From Hyphomonas johnsonii MHS-2 (GTDB taxonomy: Bacteria > Pseudomonadota > Alphaproteobacteria > Caulobacterales > Hyphomonadaceae): DNA of 64,000 nt. A program made the translations under genes and the position numbers. Location: NCBI RefSeq assembly GCF_000685275.1, contig NZ_ARYK01000001.1, positions 372,001 to 436,000 of the forward strand, read 5' to 3'. Positions 1-64,000 of the stretch are shown piece after piece. The notes beneath the pieces are model-generated. The model was not told the DNA's origin. It worked only from the letters and a program-made list of their open reading frames with translations, and searched no databases. Each line of letters begins with the position of its first letter. Position 1 is the stretch's first letter.

Positions 1-64
1 CAAAAGTATATGCGGCGATCCGTTTCCGGCGCACCATTTGTTCCTGACCAAAAGGAGACCTGAC

Positions 65-541
65 ATGTTTGAATCCCGCCTTGATATCCCCGCCCACACA
101 CGGAAAGCATCGATCGCACTGCTGCAGGCGCGGCTGTCTGATTCAATCGACCTGGAAGCCCAGACCAAGCAGGCGCACTGGAATGTGAAGGGCATGGACT
201 TCTTCCAGCTGCACACGTTCTTCGATGGCGTGCACGCTGTGGTGGAGGACTATGTCGACACGATTGCCGAACGGATCACGGCACTGGGCGGCATTGCCGA
301 CGGCCGCGTCCAGACGACGGCCAGGGCGAGCACGCTGTATGAATATCCGCTCGACGCGCGCCATGGCGAGTCGCACCTGAAGGCGCTCAGTGCCGTCCTT
401 GCGCAATTCGGCAAGGCCCTGCGCGGCGACATAGATGCCGCCACCGAGCTTGGCGACGCTGACACCGCAGACCTGTTCACCCAGCTGTCACGGGAAACCG
501 ACAAGCAGCTATGGTTCGTGGAGGCGCACCTCTACGACTAG
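65..541 (+). CDS. dps: Dps-family DNA-protecting ferritin-like protein
   Basis: A 158-residue protein of the usual Dps length. Dps dodecamers bind DNA and oxidise Fe(II) with peroxide, protecting the cell in stationary phase and oxidative stress. The ferroxidase motif is visible early (QAHWNVKGMDFFQLHTFFD, about residues 38-56), followed by the conserved helix VVEDYVDTIAERI and a C-terminal helix ending KQLWFVEAHLYD. The start at 65 is chosen because AAGGAGA lies just upstream; a longer frame from 38 has no such site. It is followed by an Rrf2 regulator, which fits iron or redox control, though no operator is obvious. Confidence 0.93.
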   Translation: MFESRLDIPAHTRKASIALLQARLSDSIDLEAQTKQAHWNVKGMDFFQLHTFFDGVHAVVEDYVDTIAERITALGGIADGRVQTTARASTLYEYPLDARHGESHLKALSAVLAQFGKALRGDIDAATELGDADTADLFTQLSRETDKQLWFVEAHLYD

Positions 542-641
542 CCGTCAGCCCGCCGCCCCGTCCGTGGCTGTTGACGCGGACGGGGGTGGCGTGCTGTCGC
601 CGGCGACGACATGCTGATTGCAGAGATTAACGCGGAGTGAT

Positions 642-1268
642 ATGGTGCGAGTTATGGCACACCTGACGACCAGCGTCGAATATGGGACACACAGCCTGCT
701 CTGGCTGGTTGATTCCGGCGGCGCGCCGGTCAGCGCGCGCGACCTGGCCGAGTTCCAGGGAATTCCGCAAGCCTTCCTTGCAAAGATATTGTCCAAGCTT
801 GAGAAAGCGGGCCTCGTGCATGCAGCGGAAGGCGTGCGCGGCGGCTATGTCCTAGCGCGCGAGCCTGGCGACATCAATTTTCTGCAGATCGTGGACGCGA
901 TCGAAGGCAAGAAGCCGCTGTTCGATTGCCAGGATATCCGGAACCGCTGCGTGCTGTTTGGCGAGACACCGCCGCGCTGGGCGACAAAGGGGGTCTGTTC
1001 CATCCATGCGGTCATGCTGCGCGCGGAAAAGGCCATGCGTGACACGCTGGCCAGTACCTCGCTTGCGGATGTCGCACGGTCGGTCGAGCGCAAGGCGCCG
1101 CAGGAATTTGCCGGCGAAGTCCAGGACTGGTTGGCGACTCGCGTGAGTTCGCGGGGCGGCAAGGCGCGCCCGCCCGAAGCCATGCTGGATGACCGGGCAG
1201 ACCCGGCGCCACGGAACGCCGTTCCGACAGCACGTCGAACACTCATCAACAGCAACCCTGAATCTTGA
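642..1268 (+). CDS. Rrf2-family transcriptional regulator
   Basis: About 208 residues. The N-terminal winged helix is typical of Rrf2/IscR/NsrR proteins (ARDLAEFQGIPQAFLAKIL, then GVRGGYVLAR as the wing). Three cysteines follow (C96, C103, C119 when counted from 642), the places where IscR and NsrR hold an Fe-S cluster, but the spacing here is C-X6-C-X15-C, with a wider second gap than I know for the family. The start at 642 follows GGAG at 634-637; a second ATG at 654 is possible. The C-terminal 60 residues are low in complexity and not conserved-looking. It probably senses Fe-S, NO or redox state; the targets are unknown, with Dps next door a candidate. Confidence 0.88.
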   Translation: MVRVMAHLTTSVEYGTHSLLWLVDSGGAPVSARDLAEFQGIPQAFLAKILSKLEKAGLVHAAEGVRGGYVLAREPGDINFLQIVDAIEGKKPLFDCQDIRNRCVLFGETPPRWATKGVCSIHAVMLRAEKAMRDTLASTSLADVARSVERKAPQEFAGEVQDWLATRVSSRGGKARPPEAMLDDRADPAPRNAVPTARRTLINSNPES

Positions 1269-1279
1269 AAGGAGACGAG

Positions 1280-1366
1280 ATGGCGATGTCCACAAAGAAT
1301 GAATCGAACGAGCCCGACGCAGTGTGCATCGGCGTCAGCCTGGGAGGCGACCGTGGCCGTAACTAA
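1280..1366 (+). CDS. possible 28-residue upstream ORF coupled to the response regulator
   Basis: An ATG at 1280 follows a very strong site (AAGGAGACGAG, 1268-1279) and opens a 28-codon frame, polar and unlike any domain. It ends at TAA 1364-1366, after the GTG start of the response regulator at 1353, so the two overlap by 14 bases in different frames. It may be a leader peptide that couples translation, or a small protein. There is no homology evidence that it is a functional gene. Confidence 0.35.
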   Translation: MAMSTKNESNEPDAVCIGVSLGGDRGRN

Positions 1367-2003
1367 AGCGGAAAAGGAACGCGCCCATGTCGTTATCGTG
1401 GACGATGATGAGGAGGTGCGGACAGCGCTCCGGGAGCTTATCCTGTCTGTCGGGCTGGATGCGACCTGCTTTGCGTCGACCCGCGACTTGCTGGCGGCCG
1501 ACCTGCCGCGGCGGCCGGGCTGCATGATACTTGATGTTCGCATGCCGGGTTCCAGTGGGCTGGACCTGCAGAACCTGCTCGCGGCAAAGGGTGACGCGCC
1601 ACCGATCATCTTCCTGACCGGACATGGCGATATACCAATGTCCGTCACGGCGATGAAGGCGGGCGCGGTCGATTTCCTGACCAAGCCGGTTCGGGACCAG
1701 ACCCTGCTGGATGCTGTGACGGCTGCCATCGAAATGGATATCGCATCGCGGCAGACACACCAGATCATGCAGAAACACATCGACCGCCTAGAGACGCTGA
1801 CCCCGCGTGAGCGGCAAGTTCTGCGGGAAGTGGCACTGGGGCGCCTGAACAAGCAGATCGCGTTCGACTTCGGGATCAGCGAAGTGACGGTCAAGCTTCA
1901 TCGCAGCAATGTCATGCGCAAGATGGAAGCAACATCGGTTGGAGACCTGATACGTGCCTGGGAGTCACTGCCACCCGACCTGCGAGAAGCGTGTGCAGCC
2001 TAG
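1353..2003 (+). CDS. FixJ/LuxR-type response regulator
   Basis: A 216-residue two-domain response regulator. The receiver begins VVIVDDDEEV, has the phosphoacceptor Asp61 in MILDVRMPG, the switch Thr in FLTGHGD and the Lys in FLTKPV. The C-terminal LuxR helix-turn-helix is clear (LTPRERQVLREVALGRLNKQ, then GISEVTVKLHRSNVM). I choose the GTG at 1353 because GGAGG sits at 1343-1347; an ATG at 1299 would add 18 unrelated residues and has no good ribosome site. It is probably phosphorylated by the PAS kinase at 2496. The FixJ/StyR/TodT relatives activate respiratory or catabolic genes; the run of stress genes at 4707 onward is the nearest plausible target. Confidence 0.92.
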   Translation: MAVTKAEKERAHVVIVDDDEEVRTALRELILSVGLDATCFASTRDLLAADLPRRPGCMILDVRMPGSSGLDLQNLLAAKGDAPPIIFLTGHGDIPMSVTAMKAGAVDFLTKPVRDQTLLDAVTAAIEMDIASRQTHQIMQKHIDRLETLTPRERQVLREVALGRLNKQIAFDFGISEVTVKLHRSNVMRKMEATSVGDLIRAWESLPPDLREACAA

Positions 2004-2030
2004 ACTAAAGTACAATTACAATTTTGGTCT
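2002..2030. promoter_or_regulatory. AT-rich inverted repeat between the two response regulators
   Basis: AGACTAAA (2002-2009) faces TTTGGTCT (2023-2030) with one G-T type mismatch. The spacer is AT-rich and contains ACAATT twice in tandem, in sharp contrast to the GC-rich surroundings. It begins at the stop codon of the first regulator. It may be a terminator-like hairpin or a binding site for the upstream LuxR-type regulator before the receiver-kinase pair. The function is not shown. Confidence 0.3.
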
Positions 2031-2089
2031 GCGCCTGACGAGATAGGAGAGAACTGGCCGGATTGGCCGCGTAATCGAGGTTCCTTCGC

Positions 2090-2503
2090 TTGTCTAGAAT
2101 ACCCAGAGTGGCAATTGTTGAGGACGACGACGCCGTGCGCCAAGCGCTTTCCGACCTGCTTCAGGTGCTGGGCCTGAATTGTTCCGCGTTTGACAGGGCG
2201 GAACCGTTTCTCGCGGAATACGCGCCGGGCCGGTTCGACAGCCTGATAACAGACATAAACATGCCGGGTGTTGACGGGCTTCAACTGCAGGAACGCTTGC
2301 GCGCATGCGGTTCGACCATGCCGGTCATTTTCATCACCTCCGTCCTGGATGCCCTGACACGCGCACGCGCTCTCGACGGGGGCGCACACGCCTTTCTGAC
2401 CAAGCCCGTCAGTGATGACGTGCTCATCCATCACCTCAAGTCCGCATTGAACTGGAACCCGGACGCCGGTGACGACGCAGGGTGGAGCCAATCCGATGTC
2501 TGA
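2090..2503 (+). CDS. stand-alone response-regulator receiver protein
   Basis: A 137-residue single receiver domain without an output domain. It shows VAIVEDDDAV, phosphoacceptor Asp55 in LITDINMPG, a Thr/Ser switch in VIFITSV and Lys in FLTKPVSDD. It resembles the receiver half of FixJ proteins. The start is a TTG at 2090; no ATG or GTG is suitably placed in frame. Its end overlaps the kinase start by 8 bases, so the two are translationally coupled. It may act as a phosphate sink, a feedback receiver for the kinase, or interact with another protein. Confidence 0.85.
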   Translation: MSRIPRVAIVEDDDAVRQALSDLLQVLGLNCSAFDRAEPFLAEYAPGRFDSLITDINMPGVDGLQLQERLRACGSTMPVIFITSVLDALTRARALDGGAHAFLTKPVSDDVLIHHLKSALNWNPDAGDDAGWSQSDV

Positions 2504-4574
2504 CCCGGCGAGGGAATCCGAAGTGGCAATTGATGGGCTGGCGCGCACGCTTGCCGGACCGGAGACCGACCTTGCCGACCTTGCTGCAGAGAGCGTGATC
2601 GTTTGCGACCTCGACGGAATTGTCCAGTACTGGAACCCGGCATCCGAAGCGCTTTACGGCTGGCCGGCCATGGGGATGATCGGCAGCAGGCTGGGAGCGA
2701 TTGCCCAGCAGCGTTCGCGCCATGACGAGCAGTGGCGCCTCCTGTTGCGGGATGGCAGCTGGAACGGGCAAGCGCGCCGCCGCGCATTGTCGGGTGGTGA
2801 GGTTGTCAGCAGCGTGAGGCGCATCGTGCGGCGTCTTCCGTCTGGCGAGATGAGAGATGTCGTCGAGTTCGGCCAGAGACTCGATCTCCAGGTCGGCAGC
2901 GAACGCCCGGCGGACCGCGCCGAGAAGTTGCCCGCCTCGGCGGCGTTCTGGGAGTTCGATGTGACGCGTGTTCGGCCACGCGTCATCGACCTCGCCAAAC
3001 GCACCGGGCAGCCTGGCGCCGACGTGTTTGCCGGCGATCCCGAAAAGGCGCGGGAGTTCCTGTCTGCCATCCTCATCGTTGGCGTGAACGAACGAACCCT
3101 GCGGCTGGCCGGAGACTATTCGGGACGAAGTGGCCTGATCGGACAGGCCGTATCGGATTTCTGGCCGCGCGAGAGCGAGGTCGACATCGCCGAACTGATC
3201 GTGTCCGTGGTTGGCGCCTGGCCGCACCATACAGCCCAAACACGAAAGATCGCCTCCCCATTGCTCGAGGACTGTTCCGTGACTGTCTGGAGCAGGGACA
3301 TGCCTGGCCAGGCAGGCAAGGTCTTCGTTGCAGTCAATGGCGAGGTCAGCGGTGACAATTCCTTCCTCTACCTGCGGGCAAGCGAAGACCGGTACCGCAA
3401 ACTGATACAGCACCTGCCCGTCGCCGTGCTGCAGGTGGACGCCAGGCGTGCGGGAGAAGCGTTCGGCGAACTGAGAGCCAAAGGCATTACCGATTTCGCC
3501 GCCTACCTGGAGGCGCACCCCGAGCTGGTGGACTTTGCGAATGACGCCGTGAAGGTGACAGAGGTCAACCAGGAGGCGGTAACCCTGTTCGCCGCGTCGA
3601 CCGCAGCCGACCTGGCCGGACCGGTCAGGTTCCTCTTCGCCTCGTCCCCGGGAACGGACCGCCGCGTGATGATGGCCCGCTTCCATGGCAAGCGGAATTA
3701 TTCGGAAATTGCAAAAATCCGCACGCTGGACGGCAGGCTTCGTGATGTGCAGCTGTCGGTGACCTATCCGGCACCGCCGGAAAGGCTGGATGTCACGATA
3801 ATCTGTATACAGGATATTACGGAAAGGTTGCGAACGGAACGCCAGCTGCGTCAGCTGCAGGCGGAAAACACGCATGCCGCCCGGATATCGATGCTGGGCG
3901 AGCTGACGTCGTCGATTGCCCATGAAGTCAACCAGCCACTCGCCGCCATCGTTACAAATGCCGAAACGAGCCTGCGCTGGCTGTCTCGTGAGGAACCGAA
4001 TATCGACAAGGTCAGGTTGCTGACCACCCGGATTGCCGGCAGCGCCCGCCGGGCCAGCGATATTGTGGGACGAATCCGCGGCATGGCATCGAAGCACGAG
4101 CCGGAGCATGTCGCGCTTGATCTCAACGAGATCATTGATGAGGCCATCCTCTTCATTCGCTATGACATCGAGGCACGGTCTATCGACCTGTCAGTGGCGT
4201 ATGGCTGCGAATTGCCCCGGATTGTGGGGGATCGGGTCCAGCTGCAGCAGGTGATCATCAACCTGCTCGTGAACAGCATCCAGGCCATGAAGCAGGACCA
4301 GACAATGCTGCAGCGGATCGAGATCACGACGAGCGTCGGGACTGATGAGTGCGTGGTGCTGGCGATCCGGGACAGCGGCCCCGGCATCGAGGGGCCTGAC
4401 ATCGAGCGGATCTTTGACAGCTTCTTCACGACCAAGGATGCCGGCATGGGAATCGGGCTGGCGATCTGCCGGTCTATCGTCGTGTCGCATGGCGGGAGCA
4501 TCTCTGCGCGAAATCATCCCGGCGGTGGCGCCGAGTTTCGTGTTGTCCTGCCGACCGGATCGGTCGATCGATAA
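2496..4574 (+). CDS. PAS-domain sensor histidine kinase
   Basis: A 692-residue cytosolic-looking kinase with no clear membrane segment. An N-terminal PAS domain (about 25-125, with VCDLDGIVQYWNPASEALYG) is followed by a poorly conserved middle region and another PAS-like domain (about 300-450). The HisKA box has His476 in SIAHEVNQPLAAIV, typical of FixL/DctB-like kinases. The ATPase domain shows the N box NLLVNSIQAM, DSGPGIEG, FFTTKDAGMGIGLAI and GGGAEFRV. The ATG at 2496 follows GGTGGAG and overlaps the receiver gene, making it the better start than GTG 2469. It likely senses a soluble or redox cue and feeds both adjacent regulators. Confidence 0.93.
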   Translation: MSDPARESEVAIDGLARTLAGPETDLADLAAESVIVCDLDGIVQYWNPASEALYGWPAMGMIGSRLGAIAQQRSRHDEQWRLLLRDGSWNGQARRRALSGGEVVSSVRRIVRRLPSGEMRDVVEFGQRLDLQVGSERPADRAEKLPASAAFWEFDVTRVRPRVIDLAKRTGQPGADVFAGDPEKAREFLSAILIVGVNERTLRLAGDYSGRSGLIGQAVSDFWPRESEVDIAELIVSVVGAWPHHTAQTRKIASPLLEDCSVTVWSRDMPGQAGKVFVAVNGEVSGDNSFLYLRASEDRYRKLIQHLPVAVLQVDARRAGEAFGELRAKGITDFAAYLEAHPELVDFANDAVKVTEVNQEAVTLFAASTAADLAGPVRFLFASSPGTDRRVMMARFHGKRNYSEIAKIRTLDGRLRDVQLSVTYPAPPERLDVTIICIQDITERLRTERQLRQLQAENTHAARISMLGELTSSIAHEVNQPLAAIVTNAETSLRWLSREEPNIDKVRLLTTRIAGSARRASDIVGRIRGMASKHEPEHVALDLNEIIDEAILFIRYDIEARSIDLSVAYGCELPRIVGDRVQLQQVIINLLVNSIQAMKQDQTMLQRIEITTSVGTDECVVLAIRDSGPGIEGPDIERIFDSFFTTKDAGMGIGLAICRSIVVSHGGSISARNHPGGGAEFRVVLPTGSVDR

Positions 4575-4706
4575 GACCGCGTCATCTGGCGGGCGAGCCT
4601 GTCCTAGACTTTCGCATCGCATGACAAAGCCTTCCGTCGAATGGTTTTGCAGATGACAAGAGCGCATCTTCGTCCTTGCCCAAACAAAACCGCGAAGGAG
4701 AAAGAG

Positions 4707-5462
4707 ATGAAGATCGTTGTTATCGGTGGTACCGGCCTGATCGGCTCGAAGACCGTCCAGGGACTGCGCGACCGGGGTCACGACGTCGTTGCGGCTGCGC
4801 CGAGTTCCGGTGTGAACACGCTGACGGGCGAAGGCCTGGCCGACGCGCTTGCTGGAGCCGAGGTTGTGATCGACGTTGCCAACTCCCCCTCGTTCGAAGC
4901 CAAGGAGGCGCTCGCATTCTTCGAGACCGCCGGTCGCAACCTGCTCGCAGCAGAAGCGGCTGCGAACGTGCGCCATCATCTGGCGCTGTCGGTGGTCGGC
5001 ACAGACCGTCTTTCCGACAGCGGGTATTTTCGCGCCAAGCAGGCGCAGGAGAAACTGATCAGGAAGGCGCCCATTCCGTTCACGATCCTGCATTCCACCC
5101 AGTTCTTTGAATTCATCCGCAGCATCATAAACGCCGGCGCGGATGGCGAGGTCGTTCGCCTGTCTCCCGCCTTCATACAACCGGTTGCCTCGGATGACGT
5201 GGCCAATGCGCTGGTCGACCTGGCGCTTGGGCGCCCGCTCAACGGGATGATCGAGATTGCCGGGCCGAAACGCTACGAAATCGATGTGCTTGCCCGCGAA
5301 GTTCTTGCTGCTGACGGAGACAACCGCAAGGTGATCGCAGATCCGAACGCGCAATATTTCGGCGCCACACTGCAGGCCGAAACGCTCACGCCGGGAGACC
5401 ATCCGCGGCTTGGCGCCACGCATTTCGAGACATGGCTGAGGACATCGCTGGTGCGCGCATAG
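4707..5462 (+). CDS. NmrA-like atypical SDR oxidoreductase (paralogue 1 of 3)
   Basis: A 251-residue Rossmann protein beginning MKIVVIGGTGLIGS, an NAD(P)-binding GxxGxxG motif. The rest follows the NmrA/atypical SDR plan: HHLALSVVGTDRL, YFRAKQAQEKLI and TILHSTQFFEFI. The classical YxxxK pair becomes YFRAK. It closely resembles the proteins at 7941 and 8867, so the three are paralogues. The start has AAGGAGAAAGAG directly upstream. It heads a co-directional run with an AhpD-like protein and a cupin. NmrA-like proteins may be NADPH-dependent reductases or NADP sensors; the substrate is unknown. Confidence 0.88.
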   Translation: MKIVVIGGTGLIGSKTVQGLRDRGHDVVAAAPSSGVNTLTGEGLADALAGAEVVIDVANSPSFEAKEALAFFETAGRNLLAAEAAANVRHHLALSVVGTDRLSDSGYFRAKQAQEKLIRKAPIPFTILHSTQFFEFIRSIINAGADGEVVRLSPAFIQPVASDDVANALVDLALGRPLNGMIEIAGPKRYEIDVLAREVLAADGDNRKVIADPNAQYFGATLQAETLTPGDHPRLGATHFETWLRTSLVRA

Positions 5463-5517
5463 GCGCGCCGGCAGGCCGATAAGCGCTCTACCCATTTCAC
5501 GCCCAAACCAAGGAAAC

Positions 5518-5985
5518 ATGACCATGACCCAACGCCTGAATACTTTCCAAGTCGCCCCTGCCACCGTGAAAGCCATCATGACCGTGGAGAGCGCTATCGC
5601 GGCCAGTGGCCTGGAGCATGGCCTGCTCGAGCTGGTGCGGATGCGTGCCTCACAGATCAATGGCTGCGCCTTCTGCCTGCACATGCACGCGATGGACGCA
5701 CGCAAGGCCGGCGAGACGGAGATGCGGCTGTACATGCTGAACGCCTGGCGGGAATCCTCGCTCTACTCTGATCGCGAGCGTGCTGCCCTTGCCTGGACGG
5801 ACGCCCTGACTCTGGTGGCGGAAAACGGCGCCTCTGACGCGGACTACGAGCTGCTCAAGGCACAGTTCTCGGAAGTGGAACAGGCCAACCTGACCATCGC
5901 AATCGGGACCATAAACTTGTGGAACCGGCTGCAGATCGGAGTCCGCGCTGAGCATCCGGCCGATCCCGGCAAGATCACGGCCTGA
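5518..5985 (+). CDS. carboxymuconolactone decarboxylase/AhpD-like protein
   Basis: A 155-residue all-helical protein of the AhpD-like family. The redox motif is visible as NGCAFCLHMH (Cys50 and Cys53, then His57), the CxxC-x-x-x-H arrangement used by alkylhydroperoxidase D-type proteins. This means it is more likely a thiol-dependent peroxidase or reductase than a true carboxymuconolactone decarboxylase. AAGGAAAC precedes the ATG at 5518; a second ATG lies 6 bases later. It sits between an NmrA-like oxidoreductase and a cupin, a grouping often seen in bacterial stress loci. Confidence 0.9.
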   Translation: MTMTQRLNTFQVAPATVKAIMTVESAIAASGLEHGLLELVRMRASQINGCAFCLHMHAMDARKAGETEMRLYMLNAWRESSLYSDRERAALAWTDALTLVAENGASDADYELLKAQFSEVEQANLTIAIGTINLWNRLQIGVRAEHPADPGKITA

Positions 5986-6036
5986 CCGGCTTGTCCGCGC
6001 GCCCTTTCAATCCTGCGATCACGAATGGAGACAGCA

Positions 6037-6465
6037 ATGCTCAAGACAATGCTCATCACGGCAGCTGCAGCGGTGACGGTTATCGCCTTCGTACGGGCGG
6101 CCGGGGCGCAACACGACGAATTGGCAGAGGCGAAGGTGACTGTCGTCTTCGATCACACCCTGCCGAATGTTCCGGGAAAGAGCATGAAAGGCGTGCTCGT
6201 CGAGTACCAACCCGGCGGCACGTCCGTGGCGCACACGCACCCGGACTCCGCCTTCATCTATGCCACAATTCTGGATGGAGCGATCCGAAGCCAGGTCAAT
6301 GGTGGCCCCATCGTGACATACCACGCGGGGGAGAATTTCGCCGAGTATCCCGGCGACCATCATGGCATCAGTGAGAATGCCAGTGGCACCGAACCCGCCA
6401 GCTTGCTCGCCGTGTTTGTCGTCGACACCGACGAAGCCGAACTCACAACCCCGTACAGCGACTAG
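6037..6465 (+). CDS. exported cupin-domain protein
   Basis: A 142-residue protein with an N-terminal signal sequence (a Lys, then the hydrophobic stretch TMLITAAAAVTVIAFV and a likely cleavage after AGAQ-like residues). The mature part is a single cupin barrel: PGGTSVAHTHPDSAFIYA gives the His pair of motif 1 and YPGDHHGISEN the second motif. It may bind a metal in the periplasm; no catalytic activity can be assigned. The start at 6037 follows GGAGA at 6027-6031. It is probably co-transcribed with its neighbours. Confidence 0.85.
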   Translation: MLKTMLITAAAAVTVIAFVRAAGAQHDELAEAKVTVVFDHTLPNVPGKSMKGVLVEYQPGGTSVAHTHPDSAFIYATILDGAIRSQVNGGPIVTYHAGENFAEYPGDHHGISENASGTEPASLLAVFVVDTDEAELTTPYSD

Positions 6466-6483
6466 ATCCGGAGACCAACCGCC

Positions 6484-7158
6484 ATGACACGGTCCGCCAC
6501 ACGAATACTTGCAGGTGTGTCAGTTCCAGATACACCGCTCGTCGAGCGCGCGCTTGAATACGCAAGGCGCGAATGCACGCCGTACCTGTTCAACCATGTA
6601 GTCCGCTCGTGGTTGTTTGCAGCCCGTATCGGCCAGATCCAGGACATCATGCATGATGCCGAAGTCGTCGCGGTCGGCACGTTACTCCACGACATCACGC
6701 TGAATGACCGCTTCAACGGGCCCCGGCGGTTCGAGGTGGAGGGCGCTGACCTGGCGCGCGTGTTCGTGAGGAAAAACGGCGTGGACGAACGGCGGGCCCA
6801 GCTGGTGTGGGACAGCGTCGCCCTGAACTCCACGCCTTCGATCGGCCTCTACAAGGAGGCGGAGATCGCGCTCTGCACGTCCGGCATCTGCCTCGATGTC
6901 GTGGGCTTGCAGTTCGAGGTGATCCCCTCCGATGAGATAGCGAGGATCGTTGCCGAGTTCCCGCGCCTTGGGATGAAGGAGCAGATGACAGGATGTTTCT
7001 GCCGGATCGCTGAACGTGTTCCGGAGACGACCTACGACAATTTTGTGCGTGATTTCGGGGAGCGATTTGTGCCTGGATACGCGGCGCCATCGTCGGTGGA
7101 TTCGGTCATGAACAGTCCGTTCGATGAAAGCGCGGAGGTGCAATATGACCAAGCTTGA
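6484..7158 (+). CDS. HD-domain protein
   Basis: A 224-residue metal-dependent HD-fold protein. The ligands appear as His in LFNHVVRSW, the His-Asp pair in GTLLHDITLND and a later Asp in GICLDVVG. The layout resembles the cyanamide-hydratase-like branch of HD proteins, which act as small-molecule hydrolases or hydratases, rather than GGDEF-linked or stringent-response enzymes. The substrate is not evident. It begins 18 bases after the cupin and overlaps the next gene by 14 bases, which supports one transcript. Confidence 0.8.
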   Translation: MTRSATRILAGVSVPDTPLVERALEYARRECTPYLFNHVVRSWLFAARIGQIQDIMHDAEVVAVGTLLHDITLNDRFNGPRRFEVEGADLARVFVRKNGVDERRAQLVWDSVALNSTPSIGLYKEAEIALCTSGICLDVVGLQFEVIPSDEIARIVAEFPRLGMKEQMTGCFCRIAERVPETTYDNFVRDFGERFVPGYAAPSSVDSVMNSPFDESAEVQYDQA

Positions 7159-7897
7159 AAACAAAGGCGTCATTGTCACCGGCGGTAGTTCGGGGATTGG
7201 ACGCGCCGCTGCGGTGCAGTTCGCCCGCGCTGGTGCCAGCGTACTCATCACCGGTCGCCGGGAAGATGCGTTGAAGGACGCTGCGTCCGGGCACCCTGGC
7301 ATCGCTTATATTGTTTCGGATTCCTCCATTCCTGAAGATGCCGGGCGCACCGTCGCAAAGGCTGTGGATGCCTGGGGCCGGGTAGATGTGATCCTGAACA
7401 ATGCGGGCGCCGGTGCGATCTTGCCATTGGCGGATGTCACAGCGGAAAAGGTCAATGCGATATTTGGAGTGAATGTGACCGGCCCGAGCTTGCTCTCTAG
7501 GGCAGCGCTTCCCCATCTGACCGCATCTATGGGGGTGATCATAAATGTCTCCAGCACGTTCGGTCACAAGCCGGTTGCAGGTCTTTCCCACTATGCTGCG
7601 AGCAAGGCAGCGCTGGAGCATCTCACGCGCTGCTGGGCCCTGGAACTCGCGCCGCAAGGCATACGCGTGAATGCCGTCGCAGCCGGACCGACGAAATCGG
7701 GTGCGTTGACCGGAATGATGGGCCTGACGCCGGAACAGGCAGAGGCCATCGAAAACGAGGAGCGCGAGCAGATACCGCTCAAGCGGCGCGGGGAGCCGGA
7801 GGATGTCGTCAAATGGATACTCCAGCTCGCCGATCCTGAATCAGGCTGGGTTACGGGGCAGGTCATTTCTGTCGATGGAGGCCTGAGCGTCACCTGA
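7145..7897 (+). CDS. classical SDR-family oxidoreductase
   Basis: A 250-residue classical short-chain dehydrogenase. The cofactor loop is TGGSSGIGRAA, the structural motif NNAGAG, the catalytic Ser in INVSSTFG, and the catalytic Tyr-Lys in HYAASKAALEH. The C-terminus ends VTGQVISVDGGLSVT, standard for the family. GGAGGT at 7134-7139 fixes the start at 7145, inside the end of the HD gene. The Arg in TGRREDAL after the second strand favours NADP(H). The substrate is unknown. Confidence 0.93.
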   Translation: MTKLENKGVIVTGGSSGIGRAAAVQFARAGASVLITGRREDALKDAASGHPGIAYIVSDSSIPEDAGRTVAKAVDAWGRVDVILNNAGAGAILPLADVTAEKVNAIFGVNVTGPSLLSRAALPHLTASMGVIINVSSTFGHKPVAGLSHYAASKAALEHLTRCWALELAPQGIRVNAVAAGPTKSGALTGMMGLTPEQAEAIENEEREQIPLKRRGEPEDVVKWILQLADPESGWVTGQVISVDGGLSVT

Positions 7898-7940
7898 TCC
7901 CGGCGGAGGACTGACGTTCGGTGCAGCAGGAGGAGAAGCG

Positions 7941-8696
7941 ATGCGAATTGTTGTCGTCGGCGGCACAGGACTTATCGGGTCAAGGTTGGTCAGCTTGCTG
8001 CACGCGCGATCTCACCATGTTGTGGTCGCTTCCCGATCTGAAGGCATCGATGCACTGAGTGGACAGGGGCTGGCGACTGCGCTGAGATCAGCTCATGTCG
8101 TGGTCGATGTCACGAATACGACTGATGTTGACGGCCGGGAGCCGGTGCATTTCTTCGAAACAATCACCCGGAACCTGATCTCTGCCGAGGCGGCCGCCGG
8201 CGTCAATCACCATGTTGCGCTGTCGATTGTCGGCGCAGACAAATTGACCGCGGGCAGCTATTTCGAGGCGAAGGCGATGCAGGAAGAGATCATAAAGGCC
8301 TCTCCCATTCCGTATACGATCGTGCGTTCAACGCAGTTCTTCGAACTGATTCATCGCATGCTGGGCCTAGATGACGACAAGCCGTTCATAAGGTTGCCGC
8401 GCGCGCTGTTGCAGCCTATCGCGTCCGATGATGTCGCAATGTATCTGGCTGACATCGCCGTTTCGCCGCCGCGCGACGAGACGATTGAATTGGCCGGTCC
8501 CGCAAGAATTGAACTGTCCGAAGTCGCACGCCTGATGCTCAGTGCGGAAGAGGACCCGCGTCGTGTGATTGTCGATCCGGCCCAAGCCTATTTCGGCACG
8601 CAGCTGGCGTATGAGTCGCTCCTGCCGGGCCCTGACGCGCATATTACTTCCGGCACATTTTCGGACTGGTTGAGACATCAGATCTCGCCGGACTAG
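7941..8696 (+). CDS. NmrA-like atypical SDR oxidoreductase (paralogue 2 of 3)
   Basis: A 251-residue paralogue of the protein at 4707. It starts MRIVVVGGTGLIGS and keeps HHVALSIVGADKL, YFEAKAMQEEII and TIVRSTQFFELI, and ends with a SGTFSDWLRHQI-like tail as the others do. AGGAGAAG stands just before the ATG. Having three tandem, diverged copies suggests different substrates or partners rather than a recent duplication. Confidence 0.87.
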   Translation: MRIVVVGGTGLIGSRLVSLLHARSHHVVVASRSEGIDALSGQGLATALRSAHVVVDVTNTTDVDGREPVHFFETITRNLISAEAAAGVNHHVALSIVGADKLTAGSYFEAKAMQEEIIKASPIPYTIVRSTQFFELIHRMLGLDDDKPFIRLPRALLQPIASDDVAMYLADIAVSPPRDETIELAGPARIELSEVARLMLSAEEDPRRVIVDPAQAYFGTQLAYESLLPGPDAHITSGTFSDWLRHQISPD

Positions 8697-8760
8697 AACC
8701 CTGTCGCGGCGCGCTGGGCGGACACCATCTCCGCCAGACGGACCTGCGTGATCGTTCGCT

Positions 8761-8827
8761 ATACTACCGGATAGGTCATGCCCGCCTTCCAGTCCAATCG
8801 ACCGGCATGCACAGGATTCGGTAGTAT
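8761..8827. promoter_or_regulatory. paired inverted 9-mers upstream of paralogue 3
   Basis: ATACTACCG (8761-8769) and its exact reverse complement CGGTAGTAT (8819-8827) flank 49 bases, in the 170-base gap before the third NmrA-like gene. Such spaced arms may be two operator half-sites that allow looping. No regulator gene lies beside them. This is a pattern observation only. Confidence 0.3.
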
Positions 8828-8866
8828 GAGCGGACCAAGTGAAGGCATGTTGTCGAGGTGTCGAAC

Positions 8867-9658
8867 ATGAAGATTGTCGTGATTGGTGGAACCGGGCGGA
8901 TCGGCGGAAAGCTTGTCGACATCCTGCGATGCGAAGGGCAACTCGTGGTCTCCGCGTCGCCATCTGTCGGAATCAACACAGTGACCGGTGAAGGGCTTGA
9001 AGGCGCATTGCGACAAGCCACGGTGGTTGTTGACGTGTCTGACGCCCCGTCTCTCGACAAGGGCGCTGCGGCCACATTCTTCGAGCGATCCGGTCGCAAC
9101 CTGATTGCTGCCGGACGCGCGGCCGGCGTAAGGCACCACGTCATCCTGTCTGTCGTGGGCACTGATCGCCTGCAAGCGAGTGCCTATTTCCGAGCAAAGA
9201 TGATTCAGGAGCGCCTGGTCAGGGAATCGGGAACGCCTTTTACCATTCTGAGGTCGACCCAGTTCTTTGAAATCATAAGTGCGATTGCGCAGGAAGGGGC
9301 CAACCCTGATGTTGTCGTGCCGTTGACGACCGTCCAGCCGGTCTCTTCACGCGATCTTGCTCGCAAACTGGCGGATTTGGCAACGGGGCGCCCGTTGAAT
9401 CGCATTGTCGAGGTTGCCGGTCCTGAACGGTTCCGACTTGATTACCTCGCGACCGAGGTGCTGACGGCTTATGAAGATCCGCGTCGCATCATAGCCGACC
9501 CGCATGAGCCCTATTTCGGTGCGCCACTGACTGACGAAACCCTTCTGCCAGGGGGCGATGCGATGATTGGATCGCGCCGGTTTGAAGACTGGCTGCGCGA
9601 CAGCCTGATGACCGAGATTCCCCATCGGTACCCGCTCATTCCCGTGCGATCTCGCTGA
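8867..9658 (+). CDS. NmrA-like atypical SDR oxidoreductase (paralogue 3 of 3)
   Basis: A 263-residue paralogue with MKIVVIGGTGRIGGK, HHVILSVVGTDRL, YFRAKMIQERLV and TILRSTQFFEII. It has a C-terminal extension of about 12 residues beyond the shared RRFEDWLRDSL tail. The ATG at 8867 follows GAGG with 8 bases between; a GTG at 8858 overlaps that site and is less likely. Unlike the first two copies it has a longer upstream gap, so it may have its own promoter. Confidence 0.87.
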   Translation: MKIVVIGGTGRIGGKLVDILRCEGQLVVSASPSVGINTVTGEGLEGALRQATVVVDVSDAPSLDKGAAATFFERSGRNLIAAGRAAGVRHHVILSVVGTDRLQASAYFRAKMIQERLVRESGTPFTILRSTQFFEIISAIAQEGANPDVVVPLTTVQPVSSRDLARKLADLATGRPLNRIVEVAGPERFRLDYLATEVLTAYEDPRRIIADPHEPYFGAPLTDETLLPGGDAMIGSRRFEDWLRDSLMTEIPHRYPLIPVRSR

Positions 9659-9895
9659 GTCAAAGGGTACCGTGGGTCGCAAACGCCGTTCGGTGGCGTG
9701 AACGCCACTCGATGGTCAGGTTGGTCCGTGTTCATTGTTCCGAATGGATGCATGCCCTGCAATCAGCATATGCGAGCTCGCCTAAAGGACAATATCGCCG
9801 GAATTTGTGATCGCCATAATCGGACGCCACGCCTTCAGTGACCTGACCACGTTCATGGAAGGCAGTGGTTCAATGGTCATAGAAGGAAGCCGGAC

Positions 9896-10498
9896 ATGAA
9901 ACTCTATTTTACACCTTTGGCTTGCAGCCTTGCCGATCACATCGCGCTCGAAGAACTGGGACTCAGTTTCGAGCGGGAAAAGGTTGACCTCAAAACGAAA
10001 CGAACGGCGTCGGGCGGCGACTTCCTCGCCATCAACCCCAAGGGCTATGTGCCGGTCCTCGTGCTTGATGACGGTGAGACCCTGACGGAAAATATCGCCG
10101 TTCTCGACTGGCTGGCGAGCGGGCATCCCGAGATTGCTGTATCAGGACCGCTCGGCCGCACGCGCGCCCTTGAAATGATGACTTACATTTCGACGGAAAT
10201 ACACCGCAGCTTCAAACCGATGTGGCATCCGAGCACCGACGCGGAGAAGGCGAGCGCGCGCGCCACTGTGGCAGGCCAGCTCCGGTTCGTTGCCGACCAT
10301 ATGGCCGGGCCCTACCTGTTTGGTGACACGCCAAGTGTGGCTGACTTCTACCTGTTCGTCATGCTGCTGTGGGCAGCGCGTTTCGATGTGGCCGTCCCGA
10401 ATGCCCTGATAGGCATGCGTGATCGCATGAAACGCCGCCCGGCGGTGCAGGCAGCGATGCGTGTCGAGGGACTGATCCTGGATGCCGTTACGTTGTAG
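9896..10498 (+). CDS. glutathione S-transferase
   Basis: A 200-residue GST of the bacterial beta-type plan. The thioredoxin-like N-domain starts MKLYFTPLACSLADHIALEE, contains NPKGYVPVLVLDDGE with the cis-proline, and LTENIAVLDWLA as the glutathione-contacting loop (Glu-Asn for the usual Glu-Ser). Cys10 takes the place of the beta-class catalytic cysteine. The helical C-domain shows LFGDTPSVADFYLFVMLLW, the conserved folding motif. It conjugates or reduces electrophiles with glutathione and fits the stress-related genes before it. Confidence 0.92.
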   Translation: MKLYFTPLACSLADHIALEELGLSFEREKVDLKTKRTASGGDFLAINPKGYVPVLVLDDGETLTENIAVLDWLASGHPEIAVSGPLGRTRALEMMTYISTEIHRSFKPMWHPSTDAEKASARATVAGQLRFVADHMAGPYLFGDTPSVADFYLFVMLLWAARFDVAVPNALIGMRDRMKRRPAVQAAMRVEGLILDAVTL

Positions 10499-10994
10499 CG
10501 ACCGGTACCGGTAGATTGGTGGACGGAGGGTATTCGGGAGTGTCGGCTGGATGCGCCATGCGTGGAGAGTGGCCTGCCCTTTGGCCTAGGCAGTTCACCC
10601 GGGAAGGCAGGATGATCACACGCGACCGACCGGGCATGTTGTCTGGGCGAGCCGTGTCAACCGGACGCGACAGAGATGATGAATGCAGGGGTTTTTCCGG
10701 TTTCTCCCTGCAGCCAACGAAACGGCAGGCGAGCATCCAACCTGTCAGGTTCGCAAAAATGAAGGGGCGGGTGCCATTCGCGTCCGCCCCGGATGGGGTC
10801 GACGAAATCACCACGCGTGTTGGTGTCCCGCAGGACCGCTTTTCCTGGACGTTTGGCGCGCTTGTCGCCTCCGGATCGACGCGTGCAGCATCTAGCTGCA
10901 AGTATAGCATGGCCTGACCCAAGGGGGAGTTGGATTGATCGCCCCGGCGTCACACTTTCGGTCGATAGCTCGCTGGTTTGCAATGGAGACCCTT
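10499..10994. other. intergenic region between GST and efflux genes
   Basis: About 500 bases without a convincing gene; open frames on both strands look random. It begins with a perfect 12-base palindrome ACCGGTACCGGT at 10501-10512 directly after the GST stop. At 10764-10790 GGGGCGG and CCGCCCC form a 7-bp stem with a 13-base loop and no T run. The promoter of the efflux pair should lie here but no consensus is clear. Confidence 0.4.
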
Positions 10995-11063
10995 ATGCAA
11001 GACGCCGCCGTCGCAAAACGATCCCAACTGCCCGGCGACCGGGCATCGTGTTGGAGGACGTAG
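10995..11063 (+). CDS. possible 22-residue ORF overlapping the efflux adaptor start
   Basis: ATG at 10995, preceded by GGAG, opens 22 codons that end in TAG at 11061-11063. The final G of that stop is the first base of the adaptor's GTG start, so ribosomes could reinitiate. It has no recognisable domain. It may be a regulatory leader peptide, or the result of a frame change near the adaptor N-terminus. Weakly supported. Confidence 0.25.
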   Translation: MQDAAVAKRSQLPGDRASCWRT

Positions 11064-12097
11064 TGGCAAAAGGTACCAAGAAGCGCGTCGTCGGCGTCGT
11101 TCTCTGCCTGGGCGCTGTCCTGGTAGGTGTTGGCGGGTGGATTGTCGCGCGCTCAGCCAGTGAGACATCGACCGATAACGCATATGTCCGGGGTGAAGTG
11201 ACGTCGCTGGCCGCCAAGATCTCGGGATACGTGGTTTCGGTGGAGATCGACGACAACCAGCCTGTTCATGCCGGCGATGTCCTGTTCCGGATTGACGACC
11301 AGGACTACAGGGCGCGGCTGGCGCAAGCGGAAGCGAACCTTGAGGCAGCACGTGCGCGCCTGGCCAATGTCGAAACGGAAACGGAACTGCAGCGGGCCCT
11401 GATCCGGCAGGCGCAGGCGCAGCAGCGCTCATCTGCGGCGGACGAGGCCCTGTCGGTGAGGGATTCCGAGCGCATGCGCCGACTGGTCCAGTCGGGCGCA
11501 GTCAGCCAGGCGCTGGTTGATGAGAGCGATGCAAAGCGAACACGGGCAGAGGCGGCTGTTTCGGCAGCAAGTGCCACGGTTGACGCCCAGCAGCAGAAGA
11601 TTGCCGTCCTGGCCAGCCAGAAGCGAGCAGCTGCCGCCGCGATTGCGCAAGCCGAAGCCCTGCGTGACCTGGCGAAGATCGACCTCGATAGTACGGTGGT
11701 TCGGTCTCCCGTCGACGGCATCGTCGGAAATCGTCAGGTCCGGGTGGGCCGATTGGTTGCGCCGGGCTCACCTGTGCTTGACATCGTGCCCGCGAACGAA
11801 GTGTGGGTCGTGGCGAATTTCAAGGAGACGCAGCTTCGCTTTGTGCGCCTGGGGCAACCTGTACGCATCAGCATCGATGGCTATCCGGACAGGGTTTTCA
11901 GCGGCGTGGTCGACAGCTTTGCGCCTGGCAGCGGATCCTCGTTCAGCCTGCTTCCATCAGACAATGCGACCGGAAACTTCGTGCGTGTCGTTCAACGTGT
12001 GCCGGTGAAGATCCGGTTTGCCGATGAGCCTCTTCCCGAGCGCCTGGTACCCGGATTGTCCGCGCGGGTCGAAATAGACAGGGACCAGGATCGGTGA
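11063..12097 (+). CDS. HlyD/EmrA-type membrane fusion protein of an efflux pump
   Basis: A 344-residue periplasmic adaptor. One membrane helix (VVGVVLCLGAVLVGVGGWIV) anchors it; then STDNAYVRGEVTSLAAKISG begins the beta-barrel/lipoyl part, a long alpha-hairpin rich in Ala, Gln and Arg runs about 95-190, and DSTVVRSPVDGIVGN closes the lipoyl domain. GGAGG at 11053-11057 selects the GTG at 11063; a longer frame from 10793 reads through clearly non-coding sequence. It links the MFS transporter next to it with an outer-membrane TolC-like channel that is not in this window. Confidence 0.9.
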   Translation: MAKGTKKRVVGVVLCLGAVLVGVGGWIVARSASETSTDNAYVRGEVTSLAAKISGYVVSVEIDDNQPVHAGDVLFRIDDQDYRARLAQAEANLEAARARLANVETETELQRALIRQAQAQQRSSAADEALSVRDSERMRRLVQSGAVSQALVDESDAKRTRAEAAVSAASATVDAQQQKIAVLASQKRAAAAAIAQAEALRDLAKIDLDSTVVRSPVDGIVGNRQVRVGRLVAPGSPVLDIVPANEVWVVANFKETQLRFVRLGQPVRISIDGYPDRVFSGVVDSFAPGSGSSFSLLPSDNATGNFVRVVQRVPVKIRFADEPLPERLVPGLSARVEIDRDQDR

Positions 12098-13725
12098 CCG
12101 GAACCGCCATGGCGCGCGCAAGCCGGAGCGGCGGCGCAGAAGGTGCAATCCTGATCGCGGGGATCGTTCTTGCCGCCCTGACCGAAGCGATCGCCAGCAC
12201 GGCCCTTTCGGCGGGCCGCTTCGACATCATCGGCGATATACACGCCACGCCTGACGAGTTTGCGTGGCTGGACATCGGCTACACGACAGCGAAGTTCATC
12301 GGCTTCGTGGTGGCGCCTGTGCTGATGTGCCGTATCGACTCGCGACGCCTGTTGATCGGCTCAACACTTGTGCTGGGCGCTGCGGGCGCGATCGCCATGC
12401 TTGCAACCAGCCTGGACACGCTCGTTGCACTCCGGGTCCTGCAAGGACTCTCGGGTGGCATCCTCCTGGTGGGTAGCCAGTCGATACTCTTTCTGGAATT
12501 TCCGCGATCCCGCCAGCCGGTATTGCAGGCATTGTTCGCTATCGGGGCGGTGGTGGCCCCCGCAACGATGACGGCAGCCTATCAGGGGTGGTTGGTGGAC
12601 TACCGGTCATGGGGCTGGATATTCTTCAGTATCGTGCCGGTGTCTCTGGCATCCGCCGGACTGTTGCTGATGGGGGGAGAGTCTGCCGGCAGCGCACGCG
12701 AGACGCGCCCGTTTGACTGGCTCGGCGCCGCGTTGTTCTCGGTCTCGCTGTGTTGCTTCACCTATGTGCTCAGCCAGGGCAACAGATGGAACTGGTTTGG
12801 AGACCCCATTGTTTCCTGGCTCGTGGTGGCAGGATCGGCTGCACTGCTCGCCTTCCTCGGAACGCAAGTCCTTTCAGGGGAGCGCCGGTTGCTGCAATTC
12901 GAGATATTCGAATCCGAACAGTTCAGCTTCGCGTTTTTCATCAGCTTTATTGCCGGAGCCGCTCTGTTTGGCAGCGCGTATCTCATTCCGGCATTCGCCG
13001 CGTCTGTCCTGTCGTTTACGCCGACAGGCGCGGGCCTGCTGTTGTTGCCCAGCGGTGGGTTGTTTCTGGGGGCGTTGTTCCTGGCCGCTTTCCTGTTCCA
13101 GGTTCGCGGAGCGCCGCCGATCGCAACGGTGCCATTCGGGATCATATTGATCATGACGTCGATGTGGATGCTGTCCGGTTCGACGCAGGACAGCGGGACC
13201 GGCGACATGATGACGGCCATTCTGCTGCGCGGCGTGGGGCTTGGATTCCTGTTCCTGTCGATCACCCTGATCGCATTCAGCGATCTCAACGCGCGAGACC
13301 TTCCTTTCGGGATAGCGCTGTTCAATATCGGGCGGCAGCTGGGTGGCCTGCTGGGTGTCGCAGGCCTGCAAACACTGATCAGCCACGGCGTCGTGACGAA
13401 TATGGCGGTGCTGGGCGCAGGTGTCAGCGACGGCAGCCCCCTGGCGCAACAACGCCTGGCAGCAACGGCGGCGGCATTCGCGGGGCGCGGGCTGGACACG
13501 GAAGTCGCCAGTCAGGCATCGAGGCGTTTGCTTGGCAGCGCCGTGCAGGGGCAGTCTGCGGTCATCGCATTCGAGACCGCGTTCAATGCTGTCGCGTTGT
13601 TTTTTGTCTTCGCCGTTCCCGCGGTGATCGCCGTCAAGATCGCGCTCTCACGTCAGGCGAAAAAGCGTGCTGCGCGTGTCCGGTCCCAGGAAGTCGGCGA
13701 TGACGGCTCCGGTTCCGGCAGCTGA
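12094..13725 (+). CDS. DHA2-family MFS multidrug transporter (EmrB-like)
   Basis: A 543-residue protein with about 14 hydrophobic segments, the number typical of DHA2 drug:proton antiporters. Motif-like parts include LDIGYTTAKFIGFVVAPVL in TM1-2 and LVALRVLQGLSGGILL, the family motif after TM4. The GTG at 12094 overlaps the adaptor stop (GTGA), giving coupled translation; ATG 12109 is an alternative start. With the adaptor it would extrude hydrophobic toxic compounds across both membranes. The absence of a TolC-type gene suggests a shared outer channel. Confidence 0.9.
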   Translation: MTGTAMARASRSGGAEGAILIAGIVLAALTEAIASTALSAGRFDIIGDIHATPDEFAWLDIGYTTAKFIGFVVAPVLMCRIDSRRLLIGSTLVLGAAGAIAMLATSLDTLVALRVLQGLSGGILLVGSQSILFLEFPRSRQPVLQALFAIGAVVAPATMTAAYQGWLVDYRSWGWIFFSIVPVSLASAGLLLMGGESAGSARETRPFDWLGAALFSVSLCCFTYVLSQGNRWNWFGDPIVSWLVVAGSAALLAFLGTQVLSGERRLLQFEIFESEQFSFAFFISFIAGAALFGSAYLIPAFAASVLSFTPTGAGLLLLPSGGLFLGALFLAAFLFQVRGAPPIATVPFGIILIMTSMWMLSGSTQDSGTGDMMTAILLRGVGLGFLFLSITLIAFSDLNARDLPFGIALFNIGRQLGGLLGVAGLQTLISHGVVTNMAVLGAGVSDGSPLAQQRLAATAAAFAGRGLDTEVASQASRRLLGSAVQGQSAVIAFETAFNAVALFFVFAVPAVIAVKIALSRQAKKRAARVRSQEVGDDGSGSGS

Positions 13726-13743
13726 CCTCTTGCGAGGGACAGC
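13721..13743. terminator. possible short hairpin between convergent genes
   Basis: GCTG-A-CCTC-TTGC-GAGG-GA-CAGC forms a small bulged hairpin exactly between the convergent ends of the MFS and symporter genes. There is no T run, so if it works as a terminator it is not a classical one. Confidence 0.25.
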
Positions 13744-13744
13744 G

Positions 13745-15175
13745 TCAAACCGATGCGTCCCGGGACCTGGCGATATGTCTGAGGAACCGGTTGAGCTCTT
13801 CGCGAACGGTGTCTGACATCAGGTAGAGCCCGATGAGATTTGGAATTGAGATGAGGAAGAACAGGCTGTCGATAATGTTGAGGACGGTGCTGACCTTTGC
13901 GACCGCGCCAATCGGCAGGAGCCCGCAAAACAGCACGAGATAGGTGATGCGCACCCATTCCCGCGAGCCAAACAGGTAGCGGCAGACCTGCTGGCCGTAA
14001 TAGCCGACCGCCAGGATGGTGGAAAAAGCGAACAGGCAGACGGCGCACGCGAGCACGTAGGGAAACCAGGCGGCAACCGTGCCGAACGCGGCAGACGTCA
14101 TGGCGATATCGCTATGCCCGTCCTGCCAGACTCCGGTCGTCACGATGACAAGGGCCGTCGCAGAGCAGATCACGACCGTGTCGATGAACGGCTCGAGGAG
14201 CGCGACAAACCCTTCCGATGCGGGGTGATGCGTCTTGACGGCCGCGTGCGCGATGGACGCTGAACCGATGCCTGCTTCATTCGAATAGACTGCGCGCCGC
14301 ATGCCAGCGACGAATGCCCCGAGGATGCCGCCCGCCGCCGAATGCGCCGAGAAGGCGTCCCCGACGATGAGTGCGACGGCATGCGGCAATTCGGTGATGT
14401 TCACGCCGAGTACGATGACAACACCGGCAACGTAGATCAGGCACATCAGCGGCGTCAGCCTGGATGTGACGCGGGCGATCGACCGGGCGCCACCAACAAG
14501 AACCAGCCCCGCCAGAAGCGCGATACCGATGCCGTAGGCCAGTGCGCTGGAAGGCGTGTCGCTGAATCCCAGCACCGTGTGCAACTGGGAATAGGACTGG
14601 TTCACCTGGATGATCTGAATGAATGCGACAAGCGCGAAGGCGGCATAGATCGCGGCCAGCACTTTGCCGAAGCGGGGCATGCCGCGCTCGGCCAGGCCGT
14701 TTTTCAGGTACCACATGGGCCCGCCGGAGACCGAACCATCCGACCCGATCAGGCGGTACTTCACGGCCAGCACGACTTCCGCAAACTTCAGGCTCATCGC
14801 GAAGAAGCCGATCACGACCATCCAGAACGCAGCGCCCGGGCCGCCGATCGCAATCGCGATGGCCACGCCCGCGATATTGCCGAGGCCAACCGTGCCGGAC
14901 AGGGCGGTGGAAAGCGCCTGGAAAGGCGACATTTCCCCGGGCGCATCAGCCGACGTGTAACGGCCGAGCAAGGTGCCGATGCCAATGCCGAATCCACGCA
15001 GGTTGATGAACCGGAGCTTCAGCGTGAAGAAGACCATGCCGGCGAACAGCCACAGCGCGATCAGCTGTACCTCGACCCCGAAAACACTGACCGAGGCGAA
15101 GACGAACCCGGCCAACCTGTCACCAAAAGCGTTGAGCAGGGCGAGGGCGGTTTCGACCATCGTCAGTCCATCCAC
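13745..15175 (-). CDS. alanine/glycine:cation symporter (AGCS) family protein
   Basis: A 476-residue integral membrane protein of usual AGCS length. The family signature is plain: GEMSPFQALSTALSGTVGLG followed by NIAGVAIAIAIGGPGAAFWM, and later AVYSNEAGIGSASIAHAA and the TGVWQDG segment. It imports alanine, glycine or related small amino acids with Na+ or H+. It overlaps the PaiB-like gene upstream by 13 bases; an alternative start at 15160 would just follow that stop. The co-transcribed partners suggest regulated amino-acid use. Confidence 0.93.
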   Translation of the reverse strand: MDGLTMVETALALLNAFGDRLAGFVFASVSVFGVEVQLIALWLFAGMVFFTLKLRFINLRGFGIGIGTLLGRYTSADAPGEMSPFQALSTALSGTVGLGNIAGVAIAIAIGGPGAAFWMVVIGFFAMSLKFAEVVLAVKYRLIGSDGSVSGGPMWYLKNGLAERGMPRFGKVLAAIYAAFALVAFIQIIQVNQSYSQLHTVLGFSDTPSSALAYGIGIALLAGLVLVGGARSIARVTSRLTPLMCLIYVAGVVIVLGVNITELPHAVALIVGDAFSAHSAAGGILGAFVAGMRRAVYSNEAGIGSASIAHAAVKTHHPASEGFVALLEPFIDTVVICSATALVIVTTGVWQDGHSDIAMTSAAFGTVAAWFPYVLACAVCLFAFSTILAVGYYGQQVCRYLFGSREWVRITYLVLFCGLLPIGAVAKVSTVLNIIDSLFFLISIPNLIGLYLMSDTVREELNRFLRHIARSRDASV

Positions 15176-15741
15176 TTCACGAGTGGATGACCGGCAAGGG
15201 CTGACCTGATCTCCCGCTGGCTTTGCGGGCTCTCGTCCTGTCCCACCTTGAATCGGGGAGTCAGCGTATCGATCCGTATGCGGAACCCCATGATGTGCTT
15301 CAGCAGGTCATCGAAGCGTGGTCCGATCTTGTCGACGGTCCAGCCCGAAGCGGTCATGCCTTCCATATGGTCAACAAGACGGGTGACGGCTTCGGCTGAC
15401 AGGGACGAATCCATGTTGATGGTGCCGGCGGCCTTCAGCGAAACGAAGTTCCAGGTTGGTGCCCAGCCCGGCTTGCTGATCCAGGAGGGCTGGATATAGG
15501 CGTTGGGGCCGAGGAACAGCACCACCGCGTCTGGCTGTTCCAGCAATCGGCTGGTCGCAGGTGCCGAGCGGGGCAGGTGGCCAAGGAACGTTGTGGGAGA
15601 TCCGTTGGCGTCCACTTCCAGCAGCAGTGGCATCAGGAACGCGGCAGACGGGTCGGCGGCCGGGACAATCCATGCCATCGGATTTTCGGCGATGAAACGC
15701 GCGATCGATTCATTTGAAACGGCTTCGTAGGGGGATGTCAT
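15163..15741 (-). CDS. PaiB-like FMN-binding protein
   Basis: A 192-residue protein of the PaiB/FMN-binding split-barrel family. Conserved parts are YIQPSWISKPGWAPTWNF and the C-terminal GFRIRIDTLTPRFKVGQDES, with QSQREIRSAL near the end. In Bacillus PaiB was described as a negative regulator of sporulation and protease genes; most homologues may simply be flavin enzymes. The ATG at 15741 overlaps the stop of the upstream hydrolase gene as ATGA. Confidence 0.9.
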   Translation of the reverse strand: MTSPYEAVSNESIARFIAENPMAWIVPAADPSAAFLMPLLLEVDANGSPTTFLGHLPRSAPATSRLLEQPDAVVLFLGPNAYIQPSWISKPGWAPTWNFVSLKAAGTINMDSSLSAEAVTRLVDHMEGMTASGWTVDKIGPRFDDLLKHIMGFRIRIDTLTPRFKVGQDESPQSQREIRSALAGHPLVKWMD

Positions 15742-16706
15742 CTTGCGAGTATCCCGGCCATCCACGTTGCCGCGTCGTTCATCGCGCGATCCGCGCAGGC
15801 GGAAATGCCAACCGCTTCGAGGAAGCTGTGCGTTGCGCCGGCATATTCGATGGCAGACACTTCCACTCCCGCAGCTGTCAGGCGTGATTCAAGTTCGCGA
15901 TTCTCGTCCGCAAGGATGTCGCACTCCGCTATGCACAGGTGGACGGGCGGCAGGCCTTCCAGGTTTGCAAGCAACGGTCTCGCATACGGGTCCGTGGTCT
16001 GGGCCGTGCCGAGGTAATCGAGCCAGAAGGCTTTCATCTCGTCGCGGCCCAGCATGTAGGGGTCGCCGTCGTAGAGGTCGTAGGAAGGCCGGGCATCGGT
16101 ATCGAGTGCCGCATAGTTGAGGAGCACCCCCGCCGGGAGGGCCTCACCCCGGTCGCGCTTTCGTAACGCCGTCGCAAGCGAGAGATTGCCGCCCGCCGAG
16201 TCGCCGCCGAGGATGATCTTGCCGGTATTGAGTCCCAGCCCGCTGCCTTCGGCACGCAACCAGGCCATGCAGGAATCGATATCGTCGAGTGCGCGGGGGA
16301 ACCGGTGTTCGGGCGACAGGGAATAGTCCAGGCCGATCACGGCGCAGCCTGTGCGCTCGGCATACTCCCGCATCAACCGGTCATGCGTATCAATACTGAA
16401 CATCACCCATCCGCCGCCATGCAGGTAGAACAGCGTTCCGTTGCCTGCCCCCGCCTTCGGAATATGGATGCGCACCCGCAATCCGTCTTGCCCCAGGGCC
16501 AGCGTCTGCGTGTGGGCCATCTCGGGCCCGCCGCGCACCCAGGGTTCGCGAACCGCTTCTGCAATCTCCCGCCGCCGTGTGATCGAGACCGGCTGGCCAC
16601 CCGAAAGCGCCGCGAATTCGGCCGACGTCTTCTCCACGAATGTCAGGATTTCCGGATCGATTGCACCAGGCCGGTGAAGAGAGGTGATGCGCGTGTCATC
16701 GGTCAT
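15738..16706 (-). CDS. alpha/beta hydrolase of the HSL (GDXG) family
   Basis: A 322-residue hydrolase. The oxyanion motif is YLHGGGWVMFSIDTHD, the nucleophile Ser lies in ILGGDSAGGNLS, the acid in CIAECDILADENREL and the His in GATHSFLEA. These place it with hormone-sensitive-lipase-like esterases acting on short-chain esters. It has no signal peptide. ATG 16706 is preferred over an in-frame TTG two codons upstream. It is translationally coupled to the PaiB-like gene. Confidence 0.92.
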   Translation of the reverse strand: MTDDTRITSLHRPGAIDPEILTFVEKTSAEFAALSGGQPVSITRRREIAEAVREPWVRGGPEMAHTQTLALGQDGLRVRIHIPKAGAGNGTLFYLHGGGWVMFSIDTHDRLMREYAERTGCAVIGLDYSLSPEHRFPRALDDIDSCMAWLRAEGSGLGLNTGKIILGGDSAGGNLSLATALRKRDRGEALPAGVLLNYAALDTDARPSYDLYDGDPYMLGRDEMKAFWLDYLGTAQTTDPYARPLLANLEGLPPVHLCIAECDILADENRELESRLTAAGVEVSAIEYAGATHSFLEAVGISACADRAMNDAATWMAGILAR

Positions 16707-16757
16707 GGTCAAGATTCCTGGATTGGGACGTCATGTTGCAAGGATCGCGAGGTGCGA

Positions 16758-17939
16758 TCAGGTCCTGGAGAGTTTCTTTGCGGCAATACGGGGTTTGCGT
16801 TTTTTCCACCAAACCCAGATTCCCGTGATGCACTGCTCGGTCGTCGCGAGGCCGAGGACGAAGATGAAAAAGACACTGAGGCCGCCGGCAAATTCACCAC
16901 TATGTGTCGGGTAGAGAATCCGGATCATTACCAGTCCCGCGCTATCCGTGTAGGGATTAACCTCGTGGACAAAGGCACCGTTTGTTGCGTCGAAATAGTA
17001 ATAGATCGGTCCGAGGTTCTTGTAGTTCAGGTGACCATTGTCGGTGAACGTGGTGCCGTAAAGGTTCCAGTTGGGATAGTAGAGCATCGTTGCGGGGTGC
17101 CATGAAATTCCGCTTTGGGCAGCTTGCTCAGAAGCCAGAGCGAAACCATCGGCATATGCCAGGTCCGGTATCGTGCCTTCTGGAAAGGGCGCCTCTTGAT
17201 CGAACAGTGTTCTCTCGAGGGGAGAAATGGTGGTCGCGATGGGAGAGTAGACCTCGCCGAAGAAGTTCAGGGCAACGGACGTGAAGGCGAGGATGAACAG
17301 GAACGGGAACAGCCACAGGGCACTGGAGCGATGGATGTCCAGCAGTTGCCGCGCGAAGGAGCGCTTCGGGCTATAGGTCCATGCGGGCCACCAGTTCTTG
17401 AAGAATGGGCGCTTTCGCGGAAGCGTCAGGTAGAGGCCGACACCGCTGCTGAGCATCCAGCCGAGCGCGATGAAGCCCATGAAAACCCGTCCGGCATCTC
17501 CGGCCAGAAGATTGAAATGAAGTTCTGCGAGAAGCGGGACGATCTGGCACCCGCTCCAGCCCGGGTGCGTGCTGCGCGTGCCCACAACTGCGCCGGTGGC
17601 AGGGTCCAGGAACACCTGATCCTGTTCGCCACCATCCATGCCAGGCTTCGGGGTGATCGAAATGGGAATATTCTCGTCAGGAGCCGTGTTCAGCGGAAAC
17701 CCCGTCACCTGGATGTCGGGATGCGCCAATTCGTACCGGTTCACTGCGTCGATTGTTGCAAGACGGGCCGAGGCGGCGCCGTTATAGGCGAACAGGTCGG
17801 CATTCACCCAGCGATCAAGCGAATCGCGTGCGGTCAGCAGGCAGCCGGTCACGGCCGCAATCACCAGGAATGCCGCCGTCAGGATGCCGAACCAGCGATG
17901 CAGGAACAGCCAGGTGTTTTTCGTGTTCGTGCCCGCCAT
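16758..17939 (-). CDS. PepSY-associated TM helix protein (iron-regulated type)
   Basis: A 393-residue inner-membrane protein of the PepSY-TM family. TM1 (LHRWFGILTAAFLVIAAVTG) carries the HRW/G signature, followed by a large periplasmic part with PepSY features, a paired TM in the middle (FMGFIALGWMLSSGVGLYLT), SALWLFPFLFILAFTSVALN, and a final TM (LSVFFIFVLGLATTEQCITG) before a basic tail. Such proteins commonly neighbour siderophore receptors and some reduce ferric-siderophores. Here it is divergent from one, so a role in iron release is likely. Confidence 0.87.
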   Translation of the reverse strand: MAGTNTKNTWLFLHRWFGILTAAFLVIAAVTGCLLTARDSLDRWVNADLFAYNGAASARLATIDAVNRYELAHPDIQVTGFPLNTAPDENIPISITPKPGMDGGEQDQVFLDPATGAVVGTRSTHPGWSGCQIVPLLAELHFNLLAGDAGRVFMGFIALGWMLSSGVGLYLTLPRKRPFFKNWWPAWTYSPKRSFARQLLDIHRSSALWLFPFLFILAFTSVALNFFGEVYSPIATTISPLERTLFDQEAPFPEGTIPDLAYADGFALASEQAAQSGISWHPATMLYYPNWNLYGTTFTDNGHLNYKNLGPIYYYFDATNGAFVHEVNPYTDSAGLVMIRILYPTHSGEFAGGLSVFFIFVLGLATTEQCITGIWVWWKKRKPRIAAKKLSRT

Positions 17940-18182
17940 CCTTCGCCTCGCACCCGCATGGTCTGGTTCTCACGATAGAGGGAATGACGGGCATCGGCCA
18001 CATCGAGGCGGGCCTAATATTGACGCTATCGGGTCCTGCGGCGTCAGGCCTGCATGACTCCAGAGCAAGTTTGGCCGAAAAGGGACAGTTCCCGACCCAA
18101 AGCCGAAATACAAACGCGACAGCAGATGGTACGAGAACAAGGTGTTCGCATCAGGCGGACTGTGAAGCATAGGGGTGCAGTC

Positions 18183-20363
18183 ATGACGCATAAGTATCGC
18201 AGCACAGCGCAACAGGTTTTCAGCAAGGGGGCGCTTCTGGGTGCCGCGGCCGTTCTGACGGTTCTTGCGCCGGTCGCAATGGCGCAGGATGGTGAAGAAG
18301 ACGCCGTCAGCATCCAGGATACGATCATCGTGATTGCGCCGGACTACGTGCCGCGAGACGGTGCATCGGCGAACAAGGCCGACATTCCGCTGATCGAGAC
18401 ACCGCAATCGGTGTCGATCATCACGCGCGACCAGATTGATCTGCTCAGCTTCGTGGATGCCCAACAGGCCGTGCGGTATACATCCGGCGTCTTCGGTGAG
18501 AACTATGGCCCCGACCTGCGGTTTGACTTCGTCACTGTGCGCGGCTTCACACCGAAGCAATACATTGACGGCCTGGCAGCACCTGTCTCGACATCAATCT
18601 ACAGCGTTGGCGTAGACCTTTACGCCTTCGAATCCTTTGATGTCCTGAAGGGCCCCGCTTCAGCGCTCTACGGCAGCGCGCCTCCGGGCGGCCTCTACAA
18701 CCAGACATCGCGTCGTCCGGAAAATGAGTTCAGCGGCGAAATCCAGGCGAAGTACGGGTCTGATGACTACAAGCAGATTGCGGGCACCGTCACTGGACCG
18801 CTGAGCGATTCCGTCAGCTACTCGCTGACCGGTCTTTACCGTGACCGCGAAGCCGAGCGCGATCTCGTCTCGGCGGACCGCACGCTGTTTGCGCCGGCAA
18901 TCACCTGGGACATCACGCCGGACACGAAACTCACGGGGCTTGCCTATTACCAGCTTGACCATGTCGATGGTGACACGAACGGTTTCCTGCCGGTGTACGG
19001 GACGCTGCTTCCCAACCCGTTCGGCAAAATTGACCCGGCAACCAATGTCGGCGACCCGAACAACCGGTTCGAGCGCGAGCAATGGGCTTACGGCTACGAA
19101 TTTTCACACAAGTTGACCGATACCGTCTCGTTCATTTCGAATTCGAAATTGAGCAGCTATGACGAAGAGACGCCAACCAGCATTTATGGTGGCGGCGGCC
19201 TGGTCGATGACGATTTCGATGGTGTTCCGGACGATTACCGGACCGTTCAGCAGTACAATTTCTCCTATGCCGAGCACGTTGACAGCTTCGCGAGTGACAA
19301 CCGTTTCGACATCAGCCTCGATGCAGGCGCGGTGACTCACCAGATCATTGCGGGCGTTGATTACCGGAATGTCGAGAACAAGGCGGACTACGGGTTCATT
19401 TTCGCGAACCGGATCGACCTGTTCGATCCAGTCTATGCGCCGCAGGCGACGCTGGAGCCCGGTTATCCATTCTCGTTCAACAACCAGACCCTCGAACAGA
19501 CCGGTCTCTACGTCCAGGACCATATCGGTCTTGGCAAACTGTTCTTCACCATCAGTGGCCGCCAGGACTGGGTGACCATCGAGAACAACACGACGAATGA
19601 AAGCACGGACCAGCAGAAGTTCACTTATCGCGCGGGTGCGAACTACATCTTCGATAGCGGTATTGCCCCCTACATCAGCTACGCGACGTCGTTCGAGCCG
19701 GTTCTCGGCTCTGATTCCATCACCGGCAACGAGTTCGACCCCAGCGAAGGCGAACAAATCGAAGCGGGCGTAAAGTATGATGCGCGCGGATTGCCGGACG
19801 GCTACGAACTCCTTCTGACCGGTGCCATTTACCAGATCACCCAGACCAATATTGTCAGCACAGCGCCGTCTGTGACGCCCGTGTTTGGTACACAGACCGG
19901 CGAGGTCGAGGTCAACGGTCTTGAACTCGAACTGGTCAGCCGGATCAATGACACGCTTTCGATCAATGCGGCATACAGCTACACTGACAGCGAAGTGACC
20001 GCGAGTTCGACACCAGCGGAAGTGGGCGCTCCACTGCCCGTCACGCCGGAAAACAAGGCGTCTCTGTTCATCGACTACACGGTTCAGGACGGTCCGCTTT
20101 CGGGCTTCGGTTTCGGGGCGGGTGTGCGTTACACGAGTGAAAGCCAGGGGGCGTTGCCCGGGCCGTTCAATCCCGTTGTCTATACCGGTGAGGAATCGAC
20201 ATTGTTCGACGCCATCATCCGCTATGACACCCTCGACTGGCGCTTTGCCCTGAACGCCTCCAACCTGTTCGACGAACAGTATGTGGCACGGTGTTCCGGA
20301 CCTGCTGGCTGTACCTATGGTGCCGGGCAGCAGATTCTCGCAACGGTGACGCGGAAGTTCTGA
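18183..20363 (+). CDS. TonB-dependent siderophore receptor
   Basis: A 726-residue outer-membrane receptor. A signal peptide ends near PVAMAQDG. The plug has ETPQSVSIITRDQIDLL, the siderophore-receptor form, then LKGPASALYGSAPPGGLYN. The barrel ends in ...ATVTRKF with the terminal Phe needed for outer-membrane assembly. This matches the FhuA/FpvA-like branch. The start at 18183 gives a proper n-region (MTHKYRST); a longer frame from 18054 does not. In the 243 bases shared with the divergent PepSY gene I see no clear Fur box, though iron control is expected. Confidence 0.93.
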   Translation: MTHKYRSTAQQVFSKGALLGAAAVLTVLAPVAMAQDGEEDAVSIQDTIIVIAPDYVPRDGASANKADIPLIETPQSVSIITRDQIDLLSFVDAQQAVRYTSGVFGENYGPDLRFDFVTVRGFTPKQYIDGLAAPVSTSIYSVGVDLYAFESFDVLKGPASALYGSAPPGGLYNQTSRRPENEFSGEIQAKYGSDDYKQIAGTVTGPLSDSVSYSLTGLYRDREAERDLVSADRTLFAPAITWDITPDTKLTGLAYYQLDHVDGDTNGFLPVYGTLLPNPFGKIDPATNVGDPNNRFEREQWAYGYEFSHKLTDTVSFISNSKLSSYDEETPTSIYGGGGLVDDDFDGVPDDYRTVQQYNFSYAEHVDSFASDNRFDISLDAGAVTHQIIAGVDYRNVENKADYGFIFANRIDLFDPVYAPQATLEPGYPFSFNNQTLEQTGLYVQDHIGLGKLFFTISGRQDWVTIENNTTNESTDQQKFTYRAGANYIFDSGIAPYISYATSFEPVLGSDSITGNEFDPSEGEQIEAGVKYDARGLPDGYELLLTGAIYQITQTNIVSTAPSVTPVFGTQTGEVEVNGLELELVSRINDTLSINAAYSYTDSEVTASSTPAEVGAPLPVTPENKASLFIDYTVQDGPLSGFGFGAGVRYTSESQGALPGPFNPVVYTGEESTLFDAIIRYDTLDWRFALNASNLFDEQYVARCSGPAGCTYGAGQQILATVTRKF

Positions 20364-20386
20364 TCCCTGCCGGAGTGTGTGGAAGA

Positions 20387-23300
20387 ATGCTGATTACCAG
20401 GTTCGGGGAGCGCCGGAAGGGCAACACGCGTCTCGCAAGCCTGGCGGCGGTCGCCTTTCTCGGGGTGCTGTGCGCTTGCGTGCAAGGGCAAGTCACCGAA
20501 GATGTTCCGGTTCGTCAGGTTGTCGTCTCAAAGGCCTATACCGACGGCGTGTCCGGCCGTCCGCCTGTGCCCGTCGCGAAAACGGGCCAGACGTTGCCGA
20601 TGGAACCTGCACGCCGGATACGGTTCGAGACAACGGAAGGCACGGCGTTGGCACTCGACGTCGCGCCCGATGGGGCCAGCATCATATTCGATATGCTGGG
20701 CGACCTTTACCGGCTGCCGATCGCAGGCGGGGTGGCTGAGCCCATCACATCGGGCATGGCGCTGGATACGCAGCCCGTCTTTTCGCCCGATGGTTCAAGC
20801 ATCCTGTTTCTCAGCGACCGATCCGGTGCGGAAAACATCTGGCTTATGGATGCAGACGGAACGAATCTGCGCCAGATATCCTATTACGACGATGACCCGA
20901 CCTTCGTGTCGCCGGAATGGGCGCCTGACGGACAGTCCATTCTTGTCAGCCGGTACTGGGCTGGTCGGAATGCCTATGAACTCTGGCGGTTCAAAGCCGT
21001 TCCCGGGGATATGGGGGAGGTCGTCCGTTCGACTGATACAGACGACGCGACCCACATGAGTTCACTTGGTGCCGCATTTGCGGCCGATGGCGCGTCGATA
21101 TTCCTGGCATCCCTGTCCGGGGCATCCCCTTCGTTCGAGGAATTGTCCGCCTGGGAAATCATTCGCAGGGACACGGCGACCGGCGAAGAAACGGCGATCC
21201 TTCCAACGGACAGCGAAGGCGATCATGTCGTGCCGCGGTTTCGTCCTGCGGCTTCGCCGGACGGCCGCTATCTGGCGTTCGCAGAGCGGCGCCAAGGCAA
21301 GACCAGGCTGAATGTGCTTGAGCTTGCCACGGGCGATGTCCGGTGGCTTGCAGACCTGGACCCGGACTCGCTTGAAGCATCACTGTGGCACGATGCGATT
21401 CCACGCTACGATTTCACGCCGGACAGCGCACATCTCATTGTCAACCGAGAGGGGCATGTCCAGGCGATTTCGGTCGAGACCGGTGACATCCAGGCAATCC
21501 CGTTCACCGCAACAATTGATCAAGGGCTTGGGACGCTTGCCCGGCATCAGGCAATCATCGAAGACGGGCCGGTTATCGCGCGCCTGATCCAGGCGCCTTC
21601 GGAATCGCCTGATGGAAAGCAAGTTGCGTTCTCGGCGCTGGGTCACATTTACATTCAGAACCTGACATTGGGCGGCAAGCCGCGACGACTGACTTCAGGT
21701 TCGGTCACAGGCTACCATCCCGCATGGTCAGCCGATGGTGACTGGATCGCCTCGGTCAGCTGGACCAACGCGGACGGCGGTGCTGTCTGGATCACGTCTG
21801 CAGATGGCAAGACGACAAGGAAACTGGATCTGCCACCCGCGTTTTACACCCACCCGGTGTTCACGCCCGCCGGTGATGCGTTGCTGGTTATCCGTTCGCC
21901 TGCTCAGGTGCGTCGCGAGACATACATGGAGTACGGCCAGTTGCGAGACGCCGACTTGCTTCATGTGCCGCTCGATGGCGCCGAAACAAGTGTCCTCATG
22001 TCGGGCCGTATCGGTGGCACGCCGCATTTCCGTGGACGTCCTGACGAAGTGCTGGTCAATACTGACGAGGGCGTCAAGGCGATCTCGCTTGTCGATAGTG
22101 TGCAAACGGATGTGACTGAGGCGGTCGGTCCGAACTGGTATTTTGCGTCGGAGGCCGCCGACGCGGATGACCTGCGGGTCTCACCCGATGGCCGGTGGGC
22201 GTTGGCCCAGATTACCCAGCAGCTGCATCTCTACAAGCTTGACGAAGGGCGGGATGAGCCGTTCGACCTTTCTGCACCCTCGGCCACCCACGTTCAGTTG
22301 ACAGAGGTTGGTGCTGACTATTTCGGATGGAGTGCTGATGGGCAATCGATTCACTGGGCTGACGGCGCGACCTATTACCGGTTGCCGCTGGACGACGTTG
22401 CATTCGAGCGTGGCAGGAACGAATCCGCGGCCGCCCGATATTCCGTTATGGTCGAGGTGCCTCGCGATGCACCCGTCGGTGACTTGCTTCTGCGGGGGGG
22501 CAGCGTCATCCCCATGACCGACCGCAATGACCCCGGAAAAGTACTCGCCAATACAGATATCCTGGTTCGGGACAATCGTATCGTTTCGATCACGAAAGCC
22601 GGCGAGACAGGTGCCGGCCCCGATGTGCCCACCGTGGACGTCAATGGCAAGTACATCATCCCGGGTCTGATCGATGCGCATTACCATGTTGCCGACATTC
22701 GCCGCGATGTGCTGGATACAGATGTGTGGGGCCTGCGCACCGGCCTGGCCTATGGTGTGACCACCTTGTTCGACCCGTCATCCCTGACGGTCGACATGCT
22801 GGCCTATGAAGACTTGGTCGAGTCTGGTGAGGTCATCGGGTCGCGCCTGTTCACGACGGGCACCGCCGTGTTCAATTTCAATGATTTCCGGAGCCGGGAC
22901 CAGGTACGTTCGGTCTTGAGTCGCTATCGCGATCATTACCGACTCTCCAACCTGAAACAGTACCTGTCAGGCAATCGCCGCGTCCGGCAATGGGTGTCCG
23001 AGGTGGCGGACGAACTGGGCCTGACCGTCACGACGGAAGGCCCGCTTTCCTTCAAACTGGGCCTGACCCTGATCATTGATGGCTATTCGGGTGTCGAACA
23101 TGCCATGGCGCCGGTCGTCCACTACCGGGATCTCACGGAGTTTTTCGCACAGAGCGAGACCAGCAACACACTGACACTGATGATCACCCATGGCGGCCTT
23201 CCGGCGGACAAGGTTTATATTGCCCGAACGGACCCGCTCTCGGATGCCAAGTATGCCAATTTTGCGCCGGCCTGGTTTCGTGAATCCCGCTTCCGGGACG

Positions 23301-23692
23301 TGACGGCGGATGCGCCAGAGGACTATCTTTATCCCCTCGTGGCGAAGAGTTCTGCCGACATGTTTCGTGCAGGTGGCGTCGTTGGTCTCGGCGCGCATGG
23401 CAATATTCCCGGTTTCGGAACGCATTGGGAAATGCAGGCCTATGTGGAGGGTGGATGGACGCCGGCTGAAGTGCTGTGGGCCGCCACGATGGGCAATGCC
23501 AGGACGATCGGCCGGGACCAGGCGCTCGGCAGCCTTATTCCGGGAAAACTCGCGGACCTCGTTGTGCTGGATGAGAATCCACTCGATGACATCAGCCATA
23601 CGCTGGCCATTCACTCCGTGATGAAGAACGGGCGGCTGTATGACGACGAGACGCTTGAAGAGATACCGGCGGTACATTCGTCCCGGCCCTGA
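20387..23692 (+). CDS. lipoprotein with PD40 beta-propeller and amidohydrolase domains
   Basis: A 1101-residue protein. The N-terminus is hydrophobic and ends in a Cys-rich LCAC lipobox-like site. Residues about 70-680 hold repeated PD40/TolB-type blades (for example FSPDGSSILFLSDRSGAENI and SPDGRYLAFAERRQGKTRL). The C-terminal 400 residues are an amidohydrolase: the metal-binding HxH in PGLIDAHYHV, a His in SGVEHAM, GLGAHGNIPGFGTHWEM and the closing GKLADLVVLDENPL. This fusion is known among exported metal-dependent hydrolases or prolidases. It starts 23 bases after the receptor stop, so the pair is probably co-transcribed and may process the imported ligand. Confidence 0.88.
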   Translation: MLITRFGERRKGNTRLASLAAVAFLGVLCACVQGQVTEDVPVRQVVVSKAYTDGVSGRPPVPVAKTGQTLPMEPARRIRFETTEGTALALDVAPDGASIIFDMLGDLYRLPIAGGVAEPITSGMALDTQPVFSPDGSSILFLSDRSGAENIWLMDADGTNLRQISYYDDDPTFVSPEWAPDGQSILVSRYWAGRNAYELWRFKAVPGDMGEVVRSTDTDDATHMSSLGAAFAADGASIFLASLSGASPSFEELSAWEIIRRDTATGEETAILPTDSEGDHVVPRFRPAASPDGRYLAFAERRQGKTRLNVLELATGDVRWLADLDPDSLEASLWHDAIPRYDFTPDSAHLIVNREGHVQAISVETGDIQAIPFTATIDQGLGTLARHQAIIEDGPVIARLIQAPSESPDGKQVAFSALGHIYIQNLTLGGKPRRLTSGSVTGYHPAWSADGDWIASVSWTNADGGAVWITSADGKTTRKLDLPPAFYTHPVFTPAGDALLVIRSPAQVRRETYMEYGQLRDADLLHVPLDGAETSVLMSGRIGGTPHFRGRPDEVLVNTDEGVKAISLVDSVQTDVTEAVGPNWYFASEAADADDLRVSPDGRWALAQITQQLHLYKLDEGRDEPFDLSAPSATHVQLTEVGADYFGWSADGQSIHWADGATYYRLPLDDVAFERGRNESAAARYSVMVEVPRDAPVGDLLLRGGSVIPMTDRNDPGKVLANTDILVRDNRIVSITKAGETGAGPDVPTVDVNGKYIIPGLIDAHYHVADIRRDVLDTDVWGLRTGLAYGVTTLFDPSSLTVDMLAYEDLVESGEVIGSRLFTTGTAVFNFNDFRSRDQVRSVLSRYRDHYRLSNLKQYLSGNRRVRQWVSEVADELGLTVTTEGPLSFKLGLTLIIDGYSGVEHAMAPVVHYRDLTEFFAQSETSNTLTLMITHGGLPADKVYIARTDPLSDAKYANFAPAWFRESRFRDVTADAPEDYLYPLVAKSSADMFRAGGVVGLGAHGNIPGFGTHWEMQAYVEGGWTPAEVLWAATMGNARTIGRDQALGSLIPGKLADLVVLDENPLDDISHTLAIHSVMKNGRLYDDETLEEIPAVHSSRP

Positions 23693-23721
23693 AATCGCAA
23701 TCGAGACAAGGACCAGCCATC

Positions 23722-24438
23722 ATGCGTGCAATCATTGCGGCAACGACCGCGATCACCTGCCTTCCCTTTGCCGCTGATGCCGAGAGCAAACGCTTCTTCT
23801 TCGACGCTGCCACGTCGTCGGCACTGCTTGATCGCGGTGAGCAGATAGGGGGCCATACGGCGGAGTTTTTCGCGGGTGCCGAAGCGGCGGCGGGGGACCT
23901 GCTTTTGTACGCGACGGTCTATCGCCTGCTGCCGGTTGGCCCGGACCGGGCCGCTTTCGACAATGAGACCGACTATTCGGTTGGCGCGATCCGGGAAGGG
24001 CAGGGCTATGTTGTCGATGTGTCAGCGAACTGGCTGACCTATCCCGGAGAGCAAGAGGCAAGCAGTCTGGAACTTGCTGCCTCCATCTCTCTGGACTTGC
24101 CGTTCGCGCCCGGGATGGCGGCTTTTCGTGATACCCACACAGATGACTGGGGGCTGGAGGTGTTTGGCGGCCCGCAATGGGAACGGGATGCCTGGTCGTG
24201 GTACGTTTTGGGGCGCGTTGGCTTTGTCACGCCCGGAGATGGATCTGCCAGCCGCTCCTATACGGGGGTGGAAACCGGCGCTGTCCGCATGCTCACGGAT
24301 GAGGTGGCGTTGGGGTTCCAGTTACGAGCTGAAGCCGCAGACGAAGACAGCTTTGCGGACACGATCGGCGCCAATGGCGTCACTGCATGGCGCAATACCG
24401 GTACGTCTTTCGGTGTCAGTCTGTCCTACGCGCGGTAG
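23722..24438 (+). CDS. putative outer-membrane beta-barrel protein
   Basis: I do not recognise the family. The 238 residues start with a signal sequence ending CLPFAADAES-like, followed by alternating hydrophobic/polar strands rich in aromatic residues (LLLYATVYRLL, WSWYVLGRVGFV, GFQLRAEAA, FGVSLSYAR). This fits an 8- to 10-strand barrel. The final residue is Arg rather than the usual Phe, which is uncommon for a BAM substrate. It lies 29 bases after the amidohydrolase gene, in the same likely operon. Confidence 0.6.
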   Translation: MRAIIAATTAITCLPFAADAESKRFFFDAATSSALLDRGEQIGGHTAEFFAGAEAAAGDLLLYATVYRLLPVGPDRAAFDNETDYSVGAIREGQGYVVDVSANWLTYPGEQEASSLELAASISLDLPFAPGMAAFRDTHTDDWGLEVFGGPQWERDAWSWYVLGRVGFVTPGDGSASRSYTGVETGAVRMLTDEVALGFQLRAEAADEDSFADTIGANGVTAWRNTGTSFGVSLSYAR

Positions 24439-24613
24439 TGCCTCGTCGGCGGATTCTGACAAGGATTTGGGCACAGGCTGACCGAATATTGGCCTGTTGC
24501 GCCGAATTCGGGTATTATTTTGCTTGATCGGGCCACAAAATCCTTCATCATCTTGTCACAGTACCCGATACTGGCATCGCTAGGGGAAAGGCACACTTTC
24601 CGGGGAGGACAGG

Positions 24614-25369
24614 ATGAAACGAACTCTCGATCTTGACCTGAACGAACGTCCGGTCGTTGCCCTGGCCGACGAGTACCCCGCCGGTTTCGTTGACAGCGCC
24701 CATTCGCACGAACGTATCCAGTTGCTGTATGCATCTGCTGGCGTGATGTCGGTCGTGACGGATCAGACCAGCTTCGTGATCCCGCCCCAGCGGGCCGTGT
24801 GGATTCCCAGCCTGGTGCGCCATGAGGTTTCCTGCCGGGGGCCTGTGTCACTCCGCACGCTCTATATCGACCCGAAGTATGAGCGCGATGATCCTGACTG
24901 TCACATCGTGGAAGTTGGCACCTTGCTGAAGGCACTGATCCTGGAAGTGACCGCTTTCAGTTCCAGCTATGATCTCGAGGGCAGGGAAGGCCAGATTGTC
25001 AGCCTGTTGCTGAGCGAGTTACTGGCATCACCCAAGGTGCCCTACGCGGCACCGATGCCAACTGACCCGCGACTGGTGCGCGTTTGCCGCGAGATAATCG
25101 ACCATCCATCCGATCAGCGCGACATCGACAAATGGGCTGACCTGGCCGGGATGAGCCGCCGCAGCTTTACGCGTGCATTCAAGCGCGAGACCGGCATGGG
25201 CGTCGCACTCTGGCGCCAGCAAGTCCGCCTGCTTGAAGCCTTGTCATTGTTGTCGACCGGCTCGAATGTCACAACGGCCGCACTTGATGTCGGCTACGAA
25301 AGCGCAAGTGCGTTCTGCGCCATGTTCCAGCGCGCGTTTGGCGTGTCTCCAAGCCGCTACGAGTTCTGA
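24614..25369 (+). CDS. AraC-family transcriptional regulator
   Basis: A 251-residue regulator with an N-terminal cupin sensor (DSAHSHERIQLLYASAGVMS, then VIPPQRAVWIPSLVRHEV) and a C-terminal double helix-turn-helix (WADLAGMSRRSFTRAFKRET and VTTAALDVGYESASAFCAMF). GGGGAGGAC precedes the ATG. The 175-base gap upstream holds a TTGTCA-like element near 24554. It is a candidate regulator of the receptor/amidohydrolase genes just upstream, which share its strand. Confidence 0.92.
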   Translation: MKRTLDLDLNERPVVALADEYPAGFVDSAHSHERIQLLYASAGVMSVVTDQTSFVIPPQRAVWIPSLVRHEVSCRGPVSLRTLYIDPKYERDDPDCHIVEVGTLLKALILEVTAFSSSYDLEGREGQIVSLLLSELLASPKVPYAAPMPTDPRLVRVCREIIDHPSDQRDIDKWADLAGMSRRSFTRAFKRETGMGVALWRQQVRLLEALSLLSTGSNVTTAALDVGYESASAFCAMFQRAFGVSPSRYEF

Positions 25370-25491
25370 GAACGCGAGAGGATCGAACGGTCTCGACGTC
25401 TCGCACGGTTTGTAGTCCACGTATGGGTGTGCGGCCGGTAACAACATGTGTCGTTGACGATGGCAGACGGTGAACGGCATAGAGCGCTTAC

Positions 25492-27117
25492 ATGACGATT
25501 GATAATCCGAATTCCGGGGCCGCGCGTTCAGGCCAGCCTGCAAGGTTTTCGCCGCTTCATGAAGCGCGGCGGTTGCTCGGCGGAAAACGCTATCGTGAGG
25601 CCCATGCGCTTTGCCGGGCAATGGTCGAACAGGATCCGGACTGCGCGGATGCCTTTTATGTGCTCGGTATCATCTCCTACGAGCATGGCGATTTTGAGCG
25701 GGCCCTCAAATTGTTCGAGGTCGCAGTCCAGAAGGGACACCCGGAGCCTGGGCCCCATGTCCAGGCTGCTCGCTGTTTCGCCCACCTGAACATGCCGAAA
25801 CAGGCGCTGGCGCGGATTGATGCTGCGAAACGGCTGAACCCGGTGGACAATTATACGCTTGCTTCAATCGGCGCGACGCTGAGCCGACTTGATCGCCATG
25901 AAGAGGCTGTGGTTTTTCACCGCAAGGCGACGCAAGCCTCGCCCAATGATGCTCTCAGCTTCTTCAATCTTGGCTCGTCGCTCCAGTTCATGGGGGACTT
26001 CAATGGAGCGAAAGAGGCTTACCGAAGTGCCTTGCGGATTGCGCCCGCGTATACGCCGGCCCGCGTGCACCTGACCCTGCTGACACAGCATACGCCGGAG
26101 CATAATGACCTTCCACTGCTTCAGGAGGCGTGGGAGAAGCGCCATCCCGATGATGCAGAAGGCGGCCTGCAACTCGCCCACGCCATTGCAAAAGTTCATG
26201 AGGATCTCGCTGACCCGGAATCAGTGATGATCTGGCTCGATAGAGGCAAGGCCCTGATCCGCCAGCTTGTGCCGGACCAACAGGTGCAGGACAGGGCAAG
26301 CTTCGACGCCGCGAAAACACTCGCCCATGCCCTGGAACAGGATCCGGATACGCCTGCGGACGGACCGATCTTCATCGTCGGTTTGCCCCGAAGCGGAACT
26401 ACCCTGGTAGACCGCATCATTTCCAGCCATTCCGAGATCATTTCCGCTGGGGAGCGGACCGAGTTCGGAGCCTGCCTGCATCGCGGCACAGGGGAAGCCA
26501 GTCGGGACATTCTTGACGCTGATGTCATTTCCAGGGCCGCACAGATTGACCTTTCAGCCGTCGGGGAAAGGTATCTTGAGAGTGTAAGAGCGATTTTGGA
26601 CGGGCCCCAACGCTTTACCGACAAGATGCCGATCAACGCGTTTTTTGCTCCCGCAATTCTGGCCGCGATTCCGACGGCCCGCGTGATCTGTTTGCGGCGC
26701 CACCCCGCAGACAGTGTGCTGAGCATCTATCGCCAGCTGTTTGCGCCAAGCGCCACGCATTTTCGCTATGCGTATCACCTGGAAAGCCTGGCCAATCATG
26801 TTGTGGCGTTTCATCAACTCATCTCGACGTATGTCGAGACATTGCCGAAATCGCGCTTCATGGTCATTGATTACGAGAACCTGGTGGAGAATCCGGGTGC
26901 GGAAACAAGGCGCCTTCTGACGTTCAGTGGGCTTGCCTTTGAACAGGCATGTCTCGATTTTCACGGCAATGCCGCACCAGTGGCGACGGCCAGTGTCGCT
27001 CAGGTGCGTCAACCGATGTACACGTCATCGAAGGGCCGTTGGGTGCGCTACCGGGAGCAGCTTCAACCCGCGCTCGAAATACTTCGGGAAAACGGGTGGA
27101 TGGGGCAGGCGGACTAG
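25492..27117 (+). CDS. TPR-repeat sulfotransferase
   Basis: A 541-residue cytosolic protein. The N-terminal half (about 20-240) carries tetratricopeptide repeats, such as ADAFYVLGIISYEHGDFERA and SFFNLGSSLQFMGDFNGAKE. The C-terminal half begins with the PAPS-binding loop IFIVGLPRSGTTLVDRIISS (about 290-309) and continues with a sulfotransferase fold including FTDKMPINAF and RVICLRRHPADSVLSIYRQL. It transfers sulfate from PAPS to an unknown acceptor, perhaps a surface glycan or a protein. It stands alone between two transcription units. Confidence 0.92.
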   Translation: MTIDNPNSGAARSGQPARFSPLHEARRLLGGKRYREAHALCRAMVEQDPDCADAFYVLGIISYEHGDFERALKLFEVAVQKGHPEPGPHVQAARCFAHLNMPKQALARIDAAKRLNPVDNYTLASIGATLSRLDRHEEAVVFHRKATQASPNDALSFFNLGSSLQFMGDFNGAKEAYRSALRIAPAYTPARVHLTLLTQHTPEHNDLPLLQEAWEKRHPDDAEGGLQLAHAIAKVHEDLADPESVMIWLDRGKALIRQLVPDQQVQDRASFDAAKTLAHALEQDPDTPADGPIFIVGLPRSGTTLVDRIISSHSEIISAGERTEFGACLHRGTGEASRDILDADVISRAAQIDLSAVGERYLESVRAILDGPQRFTDKMPINAFFAPAILAAIPTARVICLRRHPADSVLSIYRQLFAPSATHFRYAYHLESLANHVVAFHQLISTYVETLPKSRFMVIDYENLVENPGAETRRLLTFSGLAFEQACLDFHGNAAPVATASVAQVRQPMYTSSKGRWVRYREQLQPALEILRENGWMGQAD

Positions 27118-27517
27118 GCCGCCTTCACTTGTTCAAACGTCAGTAGGCGTTACGTTTGCGAGTGCATTGGCATTGAGATGTGCGAACGAAAATCTGACTT
27201 GCGCCCATGGTTCAGGATGAATGCCGGGATCATCCTGTCGGTTGTGTCTTATCCTCAGGGCGTATCGGCAGATGACGTGCCTGCCGATGCATTGTGGACG
27301 TTGGGCACCTTCCATGCGGCCAGCCCGCTTTTCCGTCGGACCTGCATGGTCATTTCGTCAGTTCTTGCCGGATCGCCCGATACGATCATGAGTGAAATCT
27401 CGAGATACTGGCGATCAGGGCCGCGCGCGAAGCCGGGAGCATCGCTTCCAGTTTTTACCTGATCCGGAAGCTGGTACTTCATGCGGATGGGCGCCGAACC
27501 GCGGAATTGAAGTGCGA
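27118..27517. other. intergenic region downstream of the VWA gene
   Basis: A 400-base gap between convergent genes. The minus strand holds a 75-codon frame from ATG 27482 to 27255 whose residues alternate like a beta-rich protein, and the plus strand has a 94-codon frame at 27178-27462. Neither has a good ribosome site or recognisable domain. The minus-strand frame follows the VWA gene directly and could be a small third operon gene, but I would not call it. Confidence 0.35.
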
Positions 27518-30500
27518 TCAGTTTGGAACGATCTTCGTGGTTTTTGACGCTGTGATCACGAATTGCCTCGGCGCCATGCCATCAACGTGCAGATCATATT
27601 TTCCCGCCACCAGTTCGATGGGGTCGCCACCGGAGGTTCCGCTCGCCACGCGTTCGCCGTCCTGGTAGACGGTAAAGCGAACTCGCGATGTGTTTGCCAG
27701 GGCGTTCTCAAGATCTGCGCCATCAGCAGCGTCGACATAGATGCCGCCTCCCGCCTTGGCCCATGCTTCAAAGGGGCGCCGGTCGACTTCCGGTTCCAGC
27801 GCGTAGCTGACCACGTCGATTCGCGCCTCAATTCCTGCAGCCTTGAGGCTCTGGATTGCCTGAAGCGGAAAGCCCCCGCATGTTTCCTCCCCGTCGGTTA
27901 TCAAAAGGATCGAAGCGGAAGCAGGCGTTGTCACGCTTTGCAGATCCTTCGCGGCGGCGAGCAGGGCCGCTCCGATCGCGGTTTTCGCATTGTTCTGGGG
28001 ACGAACGGACTTGATCGAAGATGCCAGTCGGTCATTGTCAAACCGTGTGACGGGCTGGATGAGGTCCGTGTCGCAGGAACTCGGCTCGCCGCCGAACACG
28101 CGCAGTCCGACGTTCAGTTGTTCTCCTGCCTGACTGCGCGCCAGTTGCGAATTTAGGTATTCGGCCAGCGCGGCCTTGGCGATATCAATACGCCGCCTGT
28201 CACCCAGCCGCTTCAGCATGCTGCCCGAGGCGTCCAGTATGATGAGTTGGCTGCGAACTGTTGTCTTGGGGTCTGGCGCCATCGCCGCATCGACTTGAAG
28301 GAAGCCGGGTTTCAGAACGACCACCTCGCCTTGGGCGCTCACGGAATAGGGTTTGGGGCCGAGCAGCCGCGCGGCGACCCGTGCATATGCTACCGATATA
28401 TCCTCGCTTTGCAGCACAAGCGAAACCTCGCCGCCGGTTTGGCCGGCCCAGAATGAGGCGCGGGGCTGTGAGATGGATGGATCCTGAAAGGTGGAATTTG
28501 AAGGAGTCTTGACAGCAAACACCCTGGCCCGGGCGGCGTGGAGTGCTTCGACAAGACCTTGCTTCGTATCGACATCGCCGTCGGTAATGACAACGATTGC
28601 GCGCGAGCCCTCCCGGTTCTCCAGGAGTTTTGCTGCATCCAACAGGGACGATTCGCCGGCACTATTGCTGCCGCCGTTATAGTTCGCGAGAAGCGGGCGC
28701 AGCGTTTCGGGATCGGTGATCCAGTCATCGCGTGCCCAGTCCCCTCCGAACGACTTGAACTGGACGGCGTCGCGCCCGGTCACCATATCGTCAGCGAAAT
28801 CGATAATTGCGCGTCGAATTTGCGGGATTTGGCTCGCTATGGATGCGCTCTGGTCGATCAGGAATACCACCGAGCGCTGGGGTTCGGATATTTCGACGTC
28901 AAGAAAGCTGCCCGGAGTCACATCAAATGTGTACGTAACTTCGGGGCGCAGCGGTGAGCGAACGATTTCGATCGGCTCTGTCTCGTTACCCGAAGAGTCC
29001 CTTGCGGAGACTGCAGGGTCGAAGCCGGCGCTGCCGCGTGCTGTGATCTTGAGCCTGTTTGTCTGGCCTTCTGCCGGCACGCGCCAGGTATCGGTACGTA
29101 CGCCGAATTCGACGGAGCCGTCCAGCAAGGGTGAACCCGGTACCAGTGCGCGGTGGCCTGGATCAGATGTGACGTCGGGTCTTGTGCCATTTCGCTCTTT
29201 GCCCAGGACGGCGCCAACAAAGCGATCCAGCCATTCGTGAACAGAGGCCAATGCCTGCTTCATCGTGGCCAAATCGAGTGCGTCGGGTTTTGCCACGGTC
29301 TTGGCGGTCGCGAATTCACCCCAGGTGCCAAGCGCGGACCGGTAGGTCTCGTCCTCCGGTCGTTCAATGAACTTCATTATCATCGGGGCGAGGAAGTAAG
29401 CGCTTTCGGGGTGCTCGTATTCAACTTTGACGGCGCGCGCAGACGACCATTCGGGTAGTTCGTACCGGATGGTCTGATTGGGCTGTGGTTGCGCTGGCAA
29501 GTCAAATCGACCGATTTCATGAAAGGGGCCGATGGGGCCATAGGCCGAAGCAGAGACGATGGCCGCGCTTGCAAATGGCCACCCATCGTCGGGGAAGGTC
29601 GCCGGATATACCGCCTCAACGGCTTCGATGTCGGCTTCCAACTGGTTGCGGAACGTGATGGCATTGTTGAAGTCTGTTGGGTTTCCCATGTCACCGGGGA
29701 ACCGTGTGACACTGCCTTCGGCTGCGTCAATCTGGAGGTGCCGGTTGGCTTGCATCTTGCGGTTGCCCGATACAAGTGCACCAAGTTCCTTGTCTGCAAT
29801 ATTGAGGTTGTTGAGACCGGAATGTCCGGGGCGAGCGATCACTTCGAATCCGCTAAGCGAAACTCGGCTGGCGTCCCCGCCTCGGCGATCAGTGGCGCGT
29901 AGCCTGACCTTCAAGGCATCAGCCGGGCCACCGGGGAATGCGTAGTATGCCGTCTGACCCCATTCCTCGTGCGCGCCGACCAGGACTTCGCGCCATTTCT
30001 TGCCGTCGCTTGAGACATCGATGGCAAAACCGAGAATGCCCTGCGGTGCATCCAGACGTGTATTGATGCCAATTCCGGCAATTGGAATTGGCTTGTCTCC
30101 GGGAAGGTCCAGTACCGGGCTGAGCACCTGCTGGCCACCACCTGAGAGTAAGCCTTCGTGATCGGTTCCCTGCGTTATGAAACCGTCGATCAAATTCAGG
30201 AGGTTACCTGCACCTGCGGGATTCCCACGCGCGTAGTCGCCATCTTCACCAACGCTGATGCCACCACTTTCCAGCCATTGCGCACCAAGGCTCGTACGCG
30301 CCACATTGATGCCGCCGGCCAGGGCAGGTGGCACCCGGCGCGCGGGTATTGCACCGACTGGCGCGGTGCGAAAACCCACCTTCAGATGGTGTTCGGTGCT
30401 GGCGACGATCGCGTCCTTGTCGGTGCGGACGGCGACAAAAAAGGGAAGGTCGCCATCGTAGAGGTCATCCGGAAGCAGGAAACTGACGACTTTCGTGGTG

Positions 30501-32581
30501 GATTCACCGGCAGCGAGGGACACGCTATAGGGGATGACTTCAATACCGGAGCGGGCGAACCAGAAGTCGAGTGTGCCGGATACGGGTTGCGTGGATGTGT
30601 TTGTGATGTTCAGAACCGCAGTCACCCGCTGGCGGAAGATGGAATAGGCGCTCACTTCTGCGACACGTGTCACGGCCAGTTTCAGGGCGGACGGAGTGGT
30701 AACAGGGAAGGGGTTGGCATAGCGCGCCGACAGTTTGTATTCAGCGGGACTTCCCGTGCGCGGTTCGATTCTCAATTCGTGCTCGCCGGCGGGAATTGAA
30801 ACCGTTCGTTTCCAGCCGCCCGGCTTGATGATTTGGCGGTCGAGGCTGGCGGACGCGTCGTCCGATGCCACTGAAAATGTCATGTAATATTCAGATCCAG
30901 GTGGCACATCAATCGACATTTCCACGAGCGCATTACGTGGCAAATACATCGAGAAGCGATCATCATCGCCCGTTGGAGAAACGCCTATTATCGGCTGGCC
31001 GATGGAAAGGCGACGAGGGACGTTCTCATTCGGCTCGCGCTCGGAATCTGCCCTCGGGCTTCCCAATGGCTTGGCGATAACCTTGTAGTCGCCTGGTGTG
31101 CCGTAGATGCTGATATAGACTGGGCCGGGCTCGAGGTAGACATCGGGCGCAACGAGGCGACGTGTATTTCCGCCGTGCCTGCGGATATCGGCAATCTTGC
31201 CTCTGGCATTGCTCAATTCAATTTGGCCCACCGACTCGCCCAGCACCATGATGCGCCAGAGTTGACCGACATCACCGGTGTTGAACCCGATCGTATCGGT
31301 ATCGTCGCTTGTCGAAAGCGCGCCTTGGATCCGGAACGCACCTTCAATGATCGGCTGGAATCCAGGAGAGGAATTGGGTTCGAAAACCGTGTCCTGTGGG
31401 TTTGCCGTCAAGCGCTCAAGAGTTAGCTCGTAAAGTCCTCCGAAGTATGAATGATTCACGACGGTCAAGACAGTGTCTTTGCTTATCCGGAATGGAGAAA
31501 AGCGAATATCCCTGCCTTCGAGGCATTCGACGACCTTGTTTGTCTCTCTCAAACAGAGCCTGATATTCACGGCGCTGATAACGTGTACACTCGCCGCGCC
31601 GACCCCCGCGAGTTTTGCCAGGCTGAATCTATCTTCGTCCCTGGCGTCAAGCGGCATTGTATAAGTCTGTCCGATCGACAGGCTTGGTCCGGTGGAATAC
31701 TTGAGGTCCGAATTGGGTTCGATCGGCCCGTCGGCATACTGGCTGGGCTCTGCCACGAGACGCCAGCTTCCTGTTTCTTCATCGTCCCTAGATCTTACGC
31801 AAACAGCGCTGTCTTTCAGCCGAATGCCCGAGATCGCCAGAGAGCCTTTTCCGGAACGCGCCTCGGCCCGATTAGCCTTGGCCGAGTAGACGTACATTTC
31901 CACCGAACTAGTTGGCGCGCTGACAAGGGCCAGGTCGACAACTTTGTTGGCCGAGAGGAGGGCCGGCGTCATACAATGCGTTTCACCATTGGCTGGCCCA
32001 CTCACATCGTTTCCGACGGGGAGCGCCTTGCTTGGGGCATTGGGAAGCGAAGCGGGAGATTGCACCGGTACAATCCGCTCGACCGTGAGCGTGACGTCCA
32101 CGGGGTTGAGTGGTGCAAGCCCCAGATAGATGCGGCCGGGCTTGAACGTCGTGGCGGGCAATCTCGCAGTCCGGTCCCCAAATCCACGCGTGGAATCGCT
32201 CAGCAACTTGGTGCGGGCAGTCGGTTGGTTGCGCTCATTGAGCTCGATCGTGTTTGCTTCCAGAACGATGCTGACGGGCTCGGCGGCCTCAGCGGAGAGC
32301 TTGTAGATGTCGGCGGTATCGGTGACGTCAAAATGATAGACTGTGCTCTCAACGAGTTTGAGTTTGACTTCGGCCAGCCCGTCCACAAATTCGAGCGGCG
32401 TGCTTTCGAGGGCCGGAACTTCTGATGTTCCGCCGAGCTTGGACAGGTCGGGGACCTGACTCCATGCGGCGCTGCTGCTGATCTGTGCACCGAATGCTAC
32501 GACAAGGAGACCATTGCGCAACTGCTTCGTCACCCAGCGCATCGACTGCTGTAAACCCTCCATAATTGATTGCATCTGCAT
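27518..32581 (-). CDS. giant exported protein with PPC-like, discoidin-like and two VWA domains
   Basis: A 1687-residue exported protein with an N-terminal signal (LLVVAFGAQISSSAAWSQV). Residues about 60-650 contain several PPC-like beta-sandwich repeats, one clearly marked by SEREPNENVPRRLSIGQPII and GDDDRFSMYL. A CARDB-like segment (about 660-740) and one or two discoidin/F5-8C-like modules (GFAIDVSSDGKKWREVLVG) follow. The C-terminus carries two von Willebrand A domains with MIDAS motifs: VVFLIDQSASI (about 1240) and LIILDASGSM (about 1450) with TDGEETCGG. No C-terminal membrane anchor is visible. The ATG overlaps the upstream stop as TAATG. It looks like a metal-dependent surface or periplasmic binding protein; its ligand is unknown. 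Confidence 0.85.
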   Translation of the reverse strand: MQMQSIMEGLQQSMRWVTKQLRNGLLVVAFGAQISSSAAWSQVPDLSKLGGTSEVPALESTPLEFVDGLAEVKLKLVESTVYHFDVTDTADIYKLSAEAAEPVSIVLEANTIELNERNQPTARTKLLSDSTRGFGDRTARLPATTFKPGRIYLGLAPLNPVDVTLTVERIVPVQSPASLPNAPSKALPVGNDVSGPANGETHCMTPALLSANKVVDLALVSAPTSSVEMYVYSAKANRAEARSGKGSLAISGIRLKDSAVCVRSRDDEETGSWRLVAEPSQYADGPIEPNSDLKYSTGPSLSIGQTYTMPLDARDEDRFSLAKLAGVGAASVHVISAVNIRLCLRETNKVVECLEGRDIRFSPFRISKDTVLTVVNHSYFGGLYELTLERLTANPQDTVFEPNSSPGFQPIIEGAFRIQGALSTSDDTDTIGFNTGDVGQLWRIMVLGESVGQIELSNARGKIADIRRHGGNTRRLVAPDVYLEPGPVYISIYGTPGDYKVIAKPLGSPRADSEREPNENVPRRLSIGQPIIGVSPTGDDDRFSMYLPRNALVEMSIDVPPGSEYYMTFSVASDDASASLDRQIIKPGGWKRTVSIPAGEHELRIEPRTGSPAEYKLSARYANPFPVTTPSALKLAVTRVAEVSAYSIFRQRVTAVLNITNTSTQPVSGTLDFWFARSGIEVIPYSVSLAAGESTTKVVSFLLPDDLYDGDLPFFVAVRTDKDAIVASTEHHLKVGFRTAPVGAIPARRVPPALAGGINVARTSLGAQWLESGGISVGEDGDYARGNPAGAGNLLNLIDGFITQGTDHEGLLSGGGQQVLSPVLDLPGDKPIPIAGIGINTRLDAPQGILGFAIDVSSDGKKWREVLVGAHEEWGQTAYYAFPGGPADALKVRLRATDRRGGDASRVSLSGFEVIARPGHSGLNNLNIADKELGALVSGNRKMQANRHLQIDAAEGSVTRFPGDMGNPTDFNNAITFRNQLEADIEAVEAVYPATFPDDGWPFASAAIVSASAYGPIGPFHEIGRFDLPAQPQPNQTIRYELPEWSSARAVKVEYEHPESAYFLAPMIMKFIERPEDETYRSALGTWGEFATAKTVAKPDALDLATMKQALASVHEWLDRFVGAVLGKERNGTRPDVTSDPGHRALVPGSPLLDGSVEFGVRTDTWRVPAEGQTNRLKITARGSAGFDPAVSARDSSGNETEPIEIVRSPLRPEVTYTFDVTPGSFLDVEISEPQRSVVFLIDQSASIASQIPQIRRAIIDFADDMVTGRDAVQFKSFGGDWARDDWITDPETLRPLLANYNGGSNSAGESSLLDAAKLLENREGSRAIVVITDGDVDTKQGLVEALHAARARVFAVKTPSNSTFQDPSISQPRASFWAGQTGGEVSLVLQSEDISVAYARVAARLLGPKPYSVSAQGEVVVLKPGFLQVDAAMAPDPKTTVRSQLIILDASGSMLKRLGDRRRIDIAKAALAEYLNSQLARSQAGEQLNVGLRVFGGEPSSCDTDLIQPVTRFDNDRLASSIKSVRPQNNAKTAIGAALLAAAKDLQSVTTPASASILLITDGEETCGGFPLQAIQSLKAAGIEARIDVVSYALEPEVDRRPFEAWAKAGGGIYVDAADGADLENALANTSRVRFTVYQDGERVASGTSGGDPIELVAGKYDLHVDGMAPRQFVITASKTTKIVPN

Positions 32582-34884
32582 TACTCTAATACAGCGCGGC
32601 AGACGTAGTCTGGTAATGGTATGGCTGCGCCTACTATTCCGCCGTAGACTATTTCAGTCCCCAGCGCTCCTGTCAGGTAAGCGAGCCCGCTTGCTCCCAG
32701 TTCAGTTATTCTTGACGCCCAGTTTGCGTTTGCTGCGGCTACGAACTTTCCTGCGCCAGCAGCTATCAACAAATTGCCGGCAAGACAGCAAACCCGCATC
32801 GACGGGTTGTCAGGATAAGATGCTTCGCAAGAATACGAAGCGTAACCGATGCCGAATGCTGTCACCGCACTGGACGCTGACTTCAAGAATGCGGCGTATT
32901 CCTTGGTTACTTCTCCTCCATTGGGGCCCATGCCCAATGTTTGTCCTGTGCGTGTATCTATCCGCCACCAAAGAGGTGTACTCTCGTGCTCAAGCAAGAC
33001 GAGGACGGAGCCCTGTTCGAAGTCGTCATTTAGACGATCACGAACCAGCAACGATACATTCGCCTGATCGCTCCAAGCTTTCAGGGAAGCCAAGTCCGGC
33101 AGAACCGCTGTGACGTCCCGTAGCCTCCAGTCACTTGTAGTTGGACCGGACCCGAGTGCGTGTTCAGCGATGGTGGTGCGGATACCTTGTTCAAAGTTAC
33201 CGGTGGGGTTAACAAAAACAGTTCCATTCGTGTGAGCCAGAGACAATGTTCCATCCGTGATGATATCGATCGTTTGGCGCATTATGCCTTTTGTGTTGGC
33301 GACGTGTTGAACACGTCGCATCGAGACCATCGGTCCGGTCCTGACAAGCCATCGATCATGCTTGCCGTTCTGGTTGAAGATGCTGCCCAGCGTAAGCATT
33401 TCCGTCCAGGAAGAGATGGATTGATCTGCTTCAAACGCGGGATGGGAAGCTGCGTCCTCGGGTGTGATCTTTCCCTCAACGATCCCTTTGTAATAGGGTA
33501 GAATCCTCGCGAAATCCGCTGCAGACTCCAACGTGTCCTTTATCGCGCGAGCACCATTTTCGGGTCCAACATCCACGTCAATTACACCATGGAAACTCAC
33601 CAGACGGCTTGGCGATTCAGGCATTTCCTGCCTGAAATCCGTCAGGCGACGTTCCGTACTGGTCGATGCTCCACCAGGTGAGATGTGGACCACCGTCAAA
33701 ATCACGCCGCTCAGCCGGGGGGCAGTGTCGGCTTTGCCGGTCGTCTCGTCCAACCCGCCCAGCGCGTCGCCATATTTCGATCCGACAGTCGCAAAGATCG
33801 CTGGGCCTGCGGCAACATCCTCCGCTGATGCAGTCAGCCCCTGCAATGTAAAAGCCTGCCCGCGTTCGGCAGGCGCCTGGTTCATGATCGGAATGAAATA
33901 AGCGGCTTCGCCGTCGCTACGGACGGTATCGGGCGCGATTCCGATATCGATTTGCGTCAGGGCAAGGTTGGCGGCTGGTCGGCTATAGGGGGACATGATG
34001 CTGATGCGCTCGAGCTTGTCACCCGTCTTGCGCTCTATCTCGAGGCGGATTTCGATCTTGTGCAACCTGTCATCGGGCACCGTTCCGGCAATGAATTGTT
34101 CAGGCTCGACCTTGGGCGCAGCAGCGTTCTGGAAAGCTGGATGTACATCGACCCAGGGGTCATTTGGCGTATTCCTGTAGCGGACCCAGACATACTCTTC
34201 AGCAATCTGAGCGACGAGACGATCTGTCTGAGCCGCATCAGTCTGGGCAATGGAAATGCCTGCCGTTGCGAGGCTGGCCGAGAGACTTTTCACGAGCTGC
34301 GACACATCTCGATCGGCCGCGAGTGTATTCTCGTCGGCATTCTGTTCCATGTCACGGGCTTCGGCGATGATCTCGTCCAGGCGAGATCTAGGCACGAATG
34401 GCTTGAGCGCTTCCGTAACGTCTTCGACCATGAGCCCTGTTGCCAGAGGTGCCCTGTCTTTGAAGCTGACTTGAAGGAGGCGTTCAGCATCCTTCTTTTC
34501 GAGTGTTCCCTTAACGATCATGGCCTCGCCCGCCATGCTGTTGATCAGGGCGGCCAGAAGAACAGCCTGGTCCCAGCTTGAGCCCGCCGACGCGGAAATC
34601 GTGCCTTCCGGCCCCCGCATCACGCCGAGGTAGGGATCGTAAGCAATATTGTCCCGAACGAAATCGGCGGCTGTCGCGACGTCATAATCCAGGCTCTCTG
34701 CCAGGCCATCAACGTCATAGAGTTCCAGCGGAATCTTCGATGAGAGGCCCCTGTAAGCGTCTGCGATGGCGCGTGCAGCGTCGCGTTCTGCGGCCGGTGC
34801 GATATAGGTGCGTGGTGCGGCGGTCGCGCTGAAGCTGAACGAAAAAGCGAAGGCTGCGGCGAGCACTTTCAGTTTAAGAGACAA
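32581..34884 (-). CDS. exported transglutaminase-like protein with lost catalytic triad
   Basis: A 767-residue exported protein. I choose TTG 34884, which has GAGGAG 9 bases upstream and yields a clean signal peptide (KVLAAAFAFSFSFSATAAP); another in-frame TTG at 34929 has no such site. Residues 85-250 match the transglutaminase core: AGSSWDQAVLLAALINSM fits the active-site helix, and EYVWVRY...WVDVHPAF the His/Asp strands. Ser103 replaces the catalytic Cys, Tyr231 the His and His248 the Asp, so catalysis is unlikely. The central 400 residues are beta-rich and unassigned. The last 85 residues have four Cys and two hydrophobic stretches, perhaps a membrane tail. It heads an operon with the VWA protein. 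Confidence 0.75.
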   Translation of the reverse strand: MSLKLKVLAAAFAFSFSFSATAAPRTYIAPAAERDAARAIADAYRGLSSKIPLELYDVDGLAESLDYDVATAADFVRDNIAYDPYLGVMRGPEGTISASAGSSWDQAVLLAALINSMAGEAMIVKGTLEKKDAERLLQVSFKDRAPLATGLMVEDVTEALKPFVPRSRLDEIIAEARDMEQNADENTLAADRDVSQLVKSLSASLATAGISIAQTDAAQTDRLVAQIAEEYVWVRYRNTPNDPWVDVHPAFQNAAAPKVEPEQFIAGTVPDDRLHKIEIRLEIERKTGDKLERISIMSPYSRPAANLALTQIDIGIAPDTVRSDGEAAYFIPIMNQAPAERGQAFTLQGLTASAEDVAAGPAIFATVGSKYGDALGGLDETTGKADTAPRLSGVILTVVHISPGGASTSTERRLTDFRQEMPESPSRLVSFHGVIDVDVGPENGARAIKDTLESAADFARILPYYKGIVEGKITPEDAASHPAFEADQSISSWTEMLTLGSIFNQNGKHDRWLVRTGPMVSMRRVQHVANTKGIMRQTIDIITDGTLSLAHTNGTVFVNPTGNFEQGIRTTIAEHALGSGPTTSDWRLRDVTAVLPDLASLKAWSDQANVSLLVRDRLNDDFEQGSVLVLLEHESTPLWWRIDTRTGQTLGMGPNGGEVTKEYAAFLKSASSAVTAFGIGYASYSCEASYPDNPSMRVCCLAGNLLIAAGAGKFVAAANANWASRITELGASGLAYLTGALGTEIVYGGIVGAAIPLPDYVCRAVLE

Positions 34885-35148
34885 GGGCGTCTTCTCCTCT
34901 TCGAGATGAATTTCGGTGTGCGAAACCAAGCCTTACCGTAGCGCCGCACACTCGCCGCGCAGAACTTTATCGACCAACTTCGCGAAAACCGACGGTTCTT
35001 TCCTTTTAATACGCATTGCCGAGGCGAAATCCGCCAAGGAAATTCAAGATCACCCTGCAACAGCATTGATGATCGCGCCAAGTATTTTGGCGGGGTCGAC
35101 GTGCCGAACGCGTTGAGAAGAACGGGGATGCAGAAATTGGAGCAAGAA

Positions 35149-35595
35149 ATGCCGTTACGACCAATCCATGGAAGGGCGCTTGGGGCGCTGTGCGCCGTCG
35201 CTTTCGGGCTGACTGCCTGTGGCCAGACAAATGCGGATTCGCTTGCGCCGGAGCAGAAAGCGAACGCAGCAAGTGCCGACGCAGTGTGCCTTGAACGCCT
35301 GCCGGACGAGATTGCCGTGCCGGACGCATTCGTCGTTGAGACCTGTACGCAATCCGAAAAGATGACGACCTTTCGTGGGAGGGCGACGCCTGCGCAAGAC
35401 ATTGATGCCGTCTTCGGCGCCCTCAAATCAACCTACAAGGCGGCTGGATTCACGCTGTATGACAATTCGAATGGCAAAATTCGCAGCGTCATTTTTGGCG
35501 GATCGGGACACCGAAAAGGGGAGATCCAGTTGAACCCGAAAGACGGTTTCCTCGCGGTCGCCGTCAATCTGTATCCACTGGAAATGGAGCAATAG
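35149..35595 (+). CDS. small lipoprotein of unknown function
   Basis: A 148-residue lipoprotein. The signal (RALGALCAVAFGLTACGQ) ends in an LTAC lipobox. Two Cys of the mature part (AVCLERLPDE and VETCTQSEK) may form a disulfide. The C-terminal 75 residues look like one helix followed by a three-strand sheet (STYKAAGFTLYDNSNGK, SVIFGGSG, GEIQL, LAVAVNLYPL), a plan shared with the protein at 39868. GGAG at 35139-35142 selects ATG 35149 over upstream in-frame starts. It is divergent from the transglutaminase-like gene and convergent with the kinase gene. I do not recognise a family. Confidence 0.7.
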   Translation: MPLRPIHGRALGALCAVAFGLTACGQTNADSLAPEQKANAASADAVCLERLPDEIAVPDAFVVETCTQSEKMTTFRGRATPAQDIDAVFGALKSTYKAAGFTLYDNSNGKIRSVIFGGSGHRKGEIQLNPKDGFLAVAVNLYPLEMEQ

Positions 35596-35709
35596 TCCGG
35601 CGGGTGGAAAGCCATGAGCCGCCTGGGCTGCGGCCAAGCTGGTGGGCTCCTGACGCGACGGTGTTCATGCCGTTCGTGGCCCTCTCGTGATCTCGATCCG
35701 GATCAATTC

Positions 35710-38202
35710 TCAGGGCTGAACGTCTAGCCCCAGTTCGCGCCCGGCTGACTTGCACGGCGCGACATAGTTAGAAGGTGCCGCCGTTTGTGTTTCCAGCGCG
35801 CGGAGTGCTGCGTCGAGATACGCCCGTGCGCCGGCCCGGTCGCCGAGGCCGAGGCGGGCCAGGCCAACGCGGCAACGCGCCACCTCGGTCGCGAAATGGC
35901 CCGGGGGAAGTGATTGGGAGAGCGCGTCAAAAGCATAACGCGCATTCCTCTCGGCCTCGGTGTAACGGTGCAGATCGAGCAATATCGCTGAACGTGTCAG
36001 GGCTGGGTACGCTCGTCGAGGGTGCCCGGCAGGCAATTTATCGTCAAATATGGCCTCCGCCTTCATGAGGCTTGCGAGCGCGTCCTGCGGCAGACCCGCC
36101 TGCACCTGAGTGACAGCGAGGTTCTGATGAACGTCCCCGACCTCCAGATCGCCTTCGCCTGAGAGCGAGATGCGGGACGCCAGGATCGTCTCGTACAGGG
36201 TGATAGCTTCGTCGTATGATTTGGCACTCGACAGGGCGTTCGCGAGATTGTTCTGATGAGACAGTGTCGACGAATTGAGTGGGCCGAACGCGCGTGTCGA
36301 CAAGGCAAGTGCGCGCCTCTGAGTCCCTATCGCCGCGTCGTGATCGCCAAGATCACCCAGTATGCGCCCGAGATCAGACAGGGGGAGTGCGAGGCGGGGA
36401 TGGTCGGGGCCGTAGGTTGACTCTGTCAATGCGATGGATGCCCGGATTTGTTCCTCAGCCTCAGAAAGCCTGCCCAGTTCTCCGAACGCCCGCCCCAACC
36501 CTGACCGCGCTTCGATCTCGCCATTGGTGGAGCCGGCAGCGAGCGCGCGGGGCAGGGCCTCCTCGAACAGAACGCGCTGCTTTACCCATTCGCCCGGGTG
36601 CGACCATGCGGCAGTCAGGAACGTGTCGAGCGCACTTAAATCGCCTTGTGGTGCCGCGCGGGCGATGGACAGCGCCTCCTCGATCTGGTCGGCGCTCTGG
36701 TCGTCTTCGCCCAGCTGAATATCCAGCCGGGCGCGGTAGGCCAGGGCTGCTGCATATTGACTGGAACGCGACGCGCCTGAAGCCTTTAGAAGAGAGACTG
36801 CCTCGTCGGCGAGTTCTCTTGCCTCCTTGAGATTGTCGGAGCGCTCCTTTGAGCGAGCGACCCAGCCGATGAGTTCCGCCTGCAGTTCCGGATCGTCAGT
36901 CAGGCGTTCGCGCACATCATCGAGGGTTGGTTCGAGAATGGACGCCGCATCGCCGACATTCGACTTTACGCCGTCCAGTTCCAACGGGTCGATCCTGCGG
37001 AACAGGTCCAGCAGGACACTCTTGCCACGATCGGCGCGATCAGCTTCTGCGATCGCATTGGCGCGTTCGGATTCCAGAGCGCGTCCGTGTGCCGAAAGCA
37101 TCACGCCCCATCCGACCGCGCCCAGGATCAGCAACGCAGCCAGGCCCGATGCCGCCCGGTTGTGTCGCACGAACCGGTATGCTGCCTCGGTTCGCGTGTC
37201 AGGCCTGGCGGCAGGTGCGCGCCCCCCAAGCACGGCTCGAATATCGTTGGCGAAGCTCGCCGCCGACGGATACCTGTCCTCGGGAGCCTGCGCCATCGCC
37301 TTGCGAATGACAGCCTGTGTGCCGGCAGGCAGCGCCAGGCCCGTGCAGAGTTCGGAAAGGACGCGGCCCAGTTGGTAAATGTCGCTCGCGGTCGTCACCT
37401 GCTCCAGGCGCAGCTGCTCCGGGGAGGCATAGTCAGGCGTCATGGCGGTCGTTCCGTCAGGATCGCCGAGGCTGCCGGCGAGGCTGGATACGCCGAAGTC
37501 GAGCAATCTTGCCCGACCGTCATCCGACACAATGATGTTGTCCGGTTTGATATCGCGATGAACGATCAGTTTGGAGTGCGCTGACTGCGTCGCGTCTGCA
37601 ACGTCTGCGACGAGTGCAAGACGACTGTGCAGGTCCAGACCGGCCTCTCGGCAATAGGCGGTGATCGGCCGCCCCGGCGCCATGTCCATCGCAAGCCAGG
37701 GCGCGCCGGTCGCGGTTTCGCCGCCATCGAGGATGCGTACGATTCCTGGGTGGTCAAGCGTCGAGAGGATTCGGCGTTCACGCAGAAAATGGCGAATGGC
37801 CTCGCCGTTCTGCACACCCCCGCGCATGACCTTCAGGGCGACTGTCTGTTCGTATCGGCCGTCATCACGGTTCGCTTCGTAAACGACCGACAAACCACCG
37901 ACTGCCAGTCGCCGAAGGATGCGCCACGGACCATACCTGGCGCCGATGCGGGGATCCTCAGAGAAGCCCTCTATGTCGGTCGACACCTCGTCGAGCATCG
38001 CGGCACGCAAGGTGTGCAGGCCTTCAAACCGTGAGCGGCTATCGCGCTCGCGTTTGAGCAGCTGGGTTGCACGTCGAAGCACGTCGGGCGTGCTGGCGAG
38101 TTCATGCTGTAACCATTCTTCGCGTGCGTCCTCAGGCAGCTCCAATGCTGCCGAGAATACATCGTCGAGGCGATTCCACTGTGACTTGTCTGCGGTATCC
38201 AA
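35710..38202 (-). CDS. membrane Ser/Thr protein kinase with TPR sensor domain
   Basis: An 830-residue Hanks-type kinase. After an 85-residue N-terminal helical part, the kinase domain (about 90-330) shows the glycine loop LAVGGLSVVYEA, Lys in QTVALKVMRGG, catalytic HRDIKPDNIIV and LLDFGVSS. A single TM (ASGLAALLILGAVGWGVML, about 345-365) is followed by TPRs (about 430-820), placing them in the periplasm. This is the kinase type found beside ECF sigma factors of the family encoded at 39211. It probably phosphorylates or is controlled with that sigma factor; the TPRs may sense an exported partner from this locus. Confidence 0.92.
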   Translation of the reverse strand: MDTADKSQWNRLDDVFSAALELPEDAREEWLQHELASTPDVLRRATQLLKRERDSRSRFEGLHTLRAAMLDEVSTDIEGFSEDPRIGARYGPWRILRRLAVGGLSVVYEANRDDGRYEQTVALKVMRGGVQNGEAIRHFLRERRILSTLDHPGIVRILDGGETATGAPWLAMDMAPGRPITAYCREAGLDLHSRLALVADVADATQSAHSKLIVHRDIKPDNIIVSDDGRARLLDFGVSSLAGSLGDPDGTTAMTPDYASPEQLRLEQVTTASDIYQLGRVLSELCTGLALPAGTQAVIRKAMAQAPEDRYPSAASFANDIRAVLGGRAPAARPDTRTEAAYRFVRHNRAASGLAALLILGAVGWGVMLSAHGRALESERANAIAEADRADRGKSVLLDLFRRIDPLELDGVKSNVGDAASILEPTLDDVRERLTDDPELQAELIGWVARSKERSDNLKEARELADEAVSLLKASGASRSSQYAAALAYRARLDIQLGEDDQSADQIEEALSIARAAPQGDLSALDTFLTAAWSHPGEWVKQRVLFEEALPRALAAGSTNGEIEARSGLGRAFGELGRLSEAEEQIRASIALTESTYGPDHPRLALPLSDLGRILGDLGDHDAAIGTQRRALALSTRAFGPLNSSTLSHQNNLANALSSAKSYDEAITLYETILASRISLSGEGDLEVGDVHQNLAVTQVQAGLPQDALASLMKAEAIFDDKLPAGHPRRAYPALTRSAILLDLHRYTEAERNARYAFDALSQSLPPGHFATEVARCRVGLARLGLGDRAGARAYLDAALRALETQTAAPSNYVAPCKSAGRELGLDVQP

Positions 38203-38414
38203 GGCGTGTCTTTCTGATCCTTCGGGAGTGTCTCGCTCACGACGTCGGTTATCAAGACATCAATGCGCCATCGCGGCCCACGCGCATCCCCTTTCCCAAT
38301 CCCTTTACGCAACCACCACGGATATTCCGCCACGCAGAGTCATGTGGCGGATCACGGCACGAAGATGCGTTTGACACAATAGGGCGCACAACAACACAAA
38401 AAGGGAATTACACC

Positions 38415-39188
38415 ATGCTTCGATCAAAACTGGCCTTGTCCGTCGCTGCTTTCAGTGTCCTCGCGGCTGCCGGTCCGGCCAAGGCGCAGGAGATCGCCGT
38501 CTTTGGACCCCCAACAGTCTCCTATCAGGGACAGCGAACAATCGTGACAAACGAGGCGAGCCTGAGCCAGACCGTTTATTCCAAGCCCGGCAAGAACCGC
38601 ACCGAAATGACCATGGAGGGCCAGACCCTGATTCAAATCTGGCGGGATGACCTGCAGACGATGTGGTCGCTTTCGCCGCAGCAGGGCTTTGCCATGGAGA
38701 TTCCCTTTGGAACCGATCAGGCCAAATCACCTCTCGATGGCCTGGATGAGCAGACTGCCGTTCTGGAAAAGCGTTTCATCGGGCAGGAAACGGTCAACGG
38801 CGTGGTGACAGATCACCATTTTCTTCGGGCGAGTGTGTCCGGGGGGGGCACGACATCCGGCGATGTCTGGACCACGCCCGAGAACATCACGGTGCGCATG
38901 CGAATGACGCAGGTTGAGCCGGGCCAGCGAGCTGAAAATATAAGCTACGACCTCAATGGGCTGCAACGGTCGTTCCAGGCGGACCACCTCTTTGAAGTGC
39001 CTGCCGGTTACCAGATCATGTCCATGGGAACAGGCGGCATGCCGACCGGTTTCGGAGCCGTTGGAGGCTATGCTGGCGACGTCGCGGGTGATGCAACCAA
39101 TGCCGCAAAGGACGAAGTTGACCGTCAGGTGCGCGGAAAAGCGAAGAGCGAAGCCGCCAAGGCCGTGCGCAAGATATTCAAGTGGTAG
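38415..39188 (+). CDS. exported periplasmic protein, DUF4412/LolA-like
   Basis: A 257-residue protein with a signal peptide (LALSVAAFSVLAAAGPAKAQ). The body alternates beta strands (QTVYSKPGKNRTEMTMEGQT, LIQIWRDDLQTMWSL) in the manner of DUF4412/LolA-like half-barrels that bind hydrophobic ligands. The C-terminal 45 residues become a charged helix (KDEVDRQVRGKAKSEAAKAV). AAGGGA precedes ATG 38415; the frame extends open upstream to 38067 but there overlaps the kinase gene start. It is divergent from the kinase and its promoter must lie within 38203-38414. The function is unknown. Confidence 0.72.
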   Translation: MLRSKLALSVAAFSVLAAAGPAKAQEIAVFGPPTVSYQGQRTIVTNEASLSQTVYSKPGKNRTEMTMEGQTLIQIWRDDLQTMWSLSPQQGFAMEIPFGTDQAKSPLDGLDEQTAVLEKRFIGQETVNGVVTDHHFLRASVSGGGTTSGDVWTTPENITVRMRMTQVEPGQRAENISYDLNGLQRSFQADHLFEVPAGYQIMSMGTGGMPTGFGAVGGYAGDVAGDATNAAKDEVDRQVRGKAKSEAAKAVRKIFKW

Positions 39189-39210
39189 CTTTCAAGGGAC
39201 CGTTTGACGC

Positions 39211-39765
39211 TCAGGTCTGTGAATCGAGGAATTCAGCCAGGTATGTCCGGGCGCGGGCCCAGTCGCGCTCGACCGTCCTGACCGATCGCCCGAGTGCGTG
39301 TGCGGTTTCTTCGACTGTGAATCCCGCAAAGAACCGGCATTCCACAATGCGCTCGAGATCCGGCGCTTTCCTGGCGAGCGCAGCCAGCGCGGCGTCGACG
39401 TCCAGGATCTGGGTTTCCGCCGTACTGCCAGGTATCTGATAGTCGTCAATATTGACGTGCTCGGCACCGGCGCCGCGCTTCTCTGCAAGCTTGCGCCGGG
39501 CATGGTCGACGAGTACCTGGCGCATGGCGCGCGAAGCGGTTGCCAGATAGTGATTCCGGTCAGCAAATCGCCGGCCGCTGTCAGTTGACAGCTTGAGCCA
39601 TGCCTCGTGGACAATCATTGTTGTATTCAGCGTTGCGCTGGGGCGCTGGCGTCCGAGCTGGCGGGAGGCAATACGCCGAAGAACGTCATACGTCTCGGCC
39701 AGGAGCTCTTCCGAGAGGCTCAGAGAATGGCTGGTCGGCTCTTTTGGAGCGTGATTGGCTGGCAT
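39211..39765 (-). CDS. ECF RNA polymerase sigma factor, kinase-associated type
   Basis: A 184-residue ECF sigma factor. Region 2 shows RRIASRQLGRQRPSATLNTT and MIVHEAWLKL, then HYLATASRAMRQVLVDHARR, the form known from the TIGR02999-type group that neighbours Ser/Thr kinases. Region 4 is VECRFFAGFTVEETAHALGR plus SVRTVERDWARARTYL. I prefer ATG 39765; an in-frame TTG at 39804 would add residues without homology. There is no anti-sigma gene beside it, so phosphorylation by the nearby kinase is the likely control. Confidence 0.9.
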   Translation of the reverse strand: MPANHAPKEPTSHSLSLSEELLAETYDVLRRIASRQLGRQRPSATLNTTMIVHEAWLKLSTDSGRRFADRNHYLATASRAMRQVLVDHARRKLAEKRGAGAEHVNIDDYQIPGSTAETQILDVDAALAALARKAPDLERIVECRFFAGFTVEETAHALGRSVRTVERDWARARTYLAEFLDSQT

Positions 39766-39867
39766 GATCGTCAATGCGGGTCCCCATGGAACGGGCCCTG
39801 ACAAAGCCAGGACCCATTCTACGGGTAGGCAAGAAGCATCGCCAATGCAATCACAAGTTCGGGGTGT

Positions 39868-40332
39868 CTATTCCGGTTCCGGGTCCATGATCAGGGACAT
39901 CGAGAATGTGGCGGTGCCGTCACCAAACATATCCATGACCATGATGCTGGCATCGTCCAGCCCGATCGTGTCGAAGCGGATTAGCGTTGCATTCCCTTTT
40001 TCGATCTCAAGGATTTCGTAGCCGTTCTTTTCGATCATCTCGGTGAAGAAGGCGACAGTCGACTCGACGGTGTCATTGACCTGCCCGTCCACCTGGTAGT
40101 TCCGGCTGGCATATTCAGGGGGCTGGCCACCCGATGCGCTGACAATGCGGGTGCCCACGGGGAAGTTGATCGTTTCAGGAAATCCTTCCGGCAGGGAGAC
40201 CTGTTCGGGTTCCGTGGACACGTCAGCTGGAGCTGGGCCATCCGCGACAGCCGGCCCGATTGGCACGATACCAAAGGCACCGGTCGCGATGGCAGAAAGC
40301 AAAAGGCGGCGCTTGAATACTGATTTCGTCAT
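39868..40332 (-). CDS. small exported protein of unknown function
   Basis: A 154-residue protein with a signal sequence (KRRLLLSAIATGAFGIVPIG). The mature part has PEGFPETINFPVGTRIVSAS, then one helix and a small sheet (VAFFTEMIEKNGYEILEIEK, ATLIRFDTIG, ASIMVMDMFG, FSMSLIMDPE). The helix-plus-hairpins plan resembles the lipoprotein at 35149. AGAGGAAAT before ATG 40332 sets the start; the open frame upstream is not coding-like. It lies upstream of the sigma gene on the same strand, 102 bases away, and may be co-transcribed with it. Confidence 0.68.
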   Translation of the reverse strand: MTKSVFKRRLLLSAIATGAFGIVPIGPAVADGPAPADVSTEPEQVSLPEGFPETINFPVGTRIVSASGGQPPEYASRNYQVDGQVNDTVESTVAFFTEMIEKNGYEILEIEKGNATLIRFDTIGLDDASIMVMDMFGDGTATFSMSLIMDPEPE

Positions 40333-40524
40333 GTTGATTTCCTCTTCTGACAGCCGCGAACGGGCCCATTGGATAGAACGCAATTGGCACGAAGTTCCCG
40401 CCATTCGTGCTGTCAGGCGGATGCAGGCGGGCATGTCACTGGCGAGCGAAGGAACTCGCTCGGGTTGGGCCGCCGCTGCCGATCCCACCAATTGTTTGAC
40501 ACATGCTGCATCTGATGCCAGCTT

Positions 40525-40538
40525 TGCTAGCGCTAACA
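40525..40538. promoter_or_regulatory. LacI-family operator before the glucosidase gene
   Basis: TGCTAGCGCTAACA is a near-perfect palindrome, one base away from TGTTAGCGCTAACA, the form bound by several LacI-family sugar regulators. It lies 28 bases before the GH3 start, a good place for repression. No lacI-type gene lies in this window, so the regulator would be elsewhere. Confidence 0.6.
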
Positions 40539-40565
40539 AAAATAACAAAATCCGCGGAGGATGGG

Positions 40566-42965
40566 ATGGAAGATCCCCACAGAGCACCGTTCAGGAAGAT
40601 GCTTTGGAGGTCATGCTTGGGAAAAGCAGCCGTCGTGATTCTGCTGATCGCTGCATCAGGGTGCGGACTGACGGGGGCGGCGGCGCCCCTGAATACGGAA
40701 CTGGCCGACGAGGGAAGAACCACGGCTGGTCAGGCGACAGCGAACGGCCTTCGCGGGGCAGAGCGTGTGGAGTTTATCCTCGAGCGGATGGCGGTCGAGG
40801 AGAAGCTCGGGCAGCTAAATCAGATGGCGGGCGGGCGACAAATTGCGCTCAATTCGCGGATCACGGATGCCGAATACGACCGGGTCCGGGCGGGCGGGGT
40901 TGGCTCCTACCTGCATGTCGCCGGAGCAGAGTTCCTCGGTGGGCTTCAGCGTGTTGCAGTGGAGGAAAGTCGGCATGGCATTCCGCTGCTGTTCGCGATG
41001 GATGTCGTGCATGGCTACCGCACCATCTTTCCGGTGCCGCTTGGCATCGCGGCGACATTCGATACCGTGGATGCGGACCTCGCCGCGCGGGTAGCGGCGG
41101 TGGAGGCATCTGGCGCAGGATTGCACTGGACCTTTGCCCCGATGGTGGACATTGCGCGCGATGCACGCTGGGGGCGCATCGTGGAAGGTGCTGGAGAGGA
41201 ACCCTTCTTCGGGTCGGCAATGGCGCGGGCGCAGGTGCATGGATACCAGGACGGGGACCTGACGCGGGCGGACACAATCATCGCCACCGCCAAGCATTTC
41301 GGCGCCTATGGCGCAGGTGCAGGCGGGCGCGACTATGACAGCGCCGATATTTCCAGGCGCACGCTGATGGATGTCTACCTTCCGCCTTTCCGTGCTGCAG
41401 CAGAGGAAGGTGCCGCGAGCTTCATGGTGGCATTCAACGATATTGGCGGGGTGCCGACCACGGCGAACAAGGCGCTCCTCAACGACCTGCTCAGGGACGA
41501 GTGGGCGTATGAGGGACTGGTGGTCAGCGACTGGAACGCCGTGCCGGAGCTGATGAACCACGGCGTTGCGGAAACGCGCGCGCAAGCGGGTGCATTAGCA
41601 CTTTCGGCCAGTGTGGACATGGAGATGACAAGCGGTATCTATGCTGGCGACATGCTGGCCGCCGTGAAGGCCTCGCCCACGCTGCAGGCGGCGCTGGATG
41701 CTTCAGCCCGGCGTGTGCTCATGGCCAAGGAACGCCTCGGCCTGTTCGATAATCCGTATGCCTATAACGATCCGGACCGGGAGGCGGCGGTGATGCTGAC
41801 ACCGGACCATCGGGCGGCGGCGCGGCATGTTGCGGAACGTTCGCTGGTGCTGCTGCGCAATGATGAGAGGCTGCTGCCGCTCAAGGCCGCGCCGGGCAAG
41901 GTGGCTGTCATTGGTGCGCTTGCCGATGATGCGCGCTCCATGATTGGCTCATGGAAGGCGCAAGGGCGCGAAGAGGACGTGATCACGCTGGTGGACGCCC
42001 TGCGGACGCGGCTGGGCGAGGCGCATGTCGTTTATGAGCCCGGTGCGGGTGCGCGCGATCCAGCCGATCCGGCGGCGATCGGACGGGCCGTTGCTGCGGC
42101 TGAAGCAGCAGATGTCGTCATCCTTGTGACGGGCGAGGATTACAATTTTTCGGGCGAGGCGCGCTCGCGCTCGGATATTGGTCTTCCGGCATCACAACGA
42201 GTGCTTGCTGAAGCCATCCTGGCAACGGGCAAGCCCGTCGCAACGGTGTTGATGACCGGGCGTCCGTTGGACCTTGGTCCACTGGACCATGAAGGCGCTG
42301 CGATCCTTGTTGCCTGGTTCCCCGGAGTCGAAGCAGGGCCGGCCGTCGCGGACGTGTTGTTCGGCGATGTGTCGCCGGCTGGGCGTCTGCCCGCATCCTT
42401 CCCGCGCCGGACCGGGCAGTCACCTTCCTTCATCGGGCATTATCCGACGGGGCGGCCTGCTGACGAGGACCTGTCGAAAGACAGTGCGCGCTACATGGAT
42501 ACCCCGATCACGCCTGCCTATGCCTTCGGCCACGGGCTCAGCTATGCGACGTTCGAGTATGGCAATCTTCAGCTGTCGGGTGACACGCTGGCTCCCGGCG
42601 ACACGCTGACAATCAGTGCAGATGTAACAAACACCTCGCGTACGGATTCCGATGAGGTGGTGCAACTTTATGTGCGCGACCCCGTCGCGCAGGTCGCAAG
42701 GCCGCAACAGGAGCTGCGCGGGTTTGCACGGGTGCCGATTGACGCAGGGAAGACGAAGCGTGTGGCGTTCACGCTGCGGCCGGAGCAATTCGCCTATTTT
42801 GCGCCTTCCGACAAATTCGAAGTGGATGCGGGGCGGATCGATTTTGGCATCGGGGCGGGGTCAGCCGACATTCGCCTTTCGGGCAGCTTTCAGATCACAG
42901 CACCGGTGATGGCAGGCGGTCCGGCGGCGGCGTTGGCGACGCCGGTTTCGATTTTGGAGGAATGA
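40566..42965 (+). CDS. glycoside hydrolase family 3 beta-glucosidase lipoprotein
   Basis: A 799-residue BglX-like enzyme. A lipoprotein signal (AAVVILLIAASGCG) precedes the TIM barrel (AVEEKLGQLNQMAGG, AMDVVHGYRTIFPVPLG, AKHFGAYGAGAGGRDY). The nucleophile is Asp322 in GLVVSDWNAVPEL. The second alpha/beta domain (RSLVLLRNDERLLPLK, GEARSRSDIGLP) and a C-terminal fibronectin-III-like domain (ADVTNTSRTDSDEVVQLYV) complete the usual length. GGAGG at 40556-40560 sets the ATG at 40566. It releases glucose from beta-glucosides in the periplasm and begins a likely operon with gluconolactonase and gluconate uptake. Confidence 0.93.
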   Translation: MEDPHRAPFRKMLWRSCLGKAAVVILLIAASGCGLTGAAAPLNTELADEGRTTAGQATANGLRGAERVEFILERMAVEEKLGQLNQMAGGRQIALNSRITDAEYDRVRAGGVGSYLHVAGAEFLGGLQRVAVEESRHGIPLLFAMDVVHGYRTIFPVPLGIAATFDTVDADLAARVAAVEASGAGLHWTFAPMVDIARDARWGRIVEGAGEEPFFGSAMARAQVHGYQDGDLTRADTIIATAKHFGAYGAGAGGRDYDSADISRRTLMDVYLPPFRAAAEEGAASFMVAFNDIGGVPTTANKALLNDLLRDEWAYEGLVVSDWNAVPELMNHGVAETRAQAGALALSASVDMEMTSGIYAGDMLAAVKASPTLQAALDASARRVLMAKERLGLFDNPYAYNDPDREAAVMLTPDHRAAARHVAERSLVLLRNDERLLPLKAAPGKVAVIGALADDARSMIGSWKAQGREEDVITLVDALRTRLGEAHVVYEPGAGARDPADPAAIGRAVAAAEAADVVILVTGEDYNFSGEARSRSDIGLPASQRVLAEAILATGKPVATVLMTGRPLDLGPLDHEGAAILVAWFPGVEAGPAVADVLFGDVSPAGRLPASFPRRTGQSPSFIGHYPTGRPADEDLSKDSARYMDTPITPAYAFGHGLSYATFEYGNLQLSGDTLAPGDTLTISADVTNTSRTDSDEVVQLYVRDPVAQVARPQQELRGFARVPIDAGKTKRVAFTLRPEQFAYFAPSDKFEVDAGRIDFGIGAGSADIRLSGSFQITAPVMAGGPAAALATPVSILEE

Positions 42966-44060
42966 ATGCAGTATAAAAGGCACCTGTCCACGGTGATGGT
43001 GATTGCCGGACTGATGGTTATGGCGGGTTGTGAATCCGAGAGGCAAGCGTGGGAACCGACGCTGCCACCTGCGAGCCTTGTGTATGCACAGCCGGAGGGC
43101 GCCGGGATTGTGGTTCTCGATACAGCGCTTGCAGCGGAGGTGGTCGACGAGGGGGCGAAGGTCGAACAGCTGACGGAGGGCGCATTTGGCTGGTCCGAGG
43201 GGCCGGTCTGGATCCGGGATGGCGCATATCTTCTGTTTTCGGACGTCCCTGGAAATGCGATCCACAAGTGGAGCGCGGAGGCCGGCCTGGAAACCTTCCT
43301 TCAACCTTCGGGCTATGTCGGGGAGGACACGGACGGCGTGTTCCGGGAGCCCGGCGCGAATGGCCTGATCCGCGGCGACGCGCCGGGCACGATCCTGTTG
43401 GCCGACCATGGTAACCGGGCAATCGCGCGGCTCGATCTTGAGACAAAAGAGAAGACTCTCCTGGCAACACATTTCGCCGGCAAGCGGTTCTCCAGCCCCA
43501 ATGACCTCGTGCTGGCAGGAGATGGTGCCATCTATTTTACCGATCCCCCCTACGGCCTCAGGGACATGGATACGTCGCCGTTCAAGGAACAGACGTTCAA
43601 TGGCGTGTATCTCTGGCGACCGGATGAAGGCGGCGGCACGATCAGCGTGATCGATGACAGCCTGACCCGGCCGAACGGCGTGGTGCTCTCGCCGGATGGC
43701 AGCACGCTTTATGTGTCAGTGTCGGACCCCGAGGCTGCGCGGGTTTACGCCTACACTTTGGGAGTGGATGGACTGGCCACGGATCGGCGCGTCTTTGTGG
43801 ACCTGACGCCAATGGTGCAGCAGGGCTACAAGGGTTTGCCGGACGGCATGGCAGTTGACGTTGACGGGCGCGTCTACGTCGCCGGGCCTGGCGGCGTGCA
43901 TGTGTTCCTGCCGGATGGCACGCCGGTCGCGCGGATCGTGACTGGCACGCCGGTGGCAAATTGTACGTTCGGCGATGACGGTCACACGCTCTACCTGACA
44001 TCGGCGGCGTTCCTCGCGCGCGTGCGGCTGAAGGCAACCGGTCTCGGCTTTCGGGACTGA
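42966..44060 (+). CDS. SMP-30/gluconolactonase family lipoprotein
   Basis: A 364-residue lipoprotein (signal with MVIAGLMVMAGCES lipobox). The beta-propeller has the SMP-30 metal-site motifs: FGWSEGPVWIRDGAYLLFSD with the Glu ligand, REPGANGLIRG, FSSPNDLVLAGDGAIYFTDP with Asn/Asp ligands, and RPNGVVLSPDG. It hydrolyses sugar lactones such as glucono-1,5-lactone to the acid. It starts directly after the glucosidase stop (GGAGGAATGA overlap region), so it is co-translated and probably acts in the periplasm before GntP import. Confidence 0.92.
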   Translation: MQYKRHLSTVMVIAGLMVMAGCESERQAWEPTLPPASLVYAQPEGAGIVVLDTALAAEVVDEGAKVEQLTEGAFGWSEGPVWIRDGAYLLFSDVPGNAIHKWSAEAGLETFLQPSGYVGEDTDGVFREPGANGLIRGDAPGTILLADHGNRAIARLDLETKEKTLLATHFAGKRFSSPNDLVLAGDGAIYFTDPPYGLRDMDTSPFKEQTFNGVYLWRPDEGGGTISVIDDSLTRPNGVVLSPDGSTLYVSVSDPEAARVYAYTLGVDGLATDRRVFVDLTPMVQQGYKGLPDGMAVDVDGRVYVAGPGGVHVFLPDGTPVARIVTGTPVANCTFGDDGHTLYLTSAAFLARVRLKATGLGFRD

Positions 44061-44065
44061 CGGCG

Positions 44066-45421
44066 GTGGGGGAGTCAGCTTACGCGCTGGTAGTCGTCGC
44101 CGCGAGCATAGCGGCGCTGTTGGGGCTGATCCTGCGTGCACGCATTCCGGCATTCCTTGCCTTGCTTCTCGTCAGTGCAGGCTTCGGCATCGTTTACGGT
44201 ATGCAACCGGCGGCGATCATCCAATCGATACAGTCTGGCATGGGTGGCACGCTGGGTTTTGTCGCCGTCGTGGTGGGGCTGGGTGCGATGCTGGGCGCGT
44301 TGCTCGACGTCTCAGGCGGGGTGCGCGCGCTGTCCACGGGTATGCTGAACGCTTTCGGCGAACGGCGCGCGCCGCTGGCACTGGGATTTATCGGCTTCGT
44401 GGTCGCCATTCCGGTATTCCTGGATGTGGCGCTGATCATCCTCGCGCCGGTGATCTATGGGCTGACGCGCCGGACCGGTCGGCCGATCGTGGCGTTTGCG
44501 ATTCCGCTGCTCGCGGGCCTTGCTGTGTCACACGCTTTCATCCCGCCTACGCCGGGGCCAATTGCGGTGGCGGATATTTTAGGCGCGGACCTGGGACTCG
44601 TGATTGCGTTCGGGGCGCTCACGGGTCTGCCAGCGATGTTGGTGGCAGGGCCGCTGTTTGCGGGCTGGCTGGAGCGGCAACCGGCGTTTCAGGGCGGGGT
44701 GCCTGCAGGGCAGGAAACTCAGACGGTCGATGCGGAGGTGGGATTCCTGACTTCACTGGGCATTGTCCTGGTGCCGCTCGTGCTGATCGTTGCTGGGACG
44801 CTCGTGAACACGCTGGGTAAGGCAGGCATGCTGGAATTGCCGGAGGTCGTTACGCGCTTCGTCATGTTTGCCGGGCATCCTTTCATAGCGCTCATGATTG
44901 CGTGTTGCCTGGCATGGTTCGTATTCGGGAAAATCCACAGCGTGCCGTCAAAAACTCTGACAGGGGCGATGGTCAAGGCGTTGGAGCCTGCTGGCGTGGT
45001 CGTGCTGATCACGGGGGCAGGTGGCGCTTTCAAACAGATCCTTGTGGATTCCGAAGCAGGCGCGGCGCTGGCGGCGACTCTGACGGCGACGGGCATGTCG
45101 CCCTTGTTGTTCGGCTTTGCTGTCGCGGCGATCATCCGGGTTGCGCAGGGCTCGGCGACTGTCGCGATGCTGACGGCGGCTGGGATAGCGGCGCCTGTGG
45201 CTGAGTTGGCCGGGCTCAGCCCGGGCGGAACGGCGCTGATGGTTTTGGCAATTGCGTCGGGGGCAACTGTGCTCAGCCACGTCAATGACAGTGGCTTCTG
45301 GCTGGTCAGCCGGTATCTTGGATTGTCAGAAGGGCAGACACTGCGCAGCTGGACGGTGACGTCAACCTTGGTGGGGCTCGTCGGACTCGCGGCCACACTG
45401 CTATTGTCACTTTTCGTCTAG
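44066..45421 (+). CDS. gntP: gluconate:H+ symporter, GntP family
   Basis: A 451-residue, about 12-TM permease. Family features include GGTLGFVAVVVGLGAMLG, PVFLDVALIILAPVIYGLTR, HAFIPPTPGPIAVADILGAD and NDSGFWLVSRYLGLSEGQTL. GntP proteins bring gluconate (or related sugar acids) across the inner membrane. A GTG at 44066 is the probable start, 5 bases after the lactonase stop. Its stop codon shares the palindrome CTAG with the stop of the convergent gluconokinase gene. Confidence 0.93.
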   Translation: MGESAYALVVVAASIAALLGLILRARIPAFLALLLVSAGFGIVYGMQPAAIIQSIQSGMGGTLGFVAVVVGLGAMLGALLDVSGGVRALSTGMLNAFGERRAPLALGFIGFVVAIPVFLDVALIILAPVIYGLTRRTGRPIVAFAIPLLAGLAVSHAFIPPTPGPIAVADILGADLGLVIAFGALTGLPAMLVAGPLFAGWLERQPAFQGGVPAGQETQTVDAEVGFLTSLGIVLVPLVLIVAGTLVNTLGKAGMLELPEVVTRFVMFAGHPFIALMIACCLAWFVFGKIHSVPSKTLTGAMVKALEPAGVVVLITGAGGAFKQILVDSEAGAALAATLTATGMSPLLFGFAVAAIIRVAQGSATVAMLTAAGIAAPVAELAGLSPGGTALMVLAIASGATVLSHVNDSGFWLVSRYLGLSEGQTLRSWTVTSTLVGLVGLAATLLLSLFV

Positions 45422-45930
45422 GATACCGCGGCGAGGGCCGCGATTGCGAGCCGAAGCTGTTCCTGGGTGGGCAGGGAAATGTCGATGCGGTGCGCTTCGT
45501 CCGGCGGCTCGAGGGTGGCCGACTGGCTGCCCAGCAGGGCAGGGTCGAAGAAGTGACCTCGTCGCGCGGTGAGGCGTTCCTGCAGCAGGGCGGCCGGTCC
45601 GTCGAGAAGAATGTAGGCCGGGGCATGGCCGAGGCCATCTGCAATCCAGCCGCGTACCACAGCGTTCAGGGCGGAGCAGGAAACGATGCAAGGCTCGCGG
45701 CGAGTGCGGATGAATTTGGTGAGGGCCGAAATCCAATCCCTGCGGTCGGAATTGTCGAGCGGTTGGCCGGCGGCCATCTTCGCTGAGTTGGCCGCGCTGT
45801 GGAAGTCGTCGCCTTCAATGAAGGTCCACCCGAGATGCGCGGCAAGTGCACGGGCAAGCGTGGTCTTGCCGCTGCCGGCGACGCCCATGATGACAACGAC
45901 CGGGCAGAGTTCGTGTTCTGGCTCAGGCAT
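45418..45930 (-). CDS. gntK: gluconokinase
   Basis: A 170-residue kinase of the GntK/shikimate-kinase-like fold. The P loop is MGVAGSGKTTLARAL (residues 15-29), followed by FIEGDDFHSAANSAKMAAGQ and PLDNSDRRDW, the gluconate-kinase substrate signature, and later CSALNAVVRGWI. It phosphorylates gluconate to 6-phosphogluconate for the Entner-Doudoroff or pentose phosphate route. It is transcribed toward gntP, so it needs its own promoter upstream of 45930. Confidence 0.94.
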   Translation of the reverse strand: MPEPEHELCPVVVIMGVAGSGKTTLARALAAHLGWTFIEGDDFHSAANSAKMAAGQPLDNSDRRDWISALTKFIRTRREPCIVSCSALNAVVRGWIADGLGHAPAYILLDGPAALLQERLTARRGHFFDPALLGSQSATLEPPDEAHRIDISLPTQEQLRLAIAALAAVS

Positions 45931-46328
45931 ATGTTCCGCATTGAGGTGGCTGACCGAAGGGGACCATAGCGCGACGGCGTGCTGGCGGCCAGATGGTGAC
46001 GAGGCCTGAGGTGCGCCTCGGCAGCAGGGAGGCGATTCTGCAAGATCGAAATGGATTTCGTCGATCAGCGTTGTTCAGGCGAGTATGTCGCCAACGCACC
46101 ACGAACGTATCTACTCCCAGGATTCCGCTTTCCTCTGGCCGCCACCCACATCCAGCCGCGCCCTTCTTACGCTGCTGTGAAGAGGTTTTTGCCCGGTTTG
46201 CCCCTGAAGGATAATTTCACCCGATAAAAAATGAAGAAAGTTTGACCCGTTTTCCGGTCCGTTGCCGCTCTTTGATTATAGGGATGCGTTTTTGAGCGTC
46301 TGCGTTTTCTGGTCTTGGGGATTTTCAA
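45931..46328. other. intergenic region upstream of gntK and the CxxxxCW protein gene
   Basis: About 400 bases shared by two divergent genes. No gene or structured RNA is evident. The last 120 bases are clearly richer in A and T, with TTGACC at 46242-46247 and TTTGATTATAGGG near 46271, which probably mark the promoter of the plus-strand gene although the spacing is not standard. Confidence 0.4.
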
Positions 46329-47303
46329 ATGTGTAGTTTTGCCGTGGCAGCCGAATTTGCGGGTAGAAGACGAAAAGAGACGAGGACAAGGGGGGCGGCG
46401 TCAGTGAGTAGCGTCTGTATCCCATTCGCGGGTGCCGTCCTGATGGCTGTGGCAATGCTCGGCGGTTGCTCCGGGCCTGGTGTGGAAGACCCGGATCAGA
46501 CGGTTGTAGAAGAATGGAACTTTGTGCCGGGAGAAGACGGGTCCGGGGTGGAAGTCACCCATCGACAGGCGCCGGAGCTCATGCGCAACGGTGCCAGCGG
46601 TGCGCAACCGGGTGGTGCCAACCAGACCTATCCACAGCAGAATTTCCCGGCTCAGACCCCTTATTCCCAACCGAACGTGAACCAGCCGGCCTATCCTGCC
46701 CAGCCAGCCTATCCACAATCTCCCGCTTATCCTGGCGGGGCATATCCTGCACCAACCCAGCCGCAGGGCGGCATGCAAAATGGCGTTGATCTCGATCAGC
46801 TCGGGCAAATGGAACGACAGGATTTTGGCGTGCAGGCAATGAACGCGTTGCATTCTGGCCCGATGCACGGGCCGACGCCGTCGAGCATTCCCGGTGGTCA
46901 GGTCATAACGACCAAGGGGATGATTTCACTCGTTCAGGATCGCCAGGTCCCCTTTTTCCTGTTTGACGTGCTTGGCGGTCCGGAGACGCTGCCGAATGCG
47001 ATGCCTGCCGTCTGGATGTCACAACCCGGCAGTTTCCGCGACCAGACCCAGCAGCAGGTTTCGCAGATATTGCAGCAGGGAACACAAGGCCGCAAAGATA
47101 CACCACTTGTGTTCTATTGCCTGTCGAGCCAGTGCTGGATGTCATACAATGCCGCTTTGAGAGCCATCAATGCGGGATACTCGAATGTCTTGTGGTATCG
47201 TGGTGGTATCGAGGCATGGAAATCTGCGGGCCAACCGATCAGCACGAGCCAGCAAGGCTACGGCCCGCAAGGCGGGACCGGCAATTCACAGCAGCCGTAC
47301 TGA
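46329..47303 (+). CDS. rhodanese-like PQQ-associated CxxxxCW lipoprotein
   Basis: A 324-residue protein. A long basic N-terminus (RRRKETRTR) leads to a hydrophobic stretch ending MLGGCSG, a lipobox. Residues about 95-150 are a Pro/Tyr/Gln-rich linker with repeated PAYP units. The C-terminal rhodanese-like domain has FYCLSSQCWMSYNAALRAI and NVLWYRGGIEAWKSAG. The C-x4-CW motif and the following residues match the proteins named PQQ-dependent catabolism-associated CxxCW, which accompany quinoprotein dehydrogenases. None is encoded in this window. The neighbouring gluconate genes make a PQQ glucose dehydrogenase elsewhere a fair guess. GTG 46404 is another possible start. Confidence 0.78.
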   Translation: MCSFAVAAEFAGRRRKETRTRGAASVSSVCIPFAGAVLMAVAMLGGCSGPGVEDPDQTVVEEWNFVPGEDGSGVEVTHRQAPELMRNGASGAQPGGANQTYPQQNFPAQTPYSQPNVNQPAYPAQPAYPQSPAYPGGAYPAPTQPQGGMQNGVDLDQLGQMERQDFGVQAMNALHSGPMHGPTPSSIPGGQVITTKGMISLVQDRQVPFFLFDVLGGPETLPNAMPAVWMSQPGSFRDQTQQQVSQILQQGTQGRKDTPLVFYCLSSQCWMSYNAALRAINAGYSNVLWYRGGIEAWKSAGQPISTSQQGYGPQGGTGNSQQPY

Positions 47304-47316
47304 GCTTCCTTTGTCA

Positions 47317-48369
47317 CTAAGTTCTGGTGCGCAGGCTGGTCCAGGTCGTGAAGACCAAGCCAGCAGCGGTCAGCGTCCATGCGCCGAGCGCGATCCAGAC
47401 CATCGTCGCCGAGATCGATCGCAGCGGAGGGAAGTCTGCTGCGAGTGCGAGGCGCTGGCTGGCGAGCGCGTACATGCCGAGTGGGAAGACCATGCTCCAC
47501 AGCATCGGCGTATAAGTCAGGGGTACGCGGCGGACGACATGCTTCCAGATACCGAATAGCACCAGCAAGGGAATCCACCAGGTCGCCCATGCCCACATGA
47601 TCAAGGTGACACCATCAATGAAGGGCCGCATCGATTCGAGGAAGGCAATTCCAGTATCGGTCAGGATGAGAACTGAGCCGGCATTGGTCGAGATTGCAGC
47701 GGCGCCCATAACGACCCAGATCAGGGGTGTGATATCCTGTGGTTCGACGTCAAAAAAGAAGATGCGATAGGCAAACAATGTGATGAATATGCCGTAAAGC
47801 CCCAGCCCGACACCCCAGAGCATGTGCGTGAAGACCATTACGCTCTGTTGCCAGTCGCCCAGGCCTGGGGCGACCAGGGCGCCGAGAATGGCCAGCGATT
47901 CCGTGCCAACAATCGCGATCAGCCATCCACCATGCACGACATTCGCGCCGTGCGCCGTGTTGAGGAAAGTCAGGACTCCAAAGGCGAGATAGATCAACAC
48001 AAACCAGAGCGCGAGCGCGAGCAGCCACAGCGCGACTGCCGCCCCGGAAAACCCGCGCAGGTGGAGGCCGACGCCGAGCACGTCAGAACCCGCGACCATG
48101 GTGAAGAACCCGAATACCACCCGTGGATCGACAAGGTCGGACCAAGTCGCCTGACGAAACAATGCAAGGCGCTCGAAAGTCAGTATCCAGAGTATTGAGT
48201 AGGCGATGAGGTTGACGCCAAGAAGGGCATCTGAAACCTGGTGATGCCCCCCTGCAAACAACGCATTCGAGACGATCCCCGTGGCCATGACGAGCGCAAA
48301 ATAGCCCGGGTAGAGTGTCCGGACACCACCGAGAACCCATTCATGCAGGGACGACCGGGACCCGGTCAT
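47317..48369 (-). CDS. TDT-family transporter (tellurite resistance/C4-dicarboxylate type)
   Basis: A 350-residue membrane protein with 10 hydrophobic segments, as in TehA, Mae1 and SLAC1 relatives. The family start LYPGYFALVMATGIVSNALF is plain, as are VHGGWLIAIVGTESLAILGA and YTPMLWSMVFPLGMYALAS. TDT proteins are anion channels or exporters of dicarboxylates, sulfite or similar anions. It is convergent with the CxxxxCW gene and stands alone. Sulfite export is worth considering given the sox-type genes nearby, but nothing in the sequence proves the substrate. Confidence 0.88.
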   Translation of the reverse strand: MTGSRSSLHEWVLGGVRTLYPGYFALVMATGIVSNALFAGGHHQVSDALLGVNLIAYSILWILTFERLALFRQATWSDLVDPRVVFGFFTMVAGSDVLGVGLHLRGFSGAAVALWLLALALWFVLIYLAFGVLTFLNTAHGANVVHGGWLIAIVGTESLAILGALVAPGLGDWQQSVMVFTHMLWGVGLGLYGIFITLFAYRIFFFDVEPQDITPLIWVVMGAAAISTNAGSVLILTDTGIAFLESMRPFIDGVTLIMWAWATWWIPLLVLFGIWKHVVRRVPLTYTPMLWSMVFPLGMYALASQRLALAADFPPLRSISATMVWIALGAWTLTAAGLVFTTWTSLRTRT

Positions 48370-48946
48370 GGTGCCAGGTGCCGAATATCTGCGACGAGGC
48401 GCGTGATGCGAATGGGTCGCTTGTACATGCCTTCCTCACGGCTCCTGATGTTTCCTCAGTCGGTAAGCCGTGAATAGATCGGCGTGCCGGAATAGTCACG
48501 CCAGAGCCCGATTTTTTTGACTTCAGGATCCAGCGCGCCGCTGGATGGAAATTGGGAGGGCCTTGCCAAGGAGGACGATGCTGCTGGAAGGCGATGGTCG
48601 GTTGTTTCCCGGTACCGGTCTTTGTGCTGCCGCTATCACTGCCGTGCGACGTACACCCAACGGGGGAACGTTCCTCGATTGCTCCGCTGTCCTGTGGCTT
48701 TGAAATGGTGCCCAGTGTTTTGTAATGGCGTGTGTTTTTTGCAGGTCCCAGCCGGTTGGTCTCTGCAGTTAGAGGAGGGAGTTCGGGCCTTCTGACCATC
48801 CCACGGTGCATTCTGTGTGCATTAAATGCCAGCGTATCCTCTCACATGCTTCAAGCGTAAACGAGGTGTGAAGGATTTGGGGTGAATTGATACGGAAATT
48901 CATCATCGAGCGGGCCGACCCGCTTGCATTCAGAAAGCCGAATTTC
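48370..48946. other. intergenic region between the TDT transporter and tex
   Basis: About 575 bases of divergent upstream region. Apart from the inverted repeat at 48436-48473, I find no gene, tRNA or clear promoter; the frames present on both strands look random. Confidence 0.4.
48436..48473. repeat. 8-bp perfect inverted repeat upstream of the TDT transporter
   Basis: TCACGGCT (48436-48443) and AGCCGTGA (48466-48473) flank a 22-base loop, about 67 bases before the transporter start. It may be an mRNA leader hairpin or a spaced operator. No T run follows on either strand. Confidence 0.35.
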
Positions 48947-51223
48947 ATGACAGGTACCTCTCGTTCCACTGTTTCACCTACAGACAGCGCGATTGCACGA
49001 CAGATTGCCCAGGAATTGGGCGTTGCCGAGCGGCAGGTATCAGCTGTCATGGCCCTGCTGGATGAGGGGGCGACGGTTCCATTCATTGCGCGTTATCGCA
49101 AGGAGCGCACGGGTGGCCTGGACGACACGCAGTTGCGGGCGCTGACCCAGCGCCTGGAATACCTGACCGAGTTGGCCAGTCGCCGCGACACAGTCTTGAG
49201 TGCCATTCGGGAGCAGGGCAAACTGACACCCGCGCTCGAGCGAGAGATCATGGCGACCCGGACCAAGGTCGAGTTGGAAGACCTTTATGCGCCGTTCAAG
49301 GTCAAGCGGCGCACCAAGGCGACGATTGCAAAGGAAGCGGGGCTGGAACCGCTCGCTGAACGGTTGCTGGCCAATCCCGCACTCTTGCCTGCCTCCGAAG
49401 CCAAGAGCTTTGTTTCTCCGGAAAAGGGCGTTTCCGACCAGGATGGCGCCCTGGAAGGCGCACGAGAGATCATCGTCGAGAAGATGGCGGAAACGCCGCG
49501 ACTCGTTCGAAAGATTCGCGAAACCGTGTGGACCAGCGGAAAGCTGGGTTCCTCGCTCGTGAAGGGCAAGGAAGAGGCCGGCGCCAAATTTGCCGATTAT
49601 TTCGAGTTTGATGAAGCCATCAATGCCATGCCGTCGCACAGGGCGCTGGCGCTGCTGCGCGGGCAGAAGGAAGGCGTCTTGCGCGTCAAGCTGGCCGTGC
49701 CGCACGCCGATCCGCGTGACCATCCGGCTGTACGGGAAATCTGCACAGAATTTGGCATCGCCAAGAAAGGCCGTCCCGGAGATGACTGGCTGGCGGAAAC
49801 GGCCCAGGCCGCATGGAAGAGCAAGCTGGAGCCTGCCAGTTCGCGGGAATCGATCACCCGCCTGAAGGAATTTGCCGACGGCGAAGCGATCCGCATCTTT
49901 TCAAAGAACATGCATGACCTGCTCATGGCTGCACCGGCAGGCCCAAAGGTGGTCATGGGAATCGATCCGGGCATTCGCACCGGCTGCAAGATTGCGGTCG
50001 TCGATGCGACGGGCAAGCTGCTCGATACGGCGACCATCTACCCTCACGAGCCGCGCAAGGATTGGGCGGGCTCGCTGGCGACGCTGGCGAGCATCTGCAA
50101 GAAGCACAAGGTGGAACTGGTCAGCGTGGGCAATGGCACAGCGGGACGCGAGACGGAAAAGCTGGTTGCCGACCTCTCCGCAAAACTGCCGGACCTCAAC
50201 CTCACCCGCCTGATGGTCTCAGAAGCGGGCGCGTCTGTCTATTCTGCATCCGAGCTTGCCGCGAAGGAGTTCCCGGACCTCGACGTCAGCATTCGCGGCG
50301 CAGTGTCCATCGCACGCAGGCTTCAGGATCCGCTTGCCGAATTGGTGAAAATCGAACCCAAAGCAATTGGCGTTGGCCAGTACCAGCATGATGTCGATCA
50401 GGCGGCCCTGGCACGCTCACTTGATGGGGTCGTGGAGAATTGCGTGAACACGGTGGGCGTTGACGTCAACACGGCCTCGGCATCGCTGCTTGCGCGCGTT
50501 GCGGGGCTGAACGCAACGATTGCAGCGAACATCGTTGCCTATCGTGACAAGAATGGGCCGTTCAAATCGCGCAGCGAACTCAAGAAGGTTCCGCGCCTTG
50601 GGCCGAAGGCATTCGAACAGGCAGCGGGTTTCCTGCGGATCACGAAAGGCAAGAACCCGCTAGATGGTTCGTCCGTGCACCCTGAAGCCTATCCTGTAGT
50701 CGAGCGTATCTCGAAAAAGACGGGCCGGAAACTCGATGCGCTGATCGGGGACAAGGCCTTCCTGGCCAAGCTGAGACCGGAGGATTTCGCCGACGCCATA
50801 TTTGGTGTGCCAACCGTCAAGGACATCCTTGTCGAACTTGAAAAGCCGGGACGCGACCCGCGCCCGGAATTCAAGACGGCAACGTTCAAGGATGGCGTCG
50901 AAAAGGTAACTGACCTGAAGCCGGGTATGCGCCTTGAAGGCGTCATCACGAACGTCACGGCATTCGGTGCATTCGTGGACATTGGTGTGCACCAGGACGG
51001 GCTCGTGCATATTTCAGAGCTCTCGGACACGTTCGTGAAGGACCCTCATACGGTGGTCAGCACGGGGCAGGTGGTCCGGGTTCTCGTGCTCGACGTGGAT
51101 GTCCAGCGAAAACGGATCGGCCTCAGCCTCAAGCAGGCGCCGGGCCGGGTGTCGCAGGCCAAGCCCACGGCGAGCAGTGGTGCATCGGCTAGTCCGTTCG
51201 ACGTGTTGTCGTCACTGCGCTGA
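48947..51223 (+). CDS. tex: Tex-family S1 RNA-binding protein
   Basis: A 758-residue Tex protein, close to the usual 770-785. In order: N-terminal helical Tex domain (DSAIARQIAQELGVAERQV, TVPFIARYRKERTGGLDDTQ), YqgF/RNase-H-like domain (VVMGIDPGIRTGCKIAVVD), helix-hairpin-helix (VGVDVNTASASLLARVAGLN) and a C-terminal S1 domain (GMRLEGVITNVTAFGAFVDI). Tex binds RNA and influences transcription and stress survival. The ATG at 48947 starts at the conserved region; an in-frame TTG at 48887 is possible but unneeded. It stands alone and converges on soxA with 6 bases between stops. Confidence 0.96.
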   Translation: MTGTSRSTVSPTDSAIARQIAQELGVAERQVSAVMALLDEGATVPFIARYRKERTGGLDDTQLRALTQRLEYLTELASRRDTVLSAIREQGKLTPALEREIMATRTKVELEDLYAPFKVKRRTKATIAKEAGLEPLAERLLANPALLPASEAKSFVSPEKGVSDQDGALEGAREIIVEKMAETPRLVRKIRETVWTSGKLGSSLVKGKEEAGAKFADYFEFDEAINAMPSHRALALLRGQKEGVLRVKLAVPHADPRDHPAVREICTEFGIAKKGRPGDDWLAETAQAAWKSKLEPASSRESITRLKEFADGEAIRIFSKNMHDLLMAAPAGPKVVMGIDPGIRTGCKIAVVDATGKLLDTATIYPHEPRKDWAGSLATLASICKKHKVELVSVGNGTAGRETEKLVADLSAKLPDLNLTRLMVSEAGASVYSASELAAKEFPDLDVSIRGAVSIARRLQDPLAELVKIEPKAIGVGQYQHDVDQAALARSLDGVVENCVNTVGVDVNTASASLLARVAGLNATIAANIVAYRDKNGPFKSRSELKKVPRLGPKAFEQAAGFLRITKGKNPLDGSSVHPEAYPVVERISKKTGRKLDALIGDKAFLAKLRPEDFADAIFGVPTVKDILVELEKPGRDPRPEFKTATFKDGVEKVTDLKPGMRLEGVITNVTAFGAFVDIGVHQDGLVHISELSDTFVKDPHTVVSTGQVVRVLVLDVDVQRKRIGLSLKQAPGRVSQAKPTASSGASASPFDVLSSLR

Positions 51224-51229
51224 CACTTA

Positions 51230-52012
51230 TCAGCGCCGGATCGCTGGGCTTTCCATGGCCAGACCATTCGCCCTGGCACTCAGGTAGAGTTCCAGATCGA
51301 TATAGGTCTGGCTTCCCAGCGGCAGAGGTTCGGCGCGCACGCCTGTGTCACAGTCAAATATCCGCCGCTGGAGCGATCCGAGCGTTTGCCATTCCAGACG
51401 GTAGGCAGGGAATCCATTCCCGTGCCCCTGGCTGATGGTGTCACCGCGCAGGCGCTTTCCGGCGTTCTGGTCGTGACACTGGTGGCAGGACAGGTTGAGT
51501 TGCCCGCGTCGTGTGAAGAAGTAATCGCGCCCATTGGCATAGTGGGTGGCAGCGGCGCCGCTGATGTCGACTGACAGGGGCAGGCCGTGTGACTGATTGG
51601 CAATATACGCGCTCAGCGCGCGCAGCGCGTCGCTTTCATAGTCCAGAGCTGGCAGATGCTGATGCCGCTCACGACACGTGTTGATGCGGCCCTCAAGATT
51701 GAGCAATTGCCCGCTGTCTGAATCGATGGCCGGATAGGATGCAGCGACACCGGCGAGGCCGGTCGTGTGGCAGGATGCGCAGGAGGGCGCGTCCGCATCG
51801 CTGGTGTTGAACAATTCGGCGCCGCGATCGACCCAAAGGTAACCAGGATTGCTGAATGTATCATCCTGGAGGGCCTGTGTTTCGGGGGTCAGGAAGTCAT
51901 ACCCCGATTGCAGCCGCTCAAACGGCGCGTCCAGATGGGTCTCCGGAGGCGCGGCAGGCGTGCACGCCGCGACCGCGACCAGTGCCAGACCCAATCCAGA
52001 CAGGCGGATCAT
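51230..52012 (-). CDS. soxA: SoxA dihaem cytochrome c
   Basis: A 260-residue lipoprotein-type cytochrome (lipobox VAAC17). It has two haem sites, CASCH (Cys78-His82) and CHQCH (Cys176-His180), and the axial active-site Cys221 in RRIFDCDTGVRAEPLP, with LELYLSARANGLAMESPAIR close to the end. SoxA with SoxX oxidatively joins thiosulfate or another sulfur species to the SoxY cysteine. The ATG overlaps the soxZ stop (ATGA). It is the last gene of the operon. Confidence 0.95.
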   Translation of the reverse strand: MIRLSGLGLALVAVAACTPAAPPETHLDAPFERLQSGYDFLTPETQALQDDTFSNPGYLWVDRGAELFNTSDADAPSCASCHTTGLAGVAASYPAIDSDSGQLLNLEGRINTCRERHQHLPALDYESDALRALSAYIANQSHGLPLSVDISGAAATHYANGRDYFFTRRGQLNLSCHQCHDQNAGKRLRGDTISQGHGNGFPAYRLEWQTLGSLQRRIFDCDTGVRAEPLPLGSQTYIDLELYLSARANGLAMESPAIRR

Positions 52013-52329
52013 GTCACTGTCAGCATGGCGGTTTCCTGCCACGACTCGCCATGCTGGTCGGTCCAGCGAAACAGGACCGGGCCGCTTCTTGTCGCGCGCG
52101 TGTGGAATGTGAGGAATGGATCCGCGGCGATGCCGGGATGGAAGTCCGCCGCAAATACAGTCTCGCCATCATAGCGGCATTCGAAACGCGTGATGATGTT
52201 TCGCGGTATTGCTTCGCCGCGGGAACCGCGCCGGTAGCCACTCTCCATCGGGTGCTGGATCAGGGCTTTCAACTCGATCACGTCACCGCGCTTCGCGGTC
52301 GCCGGAACGGAGAGTCGGATGCTGGCCAT
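52009..52329 (-). CDS. soxZ: SoxZ sulfur-carrier partner
   Basis: A 106-residue protein of normal SoxZ length (KRGDVIELKALIQHPMESGY, then GEAIPRNIITRFECRYDGET and GPVLFRWTDQHGESW). SoxZ pairs with SoxY to carry covalent sulfur intermediates in the periplasm. It has no signal peptide of its own and is exported bound to SoxY. It follows soxY by 9 bases and overlaps soxA. Confidence 0.95.
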   Translation of the reverse strand: MASIRLSVPATAKRGDVIELKALIQHPMESGYRRGSRGEAIPRNIITRFECRYDGETVFAADFHPGIAADPFLTFHTRATRSGPVLFRWTDQHGESWQETAMLTVT

Positions 52330-52338
52330 TGCGGTCTC

Positions 52339-52809
52339 CTAAAGCACGACGCAGGCGGCGAGCGTGACAACCGTTTTCGCGGCACCTGACCAGAGAGACC
52401 CATCGCTCAATTCGGCGACGGCCTGAACCGTCTGTGTCCCGCCAAGCCGGATGCGCGTTGAAACGGAGGCGCGTCCTGCGCGGGGTCCGAGCTCGAACCG
52501 GACGATTTCGGCAATCGGGTTGCGAGGCGAGAAGATGGCGATCTGCCTGACATGGTCGCTCTCCGTCATGGGGCTATCAACGTCGACCGATAACGGCACG
52601 GAATAGCCATTCTCTGCGATCGCGGGAAGCTTCAAGGTTACGCGTCCCTGCTTGATCTCTCGATCGCCGAACAGGCGCCGCTGCGCGCTTGTGAGATCGG
52701 CGGGATCTGCCAGGGCAGTCAACGGAATTGCCGAGACGATCATACTGGCCGCACCCAGCCGGATGAGGGTGCGTCGCTCAGGGAATGAAAGGTCAGACGT
52801 CATGCGCAT
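52339..52809 (-). CDS. soxY: SoxY sulfur-carrier protein with atypical C-terminus
   Basis: A 156-residue SoxY with a Tat-type signal (PERRTLIRLGAASMI). The carrier domain is recognisable (VTLKLPAIAENGYSVPLSV, HVRQIAIFSPRNPIAEIVRF). Canonical SoxY ends in GGCGG, where the Cys on a flexible arm carries the sulfur. Here the end reads VVTLAACVVL, so Cys153 is kept but the flanking glycines are replaced by bulky or alanine residues. The stop codon is clear in the sequence, one base after the soxX stop region. The carrier may therefore work with different partners or not cycle as usual. Confidence 0.9.
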   Translation of the reverse strand: MRMTSDLSFPERRTLIRLGAASMIVSAIPLTALADPADLTSAQRRLFGDREIKQGRVTLKLPAIAENGYSVPLSVDVDSPMTESDHVRQIAIFSPRNPIAEIVRFELGPRAGRASVSTRIRLGGTQTVQAVAELSDGSLWSGAAKTVVTLAACVVL

Positions 52810-52810
52810 C

Positions 52811-53263
52811 TCAGTCTTTCAGCGTGGACAGGTAGGCGACGAGGTCTTCGACAGACTGCGCCGGCAGGATCGGTTGTCCCGCATTTGTATCAGACACCTG
52901 ATATAGGGCGTGGGTGCGATAGTAGGAAGGCATCAGGACACCCGGACGAAAGACCTCGTAGTCGACGATCCTCAGCCGGATCTGGCCGGGCGACAGCCGT
53001 GAACCCACGCCCGTAAGTGCCGGTCCGACATCGCCCTGGAAAGGGGCGTCGAGTCCGTCCACTTGATGGCAAAGGATGCAATGCCCGCCGTCGCGTGACA
53101 CAAAAATGTCTGCGCCTGCTCCTGCGTCGCCAGCAATACGGGTCAATGGCTCGGGGATCGTGTCGTTCACAATGCTGCCCGGTGGCAGGAGGTGTGTTTG
53201 CGTGTCACCACAGCCCGCAAGCGGCAGCAAGGCGAGAAGTGCGCTGCAACAGGCCGAGCGCAT
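52811..53263 (-). CDS. soxX: SoxX monohaem cytochrome c
   Basis: A 150-residue lipoprotein-type cytochrome c (lipobox LAGC18). The haem site is CILCH (Cys62-His66) and the distal ligand is probably Met111 in PGVLMPSYYR. Other SoxX features are DVGPALTGVGSRLSPGQIRL and AQSVEDLVAYLSTL. It receives electrons from SoxA. The start codon overlaps the flavoprotein stop as TGATG. Confidence 0.94.
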   Translation of the reverse strand: MRSACCSALLALLPLAGCGDTQTHLLPPGSIVNDTIPEPLTRIAGDAGAGADIFVSRDGGHCILCHQVDGLDAPFQGDVGPALTGVGSRLSPGQIRLRIVDYEVFRPGVLMPSYYRTHALYQVSDTNAGQPILPAQSVEDLVAYLSTLKD

Positions 53264-54549
53264 CAGCCGAATGCCTCTCCTGTGATCGCCGCGAACCATG
53301 CCTCCGCTTGCGCCGCTTCCGCGGAACGCACGTTTGACATGGCGCCGACCGGAGTCAGGCCGCCTGCGCCTTCGATACTGCTGAACTGGCCAAGGGCGTT
53401 CGAATACACGCCCGAAATCGATACCGCCTGGTCAGGTGTGACGAAAGAATAGCACGTGTTGGCGAGGATGGTCGGTTCGGGGGCCATGTCGGACACAAGA
53501 CGTGCCACGGCGATGGCGCAAATCTTTGCCTGGAGGTTGGCGGAGAAGGCCGACTTCGGCATGGGTGCAGCGATCGTTGCGTCGCCGATGACATGGATGT
53601 CGTTCTGGAGCGTGGATTCAAAGCTCGTGGCGTTGATCGGGCACCAGCCTGTAGCGTCTGCGACGCCGGCACGATCTGCAATTTCGCCAGCTTTCTGTGG
53701 CGGGATAACATTGGCGACGTCTGCGCGAATATCGTCGAAGTCCGTCGAGAGGGTCAGGCTGGCGGCATCAAAGCGTGACACCCGGCCATCGTCCGATGCG
53801 CCGCGCCATTCGAGATGATCGGGATAGTTTTCGGCCCACGCTTCCTTGAAGAGCGGCATTTTCGAGAACCTGTCCTGATGGTCCAGGATCAACAGCTTTG
53901 ACCGCGGCTTGCGAGTCTTCAGGTAGTTGGCAATCAGGCTGGCGCGTTCGTAGGGGCCGGGAGGGCAGCGGAACGGCGGGGCGGGTACTGACATGACGAC
54001 GAGCCCGCCGTCCTCCATCGCAGCAAGCTGGTCACGCAGCAGAACGGTCTGGTCCCCGGCCTTCCAGGCGTGTGGCGCGCGTTTCGCGGCGGACTGGTCG
54101 TATCCTTCGATGGCCCCCCAGCGAAAGTCTATGCCGGGTGACAGGATCAACCGGTCGTATGTGAGCGACGCACCGCCGCCAAGCGTGATTTCTTTCCGGC
54201 TGGCATCGATCTCGATGGCGCGATCATGGATGATAGTGATGCCCGTCTGGACGAGCGGCGCATAGGTGAATGCCTGGGCGCTGATGTCACGCGTGCCACC
54301 GACGACGAGGTTGCTGAACGGGCAAGCAGTGTAGGTCGGGTTCGGCTCGACAAGGGTGATGTCGGCATTGGGCAGCAGGCGGCGCAAGCTGCGCGCTGCA
54401 GTCGCACCACCAAAGCCGCCACCGACGATGACGATCCTTGCGCGGGTCTGTGCAAATGCCTGAGTGCCGAAATCCACAAAGGGAACGGCGAGAGCGCCGA
54501 GTCCAGCGAGGACGTGGCGCCGGTTCGTGTCGGACACGCGTTCAGTCAT
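53263..54549 (-). CDS. soxF: flavocytochrome c sulfide dehydrogenase-type flavoprotein (SoxF/FccB)
   Basis: A 428-residue FAD protein with a Tat-type signal (TNRRHVLAGLGALAVPF). The dinucleotide motif is RIVIVGGGFGGATAARSL (38-55). The family cysteines are present in PFRCPPGPYERA and GWCPINATSF, which form the redox disulfide near the flavin in FccB. It oxidises sulfide or a related sulfur species and passes electrons to a small c-type cytochrome. The small cytochrome upstream overlaps it by 8 bases and is the natural partner. Confidence 0.92.
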   Translation of the reverse strand: MTERVSDTNRRHVLAGLGALAVPFVDFGTQAFAQTRARIVIVGGGFGGATAARSLRRLLPNADITLVEPNPTYTACPFSNLVVGGTRDISAQAFTYAPLVQTGITIIHDRAIEIDASRKEITLGGGASLTYDRLILSPGIDFRWGAIEGYDQSAAKRAPHAWKAGDQTVLLRDQLAAMEDGGLVVMSVPAPPFRCPPGPYERASLIANYLKTRKPRSKLLILDHQDRFSKMPLFKEAWAENYPDHLEWRGASDDGRVSRFDAASLTLSTDFDDIRADVANVIPPQKAGEIADRAGVADATGWCPINATSFESTLQNDIHVIGDATIAAPMPKSAFSANLQAKICAIAVARLVSDMAPEPTILANTCYSFVTPDQAVSISGVYSNALGQFSSIEGAGGLTPVGAMSNVRSAEAAQAEAWFAAITGEAFG

Positions 54550-54883
54550 TGGCTGTCTCCGTCGCCAGATAGTCGCTGATCATGGCGATCTGCTCGTCCG
54601 AATAGCCGCGCGCGAGACGGTGCATCACGGTCGTACCGTCTGGATCGTATTTGTAGGTGGCCAAGCGGGCGCTCAGTGTCGCGGAATCGAGGCCTCCGAG
54701 ATCCGGAACTGCGGCGTGAGTTGCCGCGTGGCAACCGGAACAGGAAGATGCTAGCGCTGCGGATGCGGATAGGGCCGGCAGCGCTGGCGAGGTGGGCTGC
54801 GCAGCGGCGTGGCGTGTCGCTTGCTGGCACGCCGCAGTTGTCAGGAGCGCGGTGGCCAGCAGAAAGGCTCCAGCGTAGCGCAA
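54542..54883 (-). CDS. small monohaem cytochrome c lipoprotein (FccA-like)
   Basis: A 113-residue protein with a lipobox (TTAAC19) and one haem site CSGCH (Cys48-His52). Met ligands may come from TTVMHRLARGYSDEQI. It resembles the single-haem FccA/SoxE subunits that accompany FccB. As it lies between the molybdenum hydroxylase and the flavoprotein, it may accept electrons from either. The start is only 3 bases after the upstream stop. Confidence 0.88.
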   Translation of the reverse strand: MRYAGAFLLATALLTTAACQQATRHAAAQPTSPALPALSASAALASSCSGCHAATHAAVPDLGGLDSATLSARLATYKYDPDGTTVMHRLARGYSDEQIAMISDYLATETAND

Positions 54884-54886
54884 GGT

Positions 54887-57073
54887 TCAGGCGTCCCTCA
54901 GGCTCTGGTCCTTCAGCGGCAGGTGTCGCATTCGCTTGCCGGTCGCAGCGAAAATAGCGTTCAGCACGGCCGGGGCCGCCACGGCGATCGTTGGTTCGCC
55001 GACCCCGCCCCAGAAGCCGCCTGACGGCATGACAAGTGTCTTGACCTTCGGCATGTCCGCAATTCGCATGGAATTGAACCGGTCGAAATTCCGTTCCTGG
55101 ACCTCTCCATCCTCGAATGTGATTTCGCCGTACAGCATGGCTGACAGGCCGTAGACGAACGACCCCTGCACCTGCGCTTCAATTTGCTGCGGATTGACGG
55201 CGTTGCCCGGATCGGTGGCCGCGACGATGCGATCAATCTTGAGGTAGCCGTCTTCATCGACCGTGACCTCCGCGCATGCGGCCGTGTACGAGCCGAAGGA
55301 GTAGAAGCTGCACAGTCCGCGAGCTTTCCCGTCATTTGATCCCCAGCCGGATTCCTTGGCAACGGCATTCAGGACCGTTGCGGATTTCGGACTGTCCTGC
55401 AGGTGTGCGAGGCGGAACTCGAGCGGGTCGCGCCCGGCCGCATGGGCAAGTTCGTCCATGAAGCATTCCAGGTAGACCGCATTCTGGTTCGCGTTGACGC
55501 CACGCCAAAATCCGGGCCGGACGGGCGGGTTTCGCATGGCATGATCGACCAGCAGGTTCGGGAACGTGTACTTGAGTGTCTGGTCTTCAACGCGCGGATC
55601 GAGCCCTGACGGCAGAAGGCCCTGGAATGTGGCGTAGTCGGCGCCGTCCCGCAGGGCTTGGGGCATCAAGGCAGCCAAAATGGATTGACCCGATATGCGC
55701 ACATGAAGCGCAGTCAGGTTACCATCGGCGTCGAGCGCCCCGCGCATCCGGGCCTTGGTTGTCGGGTGAAGGAAGCCGTGCTGCATGTCTTCTTCGCGAG
55801 ACCAGAGCAGCTTGATCGGCGTGCCGGGCATCTGTTTCGCGATCTGGACGGCCTGGACAACATAGTCGGACATGCCGCGGCGACCGAAGCCGCCCCCCAG
55901 GTGCAACTTGTAGACGTCACACTGTTCGATCGGCAGGTCAGCTGCTGTCGCGGCAGCGGCGAGGGCCGCTTCGCCGTTTTGCGTCGGGCACCAGACTTCG
56001 CATTTCTCGGGCGTCCAGACGGCTGTCGCGTTCATGGTTTCCATCGGCGCATGGTTCTGGTGCGGAACGCGATAGGTCGCTTCGATGACCTGTGCCGCAT
56101 CAGCAAACGCCGCTGCCGTGTCGCCAGCCTTGTTGCCAAGGAAGGCGTCGGCTGAGGTCAGCCCGTCATCCAGCTCGGCTTCGAAGGCGGCGCTGGAATA
56201 GTCCAGCCCACCGGTCCATTCCACCGGCAGGGCCTGCACTGCCTTGTTTGCGCGCCACCATGTATCGGCGACAACGGCCACCGCGTCGTCGCCAACCTGG
56301 ACCACTTTCTTCACGCCCGGCATGGACTCGACGGCGGCAGCGTCAAAGCTCTTCACCTTTCCGCCAAGCTTGGGGGACGCCTTGATGGAGGCGTTCAGCA
56401 TGCCGTCCAGTTTGAGGTCTGCCCCATAGACCTGTACGCCGGTCAGCTTGTCGGCCGTATCCAGACGCAATTTGGGTTGGCCGATGATGGTCCAGTCCTT
56501 GGGGTCTTTCAATTGCACTTCGAGGGGCGGCGCGAGGAGCGCTGCTGCGCTCGCGACCTTTCCGTACGTGGTCTTCTTGCGAGACCCAGTGTGCGAGATG
56601 ACACCCTTGGATACGGAGCACTCGCTGACTGGCACACCCCATTCATTGGCGGCCGCTTCGACCAGCATGATGCGGGCCGCCGCAGCGCCTTCGCGGACGT
56701 ATTGATGAGACCCCCGAAGCCCCTGGCTTCCGCCTGTCGAGAAGTCGCCCCACACGCGCTCGCGGGCAAGGTTTTCTCCCGGTGTCGGGTATTCGGTGAC
56801 GACCTTGTCCCAGTCGCATTCGAGTTCCTCGGCGACGAGTTGGGCGAGTCCGGTCAATGTTCCCTGGCCCATTTCAGACCGTGCGATCCGTACGGTTACG
56901 ATGTCGTCGTGACCGATATGAACCCATGCATTCACTTCAGGATTGGGTTCGAGATCGGATTGGCCGGGGTCGCCCGGTTTCGAACACGCTGCCAGAACGC
57001 CTATGGTCAGGCCGGCGGCACCTGTTCCGACGATGAAAGTGCGACGCGATAGATGATTGAGCACGTTTGTCAT
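54887..57073 (-). CDS. molybdopterin-binding subunit of a periplasmic Mo hydroxylase (IorB/CoxL-like)
   Basis: A 728-residue xanthine-oxidase-family large subunit. A Tat signal (LSRRTFIVGTGAAGLTIGVL, followed by AAC) shows export. Family motifs include RSEMGQGTLTGLAQLVAEEL, HLGGGFGRRGMSDYVVQ for the Mo cofactor and GGFWGGVGEPTIAVAAP, with Glu as the catalytic base, near the C-terminus. It resembles isoquinoline 1-oxidoreductase and periplasmic aldehyde oxidases that deliver electrons to cytochrome c. GGGGAC before 57073 sets the start. The substrate is unknown. Confidence 0.92.
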   Translation of the reverse strand: MTNVLNHLSRRTFIVGTGAAGLTIGVLAACSKPGDPGQSDLEPNPEVNAWVHIGHDDIVTVRIARSEMGQGTLTGLAQLVAEELECDWDKVVTEYPTPGENLARERVWGDFSTGGSQGLRGSHQYVREGAAAARIMLVEAAANEWGVPVSECSVSKGVISHTGSRKKTTYGKVASAAALLAPPLEVQLKDPKDWTIIGQPKLRLDTADKLTGVQVYGADLKLDGMLNASIKASPKLGGKVKSFDAAAVESMPGVKKVVQVGDDAVAVVADTWWRANKAVQALPVEWTGGLDYSSAAFEAELDDGLTSADAFLGNKAGDTAAAFADAAQVIEATYRVPHQNHAPMETMNATAVWTPEKCEVWCPTQNGEAALAAAATAADLPIEQCDVYKLHLGGGFGRRGMSDYVVQAVQIAKQMPGTPIKLLWSREEDMQHGFLHPTTKARMRGALDADGNLTALHVRISGQSILAALMPQALRDGADYATFQGLLPSGLDPRVEDQTLKYTFPNLLVDHAMRNPPVRPGFWRGVNANQNAVYLECFMDELAHAAGRDPLEFRLAHLQDSPKSATVLNAVAKESGWGSNDGKARGLCSFYSFGSYTAACAEVTVDEDGYLKIDRIVAATDPGNAVNPQQIEAQVQGSFVYGLSAMLYGEITFEDGEVQERNFDRFNSMRIADMPKVKTLVMPSGGFWGGVGEPTIAVAAPAVLNAIFAATGKRMRHLPLKDQSLRDA

Positions 57074-57083
57074 GATCGTCCCC

Positions 57084-57539
57084 TCAGGCTTTCTTCGTCT
57101 TGGCGAGATGGACGCCTTCGCGGACGCGAACAAAAGTGCCGCATCGGCAGATATTGGTGATTTCGGCGTCGATATCCTCGTCGGTCGGATTCGGATTGGT
57201 TTTCAGCATGGCTGCCACGGCCATGATCATCCCTGGCTGGCAGTATCCGCACTGCGGGACATCAAGCTCCGCCCAGGCTTTCTGAACGGGATGGTCACCT
57301 GCCTTTGAAAGGCCCTCGATCGTGGTGATCTTTGCGGTCCCCGACAGCGCAGACACCGGGAAGACGCAGGAACGGACCGGCGCGCCATCGACATGAACCG
57401 TGCAGCTGCCACATTGCGCGATGCCGCATCCGTATTTGGCGCCGGTCAAGCCGAGTTGCTCTCTCAAGACCCAAAGGAGTGGCGTGTCGTCTTCCACATC
57501 GACTGTGAGTGTTTGTCCGTTGACGTTTAGCGTTGCCAT
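57084..57539 (-). CDS. 2Fe-2S subunit of the Mo hydroxylase (IorA/CoxS-like)
   Basis: A 151-residue protein with two iron-sulfur clusters. The plant-type N-domain has [18 protein letters not shown] and a fourth Cys in VRSCVFPV; the C-domain has [16 protein letters not shown] and [16 protein letters not shown]. It passes electrons from the Mo centre. There is no signal peptide, so it is probably exported bound to the Tat-targeted large subunit. AAGGAAATCGACA stands before the ATG at 57539. It is the first gene of the operon that ends with soxA. Confidence 0.94.
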
Positions 57540-57694
57540 TGTCGATTTCCTTCGATCCTTGTCGGCGATCCTGCAGTGACTGCTCCGTGCGAGCACATGC
57601 ATCACAAATTCTGTTGGGGAGGCGTTCGTACACCCGTCTCGCTCAGATGACAGGATGCGTTCATTTCACCCGATTGCCAAGGCGCGTGGGTCGA

Positions 57695-57707
57695 TTTCCG
57701 GGAAATT
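57695..57707. promoter_or_regulatory. 13-base palindrome ATTTCCGGGAAAT
   Basis: ATTTCC-G-GGAAAT is perfectly palindromic about the central G. It lies 156 bases before the 2Fe-2S gene and 178 before the receptor gene. It may be an operator for either direction. Confidence 0.4.
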
Positions 57708-57784
57708 AGGACCCGCTGTGGGGCGACTAGCGTAGGCTGGTTCGGTGCAATCAGACGGGGGCAATGGCGAGTTTCTCAAAATTC

Positions 57785-57812
57785 ATTCACACCAGAGTGA
57801 ATATTATTGACA
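57785..57812 (+). promoter_or_regulatory. inverted repeat abutting a -35-like TTGACA
   Basis: ATTCAC-ACCAGA-GTGAAT (57785-57802) is a perfect 6-bp inverted repeat, followed 4 bases later by TTGACA (57807-57812), an ideal -35 hexamer on the plus strand. The -10 is unclear (best AACTAT near 57833). This is a likely regulated promoter of the TonB receptor gene. Confidence 0.45.
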
Positions 57813-57884
57813 GGGCCGGAGATTTGTTCTCCAACTATCTGCGAAAAGCGGAAAAGCCCGCTTTCACTCTGGGAGGAGAATCAA

Positions 57885-60161
57885 ATGACTCTACGGTCAA
57901 TGGCGTCAGTATCGGCGATTTCGTTTGCTGTTCTGGGAGCGCCCGCTTTTGCACAATTGCCCTCGTCTGCTGACGAGGTGTCACAAGAATCACACGATAA
58001 TGAAGCGCGTCAGGATACGGTCATCGTGACCGCGACGCGGCGGGAGCAGAGCCTGCAGGACGTGCCGCTGGCCGTCACGGCCTTCCAGCAGGAAGCGATG
58101 TCGGAAAAAGGCATCGTCAGCTATGACGGCCTCGCCCGCGAAACGCCAGGCATCGTGCTGAACCAGCCGACCGCCAACTTCAACACAATCACCACCCGCG
58201 GCATCGCCACCAATGGCTACGGTGCCAACCTGCAGGCAGCTACCGCGATCTACATCAACGAGCTTCCGATCTCCTCGAACGGCAACTCGACCATTCTCGA
58301 CCCGACCCTGTTCGATGTGGAGCGGGTGGAAGTGTTGCGCGGGCCGCAGGGAACGCTGTTCGGCGCAAACTCGCTGTCCGGTGCCATGCGCATCCTCACC
58401 AAGAAGCCAAATCCGAACAAGTTCGAAGCGTCGACGCTGGTCGATTTCGGCCTGACGGATGGCGATGCCTTCCGTCAGCGTTACAACGGCATGGTCAACG
58501 TGCCGCTCGTATCGGACCAACTGGCGTTGCGAGTCGTTGGCTTCTACCGCGATGAGGACGGTTGGGTGGACAATCTTGGCACCGGCATCAACGGCGCCAA
58601 CTCACTGAAGGCTGTCGGTGGCCGCGCGCACCTGTTGTGGGAACCGAGCAGCAAATTCGACGTCGGTTTGCTCATTATCCGCGAGGACAACGAACCCGCG
58701 GATTCGGGGCTCACTAACCCTGACAGGGGTGAGTTCATTCGCTTTACGGACCGTCCGGACCTCTTCCAGTCCGACATGACCAGCTACAACCTGACAGCTA
58801 ACTGGGACTTGGACTTCGCGACCCTGACCAGTTCCTCGAACTATTCCAAGATCGACGGCAAGTTCATTGTCGACCTGGCGGGCACGTTCGGGGGAGGCAT
58901 TCCCTTCGCGCTTGATGCGGTCGGCCATGACGAAAACTTCGTGCAGGAAGTACGTCTGGCTTCCGCGGATGGTGGAAACTGGGATTGGATCGTCGGCGGT
59001 TTCTACTTCAACAAGCGCCGCGATATCGACTATGACTACCGCTCCTCGCAGGAATTCCTCGACTCGCGCGGCCTGACTGGCCTGCCGGACGAGTATTACT
59101 ATCGCTTCAAGGGGTATTTCGACGCCATCGAATCGGCTGCTTTTGGTGAGCTTACCTACCACTTCTCCGACAGGTTGTGGGCGACCGGTGGCCTGCGCTA
59201 TACCGAAACCTCCGTGCAGTCGCACACGCTTGCTGGCGGCTACAACTCCAACTACCTGGCCGCTGCGCTCCTCGGCTTTACCAACACCGCCCTCACGCTC
59301 ACCCCGGTCGCGGCGGCCGATGGGCTCAAGGTTGAAGCGGACAACCTGTCCTACAAGGCGAGCGTCTCCTACAAGCCGATGGACAACCTGACGACCTATG
59401 CGTCGATTGCGACTGGCTTCCGCTCGCCGGTAGCGAACGCCCGAGCCGGCCTCGCCAGCGGGGTGGACCCCAACGACATTATCATCCCGAACGGGGCCGA
59501 TTCGGACACGCTCGTCAGCTATGAAGTCGGCACGAAAGGGACCTTCTTCGACCGCAAACTGACCGCGAACCTCGCCGCCTACTACATCAACTGGGAAGAC
59601 ATCCAGGTTCAGGCCAACCGCCTGTCCGACCAGGCGCAATTTGCGACCAATATCGGCAAGGCCGTCAGTCAGGGCCTCGAATTCGAGATCGGTTACTATC
59701 CAGGCAACGGCTTCAGCCTGTTCGGGAACGGCTCGCTCAGCGACACCGAGATCACGGACCTGACCGATGAGGAAGCCGCGATTTCGGGTGCAGAGGAGGG
59801 CCTGCAGCTCGCCATGCCCAACTTTCAGGGTGCCATCACGGCTCGCTACGATTTCACGATCAGCGACAAGGACGCCTTCGTGACCGCAACGGCCGCCTAT
59901 GTCGGCGACTTCCCGGCCATGCTGCCGAACGTGCCGGGTCAACCGGGCGTGCCGGCCGCGACCTTCGACTATACTGACGCATACACTGTCGTGAATGCGC
60001 AGGCCGGCGTCTCGAAGGACGACTGGAAAGTGGTTGCGTATGTCGAGAACCTGTTTGACGACAGCTCGATCACCTACGTCCATCCGGAAGGCTTCCTCGA
60101 CAGCCGCTATGCACGTTTGCGTCCGCAGACGATCGGCGTTCGCGTCAGCTACGAATACTGA
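57885..60161 (+). CDS. TonB-dependent receptor
   Basis: A 758-residue outer-membrane receptor. The signal peptide ends near GAPAFAQL. The TonB-box region and plug start TVIVTATRREQSLQDVPLAV, then LFDVERVEVLRGPQGTLFGA and GAMRILTKKPNPN. The protein ends VGVRVSYEY with an aromatic residue. It belongs to the large class found with catabolic genes in Caulobacterales and Sphingomonadales rather than the siderophore class. GGGAGGAGAA at 57871-57880 fixes the start. The esterases and acyl-CoA synthetase behind it suggest that the imported ligand is an ester. Confidence 0.93.
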   Translation: MTLRSMASVSAISFAVLGAPAFAQLPSSADEVSQESHDNEARQDTVIVTATRREQSLQDVPLAVTAFQQEAMSEKGIVSYDGLARETPGIVLNQPTANFNTITTRGIATNGYGANLQAATAIYINELPISSNGNSTILDPTLFDVERVEVLRGPQGTLFGANSLSGAMRILTKKPNPNKFEASTLVDFGLTDGDAFRQRYNGMVNVPLVSDQLALRVVGFYRDEDGWVDNLGTGINGANSLKAVGGRAHLLWEPSSKFDVGLLIIREDNEPADSGLTNPDRGEFIRFTDRPDLFQSDMTSYNLTANWDLDFATLTSSSNYSKIDGKFIVDLAGTFGGGIPFALDAVGHDENFVQEVRLASADGGNWDWIVGGFYFNKRRDIDYDYRSSQEFLDSRGLTGLPDEYYYRFKGYFDAIESAAFGELTYHFSDRLWATGGLRYTETSVQSHTLAGGYNSNYLAAALLGFTNTALTLTPVAAADGLKVEADNLSYKASVSYKPMDNLTTYASIATGFRSPVANARAGLASGVDPNDIIIPNGADSDTLVSYEVGTKGTFFDRKLTANLAAYYINWEDIQVQANRLSDQAQFATNIGKAVSQGLEFEIGYYPGNGFSLFGNGSLSDTEITDLTDEEAAISGAEEGLQLAMPNFQGAITARYDFTISDKDAFVTATAAYVGDFPAMLPNVPGQPGVPAATFDYTDAYTVVNAQAGVSKDDWKVVAYVENLFDDSSITYVHPEGFLDSRYARLRPQTIGVRVSYEY

Positions 60162-60180
60162 TTACGGAAGGGAGAGACTG

Positions 60181-61881
60181 ATGCTGAGACTGGACAGATC
60201 ATACTCCTGTGGCCAGCTGGCAAGAAGCACTTGTGCGGCGTTTTCCCTGGTTTTGCTCTCGGTGTCATCTCTCCTCGTGACCAGCTGTGCGGGTGTGGAC
60301 GCAACGTCCGTCGAAAGTGTTGTTGCCGACACGCCCGCTGGCCCTCTCCTTGGGAAGACCGAAGACGGCGTCGCCATTTATAGCGGAATTCCCTATGCGC
60401 TGGCCCCTGTGGGGGAGCGACGGTGGATGCCGCCGGAACCGGTGCCGGATTGGCAGGAACAGCGCGAGGCCATGGCTTTCGGGCCGGCGTGCCCTCAGCC
60501 GGAATCGCGGTCCCAAAGCATTTATGCCACAGAGCTTGGCGCCGTTTCGGAAGACTGTTTAAGCCTGAATGTCTGGGCACCGGAAGGCGTCAGGGATGCA
60601 CCGGTTTTCGTCTGGATCCATGGTGGATCCCTGACGACAGGCGCGGGCAGTCAACCCATGTATGACGGGGCGAGACTTGCGCGTGAGCAGGGCTTGGTCG
60701 TTGTGACTTTGAACTATCGCCTGGGTGTCCTGGGATATCTCGCTCATCCCGGATTGAGTGCTGAATCCGAGCAGGGGATTTCTGGTAATTACGGCCTGAT
60801 GGATCAGATACTTGCCCTCGAATGGGTCGAGCGGAACATTGGTGCTTTCGGGGGAAATTCCGAAAATGTGACTGTCGCAGGCGAGTCAGCAGGCGCGCTC
60901 AGCGTGGTTCTGCTGATGACATCCCCCAAAGCCCGGGGCCTGTTCGACAAAGCCATCGCGCAAAGTGCGTACATGGTGACCATGGGCGCGTTGAAGGACG
61001 AGGCCAATGGATTGCCGTCTGCGGAGTCGGTGGGGTCTGATCTGGCGGAACGGATGGGTGTTGACGACATTGACGCACTCCGGGCAATGCCCGCTGACAA
61101 GTTAGTCAGGCTCTCTGGTAAAGCGGGCTTTTTTCCCTTTGCCGTGATCGATGATGTTTACCTGACTGACCAGATGGTCGCGACCTTCGACAAGGGTGAA
61201 CAGGCGCCTGTGCCGGTTCTGGCCGGCTTCAACGAAGGCGAAATCCGGTCATTGCGGTTTCTCCTGCCTCCCATTCCGAAGCAGGACGCCTATGAAATGG
61301 CGATCCGGAACGGGTATGGCGAACTCGCGGACACGTTCCTGAGCTTGTACCCGTCCGACAGTCTGGAATCGAGCATGCTCGCAACGACCCGTGATGCGAT
61401 GTATGGTTGGACGGCAGAGCGCCTTGCTGCCTCGCAGGCCTTGCAGGGCTTTCCGTCATTCTTCTATCTGTTTGATCACGGCTACCCGGCCGCCGATCGA
61501 GCCGGGCTGCACGCCTTTCATGCTTCGGAAATCCCTTATGTGTTCGGAACCGCTTCCGAGGCCGTCGCGCCCTGGCCTGAAATACCGGATACGGATGAGG
61601 AGCGAGATCTGTCGCGGGCAATGATGGCGTATTGGGCCAGCTTTGCGCGCGACGGCCGTCCTGTGGCTGAAGGCGCTGCGGAGTGGCCGTCCTACGGAGA
61701 ACGGGCGACCGGAATGGTCTTCGCCGAACGCCCGCAGTCCTGGCCGATGCTCGCCAGAGATCGCTTTGCTTTGCATGAGGAAGTGGTGTGCCGTCGGCGC
61801 GGCGCTAGCGACATTCCGTGGAACTGGAATGTTGGCGTCCTCTCTCCTCCCTTGCCGCCTAAGGATTCAAAATGCCAATGA
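60181..61881 (+). CDS. type-B carboxylesterase lipoprotein
   Basis: A 566-residue esterase. An N-terminal hydrophobic stretch ends LLVTSCAG, a lipobox-like site. Catalytic Ser lies in TVAGESAGALSVVLLM, the oxyanion loop in [15 protein letters not shown], and His in FHASEIPYVFGTA. Early SEDCLSLNVWAPEG is also a family motif. It hydrolyses carboxylic esters, probably in the periplasm. It starts 19 bases after the receptor stop and overlaps the next gene by 10 bases. Confidence 0.93.
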   Translation: MLRLDRSYSCGQLARSTCAAFSLVLLSVSSLLVTSCAGVDATSVESVVADTPAGPLLGKTEDGVAIYSGIPYALAPVGERRWMPPEPVPDWQEQREAMAFGPACPQPESRSQSIYATELGAVSEDCLSLNVWAPEGVRDAPVFVWIHGGSLTTGAGSQPMYDGARLAREQGLVVVTLNYRLGVLGYLAHPGLSAESEQGISGNYGLMDQILALEWVERNIGAFGGNSENVTVAGESAGALSVVLLMTSPKARGLFDKAIAQSAYMVTMGALKDEANGLPSAESVGSDLAERMGVDDIDALRAMPADKLVRLSGKAGFFPFAVIDDVYLTDQMVATFDKGEQAPVPVLAGFNEGEIRSLRFLLPPIPKQDAYEMAIRNGYGELADTFLSLYPSDSLESSMLATTRDAMYGWTAERLAASQALQGFPSFFYLFDHGYPAADRAGLHAFHASEIPYVFGTASEAVAPWPEIPDTDEERDLSRAMMAYWASFARDGRPVAEGAAEWPSYGERATGMVFAERPQSWPMLARDRFALHEEVVCRRRGASDIPWNWNVGVLSPPLPPKDSKCQ

Positions 61882-63464
61882 TCGACGGTGCAATCCAGGA
61901 TTACGCACTCACGCTCGACAAGTTTCTTGACCATGCAGCAAAATGGCACCCCAAGACAGAAGTTGTGACGGCGCGCCCAGACGGCAGCACAACCCGCATC
62001 GGGTATGCCGGGCTACGCGAACGGGCCAAGCGGGTGACTGCCGTGCTCCGTGATCTGGACGTCAAGAGGGGCAATCGTATCGCCACGCTGTGCTGGAACA
62101 GCCAGGCTCACATGGAGTGCTGGTATGCGGTGATGGGATTGGGGGCTGTGTGCCATACGCTCAACCCGCGCCTCACGAGCGAGCAACTGGCATGGATGCT
62201 CGGACAGTCTGAAGCGTCGATCCTGATCGTGAGCAGCGACCTGCAGTCCCTGGCTGCCAGGATTGCGGATCAGGCGCCCGGCGTCACAACGGTGCTGGTC
62301 ATCGACCTGACCGAAGACGACGTGCTGGATGTCGCTGGCCTACCGTGCGCGCAAGCCCTCGAAGAAATCACCCCGAACGACTGCGACGACATCCTCTGGG
62401 GAGACTTCCCGGAAACAACGCCGTGCGGTCTCTGCTTTACCTCCGGCACCACCGGTGCTCCCAAGGGCGTGACCTATACGCACCGTGGAAATTACCTCCA
62501 CACTTTGCGCCAGCTTCAGGCGGATGTTTCTGGCATCACGTCACGTGATGTTGTCCTTCCGGTGGTGCCGATGTTTCATGCCAACGCATGGGGCCTCCCG
62601 TTCTCTGCGCCGGCCACGGGGGCGAAACTCGTGTTGCCTGGACGTCATTCCGATGGTGAAAGCCTCGCGCATCTCATCGCCGATGAAGGCGTGACGATTG
62701 CGGTGGGAGTGCCGACGATCTGGACGGGCTTGATGGACTATCTTGACGCGAGTGATTTGCGGCTGCCATCGCTGAAGCGGATCATGGTCGGCGGCGCGCC
62801 GATGCATCCCGCCCTGATGACACGGATAGAAGACCGAGGGATCTGCGTTCAGACGACATGGGGCATGACTGAGTTGTCCCCTCTCGGAACGGCAGCATCT
62901 CCGAATGACGATCGGTCACCTGACACCGCCGGGCGACCCGCGGTTGGCCTGGACCTGATGGTAACCGATCATGCCGGCCAGCCGCTGGAGCCGCAGCGCG
63001 GACAGGAAGGTCATCTCTGGGTTCGTGGAAGCTCGGTCGTATCGCGCTATTTCGGTCAGACTGACGATGCGACAAAGGACGGCTGGTTCGGGACGGGCGA
63101 TCTCGCTGTCCTGAGTGAGGCCGGCCAAGTCTTTATTACTGGCCGCTCGAAGGATCTTATCAAGTCCGGTGGGGAATGGATCAATCCAGCGGAGATCGAG
63201 ACACTGGTGTCCCGCATGCCTGAAGTTGCCCTCGCAGCGGTGGTTGGGCGGGCTCATTCGAAATGGGGAGAGCGGCCTGTGCTCATGGTGGAAATGCGCG
63301 AAGGGTGCCACCTCAGCGACGAAGCGTTGCTGGAAGGTTTAAACGGGCGGATTCCGAATTGGTGGATGCCAGATGAAGTCATCCGTATCGGCTCGATGCC
63401 ACTCGCGGGCACCGGGAAGATTGATAAAATGAGCCTGCGCGACCTATGCTCCACCATGGCTTGA
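61872..63464 (+). CDS. AMP-dependent fatty-acid/aryl acyl-CoA synthetase
   Basis: A 530-residue adenylate-forming enzyme. The phosphate-binding motif is LCFTSGTTGAPKGVTYTHR, with VQTTWGMTELSPLGT and GWFGTGDLAVLSEAGQVFI as later motifs, GRSKDLIKSGGEWINPAEIE at the hinge and the catalytic Lys in GTGKIDKMSLRD. It resembles medium/long-chain acyl-CoA synthetases. It would activate the acid released by the neighbouring esterases for beta-oxidation or a similar route. Confidence 0.93.
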   Translation: MPMIDGAIQDYALTLDKFLDHAAKWHPKTEVVTARPDGSTTRIGYAGLRERAKRVTAVLRDLDVKRGNRIATLCWNSQAHMECWYAVMGLGAVCHTLNPRLTSEQLAWMLGQSEASILIVSSDLQSLAARIADQAPGVTTVLVIDLTEDDVLDVAGLPCAQALEEITPNDCDDILWGDFPETTPCGLCFTSGTTGAPKGVTYTHRGNYLHTLRQLQADVSGITSRDVVLPVVPMFHANAWGLPFSAPATGAKLVLPGRHSDGESLAHLIADEGVTIAVGVPTIWTGLMDYLDASDLRLPSLKRIMVGGAPMHPALMTRIEDRGICVQTTWGMTELSPLGTAASPNDDRSPDTAGRPAVGLDLMVTDHAGQPLEPQRGQEGHLWVRGSSVVSRYFGQTDDATKDGWFGTGDLAVLSEAGQVFITGRSKDLIKSGGEWINPAEIETLVSRMPEVALAAVVGRAHSKWGERPVLMVEMREGCHLSDEALLEGLNGRIPNWWMPDEVIRIGSMPLAGTGKIDKMSLRDLCSTMA

Positions 63465-63475
63465 GAGGATGAAGG

Positions 63476-64000
63476 ATGCCCATGAGGACGCAACCGCGAT
63501 CATTCCTGACGACTGTGCTGGTTGCTGCGCTCTCTGGGTGTCTGATGGCATGCGCCCAGTCTGCAGACCGTTCCCCTCTTCCGACCGTCGAAGTACAACA
63601 GGGCAGGCTCGTTGGCGTGCGGGAGGGAGACGTCAATGTTTTCAGGGGCATTCCCTATGCGGCCGCGCCGACCGGGGAAGGGCGATGGAAACCGCCGTCT
63701 CCTCCGCCAGATTGGAGCGGCGTGCGCGATGCCACCGCGTTTGGCCCAAGTTGCATCCAGCCCGATGTGCCGGCGCGTAGCCTCTATTACGACCCGCCTC
63801 TGCAAACGTCGGAAGACTGCCTGACCCTCAACATCTGGGCGGGGCCGGAAGGCGTGAAAGCCCCGGTCATCGTCTGGATTCATGGCGGGTCCCTTCGGGT
63901 AGGCGGCAGCGCCCAGGCGATGTATGACGGGTCCGAATTCGCACGCCGAGGCGTGGTGTTCGTTTCCCTGAATTACCGTTTGGGTGTGCTTGGCTGGTTG
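63476..64000 (+). CDS. type-B carboxylesterase, 3' end beyond the window
   Basis: The first 175 residues are in the window; the frame is still open at the last base. It has a lipoprotein-like signal ([15 protein letters not shown]), the family motifs [17 protein letters not shown] and [15 protein letters not shown], and the oxyanion loop [17 protein letters not shown], ending in [14 protein letters not shown]. The Ser, Glu and His of the triad lie outside. It is clearly a paralogue of the esterase at 60181, placed on the other side of the acyl-CoA synthetase. GAGG sits 7 bases before ATG 63476; ATG 63482 is an alternative. Confidence 0.9.

Follow-up and report, generated by a model that had tools for sequence, protein, structure and literature searches.

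A degenerate transglutaminase-like protein and a giant VWA protein are encoded as a conserved pair in a putative ECF43-type sigma factor–kinase cassette of Hyphomonas johnsonii

Analysis of 64,000 nucleotides of the Hyphomonas johnsonii MHS-2 genome (contig NZ_ARYK01000001.1, positions 372,001 to 436,000; hereafter the window, to which all coordinates refer) indicated that two adjacent genes, encoding a degenerate transglutaminase-like protein (TG) and a giant protein with VWA domains, share a cassette with the genes of a transmembrane Ser/Thr kinase and an ECF43-type sigma factor. This regulatory cassette lies outside the two genes treated in a first-pass annotation of the same DNA, which did not mention it, and is the main new result of this study. 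The pairing of the genes, the degenerate triad of TG, the cassette and a motif shared by its genes are all read from the sequence. We lean toward the view that TG and the VWA protein are an obligate exported pair that serves as the main output of a local kinase–sigma switch and likely forms a ligand-binding complex.

The two genes are both on the minus strand and were found at the positions reported in the first-pass annotation, which had described a two-gene exported unit with the stop and start codons overlapping in TAATG. The TG open reading frame (ORF) extends from 32581 to 34929 (782 aa), and a TTG start at 34884, located 3' of a purine-rich stretch, gives a protein of 767 aa (32581–34884). 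The giant protein, P0002 (27518–32581), has 1687 aa. The N-termini of both proteins look like signal peptides when judged by eye, and the predicted export or surface location of the pair is likewise a by-eye judgement. P0002 consists of EPN/PPC-like repeats, a discoidin-like stretch and then two C-terminal VWA domains, and two stretches of it matched the Pfam family VWA_2 (PF13519; E = 1.4e-16). The second domain, VWA2 (approximately residues 1446–1630; 27692–28246, minus strand), has a full MIDAS pattern, whose D-S-S-T-D residues were invariant in 6/6 aligned VWA domains, four of which come from TG-VWA pair proteins. The first domain, VWA1 (approximately residues 1237–1405; 28367–28873, minus strand), retains DxSxS and TDG but has Glu at the Thr position, so that the initial description of two MIDAS-bearing domains holds in full for VWA2 only. 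Among seven aligned VWA1 sequences the Thr position was Glu in five (four Hyphomonas-group sequences and that of locus L144) and Thr in those of loci L145 and L146. The discoidin-like stretch (residues 830–902; 29876–30094, minus strand) matched F5_F8_type_C, but at E = 0.0032, under the Pfam cut-off, and in a profile comparison it weakly matched a module of hyaluronidase/NagJ (E = 0.12). Residues 288, 401 and 516 mark EPN motifs that we read as PPC-like repeats, but P0002 had no Pfam match to the PPC family. An AlphaFold2 model of residues 41–1229 had a mean pLDDT of 44.2, too low for use, and sequence searches against solved structures gave weak matches or none.

A relationship of TG (minus strand) to transglutaminases was suggested by a sub-threshold match to Transglut_core (PF01841) with an E value of 0.008 and 16.9 bits against a cut-off of 23, and a distant relative of TG in locus L145 scored 26 bits, above that cut-off. 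To locate the catalytic positions, we took the segments GSSWDQA, EYVWV and DVHPA to correspond to the usual Cys, His and Asp motifs, which places Ser103, Tyr231 and His248 at the triad positions of the window protein. None of the seven aligned TG sequences has the Cys-His-Asp triad of PF01841, as the Cys position is Ser in five and Ala in two, the His position is Tyr in 7/7 and the Asp position is His in 7/7. (Locus L037, which has only the 3' half of TG, was left out of this count.) The transglutaminase is thus as degenerate as first described, and TG is probably a pseudoenzyme. Four Cys residues are invariant in all seven sequences. More distant TG-domain proteins had a readable segment at five of eight loci, in which the Cys position was Ala in three, Ser in one and Asp in one, and the His and Asp motifs were retained in 4/5. 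The AlphaFold2 model of TG was also too low in confidence for use (mean pLDDT 35.5).

A gene for a giant VWA protein directly follows that for TG at 8/8 loci, conserved adjacency being the test that the first-pass annotation had itself put forward for its reading. These loci are the window, L034 and L035 (both in G033), L036 (Hyphomonas beringensis), L037 (Hyphomonas sp. BRH_c22, G014), L144 and L145 (both in G631) and L146 (G543). L034 and L035 come from one metagenome-assembled genome with 2% contamination and possibly not from one cell, and L037, in which a contig end leaves only the 3' half of TG, was counted for adjacency. In L037 the 5' half of TG is replaced at the end of contig C66 and the remainder looks near-identical to the copy on contig C3 of G033, so this locus may represent an assembly break. 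The TG profile matched 8/105 genomes of the same family, and six of these, from two genera, hold the eight loci; the matches in G020 and G023 were to a short N-terminal TG domain only, inside long ORFs, and these were excluded. Identity to the window proteins falls to approximately 25%: for the large protein it is 44% in L144, 25% in L145 and 25% in L146, and for TG it is 37%, 24% and 25%, respectively. As the pairing is kept at such low identities, the association of TG with the VWA protein is old, and we consider it very likely that the two proteins of this conserved exported pair have a joint function. At L145 (3483–13167) the divergent pair lies downstream of what appears by eye to be a conventional ECF sigma and anti-sigma pair, and the same output may therefore be wired to a different regulator there.

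The distribution of the pair is narrow. Broad conservation across Alphaproteobacteria, which the first-pass annotation had proposed to look for, was not borne out, as none of 384 other genomes sampled from the class (385 with its own) had the pair when at most two candidates were scored per genome, a limit that distant pairs could escape. Among 398 genomes sampled from the phylum, five others matched only approximately residues 30–137 of the TG model, inside long ORFs. A plasmid search with TG gave no match, and no description of such a pair was found in literature on transglutaminases and VWA proteins at the level of titles and the starts of abstracts.

Upstream of the pair, the cassette comprises a small lipoprotein-like exported protein (part of P0005; 35149–35595, plus strand), with relatives 50–58% identical in L121 and L123; the 830-aa Ser/Thr kinase P0003 (35710–38202, minus strand), which has a kinase domain, one hydrophobic TM-like segment (residues 350–373, from hydropathy) and a C-terminal TPR region; an exported DUF4412 protein (38415–39188, plus strand; PF14371, E = 1.1e-5); the ECF sigma factor P0006 (39211–39804, minus strand, with a possible ATG start at 39765); and, in front of the sigma gene, a small exported protein (39868–40332, minus strand). 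The order small exported gene, sigma, DUF4412, kinase, TG, VWA is identical in L035 and L036, and the L034 stretch stops inside the kinase gene. In L034 and L036, TG is preceded by a lipoprotein-like gene that does not significantly match that of the window, and none was identified there in L035. P0006 matched both Sigma70_ECF (PF07638; E = 3.1e-38) and TIGR02999 (E = 9.9e-56) above cut-off. Where most sigma factors have an acidic DAED it has NTTM, and this NTT segment (NTTM or NTTL) is present in 8/8 aligned orthologues, with L121 and L123 left out of the alignment. With its ECF domains, an adjoining Hanks-type kinase gene and a conserved Thr in the replaced DAED segment, P0006 fits an ECF43-type sigma factor. 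No anti-sigma gene and no other regulator gene were recognized in the cassette. Beside it, at 40503–45421, genes for a GH3 glycosidase, an SMP-30-like lactonase and a GntP permease lie in a row, an apparent sugar-acid catabolic cluster.

A promoter-like motif, TGGCGGR-N14-YRCGTW, occurs once ahead of each of the five predicted transcription units of the cassette. It was derived by aligning upstream regions of the window, L034, L035 and L036. Exact matches in the window are at 35010–35036 (minus strand, TGGCGGA-N14-TGCGTA) for the TG-VWA operon, 35088–35114 (plus) for the small lipoprotein gene, 38306–38332 (minus) for the kinase gene, 38345–38371 (plus) for the DUF4412 gene and 40377–40403 (minus) for the small exported gene, and for the sigma gene as well should the two be co-transcribed. 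Their distances from the start codons are 34–125 bases. The window has exactly five exact copies versus 0.09 expected, and 0/100 shuffles reached five; this count is partly in-sample, as four of the sites were used to read the motif and the site at 40377 is new. The whole genome has nine exact copies, five of them in the cassette, and a control with the reversed pattern gave five, so that roughly as many copies as the four found outside the cassette would be expected by chance. Each of these four falls in a mechanically called ORF of 150 aa or more. Two (L050 and L051) are at or near a called start, which says little in a GC-rich genome, and that at L051 looks by eye like a tRNA-Leu gene. When up to two mismatches were allowed the motif was unspecific (40 copies in the window versus 23.6 expected).

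In 12 relatives, the copies cluster in the cassette where an orthologous sigma factor exists (6/15 copies in G012, 7/14 in G033, 2/6 in G015). G014 has nine copies, none on its cassette contig, which ends early, and eight genomes (G002, G004, G006, G007, G018, G019, G022 and G036) have zero to six copies and no cluster. A sigma search at E = 1e-30 had no match in seven of those eight and a 41% match in G022. Across 398 genomes of the order (its own included), there were 10 loci in nine genomes with a sigma factor at least 64% identical to P0006, and all 10 have the motif. Seven of these (L093 and L120–L125) were out-of-sample, although the L093 copies had already been seen before the test was set up, and they contain 2, 2, 1, 2, 2, 3 and 3 exact copies, respectively, or 15 in 135,007 bases, whereas 100 shuffles averaged 0.1 copies and never exceeded 2. 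A scan of spacings from 8 to 23 with the half-sites fixed gave 44 relaxed copies at distance 15 in 11 loci versus 0–2 at each other distance, and 24 versus 0–1 in the seven test loci. With a slightly wider pattern, 43/45 copies were inside cassette limits that were drawn after viewing the loci. For five of the 15 exact copies in the test loci, the 250 bases downstream contained no called start, and one copy was located 170 bases into a called ORF; as the caller retains the longest frames, it can hide starts, three of which were hidden in the window. No exact copy was present at 10 loci whose TIGR02999-type sigma factors are non-orthologous. These data strongly suggest that the cassette genes are regulated by the neighboring sigma factor through the shared motif.

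Comparison of the 10 orthologue loci revealed that what the putative regulator would control is variable. The sigma and kinase genes are common to them and the DUF4412, lipoprotein and small exported genes are often present, and the large exported cargo varies. The TG-VWA pair occurs in three (the window, L035 and L036) and is absent from L093 and L120–L125, so it is an exchangeable cargo. L125 (11293–14433, minus strand; 1046 aa) and L093 (15623–18001, plus strand; at least 793 aa, where the stretch ends) have a cargo protein that appears by eye to be of Tat type, with an N-terminal half that hhalign matched to the TG family (probability 91.5%, P = 8.6e-7). That this cargo might be a TG-VWA fusion was also considered; the VWA part gained no support and its VWA-like motif is unproven. 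L123 (11267–17037) and L124 (12369–16522) have exported-looking cargo proteins of 974 and 948 aa, respectively, which are 52% identical and had no Pfam match, along with Cys-rich repeat proteins. Other cargo includes a VWD protein in L121 and a small lipoprotein in L122, and L120 has no recognizable cargo and, by eye, transposase-like ORFs nearby. Several cargo promoters fit only a relaxed motif. The pairs at L144, L145 and L146 have neither a relaxed motif nor a kinase of this kind in the stretch fetched, which shows that the pair can do without this regulator; the pair and the sigma–kinase regulator are thus separable modules.

Other sigma–kinase modules were also noted. In G015, a different module of the genus lies beside an exported VWA protein at L084 (5825–13242), where a neighbor matches YadA-type trimeric adhesins (Pfam); L085 (5195–12820) has a module next to an exported VWA protein, and L088 has a VWA-bearing ORF near the sigma and kinase genes. 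A third kind of module (L087, L089–L092 and L094) has a recurrent protein of ~550 aa (MASxPxVLxDPxxLAEF...) and a second kinase-like protein whose N-terminus resembles a zinc ribbon by eye.

Several other explanations of these observations were considered. It is improbable that the motif is an operator of another regulator rather than an ECF sigma promoter. Its assignment to −35 and −10 elements is itself a reading of the sequence, and the test-locus copies lacking a called start would suit an operator. Against this, the motif tracks the sigma clade (10/10 orthologue loci versus 0/10 with other TIGR02999-type sigma factors), every window copy points at a cassette gene, no other regulator gene was recognized there, and the motif has a fixed spacing and a CGT core, as do ECF promoters, which are of the form GGAAC-N16-CGTT. 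Only slightly more credible is that TG is an active enzyme of altered chemistry that relies on Ser103 and His248 to process or cross-link the VWA protein. Periplasmic proteases of the LapG type do act on adhesins, and the TG fold relationship (including the L145 match to Transglut_core), the large exported partner at all eight loci and the invariance of His248 in 7/7 sequences are consistent with such a role. That the Cys position is Ala in two of the seven sequences, that Tyr and His occupy the other two positions throughout, and that the five more distant readable TG-domain proteins also lack the Cys all argue against it.

The pair might instead be the input of the system, with the exported proteins binding a ligand and modulating the exterior TPR region of the kinase, so closing a feedback loop. 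The pair shares a cassette and a motif with the kinase, whose TM-like segment and C-terminal TPR region would suit this; however, the orthologous sigma factor and kinase occur without the pair at seven of 10 loci and three pairs occur without such a kinase in the fetched stretch, and we regard this arrangement as unlikely. Less readily set aside, though still the poorer prospect, is that the genes are an ordinary lineage-specific surface pair with a role no more defined than generic adhesion. The presence of the pair in only 6/105 family genomes, and the sigma–kinase module of L084, with an exported VWA protein and a YadA-type adhesin as its neighbors, would fit such a role, whereas the retention of the pairing down to 25% identity and its apparently dedicated regulation favor a specific joint function. 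Our preferred reading is that the pair is an output of the sigma–kinase switch, and we think it somewhat probable that it has a ligand-binding role at the surface or in the periplasm.

Gene sets encoding a MoxR ATPase, a VWA/DUF58 protein and a TgpA-like transglutaminase are known, and they resemble the operon described here in that transglutaminase-like and VWA proteins are encoded together. Unlike those sets, and in agreement with the first-pass annotation, no MoxR-type ATPase was found in the large ORFs scanned (18054–45421); in addition, TG has no triad and the VWA protein is an exported multidomain protein of 1687 aa. The linkage of an exported transglutaminase-like protein to a large surface protein is also reminiscent of LapG-type proteases and large adhesins, although TG differs from the former in its lack of a catalytic triad. 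The N-terminal TG-like domain of RHS-repeat proteins (by Pfam the long protein at L038:1-5351, and by eye the RHS-like protein of L039) is of the same fold family and has Ala in place of Cys, but it keeps the His and Asp where TG has Tyr and His with a VWA protein as its partner.

The closest parallels for the regulator are the ECF43 sigma factors. In the passages of the papers that describe them, the acidic DAED segment is replaced by one with a conserved Thr (QTTA/STTA), and the Thr at the DAED-equivalent site is phosphorylated by a neighboring Hanks kinase, examples being EcfK-PknS of Xanthomonas citri and EcfP-PknT of Vibrio parahaemolyticus (PMC13147305, PMC8999054). PknS is described there as having a kinase domain, a TM segment and a periplasmic TPR region (PMC13147305), and a Hyphomonas neptunium ECF43 is reported as kinase-activated (PMC8999054). 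The cassette resembles these systems in having the sigma gene near that of a TM and TPR kinase (the TPR layout being that of PknS only), in the replacement of DAED by a segment with Thr, and in that no anti-sigma gene was recognized. It differs from EcfK-PknS and EcfP-PknT in its output, which here would be TG-VWA and small exported proteins and not type VI secretion or polymyxin resistance, and from known ECF43 systems in that a promoter motif is readable from the sequence.

We propose that a signal would be sensed by the TPR region that the transmembrane kinase exposes on the exterior, and that this kinase would then phosphorylate a Thr in the NTTM segment of the ECF43-type sigma factor. Once activated, the sigma factor would use TGGCGGR-N14-YRCGTW promoters to transcribe the operon that encodes it, the genes for the kinase, the DUF4412 protein and the small lipoprotein, and the TG-VWA operon, which would create positive feedback. 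TG, having lost its triad, would most likely act as a disulphide-stabilised binding or scaffold partner, and the large protein would most likely use its discoidin-like stretch and VWA2, with the complete MIDAS, to bind a surface or envelope ligand. The phosphorylation, transcription from the motif, complex formation and ligand binding in this scheme are steps that we infer. A more speculative and rather doubtful extension is that the pair is a recognition pair, composed of a pseudo-transglutaminase and a metal-dependent VWA receptor, that is induced by the kinase and reports to its exterior TPR region; the phosphorylated sigma factor would then drive a surface-recognition or anti-predator response that amplifies itself, and relatives with the same regulon would have exchanged TG-like outputs.

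According to the passages of the papers cited above, the output is known for only a few of the ECF sigma factors that kinases activate. In the H. johnsonii cassette a candidate regulon can be read from the sequence, with a clear promoter-like motif, apparent autoregulation and few exported targets, so that a simple reporter would suffice to test the phospho-sigma mechanism. A candidate regulator for a pseudoenzyme–VWA pair may, in turn, provide a route to the function of that pair.
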